A DNA stretch of 64,000 nucleotides, taken from Aliarcobacter vitoriensis (GTDB taxonomy: Bacteria; Campylobacterota; Campylobacteria; Campylobacterales; Arcobacteraceae). Below the pieces are notes generated by a model. It made no database searches. It saw only the letters and a program-made list of their open reading frames with translations, and was not told the origin of the DNA. The stretch's first letter is position 1; every line of letters begins with the position of its first letter. This document shows positions 1-64,000 of this stretch, in pieces. A program made the translations under genes and the position numbers. Where the stretch lies: NCBI RefSeq assembly GCF_003316695.1, contig NZ_PDKB01000004.1, positions 62,001-126,000 on the forward strand. The letters are read 5' to 3'.

Positions 1-210
1 TACGACTACTCGTCTTAAAAATTCGAAAATACCAGCTTCTATTAAATGTGTAAAGTTTATATCATTTTCTAGTTTTGCTATAAAATAAGCAATTATAAAT
101 TTATGAGCTTGTTTATCAAGTTCAACTAAATCAACCATTCTTGGATAATCATTCCATCTTTGAATAGATGCACTTGAAAAAATATAGTCGATAATTTTTG
201 GATTTATCAC
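1..210 (-). CDS. HD-domain-like hydrolase, 3' end outside window
   Basis: Seventy codons are visible, starting at a GTG that overlaps the TGA of the upstream small gene (GTGA). The N-terminus contains RWNDYPRMVDLVELDKQAHK, which looks like the start of the HD-type phosphohydrolases commonly annotated in Arcobacter-type genomes; the HD motif itself would lie past the window edge. It is the last visible gene of a minus-strand folD-lepB-rpiB run. The family call rests on recall of similar N-termini, so it is moderate. Confidence 0.6.
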   Translation of the reverse strand, partial: MINPKIIDYIFSSASIQRWNDYPRMVDLVELDKQAHKFIIAYFIAKLENDINFTHLIEAGIFEFLRRVVV

Positions 211-311
211 TTTTTATCCTTGTCTTTTTTATCAAAAAACATTAGTTTATGAGCAAAAAGCATAGCTCCTACAATCACAGCCATCATTAAATAAACTTGC
301 CAATCACTCAT
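207..311 (-). CDS. 34-residue single-span membrane protein
   Basis: A short ORF begins MSDWQVYLMMAVIVGAMLFA and ends in a Lys/Asp-rich tail (FFDKKDKDKK). It has one hydrophobic helix at about residues 6-20, an AAGGA ribosome binding site 7 bases before the ATG, and a stop that overlaps the GTG of the next gene. Position, RBS and coupling argue that it is real. No function can be read from the sequence; the topology suggests a small inner-membrane peptide. Confidence 0.6.
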   Translation of the reverse strand: MSDWQVYLMMAVIVGAMLFAHKLMFFDKKDKDKK

Positions 312-324
312 AATAAATCCTTTT

Positions 325-780
325 TTATACTCTACAACTTCCAATTTTACTTAAAGCATTTATTTTTTCAACTCTTTGAGTATGTCTTCCAGCTTCAAAT
401 TTTGCTTTATCCCAAGCATTTATGATAGCTTCTATAATGCCTTCACCACTAACTCGCTCACCAAGACAAATCACATTTGCATCGTTGTGTTGTCTAGCCA
501 TTGTTGCACTATATTCATTGTGGCAAAGTGCTGCACGAATGCCATCAAATTTATTTGCAGCCATACTCATGCCAATTCCACTTCCACAAATCAAAATCCC
601 AAATGAACCATCATTTTCTAAAACTTTTTTACAAACAAGTGCAGCAAAATCAGGATAATCAACTCTATCTTTTGAAAAAGGTCCTAAATCTTCAACTATA
701 TGACCTTTTTTTTCAAACAAATCTTTTATGAAAGCTTTTATCTCTATTCCTGCATGATCAGCAGCTATAAAATATTTCAT
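325..780 (-). CDS. rpiB: Ribose-5-phosphate isomerase B
   Basis: Cytoplasmic enzyme that interconverts ribose 5-phosphate and ribulose 5-phosphate in the pentose phosphate pathway. The 151-residue length is normal for RpiB/LacAB. Visible family features are the N-terminal ADHAG (residues 7-11), the CGSGIGMS loop with the catalytic Cys65, and His98 in the ARQHNDANV segment, followed by ICLGERV. Its ATG overlaps the lepB stop by one base (TAATG), so it is probably translated with lepB. No anomalies seen. Confidence 0.95.
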   Translation of the reverse strand: MKYFIAADHAGIEIKAFIKDLFEKKGHIVEDLGPFSKDRVDYPDFAALVCKKVLENDGSFGILICGSGIGMSMAANKFDGIRAALCHNEYSATMARQHNDANVICLGERVSGEGIIEAIINAWDKAKFEAGRHTQRVEKINALSKIGSCRV

Positions 781-1586
781 TAGTAGATTCCTTTGCTATC
801 TTCTTTAAAATTCATATCAAAAATTGTTTCATCTTGAATAGTCTGAATAGTTTTAAACATTCTATCCCATCTTATTTTGTAATCTTTGTCCCAAGAAAAA
901 TATATAAACCAAGGTTTTCCAACTACATTTTTATATGGAACTGTTCCCCAAAATCTTGAATCATTTGAATAGTCACGATTATCTCCCATCATAAAAAATT
1001 CATCATCAGGAATAGTAGTGATTTGCATATCAAATAACTCTTGATGAAAAAATCCTTTTATAATATCGGGATTTTTTCTTATACCTTGAAACTCTTTTTC
1101 ATATGGATTTACTACAAAAAGTTTTTCACCTATTTGTATTGTTTCATAGTTGCTAAAATGTTCTTTTACAAAGTCATTTCCTTCATTTGGATGAAGATAT
1201 AAATTTTTATCTTTTAAAAATATTGTGTCTCCACCAACAGCAACAGCTCTTTTTACAAAGTGAGTTCCTTCTGGTAATCTTCCATCATTTAGGGCTTTTT
1301 GAGGAGCAAAAAATACTACAATATCACCTCTTTGTGGTCTAACTCCTTCTATTAAGTGACCATTATCATTGAAATCTGGAAGAATTTTTACATTTACCCA
1401 AGGGATAGTAGGAGTTGGTATTCCATAAGAAAATTTTTTAACAAAAAGCATATCACCAACTAAAAGTGTAGTTCTCATACTTCCACTTGGAATTACAAAT
1501 GCTTGAGCAATAAAAAATATAATTGCTAAAACAATTATGATAGTTCCAGTCCAAGAAGATGACCAGTTATAAATTTTTTTTAACAT
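780..1586 (-). CDS. lepB: Signal peptidase I
   Basis: Membrane-anchored serine protease that removes signal peptides from exported proteins. One N-terminal span lies at about residues 14-32, followed by the catalytic Ser36 in PSGSM. The general base is Lys112 in FVKRAVAVGGD, and the conserved GDNRDYSNDSRFWG box is near residue 198. At 268 residues it is typical of epsilonproteobacterial LepB. It directly abuts folD upstream and rpiB downstream, which indicates one transcript. Confidence 0.95.
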   Translation of the reverse strand: MLKKIYNWSSSWTGTIIIVLAIIFFIAQAFVIPSGSMRTTLLVGDMLFVKKFSYGIPTPTIPWVNVKILPDFNDNGHLIEGVRPQRGDIVVFFAPQKALNDGRLPEGTHFVKRAVAVGGDTIFLKDKNLYLHPNEGNDFVKEHFSNYETIQIGEKLFVVNPYEKEFQGIRKNPDIIKGFFHQELFDMQITTIPDDEFFMMGDNRDYSNDSRFWGTVPYKNVVGKPWFIYFSWDKDYKIRWDRMFKTIQTIQDETIFDMNFKEDSKGIY

Positions 1587-2447
1587 CTATTTTGCTTCTC
1601 TTTTTTCTCTTAAATTTGCAGCTTTTATTGTATTTTTAAGTAACATAGCAATAGTCATAGGTCCAACTCCTCCTGGAACTGGTGTAAGATGAGAGCATTT
1701 TTCTTTTAACCCTTCAAAATCAGCATCACCAACAAGTTTTCCATTTTCAAGTCTATTTATACCAACATCAATAACAACTGCTCCATCTTTAACCATATCA
1801 GCTTTCAATAAATAAGGAACTCCAACAGCAATAATTACAATATCAGCATTTTTTGTGTGAGATTTTAAATCTTTAGTTCGGCTATTACAAACTGTTACTG
1901 TTGCTTTTGCATTAATTAAAAGAGAAGCCATAGGTTTTCCAACTATATCACTACTTCCAATCACAACAATATTTTTACCACTTAAATCAATTTTATGTTC
2001 TTCAAACATTCTCATAACACCAAATGGAGTTGCACTTAAAAAAGAATCTAAATTTGATACCATTCTTCCAACATTATAAGGATGAAAACCATCAACATCT
2101 TTTAGTGGATTAATACTTTCTAAAACGGTTGTTGTATCTATATGTTTTGGAAGAGGAAGTTGTACTAAAATACCATCAAGTTTTGGATTATTGTTCATCA
2201 TATTTATAGTTTCAAGTAACTCTTGTTCTGTTATAGATGAAGGCATTTTATGGACAACAGAGTAAATACCAGCATCTTTACAAGCTTTCTCTTTACTCGC
2301 AACATAAGTTGCACTTGCAGCATCATCTCCAACTAAAATAACAGCAAGTCCTGGAGTTATTTTTTTATCTTTAACAATTTGTTCAACTTCAAATTTTACT
2401 TCTTCTTTTATTTTTGCAGATAGGGCTTTTCCATCAAGTAATACCAT
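1587..2447 (-). CDS. folD: Bifunctional methylene-THF dehydrogenase/cyclohydrolase
   Basis: Cytoplasmic one-carbon enzyme that converts 5,10-methylene-THF to 10-formyl-THF with NADP. The 286 residues carry the YVxxK catalytic motif (Tyr48, Lys52), DGILVQLPLP (residues 91-100), KDVDGF near residue 117, and the C-terminal PGGVGPMTIAMLL signature. An AAGGTG ribosome binding site precedes the ATG. It is the first gene of the minus-strand folD-lepB-rpiB operon and is divergent from rplY. Confidence 0.96.
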   Translation of the reverse strand: MVLLDGKALSAKIKEEVKFEVEQIVKDKKITPGLAVILVGDDAASATYVASKEKACKDAGIYSVVHKMPSSITEQELLETINMMNNNPKLDGILVQLPLPKHIDTTTVLESINPLKDVDGFHPYNVGRMVSNLDSFLSATPFGVMRMFEEHKIDLSGKNIVVIGSSDIVGKPMASLLINAKATVTVCNSRTKDLKSHTKNADIVIIAVGVPYLLKADMVKDGAVVIDVGINRLENGKLVGDADFEGLKEKCSHLTPVPGGVGPMTIAMLLKNTIKAANLREKREAK

Positions 2448-2551
2448 AATTTTTCACCTTATTGATTTTAAAATTTAGTAAATATTCTATCTAAAAGAGT
2501 ATTAATAAACTATAAATAAACCTTTTAATCAAAGATTTAGTAAAGCTTTTA

Positions 2552-2557
2552 TATAAT
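2552..2557 (+). promoter_or_regulatory. Probable -10 box for rplY
   Basis: TATAAT lies 35 bases before the rplY start in the folD/rplY divergent region, with no recognisable -35. A periodic AT-rich upstream region instead of a -35 is usual for sigma70 promoters in Campylobacterota. The assignment comes from position and sequence only. Confidence 0.5.
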
Positions 2558-2592
2558 CCCGACTCAATTTAAAATCAAAATAAAGGATGACT

Positions 2593-3129
2593 ATGTTAGA
2601 GGGTATCGTAAGAGATAGTATAACAAAACCAGCTGTTAAAGCTTTAAGAAAAGATGGATATTTAATTGCAAATATTTATGGTAAAGGTTTAGAAAATATT
2701 TCTGCTGCATTTAAAAGAAATGAGTTTATTAAATATTTGAAAAACAAAACTACTGTTACTTTTGATGTAAAAGTAGGTGGAAACACTTTAAAAGTAGTTG
2801 TTCAAGAGTACCAAAAATGTCCTATTACTTCAGATTTATTACATGTTGATTTAATGGTTGCTCAAGCTGGTGTTAGAACTTCGTATAAAATTCCAGTTTT
2901 TACAACAGGAAGTGCAAAAGGACTTAAAAATAAAGGTCTTTTAATGCTTCATACAAGAAGAATTCCAGTTAAATGTAAAATTGAAGATCTTCCAAATGGT
3001 ATAACATTAGATGTAACAAACTTAGATACAGGTGATAATATTTTAATTAGAGATATTACTTTACCAGAAACAGTAGATTGTTATTTAGACCCTAGAGTAC
3101 CAGTTGTTGGTGTTATCAAAGCTAAATAA
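2593..3129 (+). CDS. rplY: 50S ribosomal protein L25 (Ctc/TL5 type)
   Basis: Binds 5S rRNA in the large ribosomal subunit. At 178 residues it is the long two-domain form, with an L25-like N-domain and a C-terminal beta domain. I chose the ATG at 2593 (MLEGIVRDS) over the one six bases earlier because the AAGG at 2583-2586 is correctly spaced for it and related proteins begin MLEGIV. It is followed after six bases by pth, so the two probably form a translation-related operon. Confidence 0.93.
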
Positions 3130-3135
3130 TTAAAT

Positions 3136-3690
3136 ATGTATTTAATTGTTGGTCTTGGAAATATTGGTGATAAATATCAGTTAACAAGACACAATATTGG
3201 GTTTTTAGTTATTGATGAAATAACTAAAAATCTGAATACTTCAAATATAAACAATCCAAATTTTCAATCAAACTTACAAAAATCAGCTTATAATCTATTT
3301 TCTAAACCAATTACATATATGAATAACTCTGGCGTTGCAGTCCATAGTATAAAAGAGTATTATAAAATTGATTTAGAAAATATTATTATTATACATGATG
3401 ACTTAGATTTACCATTTGGAGCAATTAAATTTAAAATTGGTGGTGGACATGGTGGACATAATGGACTTAAATCACTTGATAGCCATATAGGTAAAGATTA
3501 TATAAGAGTTAGAGTTGGGATTGGAAAACCACAAGATAAAGAAGATGTTGCAAATTATGTTTTGAGTAATTTTTCTAAAGAAGAGTTAGAAGAACTTTAT
3601 AGTAGAATTATTCCACATATTATTACATCAATTGAAGCTTTAAAAGAGTTTGATATTGATGAAGTAAAATCTAAGTATACATTGAAGTAA
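3136..3690 (+). CDS. pth: Peptidyl-tRNA hydrolase
   Basis: Releases tRNA from prematurely dissociated peptidyl-tRNA. The 184 residues show the GLGNIG N-terminus, the catalytic His19 in TRHNIGF, MNNSGVAV, and the HDDLDLPFG...GGGHGGHNGLKS core, all diagnostic of bacterial Pth. It sits directly between rplY and a LptF/LptG permease, an order I recall from other Campylobacterota. No anomalies seen. Confidence 0.96.
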   Translation: MYLIVGLGNIGDKYQLTRHNIGFLVIDEITKNLNTSNINNPNFQSNLQKSAYNLFSKPITYMNNSGVAVHSIKEYYKIDLENIIIIHDDLDLPFGAIKFKIGGGHGGHNGLKSLDSHIGKDYIRVRVGIGKPQDKEDVANYVLSNFSKEELEELYSRIIPHIITSIEALKEFDIDEVKSKYTLK

Positions 3691-3693
3691 AAT

Positions 3694-4761
3694 ATGAGTA
3701 CATTAACAAAATATCTTCTTACAAAATATATAAGAAATTTTCTTATAGTTTTAATATCATTAGAGGTCTTTTTTGTAGGGATTGATTTTTTACAAAATTT
3801 TAAATCTGTACCAACTTCTGCAAATTTACAACTTTTATATATATTTTATAATGGTTTTTTTACTCTTACTTTAGCATTGCCATTATCAATTGTTTTTGCT
3901 TGGATTGTAACTTTAATAACATTTATAAAAAATAATGAATTTGTGGCTTTTTATGCATTGGGAGCTAAAAGAAAAGATATTTTCTCTCCTATTGTAACTT
4001 TATCTTTTATATTACTTATTTCATTGATTATTTTACAAATGACTCCTTTAGCATACTCTTATGAACAAAAAAGAAAAATTTTGGATAATGAGTATTTTTC
4101 TAGTACCAAAAGTGATATTTTTTTAAAATATAATGAACATTTTGTATATTTCCAAAAACTATTTCCTTTGGAAAAAAAAGCTGAAAATATACATATTTAT
4201 AAAATTGAAGATGAAGATATTATAGAAACTATAATTGCTCAAAAAGCTTATTTTCAGAATAATAGATGGTATGTAATAGATGCAAAAATTATATCTAAAC
4301 CTAAAAATATAGATGAAAACTCTCAGCTAACAGTTAGAAATGAGAAGTTTTTACATACATTAGAAGGCTTTCAACCAAAAATTTTAAATAATGTTTATGA
4401 AACAAAAAGTGATTACTCTTTACTTGATGCTTTAAGTGCTTGGATACTCCTTGAACAACAAGGTGTAAATACCCAAAAGATAAGAACAAATATTTATAAT
4501 CAAGTGTTTATTCCATTTTTTGTTATTCCATTATTGTTTCTAATATTTGCTTATGCTTCTTTAAATAGTAGATTTTTTAATTTAGGAAAATTTGTGTCAT
4601 TTGGAGTATTTGGAACTTTAGTAATTTGGGGAGTATTCTTTTTTCTATTTAAAATTACAAGTTCAGGAGTTTTGATTCCTGAGTTTTCAATAATAGTTCC
4701 TTTGCTAGTTTGGTTTATTATTTCGTCTTATTTATATGTAAAAAAAATTCAAGATATTTAG
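3694..4761 (+). CDS. LptF/LptG-family lipopolysaccharide export permease
   Basis: Inner-membrane protein of the YjgP/YjgQ family, which with LptB extracts LPS for transport to the outer membrane. The 355-residue protein has the expected plan: three spans in the first ~120 residues, a soluble periplasmic domain (~125-260) and three C-terminal spans. The conserved EFVAFYALGAKRKDI loop matches the coupling region that contacts LptB. It follows pth by three bases. Whether it is LptF or LptG I cannot decide. Confidence 0.85.
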   Translation: MSTLTKYLLTKYIRNFLIVLISLEVFFVGIDFLQNFKSVPTSANLQLLYIFYNGFFTLTLALPLSIVFAWIVTLITFIKNNEFVAFYALGAKRKDIFSPIVTLSFILLISLIILQMTPLAYSYEQKRKILDNEYFSSTKSDIFLKYNEHFVYFQKLFPLEKKAENIHIYKIEDEDIIETIIAQKAYFQNNRWYVIDAKIISKPKNIDENSQLTVRNEKFLHTLEGFQPKILNNVYETKSDYSLLDALSAWILLEQQGVNTQKIRTNIYNQVFIPFFVIPLLFLIFAYASLNSRFFNLGKFVSFGVFGTLVIWGVFFFLFKITSSGVLIPEFSIIVPLLVWFIISSYLYVKKIQDI

Positions 4762-4772
4762 GTTTTTTAAAA

Positions 4773-5216
4773 ATGAGTAATGTTAAAACTTATGGTATTG
4801 TTCCATATTTAGTGGATAAAAAGGATATAAAGATTCTTTTGTGTTTGGGTGTTGCAAGTCAAGCAAGATGGGGTTGTTTAAAAGGTAGTAAAAATAGAAA
4901 TGAAAGTGCTTTTGAATGTGCAAAAAGAGAAGTCTTTGAAGAGAGTTCTATAAGTGTTGATATTGCACTTTTTGAAGAGTACTTTGAACAAATAAATGAA
5001 GACAAAGATATTGGTATTTGGCTAGTAAATAGTTCTAATATAGAAGGAATTAATAAATATTTTGAGAAAGATATTCTTAAAAAAGAGTATCTTTCTTGGG
5101 AAAATTCTAAAGTAAAATTTTTCTCTTTAAAAAAACTCCCAAAAATAAAGAAAAAACAAGAAAATCTAATAAAAAATATTAAGGGTTTTTTAGAAAGTAA
5201 GAGTCTATACCATTAG
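4773..5216 (+). CDS. Nudix hydrolase
   Basis: A 147-residue protein with a Nudix box (G-x5-E-x7-REVFEESSI) in which the usual Gly before the last hydrophobic residue is Ser. Family members hydrolyse nucleoside diphosphates linked to another group; the short length and lack of extra domains resemble dNTP- or Ap4A-type housekeeping enzymes, but the substrate cannot be read. I start at the ATG at 4773 (MSNVKTYG), just after the permease stop. Its last 38 bases overlap the convergent amidase tail. Confidence 0.85.
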   Translation: MSNVKTYGIVPYLVDKKDIKILLCLGVASQARWGCLKGSKNRNESAFECAKREVFEESSISVDIALFEEYFEQINEDKDIGIWLVNSSNIEGINKYFEKDILKKEYLSWENSKVKFFSLKKLPKIKKKQENLIKNIKGFLESKSLYH

Positions 5217-6969
5217 CAATACCATTAGCTAGTAGTTGTTGATACTCTTTTTCATATAATCTTCTACTTTCCTCAGGATGTGAAATATAACCAAGTTCCA
5301 CTAGAATTGATGGCATTTGTGCTCCAACAAGAACCCAAAATGGTCCTTCTCTAACACCTGAATCTTTTACATCTTTATATTTTGTTCTAGCAGCTTGTAA
5401 AAGCCCAGCTTGTACGTCTATTGCAAATTTATGTGATGCAGTTATTCTTGGACGATTAAGACTCTCTAAGAAAACATTTTTTGAACTTTCATTCATTTCT
5501 CTAATATCTGATTTATTTTCAAGAGCTGCTACTCTTTTTGCTCTTTCACTTCTTGCTGGGCTTAAAAAGAATGTTTCTATTCCACTTGTCGTATTTGCTT
5601 TTTCTTTAGTAATAGAGTTTGTATGAACTGATATAAATAGATCAGCATTTTTTTCATTTGCTAAAACTGTTCTATCCATAACTTTTATAAATTTATCAGT
5701 TGTTCTTGTAAGATAAACTTTGTAACCACGTTGTTTTAAAATATTTTCAAGGTATTTTGTAACCTCAAGATTGACAATTTTTTCATATCTTTTATTTGGA
5801 CCAACTGCTCCAACATCATCTCCTCCATGACCTGCATCGATAACTATAACTTTGTTTTTTACATTTTTTGGTGTTGTATTTTGTACTTGATTTATAGTTT
5901 GTTGTGTAGGATTTGAAGTTGATTTTGTAGATGTTGTTTCAATTATTAACTCATTATTTATTAAATTATATTTTATTTGAGCAGAATTTTTATTTATAAA
6001 TCTTATTCTTACACTATTTTTATTTTGTGTTGTTATAACTTTATCAATATTATCCAAAGATAATTTTATAGGATTAGCGAACTTATATTGCCCTGTTATG
6101 TCAAAAATATATTCAAAATTTCCACTTTGCTTAATATTTGTATATTTTATATCTTTTTGAGTTATTTTCTTATTGAATTTTACATTAATTGTATTACTGT
6201 TTGATTCTATTAAACGAATAGCATTTATTGTATCAATAAAATTATTATCCTCTTTAATTGCTACTTGTTGAGTAACAACTTGATTTGATTGTTGAACTTT
6301 TGTATCCTCTTTTTTAACTGTTTTACTTTTTACATCAATAATAAGTTGTCTTTTTGATAGACTGTAAGATGTATCTGGATTATTTTGTCCTGAAATAACT
6401 ATTCTTAAAACATCTGGTTGAAATTGCCCAATAGTTATCTGTTCTTCTCCTTGAATTGATAATTTTGTTGCAAGAGCATCTTTAAAATACCCTTTTATAT
6501 CAAATACATCTCTGTATAATGGAGAAGGTTTCAACTCAAAAAATTTAATATCACTTTTTGATATATCAACATTAAAATCGATTATAATAGAATCTTGTGA
6601 AGTATTCACAGATTTTATAGAGTGCATAATATTAGCTTGTTTATTTTGATTTGTTTGTTGAACCTGAGTTTTAGTATTCTGATTTATTTTATTATTTTGT
6701 TGAGTTGTTGTTTTAGACTCTACTCTTTTTGATAATGGTACATTTCTTTTATTTAAAACCTTTAGTTTTTCTTCATCAGGTCTTGTGTCTTTTTTTAGTT
6801 TCTTACCTAAATTTATAATTCTTTCTAAATCCTTTATTTTTTGACCTTCATCTTTTTTAAGAGAAGACTTTAAAAACTCTATCCTTGCTTCTTTATATTG
6901 CTCTTCTAAGCTTGAAGCAAGAGATATATTAAAAAATAAAATTAAACAAATAAAGAATCTAATTAAAAT
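5179..6969 (-). CDS. amiA: N-acetylmuramoyl-L-alanine amidase with two AMIN domains, apparent ATT start
   Basis: Periplasmic cell-wall hydrolase for septal peptidoglycan. The frame stays open from 6981 to 5179, yet there is no ATG/GTG/TTG before 6627. Starting at the ATT at 6969, seven bases after AAGGGAG, gives 596 residues with an N-terminal signal peptide (LIRFFICLILFFNISLA). A charged linker follows, then two AMIN domains (about 115-215 and 250-345) and an Amidase_3 domain (from about 375) with DAGHGG, a Glu in RYEKIVNLE, ISVHTNS and ILVELGY zinc/catalytic residues. Starting at the internal ATG at 6627 would remove the signal peptide. It begins just after the preceding gene stop, so translational coupling is likely. 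Confidence 0.87.
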   Translation of the reverse strand: MLIRFFICLILFFNISLASSLEEQYKEARIEFLKSSLKKDEGQKIKDLERIINLGKKLKKDTRPDEEKLKVLNKRNVPLSKRVESKTTTQQNNKINQNTKTQVQQTNQNKQANIMHSIKSVNTSQDSIIIDFNVDISKSDIKFFELKPSPLYRDVFDIKGYFKDALATKLSIQGEEQITIGQFQPDVLRIVISGQNNPDTSYSLSKRQLIIDVKSKTVKKEDTKVQQSNQVVTQQVAIKEDNNFIDTINAIRLIESNSNTINVKFNKKITQKDIKYTNIKQSGNFEYIFDITGQYKFANPIKLSLDNIDKVITTQNKNSVRIRFINKNSAQIKYNLINNELIIETTSTKSTSNPTQQTINQVQNTTPKNVKNKVIVIDAGHGGDDVGAVGPNKRYEKIVNLEVTKYLENILKQRGYKVYLTRTTDKFIKVMDRTVLANEKNADLFISVHTNSITKEKANTTSGIETFFLSPARSERAKRVAALENKSDIREMNESSKNVFLESLNRPRITASHKFAIDVQAGLLQAARTKYKDVKDSGVREGPFWVLVGAQMPSILVELGYISHPEESRRLYEKEYQQLLANGIANGIDSYFLKNP

Positions 6970-6971
6970 AA

Positions 6972-8051
6972 CTACTCTCCCTTAGTCAATTTTTTCATTA
7001 ACTCTTTTACAGATATTATTTTATCAATTTTATAACCATTTGAACCAGAAAAGAATAGTCCAGTTTCAGTATCACCTTTATATGCAGCACCTAATCTATC
7101 AGCAATACAGTATCCTACTAATTTTGCTTCATGACCTCTATTACATGGTGCAACACAGTTTGAAATACATTGAACCTTTGGTGCAGTATGATTCTCTATT
7201 GAAAATTGAAGATTCGTTTTTACTCCACGAGCTGGAAGTCCAACAGGAGATTTCATCAAAACTATATCATCTTTCTTAGCATCTATAAGAACATTTTTAA
7301 ATTTTTCATCAGCATCACACTCATGTGTTCCTATAAATCTAGTTGCCATTTGAACACCAGCACAACCCATTTCTAAAAATTTATCAATATCTTTTTTGTC
7401 CCAAACGCCACCTGCAGCAATTATTGGAATATTTCCCCAATTTTTTGCTTCTTCAATTACTGGTGGAACAATATTTTCAAGTTGGTACTCTTCTTTAAAA
7501 CAGTCTTCATATTTAAATCCTTGATGACCACCACTTAAAGGTCCTTCAACTATTACTGCATCAGGAATTTTGTTGTATCTCTGCCATTTTTTACAGATAA
7601 GCTTTAATGCTCTTGCACTTGATACAATAGGAACTAGTGCTACATTTGGAAAATCTTTTGTGAATTCTGGCATATTTGTAGGAATTCCAGCTCCTGTAAT
7701 AATAATATTTGCCCCAGCTTCACAAGCATCACGAACTACTCTTCCATAATCATTTATAGCATATAAAATATTTGCCGCAAGAGGAAGTTTTCCACAAATT
7801 TTTCTAGCATTCTCAAAAATTTCTTTTAAAGCATCTTTACTATAAAAATTTATAACATCTTTTGGTTTATCTTTTCTTGTTATTATTTCAACTTTTGGAC
7901 TTAACTTTTTGTAATATCCTGTTCCAACAGCAGAAATCACACCTAAACCACCTTCTAAACTAACATGTCCAGCAAGTTGATCCCAGCTTATTCCTACACC
8001 CATTCCACCTTGAATTATTGGATACTTTATATCATATTTTCCTATTTTCAC
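6972..8051 (-). CDS. Nitronate monooxygenase / 2-nitropropane dioxygenase family
   Basis: Predicted FMN-dependent TIM-barrel oxidoreductase of 359 residues. PIIQGGMGVGIS near the N-terminus, ITGAGIPTNMPEF, PIIAAGGVWDKKDIDKFL and GAGVQ-like phosphate-binding segments match the NPD/FabK superfamily. A C-terminal Cys cluster (CISNCVAPCNRGHE) is a feature of a subset and might bind a cofactor, which is inference. It starts at GTG behind AAAGGG, between tyrS and the amidase. Substrate unknown; a nitronate role is only the family default. Confidence 0.82.
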   Translation of the reverse strand: MKIGKYDIKYPIIQGGMGVGISWDQLAGHVSLEGGLGVISAVGTGYYKKLSPKVEIITRKDKPKDVINFYSKDALKEIFENARKICGKLPLAANILYAINDYGRVVRDACEAGANIIITGAGIPTNMPEFTKDFPNVALVPIVSSARALKLICKKWQRYNKIPDAVIVEGPLSGGHQGFKYEDCFKEEYQLENIVPPVIEEAKNWGNIPIIAAGGVWDKKDIDKFLEMGCAGVQMATRFIGTHECDADEKFKNVLIDAKKDDIVLMKSPVGLPARGVKTNLQFSIENHTAPKVQCISNCVAPCNRGHEAKLVGYCIADRLGAAYKGDTETGLFFSGSNGYKIDKIISVKELMKKLTKGE

Positions 8052-8062
8052 AAAGGCCCTTT

Positions 8063-9271
8063 TTATTTTATTACTATCTTAGCGAAACTTTTTTTACCTT
8101 TTTGTAAAATATACTCGCCTTTAGTTAAATTTAGTTTATCATCACTTATTTTTTGTTGATTAACTGAAACAGCATTTGATTTTATATCTCTTCTTGCTTG
8201 AGAAGTAGAATCTACTAATTTACTATCAACTAAAGCTTGACAAATCCATATTTCATCTTCAAAGATGAACTCTTCTAAATCTGTTGGAATATCTTTTTTT
8301 GCAAAAACTTTTTCAAATTCTTGCTTTGCTAATTCTCCTGCTCCAATTCCATGAAATCTATCAACTAATTCCGAAGCTAGTTCTTCTTTGATTTTTTTAG
8401 GGTGTAAAGTTCCATTTTCAACACCTTTTTTAATATCTTCAATTTCATTTATAGATTTTGATGATAATAGTTCAAAATATCTCCACATAAGTTCATCACT
8501 AATAGATAAAACTTTTCCAAACATATCAAAAGGTTCATCTGTAACACCAATATAATTACCCAAAGATTTTGACATTTTTTGAACACCATCAAGTCCTTCT
8601 AAAATTGGCATCATTAAGACAGATTGTTGTTTCTTCATATCATAAGCTTTTTGAAGAGTTCTTCCCATTAAAAGATTGAATTTTTGGTCTGTTCCCCCTA
8701 GCTCAATATCACTTTTTAGTGCTATTGAATCATATCCTTGAAGTAATGGATATAAAAATTCGCTAACTGCTATTGGAGTGTTTGAACTATATCTTTTTGA
8801 AAAATCATCACGTTCGAGCATTCTAGCAACAGTTAAATTTGAAGCAAGTGCTATTATTCCTGCACTTCCAAGTTCATTTAACCATTGGCTATTAAATACA
8901 ACTTGAGTTTTATTTGGATCTAATATCTTAAAAACTTGTTCTTTATATGTTTCAGCATTCTCTAAAACTTGCTTTGTGTTTAATATTTTTCTCGTTTCAC
9001 TTTTCCCTGTTGGGTCTCCAATAGTTGCTGTAAAATCTCCAATTAAAAATTGTACAATCCCTCCAAATTTCTGAAAAGTTGCTAATTTTTGTATTAATAC
9101 TGTATGTCCAATGTGAATATCAGGAGCTGTTGGATCAAATCCAGCCTTTACATAAAAATTTTCTCCAGTTTCAAAATATCTTTTTATTAATTTTTCAATA
9201 GCTTCAATATCTATTATTTCAGCTGTTCCTCTTTTTATTTCATTTATTGCTTCTATAATCTTATTTTCCAT
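8063..9271 (-). CDS. tyrS: Tyrosyl-tRNA synthetase
   Basis: Class I synthetase that charges tRNA-Tyr. With start MENKIIEAI (9271, behind AAAGGT) it is 402 residues. HIGH is at 53-56, KMSKSLGNY at about 235, and an S4-type RNA-binding domain closes the protein. The KMSKS form and DIHIGHTVL indicate the TyrZ-like branch rather than the E. coli branch. A longer reading from 9301 would overlap the spoT end, so I rejected it. Confidence 0.94.
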
Positions 9272-9284
9272 AATTTTTAAACCT

Positions 9285-11429
9285 TTATTTATTATATGCA
9301 TCTTTTGAAGAGAAGAATTCTATAACTTTAATATTTTTCTCAACTATTCTTTTTACTTCATCGATATTTGATATATTTGTTTCAAATTCTATTTCGCAAT
9401 ATTGGTTGTATGTATGTTTTTGTCTTCCAAATGATACAAATAAAATATAAAATTCATTTGTAGATAAATAGTTAAATACCTTTGCTAATTGACCTCTTGT
9501 ATTTGGAATACTAATTAACATTTTATATTTAAATACGCTATTTTTTGTCCATGTACAAAATAACATCTGATGATTTGATTTGATTTTCGAATATGCTTTA
9601 TCACACATTTTATGATGAATTATTGCTTCATTTCCATTTCTAAAAGCAACAATATCATCTCCAAATTTAGGATGACAACAGTGTTCAAAAGATATTGAAT
9701 TTATACTAAAATTTGAGTAAATTAGCATATTATCAAATTTATACTCTTTTATTTTACTAGTTAATATTTTAAATCTAGCCATCAAACCTTTATCTTTTGC
9801 TACTTTTTTTTCTAAAAGTAACTTTGAGTGTTTAAAATAGCTAAGAACTTGAGGAACTTTATATAAGTTTTCAATTGGGTAAACTTCAACTATATTTTCA
9901 TAATATCTTGAAAAAACCGTATTAATAATGTTTCTTCCAGATAGTTTATCTATCTCTTTTTGTCTTTGAGTACAAAGAATTTTAAGTTGTTTTTTTGCTC
10001 TTGGAGTTTTTAACATATCTACCCAAGAACATCTTGCAATTGTTTCCTCTCCAGTTTCAATAGATACAATATCAGTACTTTTCAAAACTGTTAAAAGAGG
10101 CTTTTTTATCTTATTGATATAACATGAAATAGCTTTTTCTCCTACATCCGTATGAATAGCAAAAGCATAATCGTATGCAGTTGAGCCAATAGGAAGTATA
10201 AATACTTCTCCTTTTGGAGAATATACTATAATTTCATCATTAAATAAGTTTTCTTTTGCATCTGAATAAAACTCTTCAATATTATCATTTGAAAATTCTA
10301 AGGATTTAAGCCAATTTAAGTTTGTAGAATTTTTGGCACCACTTTTATATACCCAGTGAGCTGCAATTCCATATTCTGCAACTTTATTCATTTCAAATGA
10401 ACGAATTTGAATTTCATAAATTTTAGAGTTATAAAAAACTGTTGTATGAATTGTTTGATAACCATTTTCTTTAGGAGTTGCAACATAATCTTTAAATCTT
10501 GAGACTAAAGGTTTAAACTCTAAATGAATGTGACCTAATGCTTTGTAACAGTCAATGTCATTTTCAACAAGAATTCTAATAGCAAATAAATCCAGCACTT
10601 CATCAATAGTAATGCCTTTTCTTTGCATTTTTAGATATATCGAATAGTGATGTTTAATTCTTGAATAGATTTTAATTTTATTTATGTCAAATCCATTTTT
10701 TTCTAAAAGAGTTTTTGTTACAGCTATAAAGTTATTAAAACTTAATTGCATAGACTGTTCATGCTCTTTTAGAAAATCATTTATTTTTTTATATTCCTCT
10801 GGATAAATATAGAAAAATGACAAATCTTCAAGTTCATTTTTAAGTGTAGAAATACCCAATCTATTTGCTATTGGAACATAAACAACCAAAGTTTCTTCTG
10901 CTATTCTTCTTTGTTTGTGTGGTTGAAGAACACCTAAAGTAAGCATATTATGAAGTCTATCACAAAGTTTTACTATTAAAACTCTTGGATCATCAACAGA
11001 AGCAATAAGCATTTTTCTAAAAGTCAGTGCAGCTGAAATTATTTTTGAATCAGTAGAATCTTTTGAAGTTACAAAGTTTTCTTCTCTAATATCAGCAACT
11101 TTTGTAAGCCCCTTAACCATATTTGCTACATTGCTACCCCATTTACTTTCAACATACTCTAAAGTAAAAGCAGTATCTTCTACTACATCATGAAGTAGGG
11201 CAGTTGCAATGACATCTTCATCTTTTGAGAAGCTTGAAGTAACAGTTGCAACTAATATTGGATGTACACTATAGGGTTCACCGCTTTTTCTAAATTGACC
11301 TTCATGTGCTTCAATAATAAAATTAATAATTTCATAAAGTTTATCTGAAATATCAATTTGACTTTTTAATTTATTTATAGCACCGTCAATAGTATTGATG
11401 GTTTGTACTTCTTTAAAAAATTGATTCAT
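9285..11429 (-). CDS. spoT: Bifunctional (p)ppGpp synthetase/hydrolase
   Basis: Stringent-response enzyme of the RelA/SpoT (Rel) family, 714 residues. The hydrolase HD domain is intact (His42, His56 and HDVVEDT at 80-86), and the synthetase region contains [13 protein letters not shown] domain ([19 protein letters not shown]) and a C-terminal ACT-like region follow. Both catalytic halves look intact, so it is probably the sole Rel enzyme. It follows rpoZ by 26 bases; no strong Shine-Dalgarno is visible. Confidence 0.94.
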
Positions 11430-11455
11430 ATAATTTACTTGAAATAAGATTTAAC

Positions 11456-11674
11456 TTATTTGTTAGGTATTAAACCTTCAATTTTTAAAAGTCCACTTGC
11501 TATCTCATCTATAGCAATATCTGTATATTTCATTTTTTGAGTATTTTGTTCTAAAAGTGGTTTTGCACCCTTACTTAACTCATCTGCTCTTTGTCCAACA
11601 GCAATAGCCAAAATATATCTGTCATTATCAACTTGCTTTAAAGCTCTTGAAATTCTTTCTTCTAATCTTTCCAT
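11456..11674 (-). CDS. rpoZ: RNA polymerase omega subunit
   Basis: A 72-residue omega protein with MERLEERISRALKQVDNDRYILA and QRADELSKG, conserved in RpoZ for folding the beta-prime subunit. AAAGGA precedes the ATG. It sits between pyrH and spoT; rpoZ next to a spoT/rel gene is a widespread bacterial arrangement. No anomalies. Confidence 0.93.
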   Translation of the reverse strand: MERLEERISRALKQVDNDRYILAIAVGQRADELSKGAKPLLEQNTQKMKYTDIAIDEIASGLLKIEGLIPNK

Positions 11675-11692
11675 AAAATTTTCCTTTTAAAC

Positions 11693-12400
<708 letters not shown>

Positions 12401-12460
12401 CTAATTTTTCCTTCAATAATTTTTGGATTCTATCTAAAAAATAATTAACAAGAACTTAGA

Positions 12461-12730
12461 TTATTTTGTAGGTGTTTTTGATAAAATATTTGGTAATTTT
12501 TCTTTAGTTTTATTTGATTTTTTTGGTTGATAAAGCATATGATGCCATAATGCAAAACCACAAAAAGCTACTCCTGCAACAATATGAGTTTTTTTTGCAA
12601 CAGAATTTTTCATAAACATTGATGTCACAACAGTTGCACCTAAAGTAGCAGTCATACCTATTTTTGCAACTTCTCTTTGAACTTCTAAATCAAATTTTAT
12701 CTCTTTCATCTCTTTTTTTTCTTCTTTCAT
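12461..12730 (-). CDS. 89-residue two-span membrane protein, end of fez-like cluster
   Basis: Small basic protein with a charged N-terminus and two hydrophobic segments (about residues 23-41 and 48-66), ending in a Lys-rich tail. No family recognised. A second in-frame ATG at 12709 (MKEIKFD) is possible. Its start lies inside the 39-codon ORF just upstream, so the two are probably coupled. It is the last gene of the ATPase/ferritin-like cluster and could be an organelle membrane component, which is inference from position. Confidence 0.6.
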   Translation of the reverse strand: MKEEKKEMKEIKFDLEVQREVAKIGMTATLGATVVTSMFMKNSVAKKTHIVAGVAFCGFALWHHMLYQPKKSNKTKEKLPNILSKTPTK

Positions 12731-12809
12731 AAGTTTTAATACTTTTTTTCACTGTTTTCACTGTTAAAATAGCTGTTAAGGCTGTTGCTATTGGTAATAA
12801 AATCGGCAT
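12690..12809 (-). CDS. 39-residue small membrane peptide overlapping next gene
   Basis: Starts MPILLPIATALTAILTVKTV behind AAGGATTTTACCAA, then an extremely basic tail (KKSIKTYERRKKRDERDKI). It has one membrane helix at about 2-20. The last ~40 bases overlap the start of the next gene in another frame. Good RBS, composition and lack of a gap to neighbours support it, but it is short and without recognised relatives. Confidence 0.5.
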   Translation of the reverse strand: MPILLPIATALTAILTVKTVKKSIKTYERRKKRDERDKI

Positions 12810-12877
12810 TTGGTAAAATCCTTTAATAATAATTCTTAGAATTTTACCAATATAACCTTAAATACAACTAATAACAA

Positions 12878-15001
12878 TTATTGTTTTTTAGCTTCTTTAA
12901 CCTTTGCACCTTTAATAGAATTTAATAATAAACCTATTGTTGTTCCATTATGTAACACAGCTGTTACTATAGGAGAAAATAATCCAAATGTTGCCCCAGC
13001 TAAAATACAAGAATTTATACCTACTGTTGCATTGAAATTTGTATTTATCAATCCCATTGTTTTATTTGCATACTCTTTTGCCTCAACTACTGCTGAAATA
13101 TCATCTTTTAATAGACTAATATCTGCAGTTGCTTTTGCAATATCAGCACCTCTAAACATAGATATTCCTACATGAGCAGAAATTAATGCTGGTGCATCGT
13201 TTATTCCATCGCCAATGAAAGCTACTTTTTTACCTTCATTCATCAAATCTTTTACAATTTTAGCTTTATCTGTTGGTAAAAGTTCAGCTCTTACATCTTC
13301 TATTCCAAGTTCTTTGGCTATTTTTAGTGCTTTTGATTTTATATCACCAGTTAGCATAACTATATTTTTTACACCTAAATCTTTTAATTTTTTTATAGAT
13401 TCTTTTGAATTTTCTCTTAATTCATCAGAAAGACCAATTGTTCCTAATAATTTTCCGTTATAACCAATATAGAGTAAAGTATCACTTTTTTTTAAGGATT
13501 TTTCTATTTTTTCTTTACACTTTGAAAAATCTATTTTTTCATCATCTTCTAAAAAGTGACGACTACCTATAATTACAGATTTCCCATCAACTTCAGTTTT
13601 TACTCCATGAGCTACTATAAACTCTACTTCTTCATGATGCATATGTACAAAACCACGCTCTTTTGCTGCTTTTACAACTGCCTCTGCAACTGGATGAAAG
13701 TAGTGTTCCTCTGTCGAAGCAGTAAGATTTAGTAGCTCTTCGCTGCTCCAATTATCATCATATGAATCAACACTTACAACTTCTAATTGACCAGCTGTTA
13801 AAGTTCCTGTTTTGTCAAAAACAAAAGTATCAGCACTACTTAATGCTTCTACAGATTTTGCTCCTTTTATCATAATTCCACTATGACCAGCTTTCGATAT
13901 AGTAGATTTAAAAGCAACAGGAGTTGCTAATTTTAATGCACATGAGTAATCAGCTTGAAGCACAGACGCTACTCTTTCAAAATCTCTTGTAAAAATATAT
14001 GCAGCGGTTGCTAAACCTAAAGTTACAGGAACTAGTTTATTTGCTAATTTATTTGCTTTTAATTGAACTGATGATTTTTCGTTTAAAGAATTTTCAATAT
14101 AGTGCCTAATTCTTTGCGTAGCAGTATTTGCTCCTACATGTTCAGCCCAAATTCTAAATCTTCCTTCTTCAACTATAGTCCCAGATAAAACTTTATCTCC
14201 TCTAACTCTTACAATAGGTTCAGCTTCTCCTGTCATAGATACTTGATTTACAGTTCCTGTTCCTTCTAATATATGTCCATCAATAGGAATAGTATTCCCA
14301 GTTCCTACAACAACAATATCTCCAACTTTAATATCTTCTGTTTTTACTAAAACTTCACTAACTTTTCCATCTATCTTTTTTTCAAGCCAAGCTTCTTCTA
14401 CATTTGGACGAGCTAGTTCTTTTAATAAATCATCACTTTTATGAACGGTTGTTTCCTCAATATACTCACCAAGTTCTAACATAGCGTTTGTAGAGTTTGC
14501 TGCTAAATAATCTTTTCTATAAATAGAAATAGCGACTGCTCCTGCTTCAAGAACATGAGAAGTTAAACCTTCATTAAATAACTCTTTTGTTCCATCAATC
14601 AAAAGAGGAATAGAAGCAGCAGTTGTTAAACCAGCTTTTAGAGTATTATTTGTAGTGAATCTTTCGGCTATTAAAGCACTTGTGGCAATAAGTGTTCCTT
14701 TTATTGAAGGTTCTTCATTGCTTACACAAGATACACAAACACTAGCTGGGTTTTTGTCACAAGACTTCAGAAGTAAATCTCTATTTAGATTTTCAATTAT
14801 ATTTTCAAGTTCTAAAAATCTATCTTCTTTAAGCTCAAATATTACAGAGTAAGCTTTTTTGTTTACTCTTACATCTTCTATAAAATCAATATCTAAAAAA
14901 TAGTTTTTTAAAATATTTTCATCAATAAAACTATCTTTTAAAATTGATAATTTATATCTAGCTCTTAAGTTTATTTGATGAACTTTAAGAAAATTGCTCA
15001 T
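12878..15001 (-). CDS. P1B-type metal-transporting ATPase, FezB-like candidate
   Basis: Membrane pump of 707 residues. The N-terminus (about 1-75) is an HMA-like fold without CxxC but with RAR at 13-15. A Cys group follows (Cys81, 89, 92). The actuator TGEA is at 257-260, the metal-site helix has SCA at 353-355 in place of the usual CPC, the phosphorylation motif DKTGT has Asp396, P1B HP is in HFHPVAEA-like context (YFHPVAEA), and GDGINDAP is intact. Two spans close the protein. The atypical SCA site and the gene context fit the ATPase of ferrosome loci (known family); other metals such as Zn, Co or Ni cannot be excluded. Confidence 0.88.
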   Translation of the reverse strand: MSNFLKVHQINLRARYKLSILKDSFIDENILKNYFLDIDFIEDVRVNKKAYSVIFELKEDRFLELENIIENLNRDLLLKSCDKNPASVCVSCVSNEEPSIKGTLIATSALIAERFTTNNTLKAGLTTAASIPLLIDGTKELFNEGLTSHVLEAGAVAISIYRKDYLAANSTNAMLELGEYIEETTVHKSDDLLKELARPNVEEAWLEKKIDGKVSEVLVKTEDIKVGDIVVVGTGNTIPIDGHILEGTGTVNQVSMTGEAEPIVRVRGDKVLSGTIVEEGRFRIWAEHVGANTATQRIRHYIENSLNEKSSVQLKANKLANKLVPVTLGLATAAYIFTRDFERVASVLQADYSCALKLATPVAFKSTISKAGHSGIMIKGAKSVEALSSADTFVFDKTGTLTAGQLEVVSVDSYDDNWSSEELLNLTASTEEHYFHPVAEAVVKAAKERGFVHMHHEEVEFIVAHGVKTEVDGKSVIIGSRHFLEDDEKIDFSKCKEKIEKSLKKSDTLLYIGYNGKLLGTIGLSDELRENSKESIKKLKDLGVKNIVMLTGDIKSKALKIAKELGIEDVRAELLPTDKAKIVKDLMNEGKKVAFIGDGINDAPALISAHVGISMFRGADIAKATADISLLKDDISAVVEAKEYANKTMGLINTNFNATVGINSCILAGATFGLFSPIVTAVLHNGTTIGLLLNSIKGAKVKEAKKQ

Positions 15002-15384
15002 TAGAACTCTTTTGTTGCATTCATTGAAGCTTTTGCATCTTCAATTCTCTCTTTAAGTTCTTCAACTCCAGCACTTAAAAATTCTTTTCCTTTTTCAAAT
15101 GCTTTAAAAATATTTTCTTGAGCATTTTTATTTGTTAATACATAAGTCAATGCTGCTCCAATCAAAGCACCTTTTACAAAATCTCCATTCAAAATTGAAT
15201 TATTTTGTTGAACAGGATTATTAACATTTTGAGTATTTTGATTTACATTTTGGTTAATGTATGGATTTTGGTTTATATTTAATCCACTTTGATTATTATT
15301 TACCCTTGTATTATTTATATTTGTATCATAAGGATTAACATTGATTTGATTGTTATTTATTTGGTTATTTTGATTTGTTGCCAT
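15001..15384 (-). CDS. Asn/Gln-rich low-complexity membrane-associated protein
   Basis: 127 residues from the ATG at 15384, which has a strong GAAGGAG site; an ATG at 15399 is poorer. By my count about 36 of the first 65 residues are Asn or Gln. Then come a short Gly/Ala-rich hydrophobic helix (about 70-85, GDFVKGALIGAALTYVLT) and an amphipathic charged C-terminus (about 90-120), like YtxH-type proteins. The stop overlaps the ATPase ATG (TAATG). Possibly a scaffold or membrane-shaping protein; this is inference. Confidence 0.75.
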   Translation of the reverse strand: MATNQNNQINNNQINVNPYDTNINNTRVNNNQSGLNINQNPYINQNVNQNTQNVNNPVQQNNSILNGDFVKGALIGAALTYVLTNKNAQENIFKAFEKGKEFLSAGVEELKERIEDAKASMNATKEF

Positions 15385-15385
15385 A

Positions 15386-15736
15386 TTATTCTCCTTCAAT
15401 TTCTATATTTTGATTTGTTAAATATTTTTGTTCTAATTTTTCTTCTACTAATTCTAAAGCATAAATTCCAGCAATTCCTATACTTGCTGATGTTAAAGCT
15501 TTTAACCAACTTCCTTCACCAATATAGTTTGTAGTTGCTATTGCACTTCCAGTTGCTATTGCTCCTTGTGAAGTTCTTTTTGTAGTATCTTTTATGGCTT
15601 CACAGCTTTTCATTTCACCATTTTTATATTTTTTGTAGTTTATTGCTCCACTAATAACTGCACTAGCTAATGCACCACTTATTACATGACCTAAAACATT
15701 TCTAGGAGTTCCAGTATTTATTTCAAAATTTTTCAT
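15386..15736 (-). CDS. 116-residue glycine-zipper membrane protein
   Basis: Contains two hydrophobic Gly/Ala-spaced stretches: LGHVISGALASAVISGAI (about 16-33) and a second region about 60-95 (GAIATGSAIATTNYIG...ASIGIAGIYALEL). The small-residue spacing resembles glycine-zipper membrane proteins. No family recognised. AAGGAAG precedes the ATG; the stop lies one base before the next gene start. In this cluster it may be a structural membrane protein, by analogy with small hydrophobic proteins of organelle loci. Confidence 0.7.
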   Translation of the reverse strand: MKNFEINTGTPRNVLGHVISGALASAVISGAINYKKYKNGEMKSCEAIKDTTKRTSQGAIATGSAIATTNYIGEGSWLKALTSASIGIAGIYALELVEEKLEQKYLTNQNIEIEGE

Positions 15737-15996
15737 TATTTAACTTCCTTTTGTTTTCTAGTATATTTTCTTTTTGGTTTTACTTCTTCTTTTTTAATCT
15801 CTTTTTTTTCAGGTTTTTGCTGTAATTTTTCTTCTAGTTTTTCTTTTACAGTAACTACTTTTTCTTGAAGTTCTTTCGAACTATCTTTTGCATACTCAAA
15901 AAGTTTTTTACTATTTGCTTTTAATTTATCAGAATTTTTATAAGCTATTATAGCTCCTACACCAACTGCTAAGCCTAAGATAAAAGGTAATGCCAT
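15736..15996 (-). CDS. 86-residue YtxH-like protein
   Basis: One N-terminal membrane segment (LPFILGLAVGVGAIIAY, residues 3-19), then a long charged Lys/Glu helix likely to be a coiled coil, and a very basic C-terminus (KPKRKYTRKQKEVK). This plan matches YtxH/DUF-type membrane-tethered helical proteins. GGAG precedes the ATG, and its stop overlaps the ATG of the following gene. Specific function unknown. Confidence 0.7.
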   Translation of the reverse strand: MALPFILGLAVGVGAIIAYKNSDKLKANSKKLFEYAKDSSKELQEKVVTVKEKLEEKLQQKPEKKEIKKEEVKPKRKYTRKQKEVK

Positions 15997-15999
15997 TTT

Positions 16000-16674
16000 T
16001 TACTCCTCTTCTTTTGAATTTTGTGCTAAAAAATTATTCAATAGTGCAATTATTGCACCACCACTTACTGCTCCACCAATCATTGATATATTTAATTTTG
16101 AAAATAGTGAAGAGATAAGGCTTTCATCTATATTTCCATTCATTACATTATTTAGAATATCTTGATACTCTTGCATTTTTTGCATAATATCATCTTGATT
16201 TCCAGTAGTTGCTCCACTATTATAGTGATTAAACACACAATTTCTAAAAGCTGGAAGATGATTATTATATGAAGCTGCTTGAAGTTTAAATAATACATCA
16301 ACAATATCATCATCGATTGCAAAATTTAAAAGATTGTTGTACATTGCAATATTGTCAATCTCTCCTGCAACACCTAGTTCACAACACTCAATTATTGTAT
16401 TTGGAATATTGATGATTTGTGTTGAAAAATCATTCATTGGAACTTCAACATTATACTTTTGCATAAGCTGGATTAGAACACTATAATGTATAGCTTCTGC
16501 CTCTTTTATATTTATAAATGGATTAATATTTCCAAATTTCTCAATAATTCTTGTGTATGTTTCGTAAGCTTTGAACTCATCATAAATTGCAATTTGCAAA
16601 ATTTGATCACGAACTGGTACATTTGAGTTTGTATCAACTTTTTTGTTTATTAAAATATTATAATCAATTGCCAT
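16000..16674 (-). CDS. Ferritin-like (DUF2202-type) protein
   Basis: 224 residues with the pattern of a ferritin-like four-helix bundle: Glu33 and Glu38 in AIYDEFKAYETY, then ExxH (Glu60, His63) in KEAEAIHYSVL. A second half has Glu105 in GVAGEIDNIAMY and His139 in ASYNNHLPAF. The second ExxH is incomplete (Tyr136 at the Glu position). A C-terminal hydrophobic segment (about 200-215, GGAVSGGAIIALLNNFL) suggests membrane attachment. AAGGAGGT precedes the ATG. A diiron ferroxidase or iron-binding role is inferred from fold and context. Confidence 0.72.
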   Translation of the reverse strand: MAIDYNILINKKVDTNSNVPVRDQILQIAIYDEFKAYETYTRIIEKFGNINPFINIKEAEAIHYSVLIQLMQKYNVEVPMNDFSTQIINIPNTIIECCELGVAGEIDNIAMYNNLLNFAIDDDIVDVLFKLQAASYNNHLPAFRNCVFNHYNSGATTGNQDDIMQKMQEYQDILNNVMNGNIDESLISSLFSKLNISMIGGAVSGGAIIALLNNFLAQNSKEEE

Positions 16675-16988
16675 TAAATTACCTCCTTTGCCAAATTGTT
16701 TATAAGAACTGTAAGTTCATCTAAATTCTCAGATTTTATCAAATCTTCCCATAGTTTTGGACTAAAAATATCTGGATTATATAAAATCGTCACAGAAGCT
16801 ATTATTTTATTAATTTTTATCTCTTTTATTCCATTTATTTTATTTGGAAGATTTTGAATATCATCCAAAGTGATATTTGAAGCCTCTTTTGTAATTTTTG
16901 GATTTACCCGTACACGAAGTCTTCCAGGTGAATGAGCTATAATTGTAAAATAACTTGCCATTTTTATGATATCTTCTGTTTTAATCAC
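16674..16988 (-). CDS. HMA-like protein without CxxC, FezC-like candidate
   Basis: 104 residues from a GTG at 16988 placed seven bases after GGAG; a TTG at 17006 would put the Shine-Dalgarno inside the gene. It has the HMA-like beta-alpha-beta pattern without the metal-binding CxxC, and a conserved-looking SPGRLRVRV (Arg23, 25, 27). The ATPase of the cluster carries a similar RAR near its own N-terminus. It is the first gene of the tightly overlapped cluster, downstream of a Fur-family gene. Confidence 0.72.
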   Translation of the reverse strand: MIKTEDIIKMASYFTIIAHSPGRLRVRVNPKITKEASNITLDDIQNLPNKINGIKEIKINKIIASVTILYNPDIFSPKLWEDLIKSENLDELTVLINNLAKEVI

Positions 16989-17050
16989 AATAGTCTCCTT
17001 TTTCAAATTGTATTTTTTCGTTTTTAAAATTAAATGTAACTTATTATAAA

Positions 17051-17518
17051 TTAAGAATTGCTATCAGAGTTTTGACACTCTTCGCAAATACCATAAATAA
17101 TCATTATATGGTTGCTAAGAATAAATTTATGTTTTTTTGCTACTTCTTGTTGTTGTTCTTCTATAAAATCATCTGTAAACTCTTTTATTAGATTGCAATT
17201 TGTACATACAAGATGGTCATGATGAGTTTTATGGTTGAATTCATATCTAAATGTTCCATCGCCAATATCTAGTAAATTTACTAGGTTTAGTTGATGAAAG
17301 AATTTTATAGTATTGTAAATAGTAACTATGCCTATATTAATATTGTAATTTTTTTTTATCTCTTCTAAAATATCTTCAGCTGTTAGATGCTTTTTTGATA
17401 GAAATAGAGTTTTTAAAATATAATCTTTTTGAATTGTATTTTTTAAACCCACTTTAGAAGATTGTTTTTTAAAATTATTTAAAAATAGGTCAAACTCTTT
17501 TTCTTGATTTTTATCCAA
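17051..17518 (-). CDS. Fur-family metalloregulator heading the fez-like cluster
   Basis: 155 residues with an N-terminal winged helix (TAEDILEEIKKNYNINIGIVTIYNTI) and the metal-binding THHDHLVCTNC plus C-terminal GICEEC, so both Cys pairs of the structural zinc site are present. It starts at TTG behind AAAGGTG. The gene runs in the same direction as, and 62 bases upstream of, the HMA/ferritin/ATPase cluster, which makes it the likely regulator of that cluster. Whether it is global Fur, PerR or a local copy cannot be told from sequence. Confidence 0.88.
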   Translation of the reverse strand: MDKNQEKEFDLFLNNFKKQSSKVGLKNTIQKDYILKTLFLSKKHLTAEDILEEIKKNYNINIGIVTIYNTIKFFHQLNLVNLLDIGDGTFRYEFNHKTHHDHLVCTNCNLIKEFTDDFIEEQQQEVAKKHKFILSNHIMIIYGICEECQNSDSNS

Positions 17519-17604
17519 TTTATAACACCTTTAATCTCATAAAAAACTAAATTATTTAAGAGATTCTATCATTATAAATCTTAATAATTTAGTAATTTTA
17601 ATTA

Positions 17605-18834
17605 TCAGTTGTATTTGTTTGCTTTATTGTTTAATAAAATAAGGATAACACCTATTATTGCAGCAGTTATAGAACTAGCAAAAATTCCTAGTTTTACAGC
17701 ACTTACGATACTTTCATCACTAAATGCCAAATGTGATATAAAAATAGACATTGTAAAACCAATACCACCTAGAAATCCAGCTGCAATAATTTCACTCCAA
17801 GATACACTAGCAGGTTTTACAGATATTTTTAGTTTTGTTGCTAAATATGTAAAAGTGAATATTCCAATAGGTTTTCCTAAAATTAAACCTAAAGCAACTC
17901 CTAAAACAATATACTTATGAGTTATAACACTTGAAAAATCTATGATAACTCCAGCATTTGCAAAAGCAAAAAGTGGCATTATTACAAAAGCACTAAAATT
18001 ATGTAAAGCTAAAGATAGTTTATCAAGTGGAGCGTTTTCAAATTCGTAATTTTTATCAAAGTTTTTTGTTTTTAGAGGAATTGTAAATGCCAATAAAACT
18101 CCAGCAATAGTTGAGTGAATTCCAGAGCTATGTACACAAAACCATAAAATAATTCCTAAAACAATATAAGGTAATATTTTTCTAACACCAATGTAGTTTA
18201 AAAATATTAAACAAGCATAAACTAAAGCACTATATAAAAAGAATATATAATTAAGTTCACTTGTATAAAATATAGCTACAACAATAATAGCACCCAAATC
18301 ATCAACAACTGCAAGAGTTACTAAAAATAGTTTTAAAGATATATTTACTCTTTTTCCTAAAAGCATCAAAATCCCTAAAGCAAATGCTATATCTGTTGCC
18401 ATAGGAACACCAAATCCTGTTGGATGTTCTTTATTTAAACTAAGATAAATAAGTGCTGGTATTATCATACCCCCAATAGCAGCAATAATTGGGAAAGAGG
18501 CTTGTTTAAAACTAGATAGTTCTCCAACAAGCATATCTTTTTTTATCTCCATACCAACAACTAAAAAGAATATTGCCATTAAAACATCATTTACCCAATG
18601 AAGTAAACTCATAGAAAAACTATAATTTGCAAAACTTATAGAAAGATATGATGAAAAGAATTCAAAGTAGTTATTTGAATAGCTAGAATTTGCAATATAT
18701 ACTGCAAGAACTGTAACTAAAAATAAGATTATCCCACTTAGAGTTTCAATAGATACAAAGTTTTTTATAAAATCATACCTACTTTTTAATTTTGCTATTT
18801 GTTGTTTTTGTATTTCTGTAAATATCTTAGCCAT
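17605..18834 (-). CDS. nhaA: Na+/H+ antiporter NhaA
   Basis: Inner-membrane antiporter exchanging protons for sodium. 409 residues and about 11-12 spans. The essential TLAVVDDLGAI pair of Asp, MATDIAFALG and GFLGGIGFTMSIFI are all present. Its ATG overlaps the 3' end of the upstream Zur-like gene, so the two are co-transcribed, an unusual pairing that could link sodium export to a metal-responsive promoter. No truncation seen. Confidence 0.95.
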   Translation of the reverse strand: MAKIFTEIQKQQIAKLKSRYDFIKNFVSIETLSGIILFLVTVLAVYIANSSYSNNYFEFFSSYLSISFANYSFSMSLLHWVNDVLMAIFFLVVGMEIKKDMLVGELSSFKQASFPIIAAIGGMIIPALIYLSLNKEHPTGFGVPMATDIAFALGILMLLGKRVNISLKLFLVTLAVVDDLGAIIVVAIFYTSELNYIFFLYSALVYACLIFLNYIGVRKILPYIVLGIILWFCVHSSGIHSTIAGVLLAFTIPLKTKNFDKNYEFENAPLDKLSLALHNFSAFVIMPLFAFANAGVIIDFSSVITHKYIVLGVALGLILGKPIGIFTFTYLATKLKISVKPASVSWSEIIAAGFLGGIGFTMSIFISHLAFSDESIVSAVKLGIFASSITAAIIGVILILLNNKANKYN

Positions 18835-19201
18835 TTGTATTACACTCTTTACATTTACCTTTTAATATTATATTTTCAATTTTATAATCTTTTAGTTTTA
18901 GATTTAGATTTTCATGAATACACTCAATTTTTGAACAAGAATTACAAATAAAATGGGAATGAGGTGATTTTTTTATCTCAAAATACCTTTTTTTATCGTT
19001 TGATTCAAATGAATCTACTATTCCTTCATCTTCAAAGATGGTAATATTTCTATAAAAAGTTGCTTTATCCATAGAAATTTGAACTTTTATATCTTCGTAA
19101 GATAAAGGTTTATTTGAGTTTATTAAAATCTCTAAAATAGATTTTCTAGCAGTTGTTAATTTTATATTGGTAAAATCCGAAATATTTTTTAAATTATTCA
19201 T
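18827..19201 (-). CDS. Fur-family regulator, probable Zur
   Basis: A short 124-residue Fur-family protein with winged helix (SMDKATFYRNITIFEDEGIV), HSHFICNSC and a terminal CKEC. The Zur assignment comes from context: it is divergent from znuA across two near-identical palindromic sites, one of which overlaps its own predicted -35 region. It lacks the longer N-terminus of typical Fur. Overlaps nhaA downstream. Confidence 0.82.
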   Translation of the reverse strand: MNNLKNISDFTNIKLTTARKSILEILINSNKPLSYEDIKVQISMDKATFYRNITIFEDEGIVDSFESNDKKRYFEIKKSPHSHFICNSCSKIECIHENLNLKLKDYKIENIILKGKCKECNTNG

Positions 19202-19218
19202 TTGAGAATCTTATCAAA

Positions 19219-19224
19219 ATTATA
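19219..19224 (-). promoter_or_regulatory. Probable -10 box of the Zur-like gene
   Basis: TATAAT on the minus strand, 18 bases before the ATG at 19201. The first palindromic operator (19238-19252) covers the expected -35 position, consistent with autoregulation. Inferred from sequence position only. Confidence 0.45.
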
Positions 19225-19237
19225 GTTAAAGTAATTG

Positions 19238-19252
19238 TACAACTAAGTTGCA
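19238..19252. promoter_or_regulatory. Zur/Fur-type 7-1-7 operator, copy 1
   Basis: TACAACTAAGTTGCA: a 7-1-7 palindrome with one mismatch between arms. Nearly identical to copy 2. It lies on the regulator side of the divergent region, over its predicted promoter. Confidence 0.7.
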
Positions 19253-19281
19253 TTAAAGAAAAAAGAGTTTAATATTTTGAT

Positions 19282-19296
19282 TGCAACTAAGTTGCA
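19282..19296. promoter_or_regulatory. Zur/Fur-type 7-1-7 operator, copy 2
   Basis: TGCAACTAAGTTGCA: a perfect 7-1-7 palindrome ending 20 bases before the znuA start. Its centre is 44 bases from copy 1, close to four helical turns, so both dimers would bind the same face. The 7-1-7 form is typical for Fur-superfamily sites. Confidence 0.75.
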
Positions 19297-19316
19297 TTAA
19301 AATAAAAAGGAAAAAT

Positions 19317-20201
19317 ATGAAAAAAATTTTAGTTTTATTTATGTTTTTTGCATCAGTTTTGTATGCAAATAAACCACAACTAACGGTGAATATTTTACCA
19401 CAAAAATATTTTGTAGAGCAGATTGTAAAAGATAAGTTTGATATAAATGTTATGGTAAAACCTGGTAGTTCACCACATAATTTTGAGCCAAAACCATCTC
19501 AAATGAAAGCATTAAATGCTTCAAAGGCATATTTTTTAGTTGGTGATCCAAGTGAATTAGCATGGCTTGATAGATTTAAGCAAAATGCTAAAAATACACT
19601 TTTTGTTGATACAACTATTGGAATAGAAAAAATTGCTATGGTTGAACACTCACATCATGATCACGACCATGATGAAGATGATCCACATCATGAACACCAT
19701 GACCATGGAGAAGATGGACTAGATCCTCATACTTGGCTTGATCCAATTTCTGTAAAAGTTCAGGCAAAAAATATCTATGAAGGAATGCTAAAAATTGATG
19801 CTAAAAATGGTGATTTTTATAAAGCAAATTATGAAAATTTTATAAAAGAACTTGATGACTTAGATAAGGAAATAAAAAATATTTTAGAACCTTTTAAAGG
19901 TAAACCTTTTATGGTGTTTCACCCATCTTGGGGATATTTTGCGAAACAATATGAATTAAGTCAAATTTCTATTGAAATAGAAGGTAAAGAACCAAAACCA
20001 AATGAACTTGTAAAGCTTGTAGAAGAAGCAAAAACACATAATATCAAAATTATTTTTGTTGCTCCACAGTTTTCTCAAAAAAGTGCAAAAACAATTTCAC
20101 AAAATATCGGAGGAAATGTTGTTTCGATTGACCCATTAAGTGAAGATTGGAAAGATAATATGCTTAAAACAGCAAAAGAGATAGCAAAAAGTTACAAATG
20201 A
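19317..20201 (+). CDS. znuA: Zinc-binding periplasmic protein ZnuA
   Basis: Solute-binding protein of a high-affinity zinc uptake system. The 294-residue protein has a signal peptide (KKILVLFMFFASVLYA), PGSSPHNFEPKPSQ with a zinc-ligand His, a His/Asp-rich loop (about residues 110-133), GLDPHTWLDP and FHPSWGYFAKQY. Start at 19317 has AAAAGGA in front; an upstream TTG at 19281 falls in the operator and was rejected. It overlaps the following NicO-type gene by ATGA. No znuB or znuC is in the window. Confidence 0.93.
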   Translation: MKKILVLFMFFASVLYANKPQLTVNILPQKYFVEQIVKDKFDINVMVKPGSSPHNFEPKPSQMKALNASKAYFLVGDPSELAWLDRFKQNAKNTLFVDTTIGIEKIAMVEHSHHDHDHDEDDPHHEHHDHGEDGLDPHTWLDPISVKVQAKNIYEGMLKIDAKNGDFYKANYENFIKELDDLDKEIKNILEPFKGKPFMVFHPSWGYFAKQYELSQISIEIEGKEPKPNELVKLVEEAKTHNIKIIFVAPQFSQKSAKTISQNIGGNVVSIDPLSEDWKDNMLKTAKEIAKSYK

Positions 20202-21697
20202 TTAGATATTTTATACTATTTTTAGTGCTAAAGAGTATCCTTTTAGGATGCTCTTTATGTTCTACTTTTACACCACGAACACATATATTTACATCTATAA
20301 AAGCTGATAATGAAAATATAAAATCTGTAAATATAAGATGGGAATTTGCAAAAGAGTTTGGTGAAGAACTTTTAAACATTTATGATTTGAATTTGAATAA
20401 AACTTTTGATAAAAATGAGTTAGAAATTATCGAAAATAGTTTACTTGATTATTTAGTTCCTAGAGATTTCATAACAACTATTTATTATGATAAAATCGAA
20501 AATGCTTCTGAAATACCTTTTGAAGTAAAAGATTATAAAATGTATTATAAAGATAAATTATTGATGTTTGAATACAACATTGAATTAGAAGAAAAGATAT
20601 ATGATAAAAATATTTTTAAAATAAGAATATTTGATAAAGAAGGTTTCTTTTTTATCGTATTTGAAAATAAAAACCAAAAATTTGATATTCCATATAGTGT
20701 GAAAAAAAATTCAAATATAAGTGAAGTTTCTTATGATATTGATGCACCAAATTTAAGTGAACAAAAATTTAGCAAAAGCTTAGTTCAATCAAGTAGTCAA
20801 AGTGAAAATTTAGTTGAAAAATGGACAAGCAATAGTGAAAATGTATATGTTGAAAATAAAGAAGAAACAATAGAAGAGATAAAAGTAGAAAAACCTAAAA
20901 ATATTTTAGATGATTTTACAGATAAAGTAAAAAAATATTTGGTAGATATTGAAAATGGAGATAGATTAGCCTTACTATTTTTACTTTTGGCTTCTTTTTT
21001 ATATGGAGTGGTTCACTCTATTGGACCAGGGCATGGAAAATCTTTAGCATTTTCGTACTTTTCGTCACAAAAAAGTACATATTTTGAAGCTTTTATGATT
21101 TCTCTTTTTACGGCATTTATTCATATTGTTGGTGCTTTGGTAATTGTATTAATATCTATATTTGCTCTTAAAACTGTTTTGAGTGGCTTTATAGCTGATT
21201 CAGTTTTATATATTACAGCTTTAAGTGCAGTGATTATTATGATTTTGGCAATATTTATTTTGTATAGAAAATTAAAGAAAAAATCTTGCTGTTGTGCAGT
21301 TTGTAATACTAGTTTTGAAGCTACACAATTTTCTATAAATTCACAAAATATTAATTTTGTAAAACAAAATTCTAATAGACCAATAATTTTAGAAAAAAGA
21401 AGTAAAAAACAAGATTTAATATTTGTTTTAACAGCGGGGATAGTTCCTTGCCCTGGGACTGTTTTACTTTTTGTTTATGCATTTTTACTGCAAACTTATT
21501 TTGCAGTATTTTTGGCTAGTTTAAGTATCAGTTTAGGTATGGCAGTAGTTATTTTTGCTTCATCGTTTTTAGGAGTAAGTTTACATAAAATATCTTCAAA
21601 CTCTAAAAAGTTTGTAAATATTGTAGAAATTATTGCTCCTATTTTTATGTTTATTTTAGCATTTTTAATGCTTGTTGGTTCTGGGATTTTTGCTTAA
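20198..21697 (+). CDS. DUF1007-NicO fusion metal transporter
   Basis: 499 residues. An N-terminal signal/lipoprotein-like segment (LLGCSLC) precedes a DUF1007-like soluble domain (to about 200), a Glu/Ser-rich linker and a NicO/RcnA-type membrane domain with VVHSIGPGHGKSLAFSYF and TAFIHIVGAL. A second conserved half has GIVPCPGTVLLF. The HxxxGPGHGKS motif is the NicO family hallmark. ATGA overlap with znuA implies the pair works together on zinc or another divalent metal; direction of transport is not established. Confidence 0.8.
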   Translation: MIRYFILFLVLKSILLGCSLCSTFTPRTHIFTSIKADNENIKSVNIRWEFAKEFGEELLNIYDLNLNKTFDKNELEIIENSLLDYLVPRDFITTIYYDKIENASEIPFEVKDYKMYYKDKLLMFEYNIELEEKIYDKNIFKIRIFDKEGFFFIVFENKNQKFDIPYSVKKNSNISEVSYDIDAPNLSEQKFSKSLVQSSSQSENLVEKWTSNSENVYVENKEETIEEIKVEKPKNILDDFTDKVKKYLVDIENGDRLALLFLLLASFLYGVVHSIGPGHGKSLAFSYFSSQKSTYFEAFMISLFTAFIHIVGALVIVLISIFALKTVLSGFIADSVLYITALSAVIIMILAIFILYRKLKKKSCCCAVCNTSFEATQFSINSQNINFVKQNSNRPIILEKRSKKQDLIFVLTAGIVPCPGTVLLFVYAFLLQTYFAVFLASLSISLGMAVVIFASSFLGVSLHKISSNSKKFVNIVEIIAPIFMFILAFLMLVGSGIFA

Positions 21698-22248
21698 AGT
21701 ATTTTTATCATATGATGAAATTGGCTTCCAGATACTTTTAAAACGACATTGTCTTGGAAGCCTAATTTTTCATATAAAACTTTTGCTTTTGGATTTTCAA
21801 AATCAACCAAAAGTGAAAGTTTTTTAAACCCTTGCTCTTTTGCTTTGTGCGTAGCAAAATTAAATAACTCTTTTGCTATTCCACGACCTTGAAAGTTTGA
21901 ATTTACACTAACAGTATCTATATAAAACTCATCTTCAAAACACTCTTTTTCAAATGAATCTAAAAAAATATCTTTTGATTTTATATGTTCAAGCATAGGC
22001 TTATCTAGTTTTTCTACATCATTTGAATTGTAAGCTAGTAAAATACCAACAGTTTTATTATCTATTTCATAAGTATAAATATTGTTATAGCTAAGACGGC
22101 AAATATCCATATTTACATAATAATCTAAAGTTTCTAATATTTTTTTATCTTCATTTTCACCAGTTAATGTATTTGCTACATTATGAATTGCATCGTATAT
22201 AAGAGTTGAAATATTTTCTATATTATTTTTATTTGCTTGTTTTATCAT
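21694..22248 (-). CDS. GNAT-family N-acetyltransferase
   Basis: 184-residue GNAT protein. Motif A is visible as VNSNFQGRGIAKELFNFA (about 130-147), followed by NPKAKVLYEKLGF, a common GNAT ending. Substrate cannot be read. Its stop overlaps the convergent NicO gene by four bases, and no terminator hairpin is seen there. Confidence 0.85.
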   Translation of the reverse strand: MIKQANKNNIENISTLIYDAIHNVANTLTGENEDKKILETLDYYVNMDICRLSYNNIYTYEIDNKTVGILLAYNSNDVEKLDKPMLEHIKSKDIFLDSFEKECFEDEFYIDTVSVNSNFQGRGIAKELFNFATHKAKEQGFKKLSLLVDFENPKAKVLYEKLGFQDNVVLKVSGSQFHHMIKIL

Positions 22249-22355
22249 ATTTCTCTTTCATAAAAATTTTTGAATTCTACATACTTAAAACTAACAGATA
22301 ATTAATAGATGTATTATAAAATCGTATCCCAATTATATGTAAGAGGAAAATTTTT

Positions 22356-23018
22356 TTGAGTAGAATTAGAATTTTAGTTTTAGAAAGTAATGATTTATCA
22401 ATTTCAAGGATTATTAAAAATTTAGAAAATAATAATTTTATAGTTGATATTTGTATAAATAATGATAAATTTCTAGAAAAGATATATAAGAATCTATATG
22501 ATTTATATATATTTAATATAGATGAAACATTAAATAATAGATTTCAACTAATAAAAATGTTAAATTCTTATCAAGATCTTACTATGAAGATGGTAATAAC
22601 TTCTATTCAAAGTATTGTAAAACTATCTTATTTATCTGGATGTGATGAGTGTGTTATTAAAACTATAAATGAAACAGAAATTATACTAAGAATAAAAACA
22701 CTCATAAGAAGGCAATTTAGAGTATATACTGATACTATCTATTTGACAAAAAATATTGAATATGAAATTTTTAATAAAAGAGTACTAATTAATAAAAAAG
22801 ATATATTCTTAGGTAAGAAAGCTACTTTAATTCTTGAATATTTACTAAAATTCAGGGGTTCTTTTGTATCAACTGATAGCTTAGAAAAAGGTGTTTATCC
22901 TGCAAATAGTGATAGTAAAAATGGAGTAATCCGTTTTTATATACATCAACTTAGACAAGTCATTGGAGATAATTTAATAGTATCACATAGAACTTATGGA
23001 TATAAAATAGATATTTGA
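22356..23018 (+). CDS. Orphan OmpR-type response regulator lacking phospho-Asp
   Basis: 220 residues starting at TTG behind AAGAGGA. The N-terminal receiver-like domain (1-110) has Asn54 where the acceptor Asp is expected (YDLYIFNID) and an altered acidic pocket (LESND), but keeps the Lys102. The C-terminal winged helix has IRFYIHQLRQVIG and HRTYGYKI, so DNA binding looks intact. No sensor kinase is adjacent. It resembles phosphorylation-independent regulators such as HP1043/CosR in logic, but is not obviously one of them. Confidence 0.85.
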   Translation: MSRIRILVLESNDLSISRIIKNLENNNFIVDICINNDKFLEKIYKNLYDLYIFNIDETLNNRFQLIKMLNSYQDLTMKMVITSIQSIVKLSYLSGCDECVIKTINETEIILRIKTLIRRQFRVYTDTIYLTKNIEYEIFNKRVLINKKDIFLGKKATLILEYLLKFRGSFVSTDSLEKGVYPANSDSKNGVIRFYIHQLRQVIGDNLIVSHRTYGYKIDI

Positions 23019-23020
23019 TT

Positions 23021-23050
23021 AAAAAGAGGAGACAGAAATCTCCTCTTTTT
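23021..23050. terminator. Bidirectional rho-independent terminator
   Basis: A perfect 12-bp stem (AAAAAGAGGAGA / TCTCCTCTTTTT) with a 6-base loop, T-rich on both sides. It ends the response regulator transcript and, on the other strand, overlaps the stop of the convergent oxidoreductase operon. Confidence 0.9.
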
Positions 23051-24242
23051 ATAAACTATTTTTAAATAGTGTAAAAAATCCCCAAGCAAAATATACAATA
23101 CACCAAATTGATAAAATCCATAATAATATATTTGCCATAGTAGTAACCATTTTATCTTTTGATGCATCAAAATAACCATTATTCTTTCCAACTTTCCATG
23201 CCATTGAAGCAATAAAAGTTACACCAACACCACCTAAAGATAAGAAAGTTAATAAAAACATAATAATAGAAGCCCATTCAATATTTAAAGGGTATTGATA
23301 AATATCATAACCTAAATTATTCATAATGTTATATCTTATGTATTCTCTAAAAGCTGATATTAAAAGTAAAACTACAATAAAAATAATAGTTGAAATATAA
23401 CTATTATTTAGTTTTTTTGATAATAAAATCATAGAAACAAAAGATAAATAAATAACAATAGAAAAAATATCATATAATCTATCTATTGAATAAGTCCAAA
23501 AAATAAAAATAATTAAACTTAAAATAAATCCAAAAGTAGAAATTTTTGTACCTACACTTCTCGAAAAAGATATAAATTTTTCATCAAAACTTTTATTTGA
23601 TTTTAAAAAGTCACTATAATTTTGTAGAAATAATCCAACAACAGGAATACTTAAAATCATAAAGAAAATATATCTAATTGTTTCTGGATGAAAGTTTGTT
23701 CCCGAAGTATCAACTATTCCATTGGGAGCGTACCATTGCATCCATTTTTCAGGTTGAATAGCTTGAACTGAAAATACATGCATTATTAATCCACAAAATA
23801 CTAATAATAAAAATGCCACTGTTCCTACTAATTTACTGACTGAACTTTGTTTTTTATTTGCATAATAGTACCAGTAATACATACTATATCCAACTAATAA
23901 ACAATATATAAATATTACAACCCAAAGACCTGATAAAGTATTTATTGTGTACCAGTTTGGGTCATAAATTACTTGTGTAAACAGTAAAGGTGCAACACCT
24001 AAAACTATCAGTAAAGAAACACTAATTTTACCAGTTTGTAGTAAGTGAGCTGTTAAAATTTCCCAATTTTTATCTGTTTTTTGTTTAAACCCTCCATATA
24101 AAGACAATCCCATACTTCCTAAAGATAAAAATACAAATAGAGCATGTAATGCCCAAGTTAAAACATATAAACTTTGAAAAACAACAGGGTAAAAAGGAAC
24201 TCCTGCTGGATCTCTAAGTAGATTTAAAATTCCTGCATCCAT
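23049..24242 (-). CDS. bd-family-like integral membrane subunit II
   Basis: 397 residues, about nine spans, no heme c motif. Segments such as VLTWALHALFVFLSLGSMGL, the LIVLGVAPLLFTQVIYD loop and FHPETIRYIFFMILSIPVVG can be lined up by eye with the upstream large subunit, so the pair may be a heterodimer of related proteins, not a classical CydA/CydB pair. Starts right after the large subunit with AAGGAG. Function inferred from the pairing. Confidence 0.65.
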   Translation of the reverse strand: MDAGILNLLRDPAGVPFYPVVFQSLYVLTWALHALFVFLSLGSMGLSLYGGFKQKTDKNWEILTAHLLQTGKISVSLLIVLGVAPLLFTQVIYDPNWYTINTLSGLWVVIFIYCLLVGYSMYYWYYYANKKQSSVSKLVGTVAFLLLVFCGLIMHVFSVQAIQPEKWMQWYAPNGIVDTSGTNFHPETIRYIFFMILSIPVVGLFLQNYSDFLKSNKSFDEKFISFSRSVGTKISTFGFILSLIIFIFWTYSIDRLYDIFSIVIYLSFVSMILLSKKLNNSYISTIIFIVVLLLISAFREYIRYNIMNNLGYDIYQYPLNIEWASIIMFLLTFLSLGGVGVTFIASMAWKVGKNNGYFDASKDKMVTTMANILLWILSIWCIVYFAWGFFTLFKNSL

Positions 24243-25585
24243 TATTTCTCCTTATTAAATTGTGATTCTATCCAAGTTGCCATTGCATCAAATTCCTCTT
24301 CAGGTAGTGAAATTTTTGGCATATATGGAACTGCTCCAGTTGCTAATGAAAATTGCATATATGATTTTATGGTATCTTTATCCCAGCCATTCATTTTTTC
24401 AAATAAAGGTCTATATTTACCAGTAATTTCTAGTGAGTGACAATTTGAACATGCAATTTTTGTAAGAAGTTCTCCAACTTCTAGTCTATTTTTATCTGTA
24501 ATTATTTTTAATCTATCAGGAATCCAAGGATTTACTTTTAATAAGCCATTTTTTTCTATAATATCAACTTCATTTTTTATGTTTTTACCTGGAACTTCTC
24601 TTCCCATAATTTGATTACTATAAACATATTGACCAACAACATAAGGTTTTCTAATACTTTCTCTTAGTTTTTCTCCTGGCCACAATCCAAAAATAGCAAC
24701 TACAAATAACATAACAACCGCAATTGGTCTATTTATGAAATTTGGTTTAAGTAAAGCAATTCCAAAATATAAAGAAAAAATCACAACTAAAATAAGCTTT
24801 GTAGTCATAATATCTGGCATATACATTTCTAAAAGAAGTTTCGCATTGTCTGGAAGAGTTGTCATATACCACATAAAGCAAATAACTGTAATAAATCCTC
24901 CGATAAAGCTTGTAATACCCATTTTTCTAATAAGTTCATTTTTTAATTCTTTATCACTTAAAGAAGTTGCTATAATAAGTCCTATAACTCCAGACATCAT
25001 AATCATAAAACCAATTCTTAGAAATAAATGAGGAAAAGTTGTAAGACCAAAGAAAGCATCACTAACAGAACCTGTTTGATAGAAAGCATCATTTCCAGGC
25101 CACATCATAAAACTAATAATTCCTATGATTAAAAATAGTGTTCCAACAGAAGCCAAGGCAAATGCATAAGTAAGTTTTAGATGAGTTTTTCTATCTATTT
25201 TATTAATAAAATATACAAGTGCAAAAACTCCAACTACTTCAAATACAAAAAATACCCATTCTGTTGCCCAAACCCAAACAAAGTTATGAATTAAAGCACT
25301 AATTCCTCTAGGACTTGCAGCAGTTGCTGTGTACCAAATTCCTGGACCTGTGATCGAACCTACCACATAAGAAAAAATAAGTAAAAACATACCATATTTT
25401 TTCATATATTCATAAAGTTCAGGTCTATCTTCTTTATAAGCTTTATGTGCTAAAAAAGCAAAAAGTAAAGCAGCACCAACTGATGTGTGAGATGCTAAAA
25501 TATGAATAGTCCCTGTTATTCCCATAATCCAAGCAGAGCCAATTTCTGGGAAATAAAAAAGTGGAAACATTCCAATTTGTTCCAT
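24242..25585 (-). CDS. bd-type oxidoreductase subunit I fused to cytochrome c
   Basis: 447 residues. The first ~300 residues form a CydA-like membrane domain with His28, His33, His100 and His186 and Glu109/Glu116 in conserved-looking helices. The quinol-binding Q-loop signature is not visible. After a periplasmic linker, a cytochrome c domain carries CSNCH (379-383) with Met422 as probable axial ligand. A bd-family enzyme that takes electrons from or through cytochrome c is the likely role, as described for non-quinol branches of the superfamily. RBS AAGGAG. Confidence 0.78.
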   Translation of the reverse strand: MEQIGMFPLFYFPEIGSAWIMGITGTIHILASHTSVGAALLFAFLAHKAYKEDRPELYEYMKKYGMFLLIFSYVVGSITGPGIWYTATAASPRGISALIHNFVWVWATEWVFFVFEVVGVFALVYFINKIDRKTHLKLTYAFALASVGTLFLIIGIISFMMWPGNDAFYQTGSVSDAFFGLTTFPHLFLRIGFMIMMSGVIGLIIATSLSDKELKNELIRKMGITSFIGGFITVICFMWYMTTLPDNAKLLLEMYMPDIMTTKLILVVIFSLYFGIALLKPNFINRPIAVVMLFVVAIFGLWPGEKLRESIRKPYVVGQYVYSNQIMGREVPGKNIKNEVDIIEKNGLLKVNPWIPDRLKIITDKNRLEVGELLTKIACSNCHSLEITGKYRPLFEKMNGWDKDTIKSYMQFSLATGAVPYMPKISLPEEEFDAMATWIESQFNKEK

Positions 25586-25653
25586 TTTTTCTCCTTTTAT
25601 AAAGTTATTTTACTAGTAAATAGTAAAACTTAATTGCTATATTAATGCTAGAT

Positions 25654-25800
25654 TGTTAATTTTATGTTGTTTAATAGTTTAAAATGGCTAATCTGAAGTT
25701 GTGGTTTTTAATTTTATCAGAAATTTGTAGGAGGCTGATTATATTTTATTTAGATTAACCATTTCAAAGAATTTTATAATTTATATGTTAATTTTATGTT
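25654..25800. repeat. Direct and inverted repeats in the oxidoreductase upstream region
   Basis: The 220-base gap 25586-25805 contains a 15-base direct repeat TGTTAATTTTATGTT (25654-25668 and 25786-25800) flanking an imperfect inverted repeat, AAATGGCTAATCT (25682-25694) and AGATTAACCATTT (25752-25764). It may hold regulator sites for the bd-family operon. No ORF or known RNA seen in it. Confidence 0.45.
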
Positions 25801-25805
25801 TGATA

Positions 25806-26822
25806 TTAAAATTGTTGTTTTGTAATTTCTTCTTCTGAACCTTTTTCGTTAATACCAGCTTCAGCTTGAATCATCATAAATATAAATTGTGCTAGATTTT
25901 CAGCCAAATGGCTATCTTTGTGTTTTTTCTTAATTTTTCCAATATTATAAGAATTCTCTAAATTAATTTGTAAACCTTTTTCCTCATCATATTTTAGATG
26001 GTTTCTAGCTCTTATCTCTTGCCAATTATCACTATTTATACTCTCTTGTTTCTCCATACTATCCAAAGCATAATTTAGTGCTTCCTGAAAGTAGTTATAT
26101 ACAAGTGATTCTACAATATTTGAAGGAAGTAATTTTTGAAAATATTTTGAAGTAATCCATTGTGCTTTTATTTCATCTACAATTTTTTCATTTTTAGAAT
26201 AACTCATATTATAGTACTCTTCCAAAGTTATCTTTCCATCAAAATTACTATCCATATTTAAAGTATGATTTAATTCATCATCTATTGCTATTATAGAATC
26301 TTCATATCTATACATATTATTTTGTGAATTAGATTTTATATAGCTGTCAAACACTTCATTTATAACCTCTAAACTATTTTTTTTAAAATTTAGAGATTGT
26401 AATATACTAAAACCATTTTTAGTGTTACTATACTCAAATTGGCTTAATTTACCATCTTGATTTATATCTGCTTTCAAAAATTCTCTTATATAGGCAATAT
26501 CTGTAAACCAAGCAGACACAAAATTTTGAGCTTCTCCACTTAGATGTATATTTCCAGATTCATCTTTTGTTATATTATCTATTCCAAAATTATTTTCTAA
26601 CTTTAAAATAGTTCTATTTTCTAAGTTTACAGATACTTTTTTGCCATTTATAGGGTCTGTAAAAACTGTTTTAGATCTATTTTCTGAAAAGTTTATACTT
26701 GTTTGATAAGCTTTTTGAGTTTTATTTTGTAAATTTTCTTCAAAAGATTTTTGAGTTTCTGAATGATTTTTATTTTTTAGATTATAAGATTTAAAAACTG
26801 TGCCATTTAACAATATTTCCAT
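25806..26822 (-). CDS. EF-hand protein of unknown function
   Basis: 338 residues with two canonical 12-residue EF-hand loops: DINQDGKLSQFE (119-130) and DSNFDGKITLEE (191-202), both with acid at positions 1, 3/5 and 12. No signal peptide or membrane span. Low-complexity charged ends. Calcium binding is a reasonable prediction; the role and partner are unknown. Preceded by GGGGAA RBS; lies between the oxidoreductase operon and two trans-sulfuration enzymes without obvious operon links. Confidence 0.75.
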   Translation of the reverse strand: MEILLNGTVFKSYNLKNKNHSETQKSFEENLQNKTQKAYQTSINFSENRSKTVFTDPINGKKVSVNLENRTILKLENNFGIDNITKDESGNIHLSGEAQNFVSAWFTDIAYIREFLKADINQDGKLSQFEYSNTKNGFSILQSLNFKKNSLEVINEVFDSYIKSNSQNNMYRYEDSIIAIDDELNHTLNMDSNFDGKITLEEYYNMSYSKNEKIVDEIKAQWITSKYFQKLLPSNIVESLVYNYFQEALNYALDSMEKQESINSDNWQEIRARNHLKYDEEKGLQINLENSYNIGKIKKKHKDSHLAENLAQFIFMMIQAEAGINEKGSEEEITKQQF

Positions 26823-26880
26823 AATTTCCCCTAAAATTATTTAATAGAGCAAATCATATATAAAAAAGAGTAAAAAACTC

Positions 26881-28377
26881 TTAAATATTGTTTATTTTCT
26901 CAAACTCTCCTATAATATCTTCTATATTTTCAGTTCCAACAGATATTCTTAAAAGTTCTATTGGAAGTTTGATTTTTTCTAAAAATTCTCTTCCATTTTG
27001 GCTTGTAATTAAATCATAGTGAGCAAGATAAGTGTAAGGCATAAGAAGTGTAAATTCTGTTCCAAGACTTGGACCTTTTGCAAAATTTAAACTATCATAA
27101 ACTTTTTGAAAATCTTTTTTAAATGTTACAGATATTATCCCACATAAACTATTGTCATCAATCATTAATTTTTCATAATTCTCTTTAAAATCAGGACTTA
27201 AACAGTAAAAAACTTTATCTATAAAAGGAGCATTTTCCAAATAAGAAGCTAGTTTTAAACTATTTTGGCTTATTTTTTTTACTCTTATTTTATAATCTTT
27301 TATTTCTAAAGCCATTCTTTGAATATCTTTTATATATGGTTCATCAGCATACTTAAAAAATTCATTTGAAATATGAGAGATTTTTGAATCTTTATTTAAA
27401 ATAATTGCACCCATCAAAACGTCAGCATTTCCACAAGCAAATTTTGTCAAACTCTCAACATAAATATCAGCAAAAGGATTTAAATCTAAATTATAAGGTG
27501 TTGCAAAAGTTGAATCTACAATGATAGGAATATTGTAAGAGTTGCAAAGTTTTTTTAGTCTTTCTAAATCCACAGTTTGCAAAAGTGGATTTGTAGGAAT
27601 CTCTGTAACTATTGCTGAAACTTTTAGCCCATCTTTTTTTAAAAATTCTTCAAATTCATCAATATTTGTAACATCATGAAAAACTTTACTCTCTTCAAAA
27701 TAGTGTTCAACTATATTTGTTGTATCAAGATATAACCAACCTAGTTGTACTAAAATAGTTCGCCCATTTCTTGCTTGAATATTTTTTATTCCTTTTAGTG
27801 CACAATATATTGAGTTCATTCCAGATGGATTTAAGCAAATATTTTCAACTGGTTGTTTATATGCACTACCTAAAGTTTCAATAACTATATTTTTTGCCTT
27901 ATTTTTATCTTCTAGTTCTTCAATATGAATCTTATTTATAATTCCGACTTTATATAAATAATCCTCAGCTAGTCTTGAAGATAGGTTATATCCTACATGT
28001 TGAATAAATTTTAAAACTTTTTGATATTGTCTTCCTTTTACTACTTTTATAACTCCAAAAGGTTCATTAAATTCAAATTTATTGTGTATAAAATATCTAT
28101 TGCTTACAACTTTAATTGCTTTTTGGCTACTTAAAAGTATAAGTTCATATTCATCTCCTACACTATATTTTTGTTTTAAATAATTAGCTAACTTTTTTAA
28201 ATATGGATGAACTATAAATCTTGGATAAGCAACAGTTATCTTTTCTAAAATTTCTGGTGTTTGCTCTTCATAATCAATCACATCTTGTAGATTTGGCATA
28301 CTTGTAGATACTGCGTGAATATTATTTTGTGGAAGAGTTTGTCCACATGGTATTGGATAAAATTGCTTTTTGTTCAT
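26881..28377 (-). CDS. PLP-dependent cystathionine gamma-synthase-like enzyme with N-terminal extension
   Basis: 498 residues, about 110-150 longer than ordinary Cys/Met-metabolism enzymes. The C-terminal catalytic part has NPSGMNSIYCAL, TEIPTNPLLQTVDL, VDSTFATPYN and the PLP Lys in SLTKFACGNADVLMGA. The N-terminal part (YPRFIVHPYLKKLANYL...) resembles the long type I recall from fungal STR2-like cystathionine gamma-synthases. It directly follows the related 383-residue gene, so the two are likely co-expressed for methionine/cysteine interconversion. Exact reaction not assigned. Confidence 0.75.
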   Translation of the reverse strand: MNKKQFYPIPCGQTLPQNNIHAVSTSMPNLQDVIDYEEQTPEILEKITVAYPRFIVHPYLKKLANYLKQKYSVGDEYELILLSSQKAIKVVSNRYFIHNKFEFNEPFGVIKVVKGRQYQKVLKFIQHVGYNLSSRLAEDYLYKVGIINKIHIEELEDKNKAKNIVIETLGSAYKQPVENICLNPSGMNSIYCALKGIKNIQARNGRTILVQLGWLYLDTTNIVEHYFEESKVFHDVTNIDEFEEFLKKDGLKVSAIVTEIPTNPLLQTVDLERLKKLCNSYNIPIIVDSTFATPYNLDLNPFADIYVESLTKFACGNADVLMGAIILNKDSKISHISNEFFKYADEPYIKDIQRMALEIKDYKIRVKKISQNSLKLASYLENAPFIDKVFYCLSPDFKENYEKLMIDDNSLCGIISVTFKKDFQKVYDSLNFAKGPSLGTEFTLLMPYTYLAHYDLITSQNGREFLEKIKLPIELLRISVGTENIEDIIGEFEKINNI

Positions 28378-29529
28378 CTATTTTACTGCTTGTTTTATAT
28401 CTTCTATTAAATCTTCAACTTCTTCTAAACCAATAGAAAATCGAACTGTACTATCACTTATTCCAATAGCTTTTAACTCCTCTTTTGAGAAACTTGCATG
28501 AGATATTTTTGCAGGAATTTCAACTCTACTATCAGCACTTCCAAATGAACATTTTTCACCAAATATTTTACTGTTTTCTATAAATCTTTCTGCTAATTCA
28601 ACACTTGTAAAATCAGCACAAAAAACTCCAGTCATATATTTCATTTGACTTTTTGCGAGGGCGTGTTGAGGATGATTTTCCAATCCTGGATGAGTTACTT
28701 TTACTATATAGTCTTGATTTTGTAAGAATTTTGCAATTTCTATAGAATTTGCTTCGTGTTCTTTCATTCTTATTTTTAAAGTAGGAATTCCCAAAGAGAT
28801 TAAATATACATCAAATGGATTTTGACTTCTTCCATGTGCATTTGCATAGTAATGGATTTGATTTGCTAACTCTTTTGTTTTTGCAACAATTGCGCCAGCT
28901 ATTACTCCACCATGTCCACTAATATATTTTGTAGTTGAAAATAGACTAAAATCAGCTCCTAAATCTAAAGGTTTTTGACTTATAAAAGTTGCAAGTGAAT
29001 TATCAACAGCAAATAAAGCATTATATTTATGTGATATTGAAGCAATAAGTTTTAAATCTATGATTTTTAACCCTGGATTTGTAGGGCTTTCACATAAAAC
29101 TAAATCAATATTATTTGTTTTTAAAATATGTTCTACCATATCTGTATCATTGAAATCAGCAAAATTTACTTGAATATTATATTTTTCTTTGAATACTTTT
29201 AATAGCCTAAATGTTCCACCATAACAATCAGCTTCTACTAAAATAGATGAATTCGCTTTTAAAACAGTTTCAAAAAGTAAGCTAACCGCTGCTATTCCTG
29301 TATGAGTACATACTGCTCCTGCTCCATTTTCAACAAAGCTGAAAAGATTTTCCAATGTTTCTCTTGTTGGATTATCACTTCTTGTATAATCGTATATTTT
29401 TTCACCTTTTTGTTTTTTTAAATCAAATGTCGCAGTGTTATATATAGGAAAATGAGAAGCTCCTGCAATATCTTCAAAAGGAGCAAATTGTGTTTGATGG
29501 CATATTTTTGTTTGTATATTTTCTTTCAT
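28378..29529 (-). CDS. Trans-sulfuration PLP enzyme (MetB/MetC type)
   Basis: 383 residues of the Cys/Met metabolism family. YDYTRSDNPTRETLE, THTGIAAVSLLF, CESPTNPGLKIIDL, AVDNSLATF and the PLP Lys in STTKYISGHGGVIAG are all present. The family includes cystathionine gamma-synthase, beta-lyase and gamma-lyase, which cannot be separated by eye. It abuts the 498-residue homologue. Confidence 0.86.
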   Translation of the reverse strand: MKENIQTKICHQTQFAPFEDIAGASHFPIYNTATFDLKKQKGEKIYDYTRSDNPTRETLENLFSFVENGAGAVCTHTGIAAVSLLFETVLKANSSILVEADCYGGTFRLLKVFKEKYNIQVNFADFNDTDMVEHILKTNNIDLVLCESPTNPGLKIIDLKLIASISHKYNALFAVDNSLATFISQKPLDLGADFSLFSTTKYISGHGGVIAGAIVAKTKELANQIHYYANAHGRSQNPFDVYLISLGIPTLKIRMKEHEANSIEIAKFLQNQDYIVKVTHPGLENHPQHALAKSQMKYMTGVFCADFTSVELAERFIENSKIFGEKCSFGSADSRVEIPAKISHASFSKEELKAIGISDSTVRFSIGLEEVEDLIEDIKQAVK

Positions 29530-29646
29530 AAGTTTTTTAAATCCCTTAATTTTTTGGCAAATTGTACCAAAACTTATTTAATATAATTTGATAGAAAATT
29601 TGGTATAAATATAGATAAAATATTGACTAAGATTAAAGGATAAGAT

Positions 29647-29814
29647 ATGTTTAAAAGTATATTATTAGTTATATTGATAATTTTATTTCAAGGTTGTGCT
29701 ACTTGGAGTGGAGTAAAACAAGATAGTAAAACAGCATGGAAAGCTACAAAAGATACATCAAGTGAAGCTTATCAAGGAGTTAAAAAATCAATTCATGAAG
29801 CAACAGCTGATTGA
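29647..29814 (+). CDS. 55-residue entericidin-like lipoprotein
   Basis: MFKSILLVILIILFQGCATW is a lipoprotein signal with lipobox FQGC (Cys17), followed by a short amphipathic polar helix rich in Lys, Thr and Ser. AAAGGAT precedes the ATG by seven bases. Size and plan resemble entericidin/small outer-membrane lipoproteins. It ends one base before the stop of the convergent ligase. Confidence 0.75.
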   Translation: MFKSILLVILIILFQGCATWSGVKQDSKTAWKATKDTSSEAYQGVKKSIHEATAD

Positions 29815-30618
29815 TTATTCTTTTTGTCTAACTCTTAAAAAAGAAGCAAACTTTGGTTTTCCATTTTTTGTTAAATCATAATATTTAAAAGTTACAAAAC
29901 TTCCAATTTTGGGTGGATTTTCTCTATCTTTATTCGAAAATCCATTTCCTAGATTAAATTCAACACCATTTTTTAGTCTAACTTTTAAACTTTTTAAACT
30001 TCCATCTTTTCTAAAATTTTGAAAAATTACTTCAGCTTCATCATCAAAAAACTTTTTTACTTTTAAAACATTTTCACTTCTTCCACTAAAATAGTTCAAA
30101 GTATAGTTTTTGAGTATTACTCCTTCTCCATTTTTTGCTAAAACTTCATCTAAAAATATATTTAATTCATGTTTACTATTTATCTTTTTTTGTGGAATTA
30201 TTTTTATAAATTTATTTGGATTATCTTTTAACCAATTTTCTAAAAAATCAAGTCGTTCTTTAAAATCACCTTTTACATTTGGTATTTCAAAAATATTATA
30301 TGTAATATTTTTCCATTCAATAGGTTCTTTTTGACTTAATACTGTACTTTGGATATTTTCAAAATCATTTTGCTTTGTAAAAAGTTCACCATCAAGTTCA
30401 AATGGAGGAAAATTTTGAGTAAACCAAAGTGGAGCAAAAATTTTATTGCCATTTTTAGTTTGTAACTCTTTTCCACTCCAATATGCTCTAATTCCATCTA
30501 ATTTTTCACTCATATAGTAGTTGTTAATATTGTGTTTTCTTTCATCATATATAGTTGCTTTTTGTAAGTCTATTGCAAATGTGTAAATAGATAATATAAA
30601 AATAAGAATAAGTTTCAT
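29815..30618 (-). CDS. Periplasmic ATP-dependent DNA ligase (Lig E type)
   Basis: 267 residues with a signal peptide (KLILIFILSIYTFA), then a minimal nucleotidyltransferase plus OB-fold. Motif I with the adenylated Lys is SEKLDGIRAYW; other motifs are FELDGELF, GEGVILKN and VLKVKKFFDDEAEV. No zinc finger or BRCT domain, so it is not the replicative NAD ligase. Lig E-type enzymes occur in competent proteobacteria, including Campylobacter, and are thought to act on incoming DNA outside the cytoplasm. Confidence 0.87.
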   Translation of the reverse strand: MKLILIFILSIYTFAIDLQKATIYDERKHNINNYYMSEKLDGIRAYWSGKELQTKNGNKIFAPLWFTQNFPPFELDGELFTKQNDFENIQSTVLSQKEPIEWKNITYNIFEIPNVKGDFKERLDFLENWLKDNPNKFIKIIPQKKINSKHELNIFLDEVLAKNGEGVILKNYTLNYFSGRSENVLKVKKFFDDEAEVIFQNFRKDGSLKSLKVRLKNGVEFNLGNGFSNKDRENPPKIGSFVTFKYYDLTKNGKPKFASFLRVRQKE

Positions 30619-30735
30619 AGTAGCTCTTTATCTGAAATATAGGATTATATTTGCTTTATTCTTAAAAATTATCATAAAAACATAATAATTATTTGGTTAA
30701 AATGAACCGACTTTATATTATACAAAGGATAAAAT

Positions 30736-31293
30736 TTGGGGCAAGATGTAGTTTTAAATGAGAAAGATAAGAAAATTTTATTAGATAGTATAAGAAGTGT
30801 ACCAGATTTTCCCAAAGCTGGGATAATTTTTAAAGATATTACAACTTTGTTAAACGATAAAGATGCTTTTGAACTTTTAATGAATCATTTAGAAAATAGA
30901 TATAAATCTTATAATTTAGATTTTATTGCAGGAATTGAATCAAGAGGATTTATTTTTGCGGCAGCGTTAGCTACACGACTTAAAATAGGTTTTGTTCCAG
31001 TGCGAAAAAAAGGTAAATTACCTAGTACAACAGTTTGTGAGAAATATGAGTTAGAGTATGGATTTGATGAAGTAGAGATTCATTTAGATGCTTTTAATGA
31101 TAAAAAAAATGCAAGGGTTTTATTATTAGATGATTTAATTGTAAGTGGTGGTACTGCATATGCGAGTGCAAATTTAATACAAAAATTAAATGTTTCTTTA
31201 GTTGAAAGTTGTTTTTTGATGAATTTTACAGTTTTAGATGGAAAAGAAAAGTTGAGTAAATTAGTACCAGTTTATTCAGTTTTAGAGATTTAA
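30736..31293 (+). CDS. apt: Adenine phosphoribosyltransferase
   Basis: Salvages adenine to AMP with PRPP. 185 residues with [29 protein letters not shown] and the PRPP-binding [14 protein letters not shown]. The only suitable start is a TTG at 30736, eight bases after AAAGG. Followed within 12 bases by trpB. Confidence 0.94.
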
Positions 31294-31304
31294 GGAAAGT
31301 TTTT

Positions 31305-32516
31305 ATGAGTGATTATATTCCAAAAAAAAGTATTTTTGATCCAAACGAAAAAGGTGAATTTGGTGGTGTTTTTGGTGGGCAATATGTTCCAGAAACTTTG
31401 ATGCCAGTTTTAAAAGATTTAGAAGAAGCATATAAAAAATATAGATTTGATAAAGATTTTTGGGCAGAAGTAAATTATTTATTAAAAGATTATGTAGGAC
31501 GAGAGAATCCTTTGTATTTTGCCAAAAATATAAGTGAAGAACTAGAAGCAAAAATTTATTTAAAAAGAGAAGATTTAAATCACACTGGAGCTCATAAAGT
31601 AAATAATGTAATAGCTCAAGGTTTATTAGCAAAAAAAATGGGGAAAACAAAAGTTATTGCTGAAACTGGAGCTGGACAGCATGGAGTTGCAACAGCAACT
31701 ATTGCTGCACTTATGGGACTTGAATGTACAGTTTTTATGGGTGCAAAAGATGTTCAAAGGCAAGAATTAAATGTTTTTAGAATGAAACTTTTAGGTGCAA
31801 AAGTAGTAGCAGTTGAAAGTGGAAGTAAAACTTTAAAAGATGCTATGAATGATGCTATTAGATATTGGGTTACAAATGCAAGAGATACTTTTTATATAAT
31901 TGGAACTATTGCAGGTCCGCATCCATATCCTATGATGGTTCGAGATTTTCAAGCAATTATTGGATATGAAGCAAGAAAGCAGATATTAGAAAAAGAACAA
32001 AAACTACCTGATTATGTAGTTGCATGTATTGGTGGTGGTTCAAATGCTATTGGTATGTTTTCACATTTTTTAGAAGATAAAAGTGTTACTTGTGTTGGTA
32101 TTGAAGCAGGTGGTTTAGGACTTGATACACCAAAACATGGTAGTTGTTTAGCACTTGGAAGTCCTGGAATACTTCATGGTCAATGTTCATATTTATTGCA
32201 AGATGAAGATGGACAGGTTTTAGAAGCTCACAGTATAAGTGCTGGACTTGATTATCCTGGTGTTGGACCAGAACACTCATTTCATAAAGATAACAAAAGT
32301 GTAATTTATGACAATATAACTGATAAAGAAGCTTTAGAAGCTTTTGTATGGTTAAGTCAAAAAGAAGGAATAATACCAGCTTTTGAGTCTTCTCATGCTA
32401 TTGCATATTTGAAAAAAGCTCAAGAGAAAATAAAAGGAAAAACAATCATTGTATGTTTATCTGGACGAGGTGATAAAGATATGATTCAAGCAAAAAGCTT
32501 ACTAAATTTTGATTAA
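31305..32516 (+). CDS. trpB: Tryptophan synthase beta chain
   Basis: Condenses indole and serine to tryptophan. 403 residues with [11 protein letters not shown], the PLP Lys in [24 protein letters not shown] and [10 protein letters not shown]. TrpB1-type length. It is in an operon with apt, dedA and pepA, not with other trp genes; trpE is at 59460 and trpA is not in the window. Confidence 0.96.
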
Positions 32517-32524
32517 GGATTAAG

Positions 32525-33226
32525 ATGAGAGAACTATTTTTAAAAATTCAGCCTTATACAGGAAAAATTTTTGCAGTAGGATTGATAACATTTTTATCTT
32601 TTCTAGCATACAATTTATATAATGCGCCCGTTGAAGGAATAGAAGAAAAGTTTATATATTTATTAAAACAATATGGATATATAATACTTTTTGTGTGGAG
32701 TATGCTTGAAGGTGAAATGGGTCTTATTATGGCTGGTCTTTTAAGTCACGATGGTTCTATGAATGTTCTCTTGGCTATTTTTGTAGCTGGACTTGGTGGA
32801 TTTGCTGGAGATCAAGTATATTTTTATATTGGAAGATTTAATAAAACATCTGTTTTAAAAAGATTAAGAGGGCAAAGAAGAAAGTTCGCATTTGCACATC
32901 TTTTATTGAAAAAACACGGTTGGCCAATAATTTTTACTCAAAGATATATGTATGGTATGAGAACAATTATTCCAATTTCAATAGGTTTGACAAGATATGA
33001 TGCAAGAAAATTTGCTTTTATAAACCTTATTTCTGCATGGTGCTGGGCAGCAATTACTATAGTTCCTGTTTGGTATTTTGGAGATCAGATTATGGTTGTT
33101 CTTCATTGGGCAAAAGAACATTGGTACATGGCTATTCCATTGGCTATTATTTTGGGTGGGGGAATAATTTATTATTTTAATAAAGCAACGAAAAAAATTG
33201 AAAAGAGGGTAAGAGATGAAGATTAA
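32525..33226 (+). CDS. DedA-family membrane protein
   Basis: 233-residue DedA/Tvp38-type protein with several spans. EGEMGLIMAGLLSH, FAGDQVYFYIGRF and FTQRYMYGMRTIIPISIG match the family motifs for re-entrant loops. DedA proteins are implicated in undecaprenyl-phosphate or lipid flipping and proton-motive-force maintenance. Its last 11 bases overlap pepA. Confidence 0.88.
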   Translation: MRELFLKIQPYTGKIFAVGLITFLSFLAYNLYNAPVEGIEEKFIYLLKQYGYIILFVWSMLEGEMGLIMAGLLSHDGSMNVLLAIFVAGLGGFAGDQVYFYIGRFNKTSVLKRLRGQRRKFAFAHLLLKKHGWPIIFTQRYMYGMRTIIPISIGLTRYDARKFAFINLISAWCWAAITIVPVWYFGDQIMVVLHWAKEHWYMAIPLAIILGGGIIYYFNKATKKIEKRVRDED

Positions 33227-34643
33227 TATTGTAGAACTTAATAAAAATAAAGATTTTGATTTAGAGATAGTTTTTATAAATAGTTTAGAGGAAATTATTG
33301 ATAGCAAAGATAAAAATACTTTAGAACAATTAGAATTTAAAGCAAAAGATGAAGTATCAACTATTTTGGTTGAAAGTAAAAAAATATATGTTGGATTTGA
33401 AGAGTATAGTTATGATTCTTTAGCTATTTCAATAGCAACAGCAGTTAAAAAATTTAAATCTACAAAATTTAAAAGTGCAAAAATTGTTTTAAATACTAAA
33501 TTAGAAGAAAATTTTAAAGCTTTAGTTGAAGGTGCAGTTTTAGGAAATTATAGTTTTGATACTTATAAAAGTGAAAAAAATATAAAAAAACAAGAGTTGT
33601 TTTTTGTTGTTGAAGAAAAAAACTCTAATTTAAATGCGATTTTAAAAGAATCATTGACTATATCAAAAGCTGTAAATATAGCAAGAGATATGGTAAATAC
33701 TTCGCCAGCTGATTTTTATCCAGAAATTTTTGTAAAAGAAGCACAAAAGATAGCAAAAGATTTAGAACTTGATTGTGAAGTTTATGGAGAAAAATATCTT
33801 GAAAAAAACAATATGATGGCAATGCATAGTGTTGGTCGTGCTTCTGTCCATGAATCACATTTGATCCACTTGAAATATAAGCCAAAAAAAGCACTAAAAA
33901 AAGTTGTTTTGGTCGGTAAAGGATTAACTTATGATAGTGGAGGATTGTCTTTAAAACCAAGTGATTTTATGGTTACAATGAAAGCTGATAAATCTGGCGC
34001 AGTTGCTGTTTTAAATAGTATAAAAGTAATTGCTGAATTAAAACTACCAATAGAAGTACATGCAATTATTGGAGCAGTTGAAAATATGATAGGTGGAAAT
34101 GCTTATAAACCAGATGATATTTTAAAAGCAAAGAATGGTAAAACAATAGAAGTTAGAAATACTGATGCTGAAGGAAGATTGGTTCTTGCAGATTGTCTTT
34201 GTTATGCACAAGATACAATAAAAAATATAGATTATATTTTAGATTTTGCTACATTAACTGGAGCTTGTGTAGTTGGTCTTGGAGAGTATACAACTGGAAT
34301 TATGGGAAATAATGAAAGCTTAAAACAACAAGCTTTGAATTCTTGCCAAAATTCAGGTGAATATGCTACTAAATTAGATTTCAATAGATATTTAAAAAAA
34401 TGTATCAAATCTGAAATAGCGGATGTTTGTAATATTTCAAATACTAGATATGGTGGAGCAATAACTGCTGGAATGTTTTTAGATAACTTTATTTATGAAG
34501 AAAATAAAAATAAATGGATACATTTTGATATCGCTGGACCTGCTTTTGTAGAAAAACCTTGGGGGTACAATCCATATGGAGCAAGTGGTACAGGTGTAAG
34601 AATGGCTGTACAGTTTGTTAAAGATTTAGTAGAAAAAGTGTAG
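33216..34643 (+). CDS. pepA: Leucyl aminopeptidase
   Basis: 475-residue M17 dimetal peptidase. VGKGLTYDSGGLSLKPS, MKADKSGAVAVL and NTDAEGRLVLADCL hold the metal ligands and catalytic residues. Cytosolic, removes N-terminal amino acids; PepA of E. coli also binds DNA, which is not tested here. AGAGGG precedes the ATG. Ends inside a terminator hairpin. Confidence 0.95.
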   Translation: MKINIVELNKNKDFDLEIVFINSLEEIIDSKDKNTLEQLEFKAKDEVSTILVESKKIYVGFEEYSYDSLAISIATAVKKFKSTKFKSAKIVLNTKLEENFKALVEGAVLGNYSFDTYKSEKNIKKQELFFVVEEKNSNLNAILKESLTISKAVNIARDMVNTSPADFYPEIFVKEAQKIAKDLELDCEVYGEKYLEKNNMMAMHSVGRASVHESHLIHLKYKPKKALKKVVLVGKGLTYDSGGLSLKPSDFMVTMKADKSGAVAVLNSIKVIAELKLPIEVHAIIGAVENMIGGNAYKPDDILKAKNGKTIEVRNTDAEGRLVLADCLCYAQDTIKNIDYILDFATLTGACVVGLGEYTTGIMGNNESLKQQALNSCQNSGEYATKLDFNRYLKKCIKSEIADVCNISNTRYGGAITAGMFLDNFIYEENKNKWIHFDIAGPAFVEKPWGYNPYGASGTGVRMAVQFVKDLVEKV

Positions 34644-34661
34644 TTATTAACTACACTTTTT
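34633..34661. terminator. Terminator at pepA/tonB junction
   Basis: 13-bp perfect stem AAAAAGTGTAGTT / AACTACACTTTTT with a 3-base loop. It includes the pepA stop codon and lies 9 bases from the convergent tonB stop, so it can act on both strands. Confidence 0.88.
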
Positions 34662-34669
34662 AATATTTT

Positions 34670-35341
34670 TTATTGAATTTGATAATCTACAGGAATAGTT
34701 ATATTCCAAACTTCTCTATCTAACTCATCAGGTATTGGTTCAAACATAGCAATTTTAATTAATAATTCTAATGTTGCTTCATCTAATTTATCAAATTTAG
34801 ATTTTTTAACTATTTTTACATTTTTTACATGACCTTTTTTAAATACATCAAAATTAACTTCAACTTTTCCTGTCTGATTTAATCTCTTTGCTACTCTTGG
34901 ATACTCTTTATGTTTTTCAACTTTTGCTTTAACTTTAGCTAAATAAATATTTTCCAAATTTTGTGTTTGAGCAGGATTTACATTTTTCTTAATAGGAACA
35001 TCTGCAACAGGAACTTCTTGTTGTACAGGAGCTGCTTCTACAACCTTCTCAACAGGTTTTTCTATAGGTTTTTGTTCTTTTTTTGGTTTTTTAGGCTTAG
35101 GAGGGACTTTTACGGGTGTTGGTTTCTCAACAACTGGCTCTGGTTCAGGTTCAGGCTCTGGTGGAGTCGGCTCTGGTTCAGGTGGAGGAGCCATTTCTAT
35201 TGTTGCTAAAGAGATTGTTGTAACCTCTTCAGTTGCTTTATCTGTTATAACAAAAGCATTCGCAAAAACAAAAAATGCAAAAAATCCAACTATTGCATAA
35301 GTTATACTTGTAATTATGAATGAACTTTGGTATCTATTCAT
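34670..35341 (-). CDS. tonB: Energy transducer TonB
   Basis: 223 residues. N-terminal anchor (about 10-28), a long Pro/Glu/Lys-rich stretch (about 48-100) spanning the periplasm, then the C-terminal TonB domain with YPRVAKRLNQTGKVEVNFDV. Transfers proton-motive energy to outer-membrane receptors, mainly for iron. Last gene of exbB-exbD-tonB; a Fur-box-like site precedes exbB. Confidence 0.93.
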   Translation of the reverse strand: MNRYQSSFIITSITYAIVGFFAFFVFANAFVITDKATEEVTTISLATIEMAPPPEPEPTPPEPEPEPEPVVEKPTPVKVPPKPKKPKKEQKPIEKPVEKVVEAAPVQQEVPVADVPIKKNVNPAQTQNLENIYLAKVKAKVEKHKEYPRVAKRLNQTGKVEVNFDVFKKGHVKNVKIVKKSKFDKLDEATLELLIKIAMFEPIPDELDREVWNITIPVDYQIQ

Positions 35342-35344
35342 TTT

Positions 35345-35722
35345 TTACTTCTTTGTCACTATTGAAATATTTGAGTATGTATTTTTTTTCAGCATATCTA
35401 ATATATTTACAAATGATTCAAATTTTGTATTTTTATCTGTATGTATATGTACAGGTGTTTCTACAGATTTTTGTAAAATTTGTTTTTCTAATTCTTCAAG
35501 TACAATAGGAGTATCTTCTAAGAAAAACTCACCGTTTTCATTTATTACTATCACTATTTCTTTATCTGGTTTAAGTTGTTCTGCACTACTAGAATTTGGC
35601 AAAGCAACAGGGATAATACCTCTTGTAATAAATGTTGAAGTTAATAAAACTATGGCTAACAGTACAAGTAAAACGTCAATAAACGGAATTACATTTATTG
35701 AATCATATTTCTGTAGCTTCAT
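35345..35722 (-). CDS. exbD: ExbD/TolR-family biopolymer transport protein
   Basis: 125 residues from the ATG at 35722, which has GGAG seven bases before it; a GTG six bases earlier is less well placed. One N-terminal span with the functional Asp in IPFIDVLLVLLAIVL. Partners ExbB and TonB. Its 5' end overlaps the exbB 3' end by 20 bases. Confidence 0.92.
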   Translation of the reverse strand: MKLQKYDSINVIPFIDVLLVLLAIVLLTSTFITRGIIPVALPNSSSAEQLKPDKEIVIVINENGEFFLEDTPIVLEELEKQILQKSVETPVHIHTDKNTKFESFVNILDMLKKNTYSNISIVTKK

Positions 35723-36134
35723 AATCACTCTCCAAAACTTCTGCTGATCTTCCTAAAATATTATACATAACCATTGAAACTATAGCAACCACAAGTCCAA
35801 CAGCAGTTGCTTTTAATGCTAAAGCTAAACTTTCCATAATTTTGGCTGCATCAATTTCTCCACTTCCCATTGTCATAAATGTAAGCATAATAGCCAAAAC
35901 AGTTCCTAATAATCCAATATAAGGAGCATTTGATGCAATTGTTCCAATGATAGTTAAGTGTTTTGTTAAAGCCACATCCAAAGCTTTTTTAGTTTTATAT
36001 GTTTTTACATCAATCTTTTTATAAAATAGTACTCTTTCTACAAAAAAGAAGAATGCAACAAAGCTCATTACAACAAGTAAAGCTATAACTCCATAATCAA
36101 CTAAATGCTTTAGTGTCTCTATATTTTCCATCAT
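35703..36134 (-). CDS. exbB: ExbB/TolQ-family proton channel
   Basis: 143-residue short ExbB with three spans and the conserved GTIASNAPYIGLLGTVLAIMLTF and ALALKATAVGLVVAIVSMVMYN helices. First gene of the TonB operon. AAGGA is before two adjacent ATGs. The short form (about 140-150 residues) is common in Campylobacterota. Confidence 0.92.
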   Translation of the reverse strand: MMENIETLKHLVDYGVIALLVVMSFVAFFFFVERVLFYKKIDVKTYKTKKALDVALTKHLTIIGTIASNAPYIGLLGTVLAIMLTFMTMGSGEIDAAKIMESLALALKATAVGLVVAIVSMVMYNILGRSAEVLESDYEATEI

Positions 36135-36194
36135 AATTTTTTTCCTTTACGCTAAAATTTTTGTAATTATAATCAAAAAACTTTAATTTTATAT

Positions 36195-36212
36195 TAATGA
36201 TAACTATCATAA
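36195..36212. promoter_or_regulatory. Putative Fur box between exbB and the TolC-like gene
   Basis: ATGATAACTATCAT (36197-36210) is a perfect 6-2-6 palindrome similar to half-sites of the classical GATAAT-rich Fur consensus. It lies 63 bases before exbB and 82 before the divergent exporter operon. The consensus match is by eye. Confidence 0.5.
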
Positions 36213-36293
36213 TGTAAGGATGAATTAAAAATTTGTTAAAATACCGTTAAAAATCAAAACTTATAATTCCACATCAAAATTTAAGGACAAAAA

Positions 36294-37508
36294 TTGCATA
36301 AAATATTTTTATTTTCAATATTTTGTAGTATTGCTTTAGCAAATACAAATAATTTGGATATTTTACAAAAAGATAAAAAAGAGTTAAGAGAACTTGAAAA
36401 AGAGTCAATACAAACAGATTATGATATTTTGAAAAACGATTGGATAGGGACTATCGATATAAGTTCAAGTGTAAATAGAAATCATAATTTTGATAAAGAT
36501 AGAACAGATGATAGTAGGTATGGTAAATCTGCAAGAATAGGTTTTTCTCAAGATATTTTTAGGTCTGGAGGAATTTTACTTTCAATTGATTATGCAAAAG
36601 ATAAATTAAAGTATGATTTATTATCTTGGGAAAATCAGAATCAGCAAATTTTACAAACTATTTATACTACTTTGTTGGATATTAAAAAACTAAAGTTACA
36701 AATTGCACAAAGTAAATATAGATTGGAAAATAGGGATATTGAATTAATAATCAAAAAAATTCAATATGAAGCTGGAAAAACTGATATTATTGAATTGAAT
36801 AATGCAGTTATGTTAAAAAACAACCAATACAAAGAAAATATCAGTTTAGAAAATTCTTTAAAAGAAAAAGAGTATGAATTATCTAAATATACTGAACTTA
36901 AATATGATGAGATAGAAATCTTGGATTTTAGCGAAGTTTCAAAAGATGATTTTATAAATAACAATTTGGATATTTTACAAGAAGATTCAAAAGTTGATAT
37001 GTTAAATACAAACTATAAAAAGACAAAAACAAATTATTTGCCAAAAGTTTCACTTTCAACAAATGCTAATTACAATTCTAGTGATAGTGATTTTAGTAGA
37101 ATGTCAAGAGATACGAGAAAAGATGATGCACAATCAACTACTAGCTTGACTCTTTCTATGCCACTTTTTGATTATAATCGTTCAAATAAAATACAATTAG
37201 CTAAAATTGATTATTTAAAACAGAAAATTCAAGTAAATGATTTAAAGAATGAAGTAGCATATGATTATGAACAGATTTTGAATCAAATTGATACTTACGA
37301 AAAACATATCAAAACAATTGAAGAAAATATCAGATTATATGATGATTTGATATCAGCAAATCAAATTTCAAATGATGCTGGAATGACTTCAGAATTTGAT
37401 TTAGATATTCTAAAAAATACAAAACTGATAAACGAATATGATATGATAATAAACGATATAAATATCAAACTTCAATATGCAAAATTATATTTCAAAATAA
37501 AAGGTTAA
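36294..37508 (+). CDS. TolC-like outer-membrane efflux protein
   Basis: 404 residues with signal peptide (KIFLFSIFCSIALA), then two repeats of long helical regions typical of the OEP family. TTG start behind AAGGAC. It forms an operon with the next three genes as the outer-membrane exit of a tripartite exporter. Shorter and more divergent than E. coli TolC. Confidence 0.83.
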   Translation: MHKIFLFSIFCSIALANTNNLDILQKDKKELRELEKESIQTDYDILKNDWIGTIDISSSVNRNHNFDKDRTDDSRYGKSARIGFSQDIFRSGGILLSIDYAKDKLKYDLLSWENQNQQILQTIYTTLLDIKKLKLQIAQSKYRLENRDIELIIKKIQYEAGKTDIIELNNAVMLKNNQYKENISLENSLKEKEYELSKYTELKYDEIEILDFSEVSKDDFINNNLDILQEDSKVDMLNTNYKKTKTNYLPKVSLSTNANYNSSDSDFSRMSRDTRKDDAQSTTSLTLSMPLFDYNRSNKIQLAKIDYLKQKIQVNDLKNEVAYDYEQILNQIDTYEKHIKTIEENIRLYDDLISANQISNDAGMTSEFDLDILKNTKLINEYDMIINDINIKLQYAKLYFKIKG

Positions 37509-37514
37509 TTAACA

Positions 37515-38780
37515 ATGAGCAATGAAAATTTAATAAATGAACTAAATAGTTATGAAACAAAAAGTTCAAAAAAATTATATATTTGGGTAAGTACAGTAAT
37601 AGTTGTAGCTTTTATTTTTGCATATTTTTTTATATTTAATTCAGCAAATAAAACAACAAAAGTTGAGTATATAACAAAGGCTGTTGAAAAAGGTGATTTA
37701 TCTGTAATTGTAAGTGCAACAGGAAATATAAATCCAACAAATAGTGTTGAAATAGGAATAGAAGTTTCAGGAACAATAAAAGAGATTTTTGTTGATTACA
37801 ATGATGAAGTAAAAGTTGGACAAGTTTTAGCAAAGCTTGATACTGTAAAGTTACAATCACAAGTTGATAGCTCTTTGGCGGCTTTAGCAATAGCAAGAGC
37901 AAATTTGAAAGAGAGTGAAGTAAATGTGAAAAATAAAAAGGTTTTATATGATAGAACTTTAAAAATGTACAATGAATCAAATGGAAAATATCCATCAAAA
38001 AATGAACTTGATGATTCTAAATTTTCTTATGAAGCAGCTTTGGCTTCTCTTGAAGCAACAAAGGCAAAAGTTTTACAATCTGAATCAAATGTAAAAACAG
38101 ATAAACAAAATCTTGAAAAAGCCTCTGTAAAATCTTCTATTGATGGGATAGTTTTAAATAGAGAAGTTGAAGTAGGGCAAACTTTAGCAGCAACTATGTC
38201 TGCTCCAAAACTTTTTACATTAGCCAAAGACTTGAAAAATATGGATTTAATAGTAAGTATTGATGAAGCTGATGTTGCTGATATTAAAAAAGATTTACCA
38301 GTTACATTTACTGTTGATGCATATCCAAATAGAACATTTTATGGAAAAATCAAGCAAGTAAGATTAAATCCTATTGATTCAAATGGAGTTGTAACTTATG
38401 AAACAGTTGTTGAGGTAAATAATGAAGATTTAGTATTGAAACCAGGTATGACAGCAACAGCAAAAATTGTTACAAAAGATAGTAAGGATAATATTTTAGT
38501 TCCAAATAGTGCATTGAGATTTAAGCCAAAAGTTCAAGAACAAGCAAGTAGTGGACCTGTAAAACTTGCTGGTCCAAATATGCCAAATAGACCAGGACCT
38601 GTTACAAAGGATTTAAGTAAACAAAATTTATCTCCTATTTTTATATTGGAAAATGGGCAAGCAAAAAGAGTTATGGTAAGAATTTTAGATACAGATGGAA
38701 AGTCATCAGCTATTGAATCAAAAGATTTGAATATTGGAGATTTAGTAATAATTTCACAAAAGAGTGATAATGCAAAATAA
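37515..38780 (+). CDS. MacA-like periplasmic adaptor (HlyD family)
   Basis: 421 residues: N-terminal anchor (about 22-42), a biotinyl-lipoyl-like VSATGNINPTNSVEIGIEVS and GQVLAKLD, a helical hairpin (about 95-195), and a beta-barrel with GMTATAKIV. Bridges the ABC permease and the TolC-like protein. The tail overlaps the ATPase gene. Confidence 0.88.
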   Translation: MSNENLINELNSYETKSSKKLYIWVSTVIVVAFIFAYFFIFNSANKTTKVEYITKAVEKGDLSVIVSATGNINPTNSVEIGIEVSGTIKEIFVDYNDEVKVGQVLAKLDTVKLQSQVDSSLAALAIARANLKESEVNVKNKKVLYDRTLKMYNESNGKYPSKNELDDSKFSYEAALASLEATKAKVLQSESNVKTDKQNLEKASVKSSIDGIVLNREVEVGQTLAATMSAPKLFTLAKDLKNMDLIVSIDEADVADIKKDLPVTFTVDAYPNRTFYGKIKQVRLNPIDSNGVVTYETVVEVNNEDLVLKPGMTATAKIVTKDSKDNILVPNSALRFKPKVQEQASSGPVKLAGPNMPNRPGPVTKDLSKQNLSPIFILENGQAKRVMVRILDTDGKSSAIESKDLNIGDLVIISQKSDNAK

Positions 38781-39474
38781 AAAGACAATAATTGAATTTA
38801 AAAATATTGTTAAAAGTTATGGAAGTGGACAAAATATAACACATGCTTTAAATGGAGTAGATTTAAAGATATATGAAGGTGAATTTGTTGCTATTATGGG
38901 AGCTAGTGGAAGTGGAAAATCTACATCTATGAATATGATTGGTTGTTTGGATAAACCAACAAGTGGAGAGTATTTGTTCAATGGAATAAATGTAGAAAAA
39001 TTAAACAGAAATCAAATGGCTCTTTTAAGAAGAAATTATTTAGGATTTGTGTTTCAAGGGTTTAATCTCCTTGGAAGAACTTCAGCTTTAGAAAATGTAG
39101 AACTTCCTTTGATATATAGAAAAGTTCCAGCAAAACAAAGAGAAGTTTTAGCTACTGAAGCTTTAAATAAAGTAGGGCTTGGAAGTGTTATAAAAAATAC
39201 TCCAGCAGAACTTAGTGGTGGACAACAGCAACGTGTCGCAATAGCAAGAGCAATAGTTACAAACCCTTTGGTTTTACTAGCAGATGAACCAACTGGAAAT
39301 CTTGATAGTATAAAAAGTATAGAGATTATGAATTTATTAAAAAAGTTAAATGAAGAGTCGAAAATAACTGTTATTATGGTAACTCACGAAGAAGATATGG
39401 CAGCTTATGCAAATAGAATAATCTATTTTAGAGATGGTCATATAGAAGATAGTTTAAAAAAAGGATTTAAATAA
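38770..39474 (+). CDS. MacB-type ABC transporter ATPase
   Basis: 234 residues from the ATG at 38770 (a GTG at 38764 is an alternative). Walker [10 protein letters not shown], signature [14 protein letters not shown], Walker [13 protein letters not shown] and the switch His in MVTHEE are intact. The separate ATPase plus permease equals one fused MacB. It drives drug, siderophore or peptide export; substrate unknown. Confidence 0.93.
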
Positions 39475-40685
39475 TGTTAGTAAATGCTTTTTTAATAGCT
39501 ATAAAAGAGATAAAAAGAAATATTCTTAGATCAGTTCTTACTATTTTAGGAATTGTTATAGGTGTTGCTTCTGTTATAGCCATGGTTATGATAGGTGATG
39601 GAACAACTCAAAATGTACGAGATAGTATTACAAAACTTGGAAGCAATATGCTAACTTTACGAGTGGGGCAAGAAAGAAGAGGTATTCCAAGAGAAGATAA
39701 TAGTTCAAAACCATTTACAAATGAAGATGTTGTAGCTATAAAAAGTGAGGTTGCAAATATAAAAGCAGCTACATCTGAAGGCTCTTCACGAATGAATATA
39801 GTTTTTGGAAATAAAAGCCATGCTGCAAGTGTCATAGGTACAGATAATGACTATTTTATTATTAAAGAGTGGGCTTTACAAGATGGACGAACTTTTGAAG
39901 ATAGTGAAATCGCAAGTGGAAAATCATCTTGTATAATTGGGACAACAATAGTGAAGCAACTTTTTGGTGATGAAAATCCAATAGGTGCAAATATAAGATT
40001 AAAAAATATTACTTGTAATGTAATAGGAGTTTTAGAGTCAAAAGGAGCAGCAGCTTTTGGAAATGATCAAGATGAGATAGTTATTGTTCCTGTAAGTATG
40101 TTTCAGAGAAAAATTTTGGGTAAGAAAGATGTTTCATCTGTAATTATATCAATTACACAAGAGCAATATATTGAAGACGCAAAAACAGATATAACATCGC
40201 TAATGCAAGAGCGTAGAGCCATAAAAATAGGAGAGCCAGATAATTTTCATATTCGAGATATGAAAGATATTTTAGAAACAATGACATCAACTACAACTAT
40301 GCTTACATATTTGTTGGGTTCTATTGCTGGTATTTCTTTACTTGTTGGTGGAATTGGTATTATGAATATTATGCTTGTTTCTGTAACTGAACGAACAAGA
40401 GAAATAGGTACTCGACTTGCTATTGGAGCTATGGAAAATGAAGTTTTAATGCAGTTTTTAGTTGAAGCGATAGTTTTATCAACTTGGGGTGGGATTATCG
40501 GTATTTTCTTGGGGCTTGGAATTGGATATGGAGTTGTAAATGTTATGCAATTACCATTTATCATAAATGAGCAAATAATATTGATTTCCTTCGTATTCTC
40601 TACATTAATAGGAGTTGTGTTTGGATATTTCCCTGCACGAAAGGCTGCAAGATTAAATCCTATCGAAGCTTTAAGATATGAGTAA
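39474..40685 (+). CDS. MacB-type ABC permease
   Basis: 403 residues with the MacB_PCD layout: span 1 with LRSVLTILGIVIGVASVIAMV, a periplasmic domain (about 45-270), then three spans with GGIGIMNIMLVSVTERTREIG and the final GYFPARKAARLNPIEALRYE. Starts with TAATG overlap. Mechanotransmission permease of the tripartite exporter. Confidence 0.93.
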   Translation: MLVNAFLIAIKEIKRNILRSVLTILGIVIGVASVIAMVMIGDGTTQNVRDSITKLGSNMLTLRVGQERRGIPREDNSSKPFTNEDVVAIKSEVANIKAATSEGSSRMNIVFGNKSHAASVIGTDNDYFIIKEWALQDGRTFEDSEIASGKSSCIIGTTIVKQLFGDENPIGANIRLKNITCNVIGVLESKGAAAFGNDQDEIVIVPVSMFQRKILGKKDVSSVIISITQEQYIEDAKTDITSLMQERRAIKIGEPDNFHIRDMKDILETMTSTTTMLTYLLGSIAGISLLVGGIGIMNIMLVSVTERTREIGTRLAIGAMENEVLMQFLVEAIVLSTWGGIIGIFLGLGIGYGVVNVMQLPFIINEQIILISFVFSTLIGVVFGYFPARKAARLNPIEALRYE

Positions 40686-40703
40686 AACATATTAATCTCT
40701 TTA

Positions 40704-40745
40704 AAATCATCCATTTCCAAAATATAACTTGTAAATGGATGATTT
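40704..40745. terminator. Putative terminator between exporter operon and DUF1360-like gene
   Basis: 13-bp inverted repeat AAATCATCCATTT / AAATGGATGATTT around a 16-base loop, between two convergent genes. T tracts are short, so strength is uncertain. Confidence 0.55.
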
Positions 40746-40750
40746 AATTA

Positions 40751-41128
40751 TTAGTTAGTTTTCATTTTCTCTAACATGTCTATTTCTGCTTTATGTCGAT
40801 TCATTGCAAGAATTTTAACTTTAAAAACAAACCCACTAAACAGTGTAGAAAGTCCTATTATAAAGAAGCTTGTTACTGCAAAATTTATAAAGAAATTTTC
40901 AGATGGGACTAATTGTATATGATATAAATATACAAGTATAAAAACAATCCAATGAGAAAGACAATAAAAACAAGAAAATAGGTATCCAAAGAATTTACTT
41001 TTTTTATTTAGAAATTCTCTTAACGGACGAGTTACTTCTGTTTGTGTAACGGTAATAGATATAATACTTGTAGCAATAGCTAATATACAGCTTAACCAAA
41101 GACTTTCTAATGTAGGTACGAATAGCAT
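40751..41128 (-). CDS. DUF1360-like membrane protein
   Basis: 125 residues, three to four spans, with CFYCLSHW resembling the conserved Cys-x-x-Cys...Trp of DUF1360. Function unknown. Divergent from marR across a large palindrome, suggesting MarR controls it. Family call is from motif memory. Confidence 0.65.
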   Translation of the reverse strand: MLFVPTLESLWLSCILAIATSIISITVTQTEVTRPLREFLNKKSKFFGYLFSCFYCLSHWIVFILVYLYHIQLVPSENFFINFAVTSFFIIGLSTLFSGFVFKVKILAMNRHKAEIDMLEKMKTN

Positions 41129-41185
41129 AATTATATTCCTTATATTAAAATTAACTATAAAATAATAGTTGATTGAATTATGCCA

Positions 41186-41229
41186 ATATTTAACTAAATA
41201 GTTAATGAGTTAACTATTTAGTTAAATAT
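41186..41229. promoter_or_regulatory. Large palindromic MarR operator region
   Basis: Perfect inverted repeat with 20-bp arms around TGAG; each arm holds TTAACTAAATAGTTAA, itself a 7-2-7 palindrome, so two adjacent dimer sites are present. A third looser copy (TTAACTAT...ATAGTTGA) is at about 41151-41172. Located between the DUF1360-like gene and marR. Confidence 0.75.
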
Positions 41230-41259
41230 ATAATAGGAATTAAAGTTTAATTTTAAAAA

Positions 41260-41730
41260 ATGTATACTCCAAATATGAAAAATAATTTAGAAATTCAAGA
41301 TTGTATAATAGATAGTGTTTCGAATGTTTATTTAAGATTTAAAAAAAATATGACACAAAAGCTTAAGAAATATAATTTAACATTCGAACAAAGCCAAATA
41401 TTAAAATTATTATTTGATAATCAAGCAATGAGCCAGAGCGAAATTTGTAAAAAAACTTCATCAGATGCTTCAAATATAACTATGATATTAAAAAGAATGA
41501 ATGAAAATGGGTATATTGAAAAGTCTCAGCACCCAAAAGATAAAAGAACGACTATTATATCAGCTAGTCAAAAAGCATTTGATTTAAAAGATGAATTAGA
41601 TAGAATTTCGGATCATAATTTATGTTGTTCCCTTGATAATATTTCAAAAGAAGAATACCAAATTGCATTAAAAGTTATTAGAGAAATGAATAGACAATTA
41701 TTACAAGAAGAATTTAATAAACTAATATAA
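41260..41730 (+). CDS. MarR-family transcriptional regulator
   Basis: 156 residues with the MarR winged helix: FEQSQILKLLFDNQAMSQSEI, SSDASNITMILKRMNENGYIEKSQHPKDKRTT. These families repress their own and neighbouring genes and respond to phenolics or oxidants. The palindromic operator array upstream implies autoregulation. A second ATG at 41275 is possible. After it, 41731-41965 is an AT-rich gap with nothing recognisable. Confidence 0.9.
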   Translation: MYTPNMKNNLEIQDCIIDSVSNVYLRFKKNMTQKLKKYNLTFEQSQILKLLFDNQAMSQSEICKKTSSDASNITMILKRMNENGYIEKSQHPKDKRTTIISASQKAFDLKDELDRISDHNLCCSLDNISKEEYQIALKVIREMNRQLLQEEFNKLI

Positions 41731-41965
41731 TTATTTTAAATATATTTTTCCAAATTAATATTTCATATTTATATAAAACTCATCTTGATTATAAGAACTT
41801 TACTGGAGTTATAGAGAAAAAATAAAATTTATTTATTTGATTTAGAATATTAACATTAGGAATATATATATAAGAAATTAATAAATTTGCTAATCTTAAA
41901 GACTTACTTTTTATTAAACTCTAGCTTTAAAACAAAATGATTAGTAGCACTTATAGGTATAAAAA

Positions 41966-42754
41966 ATGAAAAATCTAGTAGTATTAATTTTAATAAGTTT
42001 TTTATTTGTTGGTTGTGTAGTAAAAGAAGAAGGATATTTATCAACTACAAATATGCTTGATAATATAAGGATTTCTAGTAAAAGACAAGTTTTGTCTGTA
42101 AGTGCTCCAAATAATATGAGCATACCATTTACTGGGAAAGTTATCGATCATTTAGATAGAATTGTTTTGATTCGAGATATTCCAGATGAGATGAAAGAGA
42201 TGGTGCATATCAAACATTCATCAGAAACATATCTTTTTGATTCTAATAAATATTTCAACAAAGAAAATCTTGAACTTTTTGAGAAAGAAGTTAATGAAAA
42301 TAAAAATATTATAGAATATACTAAACGCTATGGAAAAAGATACAATAGAGCTTTTGTAGATTATATAGATGGAATGAAATGTAGGACATTAGAGTGGAAT
42401 GAACTTTCTAATATATATAACATTTCTACTGGTAAAAAGAAAATAGTTACTCAACTGTTTGAAACTTATTGTAGCTTTTATAGTTTAGAACCAATCCAAA
42501 ATACATACGAACAACTTTTACATTTATCCTATTCATACAGCTATAATCCTGAGAATAGTATATTTAAAAATAATAATGAAACAAAAGAACAAATTTTAAA
42601 AAATATGCAAAATCAATTTAACCAAGATATATATGAAATATTTAACTCTATAAAAATTGATGTTATGGATAGAGAAAGAATGAAAAAAGAAGGTTTACTA
42701 TACGATAGAAAATATGAAATAAGAAACTACATAAAGGAAATATCTGAAAACTAG
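41966..42754 (+). CDS. Lipoprotein of unknown function
   Basis: 262 residues with a lipoprotein signal (VLILISFLFVGC). The body is charged and mostly soluble, with YIDGMKCRTLEWNEL and an extended coil at the end. No family recognised. Isolated gene ending in a terminator hairpin. Confidence 0.7.
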   Translation: MKNLVVLILISFLFVGCVVKEEGYLSTTNMLDNIRISSKRQVLSVSAPNNMSIPFTGKVIDHLDRIVLIRDIPDEMKEMVHIKHSSETYLFDSNKYFNKENLELFEKEVNENKNIIEYTKRYGKRYNRAFVDYIDGMKCRTLEWNELSNIYNISTGKKKIVTQLFETYCSFYSLEPIQNTYEQLLHLSYSYSYNPENSIFKNNNETKEQILKNMQNQFNQDIYEIFNSIKIDVMDRERMKKEGLLYDRKYEIRNYIKEISEN

Positions 42755-42759
42755 TTCTG

Positions 42760-42801
42760 TTTTGAATAATTCCAGAGTTAAAACTTCAGAATTATTCAAA
42801 A
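42760..42801. terminator. Bidirectional terminator
   Basis: 13-bp stem TTTTGAATAATTC / GAATTATTCAAAA with a 16-base loop between the convergent lipoprotein genes. Confidence 0.65.
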
Positions 42802-42805
42802 TAAT

Positions 42806-43195
42806 TTATTTTATAATAGTTACTGTTCCACTTAGAGGAATAATCTCTCTATCGATTTTCAAAAAAGCATTCACTTTATTTTCTTTAAGATTCAGAACGA
42901 TACTTGCACCAAGCCCATCTGCTTCAACCCAAGATACAAAATATACATTTTCACCAAGCTTTTGCATTTTATATGCTTCATCAGATTCTCTACCAGTTTC
43001 CTCACCTTTGATAGCTTTCCAGTGAAGTACATCATCTGATTTATACTCTACACGATAACCAGCTGTTCCATAATCATATTCGAAAATTTTACCTGCTAAA
43101 CTTATTTCATCTTTTGTTTCAATTTTAGTATCACAACCACTAAAAGCTAACATTACAATTAAAAGAATTGTGTAAATATTTATTTTTGATTTCAA
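42806..43195 (-). CDS. MoaF-like lipoprotein
   Basis: 129 residues; lipobox AFSGC (Cys20) after the signal. The body (KIFEYDYGTAGYRVEYKSDD, YFVSWVEADGLGASIVLNL) resembles the lipocalin-like MoaF family, whose biological role is poorly defined. No moa genes nearby. Confidence 0.6.
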   Translation of the reverse strand: MKSKINIYTILLIVMLAFSGCDTKIETKDEISLAGKIFEYDYGTAGYRVEYKSDDVLHWKAIKGEETGRESDEAYKMQKLGENVYFVSWVEADGLGASIVLNLKENKVNAFLKIDREIIPLSGTVTIIK

Positions 43196-43255
43196 ATTTG
43201 CTCCTTAATAAAATAAAAATTTAATAACTATAACCGAACTTAATATAAAATATTA

Positions 43256-43807
43256 TTAAGTTTCACCTAAAGCTTTTAATTTAAAAGTGTGTCTATGAAT
43301 ATCACTTCTTCCAAACTTTTCTATAGCTTCAATATGAGCTTTTGTTCCATAACCTTTGTGTTTGTGAAAATCATATTTTGGGTATTGTGATGAAATTTCA
43401 TCCATAAATCTATCTCGACTTACTTTTGCTAAGATTGAAGCAGCACTTACTTGTGCATATTTTGCATCTGCTTTTATCTCTTTTTGTAAAGTTTGTATCC
43501 CAAAATTTGTATTTCCATCCATCAAAAATGCGCTTGTAAACTCTTTTAAATTTTCCATTATCTCTAAAATAGAGTTTTTTAGACAATAGCTTATACCTTT
43601 TTCATCTATTTCTTTAGCACTACTAAAAACTATATGATATTTTGATTTCTCAATTATTTCATCAAATAATTTTTCTCTTTTTTTTTCACTTAAAACTTTT
43701 GAGTCATTTAATCCCACAATATCTTCTAAAAGTATAACACCAGCAACTACCATTGGACCCGCAAGTGGTCCTCTTCCCGCTTCATCAATTCCACATAAAT
43801 TTTTCAT
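43256..43807 (-). CDS. rnhB: Ribonuclease HII
   Basis: 183 residues from the ATG at 43807 (MKNLCGIDEAGRGPLAG), preceded by AAAGG; upstream in-frame codons to 43873 are unlikely coding. DEAGRG holds the first acidic pair; DGN and FHKHKGYGTKAH follow. Degrades RNA in RNA-DNA hybrids and excises single ribonucleotides. Confidence 0.94.
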   Translation of the reverse strand: MKNLCGIDEAGRGPLAGPMVVAGVILLEDIVGLNDSKVLSEKKREKLFDEIIEKSKYHIVFSSAKEIDEKGISYCLKNSILEIMENLKEFTSAFLMDGNTNFGIQTLQKEIKADAKYAQVSAASILAKVSRDRFMDEISSQYPKYDFHKHKGYGTKAHIEAIEKFGRSDIHRHTFKLKALGET

Positions 43808-43866
43808 AAAAGCCTTTAAAAATTTTTTAAAAAGTATTATAATAAAAGATATATTTCTATTAAGAC

Positions 43867-43895
43867 TTGACAAAGATAGACTAAAGTTATATAAT
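43867..43895 (+). promoter_or_regulatory. Consensus sigma70 promoter for clpB
   Basis: TTGACA (43867-43872) and TATAAT (43890-43895) with an exact 17-base spacer, 31 bases before the clpB start. This is a full consensus, rare for a Campylobacterota-type genome. No CIRCE or HspR-type repeat recognised. Confidence 0.8.
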
Positions 43896-43926
43896 TTTAT
43901 TGGCAGTTAAATATAAGGAGTGCTAA

Positions 43927-46506
43927 ATGAAAGAAAATATATTTGAAAAAATGACAAATCAACTAGCTGAAACAATAGACTCTAGTGTTGCTTTAGCTTT
44001 ACATAATAAAAACCAAGAAGTACAAGTTGTGCATATACTTTGGGCTTTATTGACAAATACAAATTCTGTATTAAATCAACTACTAAATAAAATGAATGTA
44101 AATAAAGCAGCTATTGAACTTGAAGCAAAATCAAATGCAAGTAAACTTCCAAGTGTAAGTAGTGTTACAAAGGAGAATATAAAACTTTCAAGGGAGCTTT
44201 ATGAAAGTTTTCAAAAAGCACAAGGTCAAATGGCAAGTAATGGAGATAAATTTATAGCTATTGATACTTGGCTTGTTTCAAACTTTGATAATCAAACAAT
44301 AAAAGATGTTTTAGGAAAATATATAGATTTAAAAGAGGCAAAAAAAGAACTTGAAGCTATGCGTGCTGGGAAAACTATAGATAGTAATAGTGGTGATGAT
44401 AACTTAGAGGCTTTAAGTAAATATGGAATAGATTTAAACAAAAAAGCAATCGATGGTGAACTTGACCCTGTTATTGGAAGAGATGAACAAATCACTAGAA
44501 TGATGCAAATTTTGATAAGAAAAACAAAAAATAATCCAATACTTTTAGGAGAACCAGGTACTGGAAAAACTGCAATAGCTGAAGGCTTAGCTCAAAAAAT
44601 AGTAAATAAAGATGTTCCTACAAGTTTATTAAATAAAAGAGTAATTACTCTTGATATGAGTGCTTTGATTGCTGGAGCAAAATATAGAGGTGAATTTGAA
44701 GATAGACTAAAATCAGTTATCGATGAAGTAAAAAAAGCTGGAAATATAATACTTTTTATAGATGAGATTCATACAATTATTGGAGCAGGTGCAAGTGAAG
44801 GCAGTATGGATGCAGCAAATATTTTAAAACCAAGTCTGGCTCGTGGTGAACTTCACACTATTGGTGCAACAACTTTAAAAGAGTATAGAAAATATTTTGA
44901 AAAAGATGCAGCAATGCAGCGAAGATTTCAACCAGTAAAAGTTGATGAGCCAACAGTAAATGAAGCTTTACAAATTTTAAGAGGTATAAAAGAAAGACTT
45001 GAAGCACACCATAATGTTACTATAAATGATAGTGCATTGGTTGCAGCTGCAAAACTATCAAATAGATATATAACTGATAGATTTTTACCTGATAAAGCAA
45101 TAGATTTAATAGATGAAGCAGCAGCAGAACTTAAAATGCAAATAGAGAGTGAACCAACAGCACTTTCAGTAATTAAAAGAGAGATTCAAACTTTAAATGT
45201 AGAAAAAGAAGCTCTTAAAATGGAAAAAAATAAAAAAAATGAAGAGAGACTTGTTGAAATAGAAAAAGAGTTAGCAAATAAAAATGAAGAGAAACAAAAT
45301 CTTGAGGCTAGATTTGAAAATGAAAAACAAACATTTAATGCTACAAGTGAGCTAAAAGCAAAAATTGAAGAGTTAAAAACAAAAGCAAATATTGCAAAAC
45401 GTGAATCAAAATTTGAAGAAGCAGCAAAAATAGAGTACGGAGAAATCCCAGCACTTGAAACAAAAATAAAAGAAAACTCTGAAAAATGGGATAGAATGCA
45501 AAAAGAGGGAACTCTGTTGCGAAATAGTGTTGATGAAGAGTCAATAGCAAGTATAGTTTCAAGATGGACAGGAATCCCAGTAAATAAAATGATGGATAGT
45601 GAAAAACAAAAAGTTTTAAAAGTTGAAGAAGTTTTAAAACAAGATGTTATTGGACAAGATGAAGCTATAAAAGCAATTAGCAGGGCAATTAAAAGAAATA
45701 AAGCAGGGCTTAGTGAAACTTCAAGACCAATAGGAAGTTTTTTATTTTTAGGACCAACTGGAGTTGGGAAAACTGAAAGTGCAAAAACTTTAGCTAAGTT
45801 TTTATTTGATGACCCAAAATCTCTTATAAGATTTGATATGAGTGAATATATGGAAAAACACGCTGTTTCAAGACTTGTTGGAGCAGCTCCAGGTTATGTT
45901 GGATATGAAGAAGGTGGACAATTAACTGAAGCAGTACGAAGAAAACCTTATAGTGTTATTTTATTTGATGAGGTAGAAAAAGCACATCCAGATGTATTTA
46001 ATATTTTACTTCAAGTTTTAGATGATGGAAGATTAACTGACAATAAAGGTGTTACAGTTGATTTTAAAAATACAATTATTATTTTAACTTCAAATATAGG
46101 AAGTGCAAGAATAATTGAAATTAACGATAAAGAACAAAGAAAAAAAGCGGTTTTAGATGAATTGAAATCTCATTTTAGACCTGAATTTTTAAATAGGCTT
46201 GATGATATTGTGATATTTGAACAATTAAATTTAAGTGCTATTACAAATATTGTAGATATATTATTTAACAATATAAAAGAGAAAGTAAAAGAGAAAGATA
46301 TAACTATATCTTTAACATCAAAAGCAAAAGAGTATATTGCTAAAATAGGCTTTGACCCAGTTTATGGAGCAAGACCATTAAAACGAGCAATTTATGAAAT
46401 AGTTGAAGATAAACTTGCTGATTTAATCTTAGAAGATAAGATTTTTGAAGGAAGTAAAGTAGAATTTGATATAAAAGATGATGAAGTTGTTGTAAAAATA
46501 TCTTAA
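43927..46506 (+). CDS. clpB: ClpB disaggregase chaperone
   Basis: 859 residues: N-domain, AAA1 with GEPGTGKTA, a long coiled-coil middle domain (about 400-520), AAA2 with GPTGVGKTE and sensor/arginine-finger motifs, and the C-terminal [14 protein letters not shown]. Works with DnaK to rescue aggregates. RBS AAGGAG. Complete. Confidence 0.96.
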
Positions 46507-46535
46507 AGCTAAAGATAATTTAAGTAAATTTTACC

Positions 46536-46541
46536 TATAAT
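46536..46541 (+). promoter_or_regulatory. Probable -10 box for the rpmH operon
   Basis: TATAAT in the clpB-rpmH gap, 37 bases before the rpmH ATG, no clear -35. Confidence 0.5.
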
Positions 46542-46577
46542 CCACAACTTATTTCGCAATTTTGAGGAAAAACTAAG

Positions 46578-46712
46578 ATGAAAAGAACATATCAACCCCA
46601 TAATACTCCTAGAAAAAGAACTCACGGGTTCAGAGTAAGAATGGCTACAAAAAATGGTAGAAGAGTAATTAATGCTAGAAGAGCTAAAGGTAGAAAAAGA
46701 TTAGCTGTTTAA
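46578..46712 (+). CDS. rpmH: 50S ribosomal protein L34
   Basis: 44 residues: [20 protein letters not shown] and [13 protein letters not shown], unmistakable L34. GAGGA precedes the ATG. First gene of rpmH-rnpA-yidD-yidC-jag-mnmE; overlaps rnpA by 13 bases. Confidence 0.97.
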
Positions 46713-47035
46713 GCAAAGAGTATAGATTAAATACTCAAAGAGATTTTTCAAAACTATACAAAAGCGGCAAAAGTTGGCATACGCCAAGCTTTGTCGCTTT
46801 TTTTAATTTACAAACTACAACAAAAATAGCTTTTGTTGCTTCTAAAAAAGTAGGAAATGCCGTTGCACGGAATCTTGCAAGAAGAAGAATGAGAGCTGTA
46901 CTTTTAACTTATGACAATAAAATAAAAAATGGTAATTATATCTTTGTTGCAAAATCATCAATCAAAGATAGAAATTTTATAGAACTAAAAAAAGATTTTG
47001 ATTTTGCTATAAAAAGATTAGAACTCCTTAAATGA
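46700..47035 (+). CDS. rnpA: RNase P protein component, apparent ATT start
   Basis: Protein subunit of RNase P. The frame is open from 46694, and the RNR signature [18 protein letters not shown] (about 46-63) plus position between rpmH and yidD make identity certain. There is no ATG/GTG/TTG before the signature. The best start is ATT at 46700, nine bases after AAAGG, giving 111 residues beginning [15 protein letters not shown] at 46709, overlapping the rpmH stop, is the other candidate. The stop overlaps yidD (ATGA). Confidence 0.9.
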
Positions 47036-47358
47036 GAGCCTTTTTTAAATATTTAATAAGGTTTTATCAAAAATATTTATCAGTAATTTCTTTTGGCTCG
47101 TGTAGATATTATCCAACTTGTTCACAATATGCACTATGGCAACTAGATAATAATGGGTTTTTTAAGGCATTTTATTTTACAATAATACGCATTTTAAAGT
47201 GCAATCAACTTTTTGATGGTGGATTTGATTATCCAGTTATAAATAAGTTGAGATTTAATCAAAATATCAATTATAAAAAAATAAGAATAATATATTGGTA
47301 TGTTCCATTAAAAAATGGAAAGTATTTAGTAGTAAAAAACAGGGAGTGGAAGAAATAG
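47032..47358 (+). CDS. yidD: YidD membrane insertion efficiency factor
   Basis: 108 residues with LIRFYQKYLSVISFGSCRYYPTCSQYA, the YidD signature, then an atypical C-terminal tail longer than usual (about 40 residues, basic). Assists YidC. ATGA overlap with rnpA. Confidence 0.93.
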   Translation: MRAFFKYLIRFYQKYLSVISFGSCRYYPTCSQYALWQLDNNGFFKAFYFTIIRILKCNQLFDGGFDYPVINKLRFNQNINYKKIRIIYWYVPLKNGKYLVVKNREWKK

Positions 47359-47359
47359 A

Positions 47360-48952
47360 ATGAGTAATTTGAATCAAAGTAATGGTATGCAAAAGCGACT
47401 TATACTAATGACAGTATTGGTTTTTGTATTTTTTATAGCGTATGAGTTTTTGGTTTTAAAGCCACAAAAAGAAGAGAGAATGGCTCAAGCTAAAATCGAG
47501 CAAGAGCAACAACAAAATCAAGCACCAGAAGTAGTTAGTACAAATACTACTACTCAAGTAAATAGTGCAGATGCACCAATAGTTGATGATAAAGCTAGTC
47601 AAAATATCATTACTACAATAAAAACAGCAAAAAATATTATTGAAATAGATAATTTAGGAAGAGTTGCACAAGTAACTTTAATGGAACATCAATATAAAGA
47701 TGAGAATTCAAATCAGATTAAATTATTTAAATCTAATCAATTAAAACCATTGGAAGTTAGATTTAGCAATAGAAATATTAATAATGAAGCTTTTAAAGTT
47801 GATATGGTAGCAACTTCATCAAATGTTGATGCAACAACACAACAACAAGAATTAATTTTAACACAAAATCTAAGTGGTACAGTTTTAACTAAAAAATTCA
47901 TTTTCTATCCAGATGGACATTATGATTTAGAAGTTACTTCTACAAATAATGAACAATTTTTTATCACAAATGGATTTAGACCAGATGTAATTGCAGATAT
48001 GTATGCAGTTCATGGCTTTATGGCAAAATTAAATGATGATAGTCTAGAAGTTATAGAAGATAGTGATTTAAAAAATAATAAAGATTTAATAGGACTTAAA
48101 TTTATATCAAATTTTGATAGATATTATGCAACTGTTGTTTATAATTTTCAAAAATCTTTAGCTATTACTCTTATGCCTGATGAGAACAATAATCCACAAG
48201 CATTTATTCACGGAAATAGTGCGATTAGTTTTAGTGGATTTATGGGACCAAAAAATTATAAAGATTTAGAAGCTTTAAACAAAGAGTTAATAGATGTAAT
48301 TGATTATGGTTGGTTTACATTTATTGCAAAACCTATGTTTACTCTTCTTCAATTTATTCAAAGTTATGTAGGAAACTGGGGTTGGACTATTGTTATTTTG
48401 ACTATTTTGATAAAACTTGTTTTATATCCTTTATCATATAAAGGTATGGTGTCTATGCAAAAACTTAAAGAATTAGCACCAAAAATGAAAGAGATTCAAG
48501 CTAAATATAAAGATGACAAACAAAAACAGTCTATGCATATGATGGAACTTTATAAAAAGCATGGTGCAAATCCTATGGGTGGATGCTTACCATTGCTTTT
48601 ACAAATTCCAGTATTCTTTGCAATATATAGGGTTTTAATTAATGCTATTGAGTTAAAAGGTGCAGAGTGGATTTTATGGATACAAGATTTAGCAGAGATG
48701 GATCCATATTTTGTATTACCAATTTTAATGGGTATTACAATGTATATTCAACAAAAAATTACACCAACAGCAGTACAAGATGAATTACAAAAGAAAATAT
48801 TCCAAATGCTACCAATCATATTCACATTCTTCTTTATATGGTTCCCAGCAGGATTAACTTTATATTGGTTTGTAAATAACTTATTTACTATTGCTCAACA
48901 ATATACTATGAATAGAATATTTGAGAAAAAAAGAGTCGCAAAAGCTAATTAA
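47360..48952 (+). CDS. yidC: Membrane protein insertase YidC
   Basis: 530 residues: N-terminal span, large periplasmic beta domain (about 60-320), and five-span core with GWFTFIAKPMFTLLQFI, NPMGGCLPLLLQIPVFFAIY and a closing TLYWFVNNLFTIAQQY. Inserts inner-membrane proteins alone or with Sec. RBS GGGAG. Confidence 0.96.
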   Translation: MSNLNQSNGMQKRLILMTVLVFVFFIAYEFLVLKPQKEERMAQAKIEQEQQQNQAPEVVSTNTTTQVNSADAPIVDDKASQNIITTIKTAKNIIEIDNLGRVAQVTLMEHQYKDENSNQIKLFKSNQLKPLEVRFSNRNINNEAFKVDMVATSSNVDATTQQQELILTQNLSGTVLTKKFIFYPDGHYDLEVTSTNNEQFFITNGFRPDVIADMYAVHGFMAKLNDDSLEVIEDSDLKNNKDLIGLKFISNFDRYYATVVYNFQKSLAITLMPDENNNPQAFIHGNSAISFSGFMGPKNYKDLEALNKELIDVIDYGWFTFIAKPMFTLLQFIQSYVGNWGWTIVILTILIKLVLYPLSYKGMVSMQKLKELAPKMKEIQAKYKDDKQKQSMHMMELYKKHGANPMGGCLPLLLQIPVFFAIYRVLINAIELKGAEWILWIQDLAEMDPYFVLPILMGITMYIQQKITPTAVQDELQKKIFQMLPIIFTFFFIWFPAGLTLYWFVNNLFTIAQQYTMNRIFEKKRVAKAN

Positions 48953-48965
48953 GTAGGAAAAATTG

Positions 48966-49835
48966 ATGAAGAAATTTGAAGCTGAAAGTTTAGAAAAGGT
49001 TTATGAACTAGCGACTTTGGAGTTTAATTGCTCGATTACAGAACTTGTAATCGAAGTAATTCAACAACCAAGTAGTGGATTTTTAGGGTTTGGAAAGAAA
49101 AAAGCAATTATTTGTGCTTATTGTAAAACTCAAAAAGAACAAGATAGTTTAGTTACAAAATCTTATAAAAATAAAAATGTAAAAATAGAAGATGTAAGTT
49201 CAAGAATAGAGAGTTCAAATCAACATATATATGAAGAACCAATAGTTGAAAAAGATTTGGAAAGTGTTACAAAAGTTCCAAAAGTTGAATCAAAAGAGAA
49301 GATTTTTGATAATTTTTATGGAGATAATTCAGAAAATGAGATTTCAAAAATTATTATAAAAAAGTCTAAAGAAGATATTTTAAAAGAGGTAAAAGATGGT
49401 TTAAATCTTTTATTTGATACAACTTGTTTTAAATTAGATGATATAAGAGTCTCTTTTTATGATAATGAAACTTTGTATATAGAGTTTTTAGGTGAAGATT
49501 CAGCTTTACTTATAGGAAAAGAAGGTTATAGATATAAAGCTCTATCATATATTTTATTTAATTGGATAAATGATAAATATGGTCTTATGTTAAGACTTGA
49601 AGTTGCAGAATTTTTGAAAAATCAAGAAGAAGCTATATGTGCATATCTTGATCCTGTAATTGAATTGATAAAAGAGAAAGGTAGTTTTAAAACAAAACCT
49701 TTAGATGGTATTTTAGTTCATATTGCACTAAAAAGATTAAGAGAAGAATTCCCTAATAAATATGTTGCTGTTAAAACAAATATCAAAGGTGAAAAATATG
49801 TACTTGTAAATGAGTACAAGCAAAAAGATGAGTGA
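48966..49835 (+). CDS. jag: Jag/KhpB RNA-binding protein
   Basis: 289 residues. Jag_N domain (FEAESLEKVYELATLEF...SGFLGFGKKKA), a variable linker (about 60-145), then KH (LIGKEGYRYKALSYILF) and R3H-like (ALKRLREEFPNKYVAVKTN). Post-transcriptional regulator. I start at the ATG at 48966, not the TTG just before. Confidence 0.92.
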   Translation: MKKFEAESLEKVYELATLEFNCSITELVIEVIQQPSSGFLGFGKKKAIICAYCKTQKEQDSLVTKSYKNKNVKIEDVSSRIESSNQHIYEEPIVEKDLESVTKVPKVESKEKIFDNFYGDNSENEISKIIIKKSKEDILKEVKDGLNLLFDTTCFKLDDIRVSFYDNETLYIEFLGEDSALLIGKEGYRYKALSYILFNWINDKYGLMLRLEVAEFLKNQEEAICAYLDPVIELIKEKGSFKTKPLDGILVHIALKRLREEFPNKYVAVKTNIKGEKYVLVNEYKQKDE

Positions 49836-51180
49836 ATATACTTTAGATGATACTATTGTAGCTATTGCTACTGCTTCTGGAATTGGCTCTATCTCAATAG
49901 TGCGAGTTTCAGGAGAAAAAGCTCTCGAAATAGCTTTAAAAATCTCAAAAAAAGATAGTTTGAAACCTCGTTTTGCAACACTTTCATATCTACATAATAC
50001 TAATGATGAATTAATTGATGAAGCTTTGATTATCTATTTTAAAGCTCCTTTTTCTTTTACTGGAGAAGATATTGTTGAGTTTCAGTGTCATGGTGGGATT
50101 GCTATTGCAAATTTAGTAGTTGATACTGTTTTAGATTTTGGTGCTAGAATGGCAAATGCTGGGGAATTTTCAAAAAGAGCTTTTTTAAATAATAAAATTG
50201 ATTTGAGTAAAGCTGAAGCAATATCAAAAATAATAGAGGCAAAAAGTAGTGATGCTGTCAAGCTATTGGCTAGACAATTAAAAGGTGAGTTAAAAGATTT
50301 TGTCGAAGATATAAGAGAAGATTTACTTTTTATGTTAGCTTATACTGAAGTTAGTATTGATTATGCTGAAGAAGATTTACCAACAGATATATTTGAAAAA
50401 ATAAATCAGAAGATTGAAAATATCACAATAAAATTATCAAATACTTTAGATGCTAGTCGAAGAAGAGAAGGTATGCTAAGTGGCTTTAAAGTTGCAATTA
50501 TTGGAAAACCAAATGTTGGAAAATCAAGCCTTTTAAATAAACTTTTAAACTACGATAGAGCAATTATTAGTGATATTGCAGGAACTACAAGAGATACTAT
50601 TGAAGAGAGTGTTAAAATAGGAACTCATATTATAAAAATAGTTGATACAGCTGGTATTAGAGAAAATACAAGTGATGTAATAGAGCAAATTGGTATCGAA
50701 AAATCTATTCAAGCTATAAATGAAGCTGATATTGTGGTTGCTTTATTTGATAATAGTAAAATTTGTGATGATGAAGATGAAAAAATTTTAAATCTTTTAA
50801 ATGATAATAGTGATAAAAATATTATAAAAGTTTTAAATAAATCTGATTTAGAAAACTCTTTTGATAAAAGTAGAATTATTGATTTTATAGAGATTTCAAC
50901 AAAAGACAATATAAATTTACTTATTAAAAAAGTTGAAAAAATATTAGATGAAAATACACAAGAAGATGAATTAACTTTAGTTTCAAAAAGACAAATAAAA
51001 AGTGTTGAAAACTGTTTAGAAAATATAAACTTATCTAAAAATCCATTGCATAGTGGAGAATTGGAGTTTTTTGCACATTTTATAACAGAAGCATTGTATG
51101 AAATATCAAACATTACAAGACCTTATGAAAATGATGAGATGCTAGATGTAATGTTTGGTGAATTTTGTTTAGGAAAATGA
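49828..51180 (+). CDS. mnmE: tRNA modification GTPase MnmE
   Basis: 450 residues from ATG 49828 (MSEYTLDDTIVAIATASGIG), overlapping the jag stop; an ATG at 49810 is less like relatives. G1 GKPNVGKSS, G3 DTAGIRE, G4 NKSD, and C-terminal FCLGK with the catalytic-site Cys. With MnmG forms cmnm5U34 in tRNA. Confidence 0.95.
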   Translation: MSEYTLDDTIVAIATASGIGSISIVRVSGEKALEIALKISKKDSLKPRFATLSYLHNTNDELIDEALIIYFKAPFSFTGEDIVEFQCHGGIAIANLVVDTVLDFGARMANAGEFSKRAFLNNKIDLSKAEAISKIIEAKSSDAVKLLARQLKGELKDFVEDIREDLLFMLAYTEVSIDYAEEDLPTDIFEKINQKIENITIKLSNTLDASRRREGMLSGFKVAIIGKPNVGKSSLLNKLLNYDRAIISDIAGTTRDTIEESVKIGTHIIKIVDTAGIRENTSDVIEQIGIEKSIQAINEADIVVALFDNSKICDDEDEKILNLLNDNSDKNIIKVLNKSDLENSFDKSRIIDFIEISTKDNINLLIKKVEKILDENTQEDELTLVSKRQIKSVENCLENINLSKNPLHSGELEFFAHFITEALYEISNITRPYENDEMLDVMFGEFCLGK

Positions 51181-51181
51181 T

Positions 51182-51592
51182 ATGAAAAAATTTGTAATTT
51201 TTATTTTACTTTTGACTTCAACAACTTTATTTGCAGATAAATGGGATAAATTTTTAAACGATAGTGGTTTCCCAAAAAAAGTTGTTGATGATGGAAGCTT
51301 AGTAACTGGTAAGATTTTTGATGCAGTTGTAAGTTATCAAATCAAAAATAATGATGGTATAAAAGGCAATTTTGAAAATAGTGATAGTGCAAAAATAACT
51401 ATTAAAAATAAAAAAGGTGAAGTTTTGACAACGAACGAGTTTTTAAATGTTAAAGAACTTAGAAACTGGGGTAAAGATAACTTTGTAGAAATCTTCTCTT
51501 TTGTAATTGGTGATAGACAACTTGATACAAAAACTTTGATGGAACTTACAAATTTGGCAACAATAGCATTGATGGATAAGAATATAAAGTAA
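51182..51592 (+). CDS. Secreted protein of unknown function
   Basis: 136 residues with signal peptide (KKFVIFILLLTSTTLFA). Soluble, no recognised family. It follows mnmE by one base and ends within a terminator hairpin, so it is likely the last gene of the operon. Confidence 0.7.
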   Translation: MKKFVIFILLLTSTTLFADKWDKFLNDSGFPKKVVDDGSLVTGKIFDAVVSYQIKNNDGIKGNFENSDSAKITIKNKKGEVLTTNEFLNVKELRNWGKDNFVEIFSFVIGDRQLDTKTLMELTNLATIALMDKNIK

Positions 51593-51612
51593 GCTATTTT
51601 TTATAGCTTACT
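51588..51612. terminator. Bidirectional terminator spanning two stop codons
   Basis: 10-bp stem AGTAAGCTAT / ATAGCTTACT with a 5-T loop; contains the stop of the secreted protein and that of convergent sixA. Confidence 0.8.
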
Positions 51613-52067
51613 AAATTTGCATTTGTTTTATCTATATCTATCCAACTATTGCAATCAAAATCTATTTGCATAATAGCACCTTCTTCAAACTTCTCTTTAA
51701 ATCCAACTAAAGTTAAAGCTAAAGCTGTTAAAGATGGATTATGACCAACTAAGAGCATAGTATCAACAGTGTCATAAGTGTAAGTTATAGTTTCGATTAG
51801 TTCATTTACAAATGCCATATATAAAACTTCATTTAGCATAATTGTTTTATCATAAGACAACTCTTGTGCAAAAATTTCAGCAGTTTGTCTAGTACGTATA
51901 GCTGGACTTGCTACAATCAAGTCAATATTTGGATTTGACAAAGCTAACTCTTTTGCCATATCTTGAGCTTTTTGTTTTCCTTCTTGAGTTAGCTCTATAT
52001 CATAATCATATTCGTTTAGATTTTCACGATTCTTTGTAGTATGTCTTACGATAAAAAGTCTTTTCAT
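51594..52067 (-). CDS. sixA: SixA-like phosphohistidine phosphatase
   Basis: 157 residues of the histidine phosphatase family. LFIVRHTTK has the nucleophile His in RHT (RHG in most), SPAIRTRQTAEIFA and LLVGHNPSL complete the site. Small size matches SixA, which dephosphorylates HPt or PTS domains. Confidence 0.87.
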   Translation of the reverse strand: MKRLFIVRHTTKNRENLNEYDYDIELTQEGKQKAQDMAKELALSNPNIDLIVASPAIRTRQTAEIFAQELSYDKTIMLNEVLYMAFVNELIETITYTYDTVDTMLLVGHNPSLTALALTLVGFKEKFEEGAIMQIDFDCNSWIDIDKTNANLVSYKK

Positions 52068-52182
52068 TTTCCCCTCAAATTAATAAAAATTACTGATTTA
52101 GCTTGTATTTCGTCATTTTAACCATACTTTTATAAATAAAATATAAAAATTAAGTAAACAATTATTAGAAAGTGAGATTATC

Positions 52183-52869
52183 TTGAAAAATCTTTTAAAA
52201 ACTATATTCTTTAGTTTGATATTTATATTTTTATTTGTGATTTTATATATTTCAAGTGAGTTTATGTTGTCAAGAGTTAGTCAAAATTATGAATTAAAGG
52301 GTAGTGATTATAAAATTTTTATAAAATCAAATGGTGTTCATACAGATATTGTACTTCCTTTAAAAAATTATGTTTTTATTTGGAATGAATATTTTCCTTT
52401 TGAAGATACAAAAAGTCAAAGTGATGATTTTGAATATATTTCTATTGGATGGGGAGATAAAGGGTTTTATTTGGATACTCCAACTTGGGCTGAACTAAAA
52501 GTTTCAACAGCACTTATAGCTGGAACAGGACTTGGAAATGCAGCTTTTCATATCACATATTATAAAGATATTTTTGAAGATGATTTAACTTACTCTATAA
52601 ATATTTCAAAAGAGCAATATTTGTCAATAGTTCAAAGTGTGAAAGAATCTTTAAAATATGAAAATGATAAACCAATAAATATAAAAACAACTGCACAATA
52701 TGGAGAAAATGACTCTTTTTATGAAGCTAGTGGAAGTTATAGTATATTTCACACTTGTAACACTTGGACAAATAATGTTTTAAAAAAAGCAAAACTGCCT
52801 GCTTCAAAATGGGTAGCTTTTGATGATGGTATTTTGTATCAATATAAGAAATTTAAAAATAGTAAGTAG
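52183..52869 (+). CDS. DUF2459/TIGR02117-family protein
   Basis: 228 residues with an N-terminal span, IKSNGVHTDIVLPL, ISIGWGDKGFYLDTPTWAEL and a Cys in FHTCNTWTNNVLKKAKL, matching the family sometimes called urease-associated. Function unknown. Starts TTG behind AAGTGAG. Confidence 0.8.
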   Translation: MKNLLKTIFFSLIFIFLFVILYISSEFMLSRVSQNYELKGSDYKIFIKSNGVHTDIVLPLKNYVFIWNEYFPFEDTKSQSDDFEYISIGWGDKGFYLDTPTWAELKVSTALIAGTGLGNAAFHITYYKDIFEDDLTYSINISKEQYLSIVQSVKESLKYENDKPINIKTTAQYGENDSFYEASGSYSIFHTCNTWTNNVLKKAKLPASKWVAFDDGILYQYKKFKNSK

Positions 52870-52872
52870 TTT

Positions 52873-53346
52873 TTATTTAAAATCTATGTTATCCAATGTT
52901 TTAAATTCTTCTAATCTATCAATTAGCTTATTTATAAAACTAGTTGGAGCATATTTTAAAAGTTCTTTTAACTTATAAAAATCTACATTAGAATCTTCTT
53001 TTAAATTATTATTTATTTTATTATCAATTAAATTCTTAAAATATTCAAAATCAACTTTATCGACTTTTTGAATATTTTTTACAAAATAATTGATATATCT
53101 TTTTTTTGAATAATTTGAGGTATCAAAAAGTTCTTGTTCTGTTATATTTAAAACATCTGCAATATATGGTATTAATTCTATTGGAATAGTTATCCTTCCT
53201 GATAAATAACTATAAATAGTATTTTCAGATGGTATATTACCAGTTGTTTTTAATTTTGGCTCTAAATCTCTTAATTTATTTGAAAAATTTCTTTTACTTA
53301 TCTTTTGTTCTTTTAAAATATAGTTTAGTTTCTCATAAACTTCCAT
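52873..53346 (-). CDS. XRE-type helix-turn-helix regulator
   Basis: 157 residues with an N-terminal HTH (LKEQKISKRNFSNKL...SENTIYSYLSGRITIP) followed by LIPYIADVLNITEQELFD. C-terminal region unrecognised. Divergent from flgE by 123 bases, so it may influence it; this is only positional. Confidence 0.8.
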   Translation of the reverse strand: MEVYEKLNYILKEQKISKRNFSNKLRDLEPKLKTTGNIPSENTIYSYLSGRITIPIELIPYIADVLNITEQELFDTSNYSKKRYINYFVKNIQKVDKVDFEYFKNLIDNKINNNLKEDSNVDFYKLKELLKYAPTSFINKLIDRLEEFKTLDNIDFK

Positions 53347-53469
53347 TTTACACCCTATTTTTATAAGTATATTAATAAAATAAATTTGCTTATTAATAAA
53401 ACTATATTTGCTTTATAGCCCAATAAATTTTGCAATTATTATAGATATCTAAAAAATAAAGGATAAATT

Positions 53470-56400
53470 ATGATAGGTGCATTATGGACTGGAATATCAG
53501 GATTAGCTTCACATCAAACAGCTTTAGACAATGAATCAAATAATATAGCTAATGTTAATACAGTTGGATATAAATCAGGAAGAGTTTCTTTTGCAGACCA
53601 AGTTTACCAAAATAGTATTGGTAAAGGTTCTTTTGTACAAGATGCAGAAAAACTTTTTGAACAAGGCTCTATGAAAATTACTGGAGCTAGTTATGATATT
53701 ATGCTTCAAGGTGATGGATTTTTTAAAGTTACAAATAAAAACACTCTAGGAACAGCTGAAACTTTCTATACAAGAGCTGGAAATTTTAGAATGGGAGAAA
53801 GTGGTACTTTACAAACAGCTGGAGGAGATGAAGTTCAAGGTTGGTCTATGAGTAGAATTGATCCAAAAAATGATGTAAAAAGTACAAATCAAAATGCCAC
53901 AAGATTTACAGATGATTATATAAAAAATGTTGGAAATGTCATAGTAAGACACAAAGATTATATAGAAACAATAGCTGGAAAAACTACAGATTTTAATGAA
54001 ACTGCTAAATCAGATGCTGTTGCAGTATTTAGTGGAGCAGGGCAAAAAACACAATCTTCAAAGTTAAAAGATATTTATTTAGCACAAGAAAACTATGATA
54101 AATGGCTTCAAAAATATCAAGAAGATCCAGAAGCATTATCAAAAGGATCATCTTCACAAATATCACAAGTAAACTTTAGGACAGGACTTCCTCCAACATC
54201 TCTTATAGGAAAACAAGGTGATTCTATAGAGGTTACTATAGATGGAAATGTATATAATCAAAAATTTGAAGTAACAAAAACAACAGAAATATATAGACAA
54301 GAAATTTGGGACTCTTTAGGTACTGATGAGAGAACTCTTCATAATTTAGTAGATCCTGCTACTATAGATTCATTACCTAGTTTGGATCAAGAAACTGCAA
54401 TATCTTATTATGATAAAGTTGCAGGTAAAATAGAGACATATAAAGCTTTAGCAGATAAAATATCAAATTCTGGAAATGGTGGACTTGTAGCATATATGGC
54501 TAAAAATACTACAGATCCTACATCAGATATTTTGGATATAAATGCACAATATGATGAATCAACAAAAATATCAGATATGCTTCAAGGTGTTATTCAAATA
54601 GAATCATTAATCCCTGGAAAAGAGTTTAAAATAACTTCTGTTAGTGAGATATTAGGTGGTACAGAAACAACAGTAAGAGGAACATTCCAATCAACAGCAT
54701 TAGCAGTTGAAGGTTCAGGAAAAGCTGCTCTTGAAAATGCAAGAGATGCTCTTTCACAATTGGTTAGTGGAAATCAACAAAGTGTATATACAACACAGGA
54801 TTTATATGGAAGTGCTGGACTTCCAGGTAATGCTTTTACTTTTACTATTGATATATATGATAAAGATTTAGAACAAGTTATTCCAGTACCAAATGATGGA
54901 AATACACCACCAAATGCAATGCCTATAACAATTCCAGCAGGTTCTACAATAGAACAAATAGCTCAAGCTATAAATAATAGTACAACTACAACAGGTGTTC
55001 AATTGGGTGATTATATAACAGCAAAAGTTTTAAATGATAAATATTTGGTTATTGAAACAAATGATAAAAACTATGATATAGAGTTTGATCCAAAGATAAT
55101 TGTAACACCAACAGTAAGTTTAAATACCTTAGTAGATAATACAAGTTATCAATATACTATTGATGCTGGTAGTGGAAAAACTGTAACAATACCTTTTAAT
55201 GTAGGAAATACTGTTAGTGGAAGTATGGCTAATATTTATCAAGATTTTCAAACTGCAATAGATAATTTTAATACTGATCCAAATAATTTAGGATTTGAAT
55301 TAGAACTAGGTGCAATGGATACTAATGGTAACTTTACAATAACTTCTTTAAAAGAGAGAAAACTAGAAAGTAATTTGGCTATTACAACACCTTCAGATAT
55401 TTTAAGTACATTGAATACAAATAATTTTCCATTAACTGCAACTGATTTAGATGAAGGAAATTTCCAAATAACTACTGCAGCAAATTGGAATACAACATAT
55501 ACATTTGCTTTTGCAGGAAGAAGTATTAGTTATACAACACCACCATATACAGGAACAGTTGTTCCAACACCAGCATATTCAGGAGGAATTACTGATATAA
55601 GAGATAATCTTATATCAAGAATAAGTGCTGATACTGTTTTATCAAATTTGATTACGGTAACTGCTGGTGGAGCAGATACTATTAGCATTAACCAAGTAAG
55701 AATACAAGCTCCATTTGATCCTGTAAACGCTACAAAGCTTTTAAATGGAAATGTATAAGGTAGTGGAACATTTACATCTACTGGAACTACTGCTATTGGA
55801 ATTCCACAAGGAATAAGTTTTGAAATAGATTTAGGAGCAAATAAATCTAAAACAGAAGTTTCTTTAATTCTTGATGGTACACCATTAACTATAACTACTA
55901 GTGAAAATGCAACTGCTAGTGAAATTGCTAGTAAATTACAAGCTGAATTAGATAAAAATAGTACATTATCAAATAGATATAGTATAACTGTAGATTCAGG
56001 AAATGTTAGAATAAATGAAAAAGCTGGAGAAACTGGTTATGTAGGATTTTCTAATACACCAGCAATTACATATGCAGCTTTACCTGTACCTGAATGGCCT
56101 TTGGATAAGAAATTTATAGAGGTAAACCCTGATTACTCTGGAAGAAAAGGAGCAGGTGCAGAGTTTATGGAAATAACTACTAGAGTAGATCAATCTTCAA
56201 CTCATGATAGTTTACAGTTAAGACTTGATAAATTAGACATCTCAGATAGTAAATTTGGATCATTTAGAGTAGATGAAACGGGACTTATAACTATAAAAGA
56301 TGGTGGAGTTGAGTATGCAGTTGGTCAATTGGCAATTGCAAGATTTACAAACAATCGTGGACTTGAAGCAGTTGGAGAGAATAATTTTAAACAAACTCAA

Positions 56401-56598
56401 GAGTCTGGAAATGCAATATTTAGTACAAACAACAATAATACTTCAGGTGTAAAAGGACAAGCTTTAGAGTTAAGTAAAGCAGAGTTAAGTGAAAGCTTAG
56501 TAAATCTGATGGTTTTCCAAAGAGCTTTTGAAGCAAATGCAAAGTCTATTACAACCTCAGATGAGTTATTAAGTACTCTTATCAACTTAAAAAGATAA
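53470..56598 (+). pseudogene. flgE: Flagellar hook protein FlgE, interrupted by in-frame TAA
   Basis: The frame encodes one hook protein of 1042 codons apart from TAA at 55756-55758. N-terminus MIGALWTGISGLASHQTALD and NIANVNTVGYKSG, and C-terminus ALELSKAELSESLVNLMVFQ / RAFEANAKSITTSDELL, are both intact and characteristic. The stretch after the stop (from 55759) stays open with no frame change. A CAA to TAA change would explain it. Cells with this allele would lack a full hook unless the stop is suppressed or the base is an assembly error. RBS AAAGGA. Confidence 0.85.
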
Positions 56599-56612
56599 TT
56601 TTTAGCATAAAA

Positions 56613-56641
56613 AAAGCAACCCTTGACCAAAGAGTTGCTTT
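56613..56641. terminator. Terminator after flgE
   Basis: Stem AAAGCAAC / GTTGCTTT with a 13-base loop, A-rich before and T-containing after, 15 bases past the flgE stop. Confidence 0.7.
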
Positions 56642-56683
56642 AAGCTGAAATAGTATCAAAATATTTTAAAATCTATCTTAATT

Positions 56684-57751
56684 TCACCCTAAAGCCCACT
56701 CATAAAATGGAATAATATCTATTTTTATATCACTATTTTTGATATTTTCTTGGTTTGAAATGGTTACTATTTCTATTTTTTTAACTTGTAGTTCTAACGC
56801 ACTTTTGATAATTTTTTTGAGTAAATTTGCATTTAGATTTGAGTTGAAAAATGGTATAGCTATAACAAAAAGATTTTGTGATTTTATATAAAAATCTACA
56901 TTATCCAAATAGTAAATATCTTGCTCTTTTAAGAGTTCTAAAAATACCATATTTGTAAACTCATTTTTAAATCTTTTTGTAAAGCTTATTGCACTGAAAA
57001 AAGCATGATTATAGGAGTATATTTTTTTTAGTGATTTATCCTGGTTGTACTTTGGTATAAAAAATATTGTTTTTTTATCTTCAAACTCTTTACATACTTC
57101 ATAAAATCTATCTTTTGAAACTCTTATTTTTGTTTTTAAAGAGTTGAAAAGTTGAAATATTGATTTTTTCTCATCTATATTCTCTATTAGAATTTTAAAT
57201 ATTTCATAATCTACACTATCTTTTATTCCTAATTTTATTATCTCTTGAAGTCGTTGATTTCTTTTTTGTTCATCTATATTTATCAGTTCTGCAAAATTTC
57301 CATATTTTAAAAAGCTATTAAAACTTTGTGTTATATTTTGGTGTTTATTGTCAAAAAGTAAATACTCTTCAAAATCCAAAGCAAATAAATTTATATTTGA
57401 AAAACCTTCTATTTGAATATTTTTTGATGATGATATGATAATATTTTCGCAATTTGGTAAGCTAAAAATATCATCGATATTTTCTAAAACTAAAACTTTG
57501 ATACTATTTTTAGCTATAAATTCTTGTAGAAATTGTAGTTCATTTTTTATATGGCTATTTTTTAAATCATTAAAGTCAATATAAAGATATTCATCTGTTT
57601 TGAAGTTTGATAAAAAATCATAAATTAGATAGCTTTTCCCTGTTTTCCAAGCTCCACAAATTATAGTTTTATTTTTTGTTATCTTCTCTTTTCTTTCTAA
57701 AAAGTTTATTTTTGAGAAGTTTATTTCATAATTTTCTTCTAAAAGTTTCAT
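56684..57751 (-). CDS. AAA_14/DUF4143-like ATPase
   Basis: 355 residues. Walker A GAWKTGKSY, then YLYIDFNDL and VLVLENIDDIF as Walker B-like; the C-terminal part resembles a nuclease-like DUF4143 region. Overlaps pdxA by ATGA. Members are poorly understood; role not assigned. Confidence 0.75.
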   Translation of the reverse strand: MKLLEENYEINFSKINFLERKEKITKNKTIICGAWKTGKSYLIYDFLSNFKTDEYLYIDFNDLKNSHIKNELQFLQEFIAKNSIKVLVLENIDDIFSLPNCENIIISSSKNIQIEGFSNINLFALDFEEYLLFDNKHQNITQSFNSFLKYGNFAELINIDEQKRNQRLQEIIKLGIKDSVDYEIFKILIENIDEKKSIFQLFNSLKTKIRVSKDRFYEVCKEFEDKKTIFFIPKYNQDKSLKKIYSYNHAFFSAISFTKRFKNEFTNMVFLELLKEQDIYYLDNVDFYIKSQNLFVIAIPFFNSNLNANLLKKIIKSALELQVKKIEIVTISNQENIKNSDIKIDIIPFYEWALG

Positions 57752-58671
57752 CTTTTGCTTAAATTTATAGCCTCTTTTACTGCGTTTATGTAGCTTTGAG
57801 TATTTATTTTCTCATTTTTATAAGCTATATTAAATGCTGTTCCATGATCAACACTTGTTCTTATAATTGGTAAATTCAAACTTACATTGATACTTTCATC
57901 AAAGTATAAAGCTTTTAGTGGAGCTAATCCTTGGTCGTGGTACATCGCAACAAAATATTTAAAGTTTTTTCTTGACATTGGAGAAAAAGCTATATCAGGT
58001 ACTAAAGGACCTTTAAATATATTTTTATCAAAATATTTATTTGCTTTTTTTATAGCTTTAAAAATTTCTACTTCTTCATCCCCTAAAACACCATTATCTC
58101 CAGCATGAGGGTTCAATCCTAAAACAGCTATATTGTCACCTTTTACATTTTTGTAAAAATCTACTAAAAATTTTGTTAAATCTTCAGTTTCTATCTTTTT
58201 TGATACTTTTTTTAAAGGGATATGTTCTGTAAAAAGTGCAACAAACATTTTTTCACATCCTAACATCATAATTGCATGTTTTCCAAAATAATCTCTTAAA
58301 ACTTCTGTATGACCTTTGTATCTTATATCTGCTTTGTTCCAAGACTCTTTATTTATTGGAAGAGTACAAATAGCATCTACCTCTTTTTTACTTGCTAATT
58401 TTATAGCATCCATAAATGAATTATAAGAGTATTTACCAGATTTTTTTGAAACAGTTCCAGCTTTTATATCGAATTCACCTTTTGTTTCAAAAAGTTCAAA
58501 GTTTTCTGGAATTTCAATATTTAATAGTTTTGAAGCTTGAAGAAGCATATTTTTATTTATACAATATATTGGTTTACAAATATGAGATATTTCACTGTGT
58601 GATTTTAGAACTATTTCTATACCAATACCATTTAAATCTCCTATGCTTATAGCAATTTTTGGTAAGTTCAC
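57748..58671 (-). CDS. pdxA: 4-hydroxythreonine-4-phosphate dehydrogenase
   Basis: 307 residues from the GTG at 58671 (GTGA overlap with pdxJ stop). PKIAISIGDLNGIG, the metal ligands in YKGHTEVLRDYF, GLNPHAGDNG and VAMYHDQGLAPLKAL, and TSVDHGTAFN identify PdxA. Pyridoxal phosphate synthesis with pdxJ. Confidence 0.95.
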   Translation of the reverse strand: MNLPKIAISIGDLNGIGIEIVLKSHSEISHICKPIYCINKNMLLQASKLLNIEIPENFELFETKGEFDIKAGTVSKKSGKYSYNSFMDAIKLASKKEVDAICTLPINKESWNKADIRYKGHTEVLRDYFGKHAIMMLGCEKMFVALFTEHIPLKKVSKKIETEDLTKFLVDFYKNVKGDNIAVLGLNPHAGDNGVLGDEEVEIFKAIKKANKYFDKNIFKGPLVPDIAFSPMSRKNFKYFVAMYHDQGLAPLKALYFDESINVSLNLPIIRTSVDHGTAFNIAYKNEKINTQSYINAVKEAINLSKR

Positions 58672-59450
58672 TTTGAAATAATCTCTTTCATATCTTTTAT
58701 AGCACTTGCTAAACCTGTAAAAACTGATTTTGCTATGATACTTTGTCCTATATTTAACTCTATAATTTCTGGAATTTGACAAATTAAACTAACATTTTGA
58801 TAGTTTAATCCATGTCCAGCTGCAACTTTTAATCCTAGATTTGAAGCAAAATTTGAAGCACTTCTCAAATCTTCTAAACTTTTATCAAGTCTGTTTTTTA
58901 ACTCTTCTTTACTTAATTCTAACTCTTTTATACTATGATGAGTTGATTTTATATTTGTATAAAGCATAGCATAAATATTTGCAAAACTTCCAGTATGAAG
59001 TTCTACAAAATCAGATTCTAGCATATTTGATAACTCAATTGATTTTATAGTTGGGTCTATAAATAAAGAGACTTCAATTTCGTGTTGTTTTAACTTTTCT
59101 ATTGTTTTATTTATTTTGTCAAAATTTTTTTCTAAATCAAGTCCACCTTCAGTTGTAACTTCATCTCTATTTTCAGGAACTAAAGTTGCTCTATAAGGTT
59201 TAAGTTTACAAACTATATCTATTATGTCTTCATTTATAGAGCATTCTAAATTAACTGGAAGGCTTGATTGTTCAATTATAGCTTTTGCATCATTATCATG
59301 AATATGTCTTCTATCTTCTCTTAAATGTATAGTTATTTGGTCAGCACCATTTAACTTGCAAATACTCAAAGCATCAATTGGATTTGGGTCATTTATTTTT
59401 CTAGCTTCTCTTAAAACTGCAATATGATCTATGTTTACACCTAAAAGCAT
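58668..59450 (-). CDS. pdxJ: Pyridoxine 5'-phosphate synthase
   Basis: 260 residues: GVNIDHIAVLREAR, ADQITIHLREDRRHI, LVPENRDEVTTEGGLD and AAGHGLNYQNV. Ring-closing enzyme of the DXP-dependent B6 pathway, coupled to pdxA. RBS AAAGGA. Confidence 0.96.
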   Translation of the reverse strand: MLLGVNIDHIAVLREARKINDPNPIDALSICKLNGADQITIHLREDRRHIHDNDAKAIIEQSSLPVNLECSINEDIIDIVCKLKPYRATLVPENRDEVTTEGGLDLEKNFDKINKTIEKLKQHEIEVSLFIDPTIKSIELSNMLESDFVELHTGSFANIYAMLYTNIKSTHHSIKELELSKEELKNRLDKSLEDLRSASNFASNLGLKVAAGHGLNYQNVSLICQIPEIIELNIGQSIIAKSVFTGLASAIKDMKEIISK

Positions 59451-59459
59451 AATTTTCCT

Positions 59460-60872
59460 TTATGATAAATCTTTTAATGTTGAAATATTTGCTGCAAGTT
59501 TATTGTGAACTTCTAAGTATTCATCTTCATTCTTTGAATCTGCAACAACACCAGCTCCTGCTTGAAAAATTACTTTATCTTTTGTAAGCATTGTTGTTCT
59601 AATAGTTATAGCACTATCCATATTTCCATCAAATCCAAAGTAAGCCACACTTCCAGAATAAAAACTTCTTTTTATTCCTTCAAAGTATGCTATTAATTCC
59701 ATTGCTCTTATTTTAGGAGCTCCAGTCATAGTTCCAGCTGTGAAAGTTGCCATAAATAAATCAAACATATCATACTTTTCATCAAGTATTGCTTCTACAT
59801 CTGAAACTATATGCATAACATGAGAATATTTTTCTATTCTCATTAAATCTGTTACTTTTACACTTCCAGCACGAGCTACTCTTCCTACATCATTTCTTCC
59901 CAAATCAACAAGCATCAAGTGTTCTGCACGCTCTTTTTTATCATTGATTAGTTCATCTTCCATATCTAAATCTTTTTGTGGTGTTGAACCTCTTTTTCTA
60001 GTTCCTGCAATTGGACTTAAAAGTATTTGACCATCATTTAATCTAACCATTGATTCAGGAGAACTTCCTGCAATAGAAAAATCTTCAAACTCAAGAAAAT
60101 ACAAATATGGACTAGGATTTTTACTTCTTAATGCTCTATAAAAACTAAAATGATCAACAATAGCACCTTGAATAAATCTATTTGACATCAATATCTGGAA
60201 AACGTCACCACTTTTTATCATCTCTTTTGATTTTTCAACCATAGAAAAAAACTGCTCTTTTGAGTAGTTAAATTTACCTTCATCTAAAATTTGTGCTTTT
60301 TTTACTGAAGTATAAGAGTATGGTTTTAAAAGTTCATTTTCTATTTTTTCTATCTCATTTTTATATTTTTCAACAGAAGTTAAAATAACTAATTTTGAAG
60401 TTTTATGTGAATAGGCTAGGATTATATTTGGACGAATTAAATCCAAATCAGGAATATTAAACTCATCTTTTAAATTTTGCATAGAAACTTTTAGCTTTGG
60501 TTCAAACTCTTTACTTATGTCATAACCAACATTCCCTATAAATCCATCTATTAGACCAATTCCTAATTCATTTGATTTATTTTTGTAAATCTCTTTATCA
60601 AAATTTTTATAATATTTTTGTAAAAATTTTAAAGGATTACTCTCTACAATATTTGTTTGCCCATTTTCATTTAGAAAATAACAAGTATTATCCTTGTACC
60701 AAATTCGCTCTCTTGCTCCTATGATAATATAAGAAAAATTACCATTATTTGAAGAGCTTATAGTACTTTCAAATAAAAAAGTAATTTCATCTTTATAGAT
60801 GTTTTTTACTTTTTCATATATTGATACAGGAGTAAATTGGTCTAAAAATAGGGTTTTATTATAAAAATTCAT
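59460..60872 (-). CDS. trpE: Anthranilate synthase component I
   Basis: 470 residues of the chorismate-binding family. [26 protein letters not shown] and [15 protein letters not shown] are present. Length sits between TrpE and PabB; TrpE is more likely but not certain. No trpG or trpD beside it. Minus strand, between pdxJ and a SPOR gene. Confidence 0.85.
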
Positions 60873-60882
60873 AAAACTATTC

Positions 60883-61887
60883 TTACTGATTTACTATAAA
60901 AGTATTTTGTATATTTAATCTACTTTTTATAGATGAAACTTCATTCTGTGCTGCTGTTCTTGAGTTATAAGGACCTATTAACACTTTATTGAAAGTTTTT
61001 CCATTTACAGTATCTTGAATAATCTTGTATGAAAAACCATTTTTAGAAATACTTTGCAGATAACTATCATTTGGTCTTTTTGAAAATGCTCCAATTTGCA
61101 CAAAGAAACCACTTGCAGATGAAGATACCTCTGAACCAGCTTTCCCTTCAACCAAATCTCTAATAGATTTTTTAGGTTCAGTTGTAGTTTTAGTAGTTGG
61201 TTGTTTTGGTGTTTCTACAGTTTTTGGAGTTGAAGCTTTTTTTTCTTCTATTTTTTTAATAGTATCTTCAATAGCTTCATTTGATATTCCATCTTCTTGT
61301 TTTATCTCATTTAAAGGTGCTTGTATAGAAGAAGTTGTTGTGTTTTCTTGCTCTTTCATTGCATCTAATTTATCTGTTGAAGTGCTAGTAGAGTTTATAT
61401 TATCACCATCTTTTTTTGCTCTATCATCAAGAATTCTTTGATATCTATCTTCTATACTATTACTATTTTCAGATAATGTTTTCATTTGAGAGGAATCAGT
61501 ATTATTTGATGTAAATGAATCTTCTTTTTTACTATCACCAGATAAAAGTCTTATAATAATAATTGTTAGTAAAAATAATACTACAAGTACAATACCTAAT
61601 ATTAAGTATTTTTTCTTGTTATCTTCTTGATTGCCTAATGGCTGATTTAACATAATATTATCAAATTCATGATTGCTTTCATCAAATTCAATATTTCTTT
61701 GTAATCTATCCATCTCATCTATATCATTGTTATTCATACCCTTATATGCATTGTTCAGGTTGTTTGTAAGATTTATATTACCCATAGATATCCTCGTTTC
61801 ATCAAGTTCATTTAATTTTTTCTCTAGTTCATCTTTTTCTTGTTTTAGTTGAACTTTTTTTAAAAAATCATCTCCACTTATTTGCAT
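60883..61887 (-). CDS. SPOR-domain membrane protein
   Basis: 334 residues: charged cytoplasmic coil (1-100), one span (about 94-112), low-complexity Ser/Thr/Lys linker, and a C-terminal SPOR domain (FFVQIGAFSKRPNDSYL...KVLIGPYNSRTAA). SPOR domains bind denuded septal glycans; a division-site role like FtsN/DedD is inferred. Confidence 0.85.
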   Translation of the reverse strand: MQISGDDFLKKVQLKQEKDELEKKLNELDETRISMGNINLTNNLNNAYKGMNNNDIDEMDRLQRNIEFDESNHEFDNIMLNQPLGNQEDNKKKYLILGIVLVVLFLLTIIIIRLLSGDSKKEDSFTSNNTDSSQMKTLSENSNSIEDRYQRILDDRAKKDGDNINSTSTSTDKLDAMKEQENTTTSSIQAPLNEIKQEDGISNEAIEDTIKKIEEKKASTPKTVETPKQPTTKTTTEPKKSIRDLVEGKAGSEVSSSASGFFVQIGAFSKRPNDSYLQSISKNGFSYKIIQDTVNGKTFNKVLIGPYNSRTAAQNEVSSIKSRLNIQNTFIVNQ

Positions 61888-61908
61888 AGCGTATCCTTGA
61901 ATTAAATT

Positions 61909-63423
61909 TTACTCTTCATCTGCTAGAAGATCTATTTCTTGTTTTATTGGTTTCATAGCTGGGAATAATAAAACATCTCTTATTGAATGTTGATTTGTAA
62001 GCATCATTACAAGTCTATCTATTCCTATTCCTTGTCCAGCTGTTGGAGCCATACCATAAGATAGTGCATTTACAAAATCTTCGTCCATCTCGTGTGCTTC
62101 ATCATCTCCACTATCTTTTGCAGCCATTTGCCCTTCAAATCTTTGAAGTTGATCTAGTGGGTCATTTAACTCACTAAATGCATTCGCTATTTCACGACCT
62201 GCAATAAATAATTCAAATCTATCTGTTAAATGTGGTTTTTCATCATTTCTTCTTGCAAGTGGTGAAATTTCAACGGGATATTCCGTGATAAATGTAGGAT
62301 TTATAAGTTTACTTTCAACAAATTCATCAAAAAGAACTCCTTGAAGTTGCCCTAAATTTAATTTATCATTTGCTTCAAGTTTATTTGCTTTTAAAAACTC
62401 TAAAATTTTTGTTTTATCTTCAACTATATCTTTTGGAACATCACCAATTTCGTATAAAGATTGAATTAGTGGAATTTCACTAAACTTTGTAAAATCTATT
62501 TTTAAATCTCCATAAGGCAATGTTGTAGGAAGATTTAAATGTTCAAATAAATATTCAAAATATTCAATTGTCAATTCAATTAAATCTTTATAAGTTTTAT
62601 AAGCCCAATAAAATTCAATAGATGTAAACTCTGGATTATGAGTTGCATCCATTCCTTCATTTCTAAAGTTTCTGTTTATTTCAAAAACTGCTTCAAATCC
62701 ACCAACTATTAATCTTTTTAAGTATAACTCAGGTGCAATTCTTAAAAATCTATCAATACCTAAAGCATTGTGATGAGTAACAAATGGTTTAGCATTTGCT
62801 CCCCCTGCGATTGGGTGCATCATAGGAGTTTCAACTTCTAAAAAGCCTTTGTTTTCAAAAAATCTTCTAGTTAAAGATATAACTTTACTTCTTATGTGAA
62901 ATGTTTTTCTAACTTCACTATTCATAATTAAATCTAAATATCTTTGTCTATATCTTAGCTCTTTATCTTGAATTCCATGAAATTTTTCAGGAAGAGGAGA
63001 GATAGCTTTTGTAAGAATTTTTAAATCATGAACATGAAGAGATAACTCTCCTTGACCTGTAACAAATGGATATCCACTAACCTCAATGATATCCCCAACT
63101 TCTATATATTTCTTAAAAACATCATTATAAAAACCCTCTTGAAGATTGTCTCTTGCTACATAAACTTGAAGCATTCCACTTTCATCTTCTATTTTTAGAA
63201 AACTTGCTTTTCCCATAAGTCTAAAAAATTTAATTCTACCTGCAATTGTATAGTTTCTATTTTCATCTCTTTTTGATTCAGTTTTAAATATATCACTATT
63301 TACATTTATATATTTAGAAATAGTACAATCTCTATGACTATCATTTGCATAGGGATTTACTCCTATCTCTTTTAAGTTTTTTGCTTTTTCTATTCTTTGT
63401 TGTATAAATCTATTTTCAAACAA
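61909..63423 (-). CDS. lysS: Lysyl-tRNA synthetase (class II)
   Basis: 504 residues: N-terminal OB-fold, then motif 2 [20 protein letters not shown] and motif 3 [15 protein letters not shown] start behind AAAGGAT. Just downstream of cvpA. Confidence 0.95.
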
Positions 63424-63435
63424 TTTTAAAATCCT

Positions 63436-64000
63436 TTATTCATTTTCTTTATTTTGATTTGCTATATCTCTTAATTGTTCTTTAGCATCATCTATATTTT
63501 CTTTGATATTATCTTGAATTATCTCTTGAGTTGAATCTTTTATATCATTCAAATTTGAATCAATACTCTCTTTTATCTCTTCTTGAGTTGTAGATATATC
63601 AACTTCTCCATCAGTAACATTTTGTATAGTTTGATCAACACTATTTATTAAAGCAGAAGTATCAAGTTTGATGATATATGAACCAACATCTAGTAAATAT
63701 GGCATCATAATAGAATCTTTTGTTTTTTCTTCAATCAATTTTTTAAATGAATTAACCTGATATAGTGCGTAAGCTATGATTGAAAAAACTAAAAATATTT
63801 TTAACATTCCAAATACAAGTCCAAAAATTCTATCAATTATTCCTAAACCACTTGCACTAAATATTTTACTTACAACAATACCAGCAGCATAAACTATAAG
63901 AAAAATAGCTACAAAACCAACTATGAATCCAATTAACTTTATAGTTGCTTGGTTCTCTAAAGCTAAGATAGGTGCTACAAGTCCACCAACCTCACCTGAA
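63436..64000 (-). CDS. CvpA-family membrane protein, 5' end outside window
   Basis: At least 188 codons; the frame runs to the window edge, so an internal ATG at 63807 is not the start. Several spans (SGEVGGLVAPILALEN, IKLIGFIVGFVAIFLIVYAA, ASGLGIIDRIFGLVFGMLKI) match CvpA/colicin V production proteins; a charged Asp/Glu-rich tail follows. Confidence 0.85.
   Translation of the reverse strand, partial: SGEVGGLVAPILALENQATIKLIGFIVGFVAIFLIVYAAGIVVSKIFSASGLGIIDRIFGLVFGMLKIFLVFSIIAYALYQVNSFKKLIEEKTKDSIMMPYLLDVGSYIIKLDTSALINSVDQTIQNVTDGEVDISTTQEEIKESIDSNLNDIKDSTQEIIQDNIKENIDDAKEQLRDIANQNKENE

Follow-up and report, generated by a model that had tools for sequence, protein, structure and literature searches.

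Ferrosomes, tiny membrane-wrapped stores of iron, form a class of bacterial organelles that was described only recently, and the clade of their FezB ATPases bears the name P1B-6. We analysed a window of 64,000 nucleotides (the whole stretch of DNA under study) from Aliarcobacter vitoriensis, in which eight minus-strand genes occupy positions 12461-17006 with a Fur-family gene directly upstream, all of them where an earlier note had placed them once coordinates were checked (table 1). Among the closest described systems is that of Rhodopseudomonas palustris CGA009, where ferrosomes are reported to be made from six fez genes (RPA2333-2338). The locus analysed here is most probably a ferrosome (fez-type) operon of Arcobacteraceae, the gene set for an iron-storing organelle (probability roughly 0.8), a reading directly supported by gene order, homologies, the clade of the ATPase, the ferritin fold and the conservation of ligand and loop residues. 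It would represent a complete, conserved gene set for a ferrosome-type organelle in Campylobacterota. In the passages searched, from ferrosome literature other than the two founding papers, no link of ferrosomes to MamC, to Campylobacter or to ferritin-like proteins was found.

Gene order and counterparts

Each gene of the six-gene operon of Rhodopseudomonas sp. BR0M22 (L100) corresponds to one of the eight genes here, the six encoding an HMA+FezC fusion, an HMA-like protein, an 86-aa type protein, a protein at the MamC position, a YtxH-like protein and a FezB with the SCA motif; a six-gene Azospirillum operon provides one-for-one counterparts likewise. The two arrangements differ in that Azospirillum and Rhodopseudomonas carry the FezC-type segment as part of an HMA fusion protein, whereas FezC is separate, small and operon-terminal here, where the ferritin-like gene and the 39-aa ORF are also extra; conversely, the MamC-position protein of Rhodopseudomonas is devoid of a MamC-type loop. 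Since the order recurs elsewhere, the gene set is far beyond chance. The fez-locus reading of the earlier note is supported by these counterparts and by the clade of the ATPase, and the small proteins have positional equivalents in the two six-gene operons. The extension of the locus by a ferritin-like gene, which the same note had proposed, is real; it is also found in Betaproteobacteria (Aromatoleum, Rhodoferax, Rhodocyclus; L106, L109, L128, L156), where, in a comparison of plus-strand ORFs, the gene likewise stands between the HMA-like and 86-aa genes. These betaproteobacterial operons differ in their ligand positions, which look degenerate in several (alignment A10), and in a MamC-position protein without a MamC match. 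Such comparisons drew on 80 named loci, the top 80 among 467 when sorted by similarity to Azospirillum FezB; these include no Shewanella, R. palustris or Desulfovibrio, and some are too short for a whole operon. Within Campylobacterota, the HMA, YtxH-like and FezB genes occur in 29 of 29 inspected loci, the MamC-like gene in 26, and the ferritin-like and FezC-like genes in 25 each, the loci having been chosen for diversity and 8 of them for having the MamC-like gene.

Table 1. Features of the operon and of its upstream region (window positions)
Feature	Position	Strand	Basis
Fur-family regulator, 155 aa	17051..17518	-	Pfam FUR 1.7e-30
TATAAT, possible -10 box ahead of operon	17043..17048	-	sequence
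HMA-like protein, 104 aa from GTG 16988	16674..16988	-	Pfam HMA_2, alignment of relatives
Ferritin-like protein, 224 aa	16000..16674	-	near-cut-off Pfam matches, AlphaFold model, Foldseek, VIA-align
86-aa protein	15736..15996	-	position kept among relatives
MamC-like protein, 116 aa	15386..15736	-	NCBIfam MamC, reciprocal search, hhalign
YtxH-like protein, about 127 aa	15001..15384	-	profile match across inspected loci
FezB-type P1B ATPase, 707 aa	12878..15001	-	NCBIfam TIGR01525, tree
39-aa hydrophobic/basic ORF	12690..12809	-	equivalent matches in relatives
FezC-like protein, 89 aa; inner ATG at 12709	12461..12730	-	Pfam DUF4405 (weak), alignment

The tight packing described earlier, in which most genes were said to overlap by 1-2 bases, holds in part: by coordinates, a 1-base overlap is present at three of seven junctions (HMA/ferritin-like, 86-aa/MamC-like, YtxH-like/FezB), at two others the genes lie 3 bases and 1 base apart, 68 bases separate FezB from the 39-aa ORF, and the latter overlaps the FezC-like gene by 20 or by 41 bases, according to which start is taken. 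For the HMA-like protein, the GTG start, which gives the length seen in relatives, is more likely than the TTG at 17006 of the ORF list; similarly, ATG 15384 is the more likely start of the YtxH-like protein over TTG 15399 (alignment A6 of this region begins at 15381, without the initial methionine).

The separate HMA-like protein reaches Pfam HMA_2 with E 3.4e-6 and 27.5 bits, under the cut-off of 30, and contains no cysteine anywhere, in accordance with the reported lack of CxxC. The 86-aa protein, with a hydrophobic N-terminal segment and a basic tail, has counterparts by position in Azospirillum and Rhodopseudomonas, and the YtxH-like protein combines an Asn/Gln-rich N-terminus with a single Gly-rich hydrophobic segment; both give weak matches only in NCBIfam and Pfam scans, and the Azospirillum and Vibrio counterparts of the latter match Pfam YtxH under its cut-off. 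Equivalents of the 39-aa ORF lie at the same position in relatives (e.g. L017, L020-L023, L054). The product of the last gene resembles FezC, the haem-b cytochrome of ferrosomes: like FezC and other DUF4405-like cytochromes it is a short two-helix protein with two invariant histidines (His49 and His63, in 7/7 sequences of alignment A3), but it matches DUF4405 weakly (E 0.027, 15.4 bits, cut-off 26.7), as does its relative in L021 (E 0.014, also under the curated cut-off), and its haem is predicted. Published FezC is reported to form its haem sites as a homodimer.

Ferritin-like and MamC-like proteins

The ferritin-like protein falls just short of the Pfam cut-offs for DUF2202 (21.8 bits against 22) and Rubrerythrin (21.1 against 22.8). 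It consists of a four-helix domain followed by a Gly-rich hydrophobic C-terminal tail, and its AlphaFold model (core pLDDT 93-99) is assigned the ferritin four-helix fold: Foldseek retrieves MJ0754 (E 8.2e-5), and VIA-align gives Z 16-17 over 128-144 residues against ferritin-superfamily structures. With members such as MJ0754, bacterioferritin and the Dps-like PA4880 it shares this fold and, in the genus group, the Glu/His positions, while the tail, the fez operon context and the sub-cut-off Pfam scores set it apart. Putative di-iron ligands, placed by conservation (E33, E60, H63, E105, H139), are kept in 18/18 genus-group loci; outside that group E60 is retained in 8/20, H63 in 9/20 and H139 in 11/20. 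The predicted fold, the putative ligands, the tail and the position shared with Betaproteobacteria are all additions to what had been noted before. Across genomes, fez goes with the lack of a classical ferritin (4/8 against 1/23, p 0.0098), a link that is gone (p 0.18) if the 171-aa PF00210 protein that four fez-bearing genomes encode is counted as a ferritin as well.

A second addition is the homology of the 116-aa protein to MamC (Mms13), a magnetosome membrane protein. Judged by profile comparison, it is a MamC homologue and is not classed as MamC itself: it matches NCBIfam MamC NF038051 with E 8.5e-7 and 29.2 bits, the curated cut-off of 100 not being reached. The similarity extends over about 90 residues and aligns the acidic positions of the MamC mineral-binding loop, which are kept here (E46-A-I-K-D50; structure model pLDDT 90.6); D50 is kept in only 4/22 loci outside the genus group, where the acidic pair is often lost. 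Such losses, together with those of E60, H63 and H139, mean that oxidation and mineral contact cannot hold for all operons of this kind. Further differences from MamC are that the protein lies in a fez operon rather than in a magnetosome island and that no magnetite is known here. The MamC model had no match at all in six genomes, five of them named fez-bearing ones, and it also matched a 1058-aa frame outside the fez locus of a Rhodoblastus genome (L163), which we take as noise, the Campylobacterota fez profile having no real match there. The MamC and fez proteins are too short for a rooted tree.

FezB-type ATPase and rival readings

In the ATPase, S353-C354-A355 occupies the site of CPC in Cu/Zn pumps (TM4 motif DYSCALKLATP), as previously noted. 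In the tree it falls, with 100/99 support, in a clade of 21 rows with the SCA-motif ATPases of fez-like operons from Rhodopseudomonas, Azospirillum, Magnetospirillum and Aeromonas. The Cu, Zn/Cd/Pb and TPC-type pumps lie outside this clade, as do the three other P1B ATPases of the genome; Co/Ni-type P1B-4 references were absent from this tree, and branches among the outside rows are long. The tree check suggested in the earlier note thus favours a fez-type pump within the range of types compared. Because the founding FezB sequences (D. magneticus, S. putrefaciens and R. palustris CGA009) lay outside the comparison, the fez anchor is congeneric Rhodopseudomonas together with the published text. 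To call the locus divergent was too strong, as the ATPase is 52% identical to its Azospirillum homologue across 85% of the length. An exporter of Cu or Zn/Cd/Pb of the CopA, ZntA or PbrA type was rejected on account of SCA in place of CPC and of the separate clade.

A broader efflux reading, in which FezB exports iron or another metal at the cytoplasmic membrane for detoxification and the ferritin-like protein acts as a buffer, with no organelle, is improbable. In its favour, P1B ATPases are mostly exporters, and both organelle and transport are predictions here; yet the ATPase groups with fez-like operons away from tested exporters, five further genes match the ferrosome-type operon of Rhodopseudomonas, and simple export needs neither small hydrophobic proteins nor a FezC-like protein.

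Two other readings concern MamC. One keeps the ferrosome operon but treats the likeness to MamC as mere convergence of Gly/Ala-rich membrane hairpins, with no functional meaning. The wide distance from the curated cut-off, the frequent loss of the acidic pair beyond the genus group and the finding that only 1/77 MamC-position counterparts in Alpha-, Beta- and Gammaproteobacteria match MamC speak for it. We nevertheless consider it unlikely, given that the 116-aa protein is the sole match to the model in its genome while 0/14 control genomes matched, that whole-genome searches between MamC and the fez-type protein are reciprocal (E 2.5e-6; 2/28 places, L196 and L201, gave neither a clear MamC nor a clear fez protein), and that the hhalign profile-profile score of 47.5 exceeds those of 200 column permutations (at most 19.3), of the reversed profile (12.7) and of four further protein families from this operon (15-21). 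The same homology could instead mean that the locus is what is left of a magnetosome gene cluster, or is related to one, and makes a magnetic mineral, which is very improbable: the remaining genes are fez-type, no magnetosome family other than MamC appears in the NCBIfam matches of the ten scanned proteins, and two Magnetospirillaceae genomes carry MamC plus a separate fez counterpart.

Regulation, proposed working and distribution

Of four Fur-family genes in the genome (FUR matches), one adjoins the operon and is probably its regulator; a Fur-family match also lies upstream of the operon in several relatives. Just upstream of the TATAAT is a Fur-box-like site, TGATAGCAATTCTTA, with 4 mismatches to the Fur-box consensus, a value within those of shuffles; poor in the window, the site is clear in several relatives. 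Of the 28 distinct regions upstream of such operons, 13 have a site with at most three mismatches and 15 show at least four (30 regions less the repeats L014/L021 and L015/L022, from the same genomes).

For the ferrosome operon we propose the following working. When iron is short, the Fur-type regulator would be released and the operon turned on. A membrane vesicle may form with the help of the small, Gly-rich proteins of the membrane (86-aa, MamC-like, YtxH-like and 39-aa); into this vesicle FezB, driven by ATP and partnered by the cysteine-free HMA-like protein, would carry iron, presumably as Fe(II). FezC, as a small b-type cytochrome, would pass electrons across the vesicle membrane, and the ferritin-like protein, tethered via its C-terminal tail, would oxidise Fe(II) at its putative di-iron site, with the acidic MamC-like loop possibly contacting the forming mineral. 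More tentatively, ferrosomes and magnetosomes might have a mineral-contacting membrane protein in common: the MamC family would then extend beyond magnetosomes, and its Arcobacteraceae members, which retain the acidic loop, would belong to ferrosome operons; magnetosome MamC and such fez proteins would derive from one ancestor by recruitment between organelles; and a ferritin-like enzyme anchored in the membrane would here oxidise the ferrosome iron, which would be laid down against the MamC-like loop, the organelle replacing classical ferritin. If the MamC link were true in function, two bacterial iron organelles would be joined by a shared part. The MamC relative, with its known type of mineral-binding loop, and the in-operon ferritin-like protein offer two testable leads into the working of the organelle.

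The ATPase is present in 87 of 249 Campylobacterota genomes, and also on two Arcobacter plasmids. The Arcobacter whose plasmids carry the locus come from chicken meat.

Gene content and surroundings of the operon

Homology and gene order give good support to the view that the window operon is a fez-type ferrosome operon. Its ORFs encode, in order, an HMA-like protein, a ferritin-like protein, an 86-aa protein, a 116-aa MamC-like protein, a YtxH-like protein (about 127 aa), a 707-aa P1B ATPase (FezB), a 39-aa product and an 89-aa FezC-like protein. Of the seven junctions, three are 1-base overlaps and a fourth is a longer one; two others have small gaps and one a gap of 68 bases. FezC is described, in the available text of two papers, as a DUF4405-like haem-b cytochrome whose haem sites are formed by a homodimer (PMC10979944, PMC11334425). 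The 89-aa protein matches DUF4405 weakly (E 0.027), and two His are kept in 7/7 alignment rows. R. palustris CGA009 is reported to build ferrosomes using six fez genes. In Rhodopseudomonas sp. BR0M22 (locus L100), six consecutive genes encode an HMA+FezC-like fusion, an HMA-like protein, a protein of the 86-aa type, one in the MamC position, a YtxH-like protein and FezB; Azospirillum brasilense has the same six. From comparison with these two loci, rather than with experimentally tested fez proteins, and from the FezC/DUF4405 likeness, it follows that the window operon contains the six-gene set, but with FezC as a separate gene and with a ferritin-like gene and the 39-aa ORF in addition. With its MamC homologue and its ferritin-like protein it is a variant that merits experimental study; the literature covered by our search, seen in part and lying outside the founding ferrosome papers, contained no report of either in ferrosome operons. 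Around the operon, the inverted repeat between nhaA and the Fur gene is followed by a T run and has TATAAT in its loop; it is perhaps the nhaA terminator overlapping the Fur gene promoter. The second Fur-family gene adjoins a gene for a ZnuA-like binding protein with a His-rich stretch, and its product may be Zur.

Features of the window operon, its surroundings and related loci
Feature	Sequence	Position	Strand	Remark
fez-type operon	window	17006 down to 12461	minus	eight ORFs
CVSC motif	window	14726-14737	minus	FezB residues 89-92
Fur-family gene	window	17051-17518		directly upstream of operon
Stretch with inverted repeat	window	17519-17604		between nhaA and Fur gene
Second Fur-family gene	window	18827-19201	minus	
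ZnuA-like gene	window	19281-20201	plus	
pyrH	window			downstream of operon; by reading of protein
Upstream second P1B ATPase region	L065	2326-4503		
Upstream second P1B ATPase region	L068	2606-4762		
Upstream second P1B ATPase region	L061	10338-12662		

MamC likeness of the 116-aa protein

The NCBIfam MamC model matches the 116-aa protein with E 8.5e-7 and 29 bits (cut-off 100), and this is its only match in the whole genome (E 2.5e-6). It matched 5/11 genomes asked and 0/14 control genomes. Two of the five matches are the fez protein, in the window genome and another fez-bearing Campylobacterota genome, two are true MamC in Magnetospirillum genomes, and the fifth is an unrelated-looking frame in a Rhodoblastus genome; within a broad fez alignment 7/17 members were matched (E<=0.01). 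In reverse, the Campylobacterota profile of the fez protein matched 24/41 Magnetospirillaceae genomes (E<=0.1) at 28 places, which by reading of the sequences and YtxH/HMA-like neighbours comprise 19 MamC-type proteins, 7 fez-operon proteins and 2 of unclear type; in one genome (G287) the sole match (E 2.5e-6) coincides with that of the MamC model itself. Profile-profile comparison of MamC with the fez protein gave a probability of 94% and a score of 47.5, against at most 19.3 in 200 column permutations, 12.7 for the reversed profile and 15-21 for four other operon families. The MamC profile, which also matches MamC loop fusions in the PDB, finds, at E<=1e-3, 19/20 distinct fez proteins of Arcobacteraceae and 4/21 of other Campylobacterota, but 1/77 of Alpha-, Beta- and Gammaproteobacteria, the one being from Vibrio; by these counts MamC is more like the Arcobacteraceae/Vibrio fez type than like the fez proteins found within its own class. 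Two Magnetospirillaceae genomes, G295 (L187, L200) and G322 (L189, L199), have both a MamC-type protein and a separate fez-operon counterpart, and in Magnetospirillum G289 (L201) a weak MamC-profile match adjoins a frame matching the ferritin-like profile (96 bits).

The available text of PMC6206293 reports that D14 of the MamC loop peptide binds iron, that D14A abolishes the effect on magnetite size, and that the interaction with magnetite requires two acidic residues of the loop. D14, located by our own count from neighbours G16, E18 and T19, aligns with D50 of the 116-aa protein, and E46 is the counterpart of the second acidic residue. All 18 genus-group loci (17 genomes and one plasmid) retain D50, and 16/18 have E or D at position 46; in other families the D50 position is D in 4/22. 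The predicted fold consists of three helices (14-38, 44-73, 77-110; mean pLDDT 90.6).

FezB and the ferritin-like protein

FezB has the TM4 motif DYSCALKLATP (S353-C354-A355). In a 34-row IQ-TREE phylogeny, which comprises no Co-type P1B-4 references and carries a long-branch warning for outside rows, it falls in a 21-row clade (support 100/99) with ATPases of Rhodopseudomonas, Azospirillum, Magnetospirillum, Aromatoleum, Rhodoferax, Sinirhodobacter, Aeromonas, Vibrio, Cereibacter (ACP instead of SCA) and other Campylobacterota, its sister branch being a Fusobacterium ATPase with SCG (94/84). Outside lie E. coli CopA and ZntA, Cupriavidus PbrA, a CPC pump of pMOL30, two pSymA pumps (one TPC, one CPC) and the three remaining P1B ATPases of the window genome, each with CPC; the P1B ATPases encoded upstream of certain fez operons also fall outside. 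Between its N-terminal HMA-like part and first hydrophobic segment FezB has a CVSC motif, present in 5/8 rows of the ATPase alignment and a possible metal or redox site.

AlphaFold gives the ferritin-like protein a helical core at about residues 11-150 (pLDDT 93-99) and an uncertain C-terminal part ending in a Gly-rich hydrophobic helix. The best Foldseek match, and the sole one below 0.001, is MJ0754 (E 8.2e-5); VIA-align Z is 16-17 to bacterioferritins, a Dps-like protein and MJ0754. E33, E60, H63, E105 and H139 are kept in 18/18 genus-group loci; the other Campylobacterota and Arcobacteraceae loci keep E33 in 18/20, E105 in 19/20, H139 in 11/20, H63 in 9/20 and E60 in 8/20. The gene occupies the same operon position in 13 of the best 80 named loci, all 13 Betaproteobacteria by title.

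Distribution, classical ferritin and Fur boxes

The 116-aa protein is present in 27/60 relatives searched (own genome counted), and the ATPase profile matches 87/249 Campylobacterota genomes, one copy each, in 18/55 genera (E<=1e-120). Across 29 Campylobacterota loci selected to be diverse, the conserved order is HMA, ferritin-like, 86-aa, MamC-like, YtxH-like, FezB, FezC, and few genes are missing: HMA, YtxH-like and FezB are present in 29/29, MamC-like in 26/29, ferritin-like and FezC-like each in 25/29. In two genomes of another family (L078, L079) FezB lacks the HMA-like N-terminal part, being 613 and 617 aa long, and the operon is reduced, since ferritin-like and FezC-like genes were not found at either locus. 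Six Campylobacterota loci (L061, L065, L068, L070, L071, L073) have a Fur-family gene and a second P1B ATPase just upstream of the operon; the three of these ATPases that were included in the tree have SCPC(S/A) in TM4 and group together in a separate, long-branched clade (100/100). The fez operon can be plasmid-borne, since the entire operon lies on an Arcobacter sp. DSM 115972 plasmid of chicken-meat origin (L054, CP129951.1) and a second chicken-meat Arcobacter plasmid (CP134847.1) carries at least the ATPase, a close relative of the former's. These plasmid relatives are the basis for taking the window's family to be Arcobacteraceae.

A PF00210 search of the window genome returned one protein, a Dps by sequence, and no classical ferritin. 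Within the genus (G000-G030), classical ferritin occurs in 4/8 genomes without the fez MamC-like gene versus 1/23 with it (p 0.0098, which ignores kinship, two of the eight genomes being <80% complete), the calls resting on 20 fetched stretches, 18 of which yielded a protein, and otherwise on E-value. Four fez-bearing genomes have a 171-aa PF00210 protein that is unclassified, and counting it as ferritin gives p = 0.18; the apparent mutual avoidance of the fez operon and classical ferritin is weak and depends on the class of that protein. Fur-box-like sites with <=3 mismatches lie upstream of 13/28 distinct operons, one of them being TGATAATAATTATTA in L021 (1 mismatch; 0/100 shuffles), but the window operon's own is poor.
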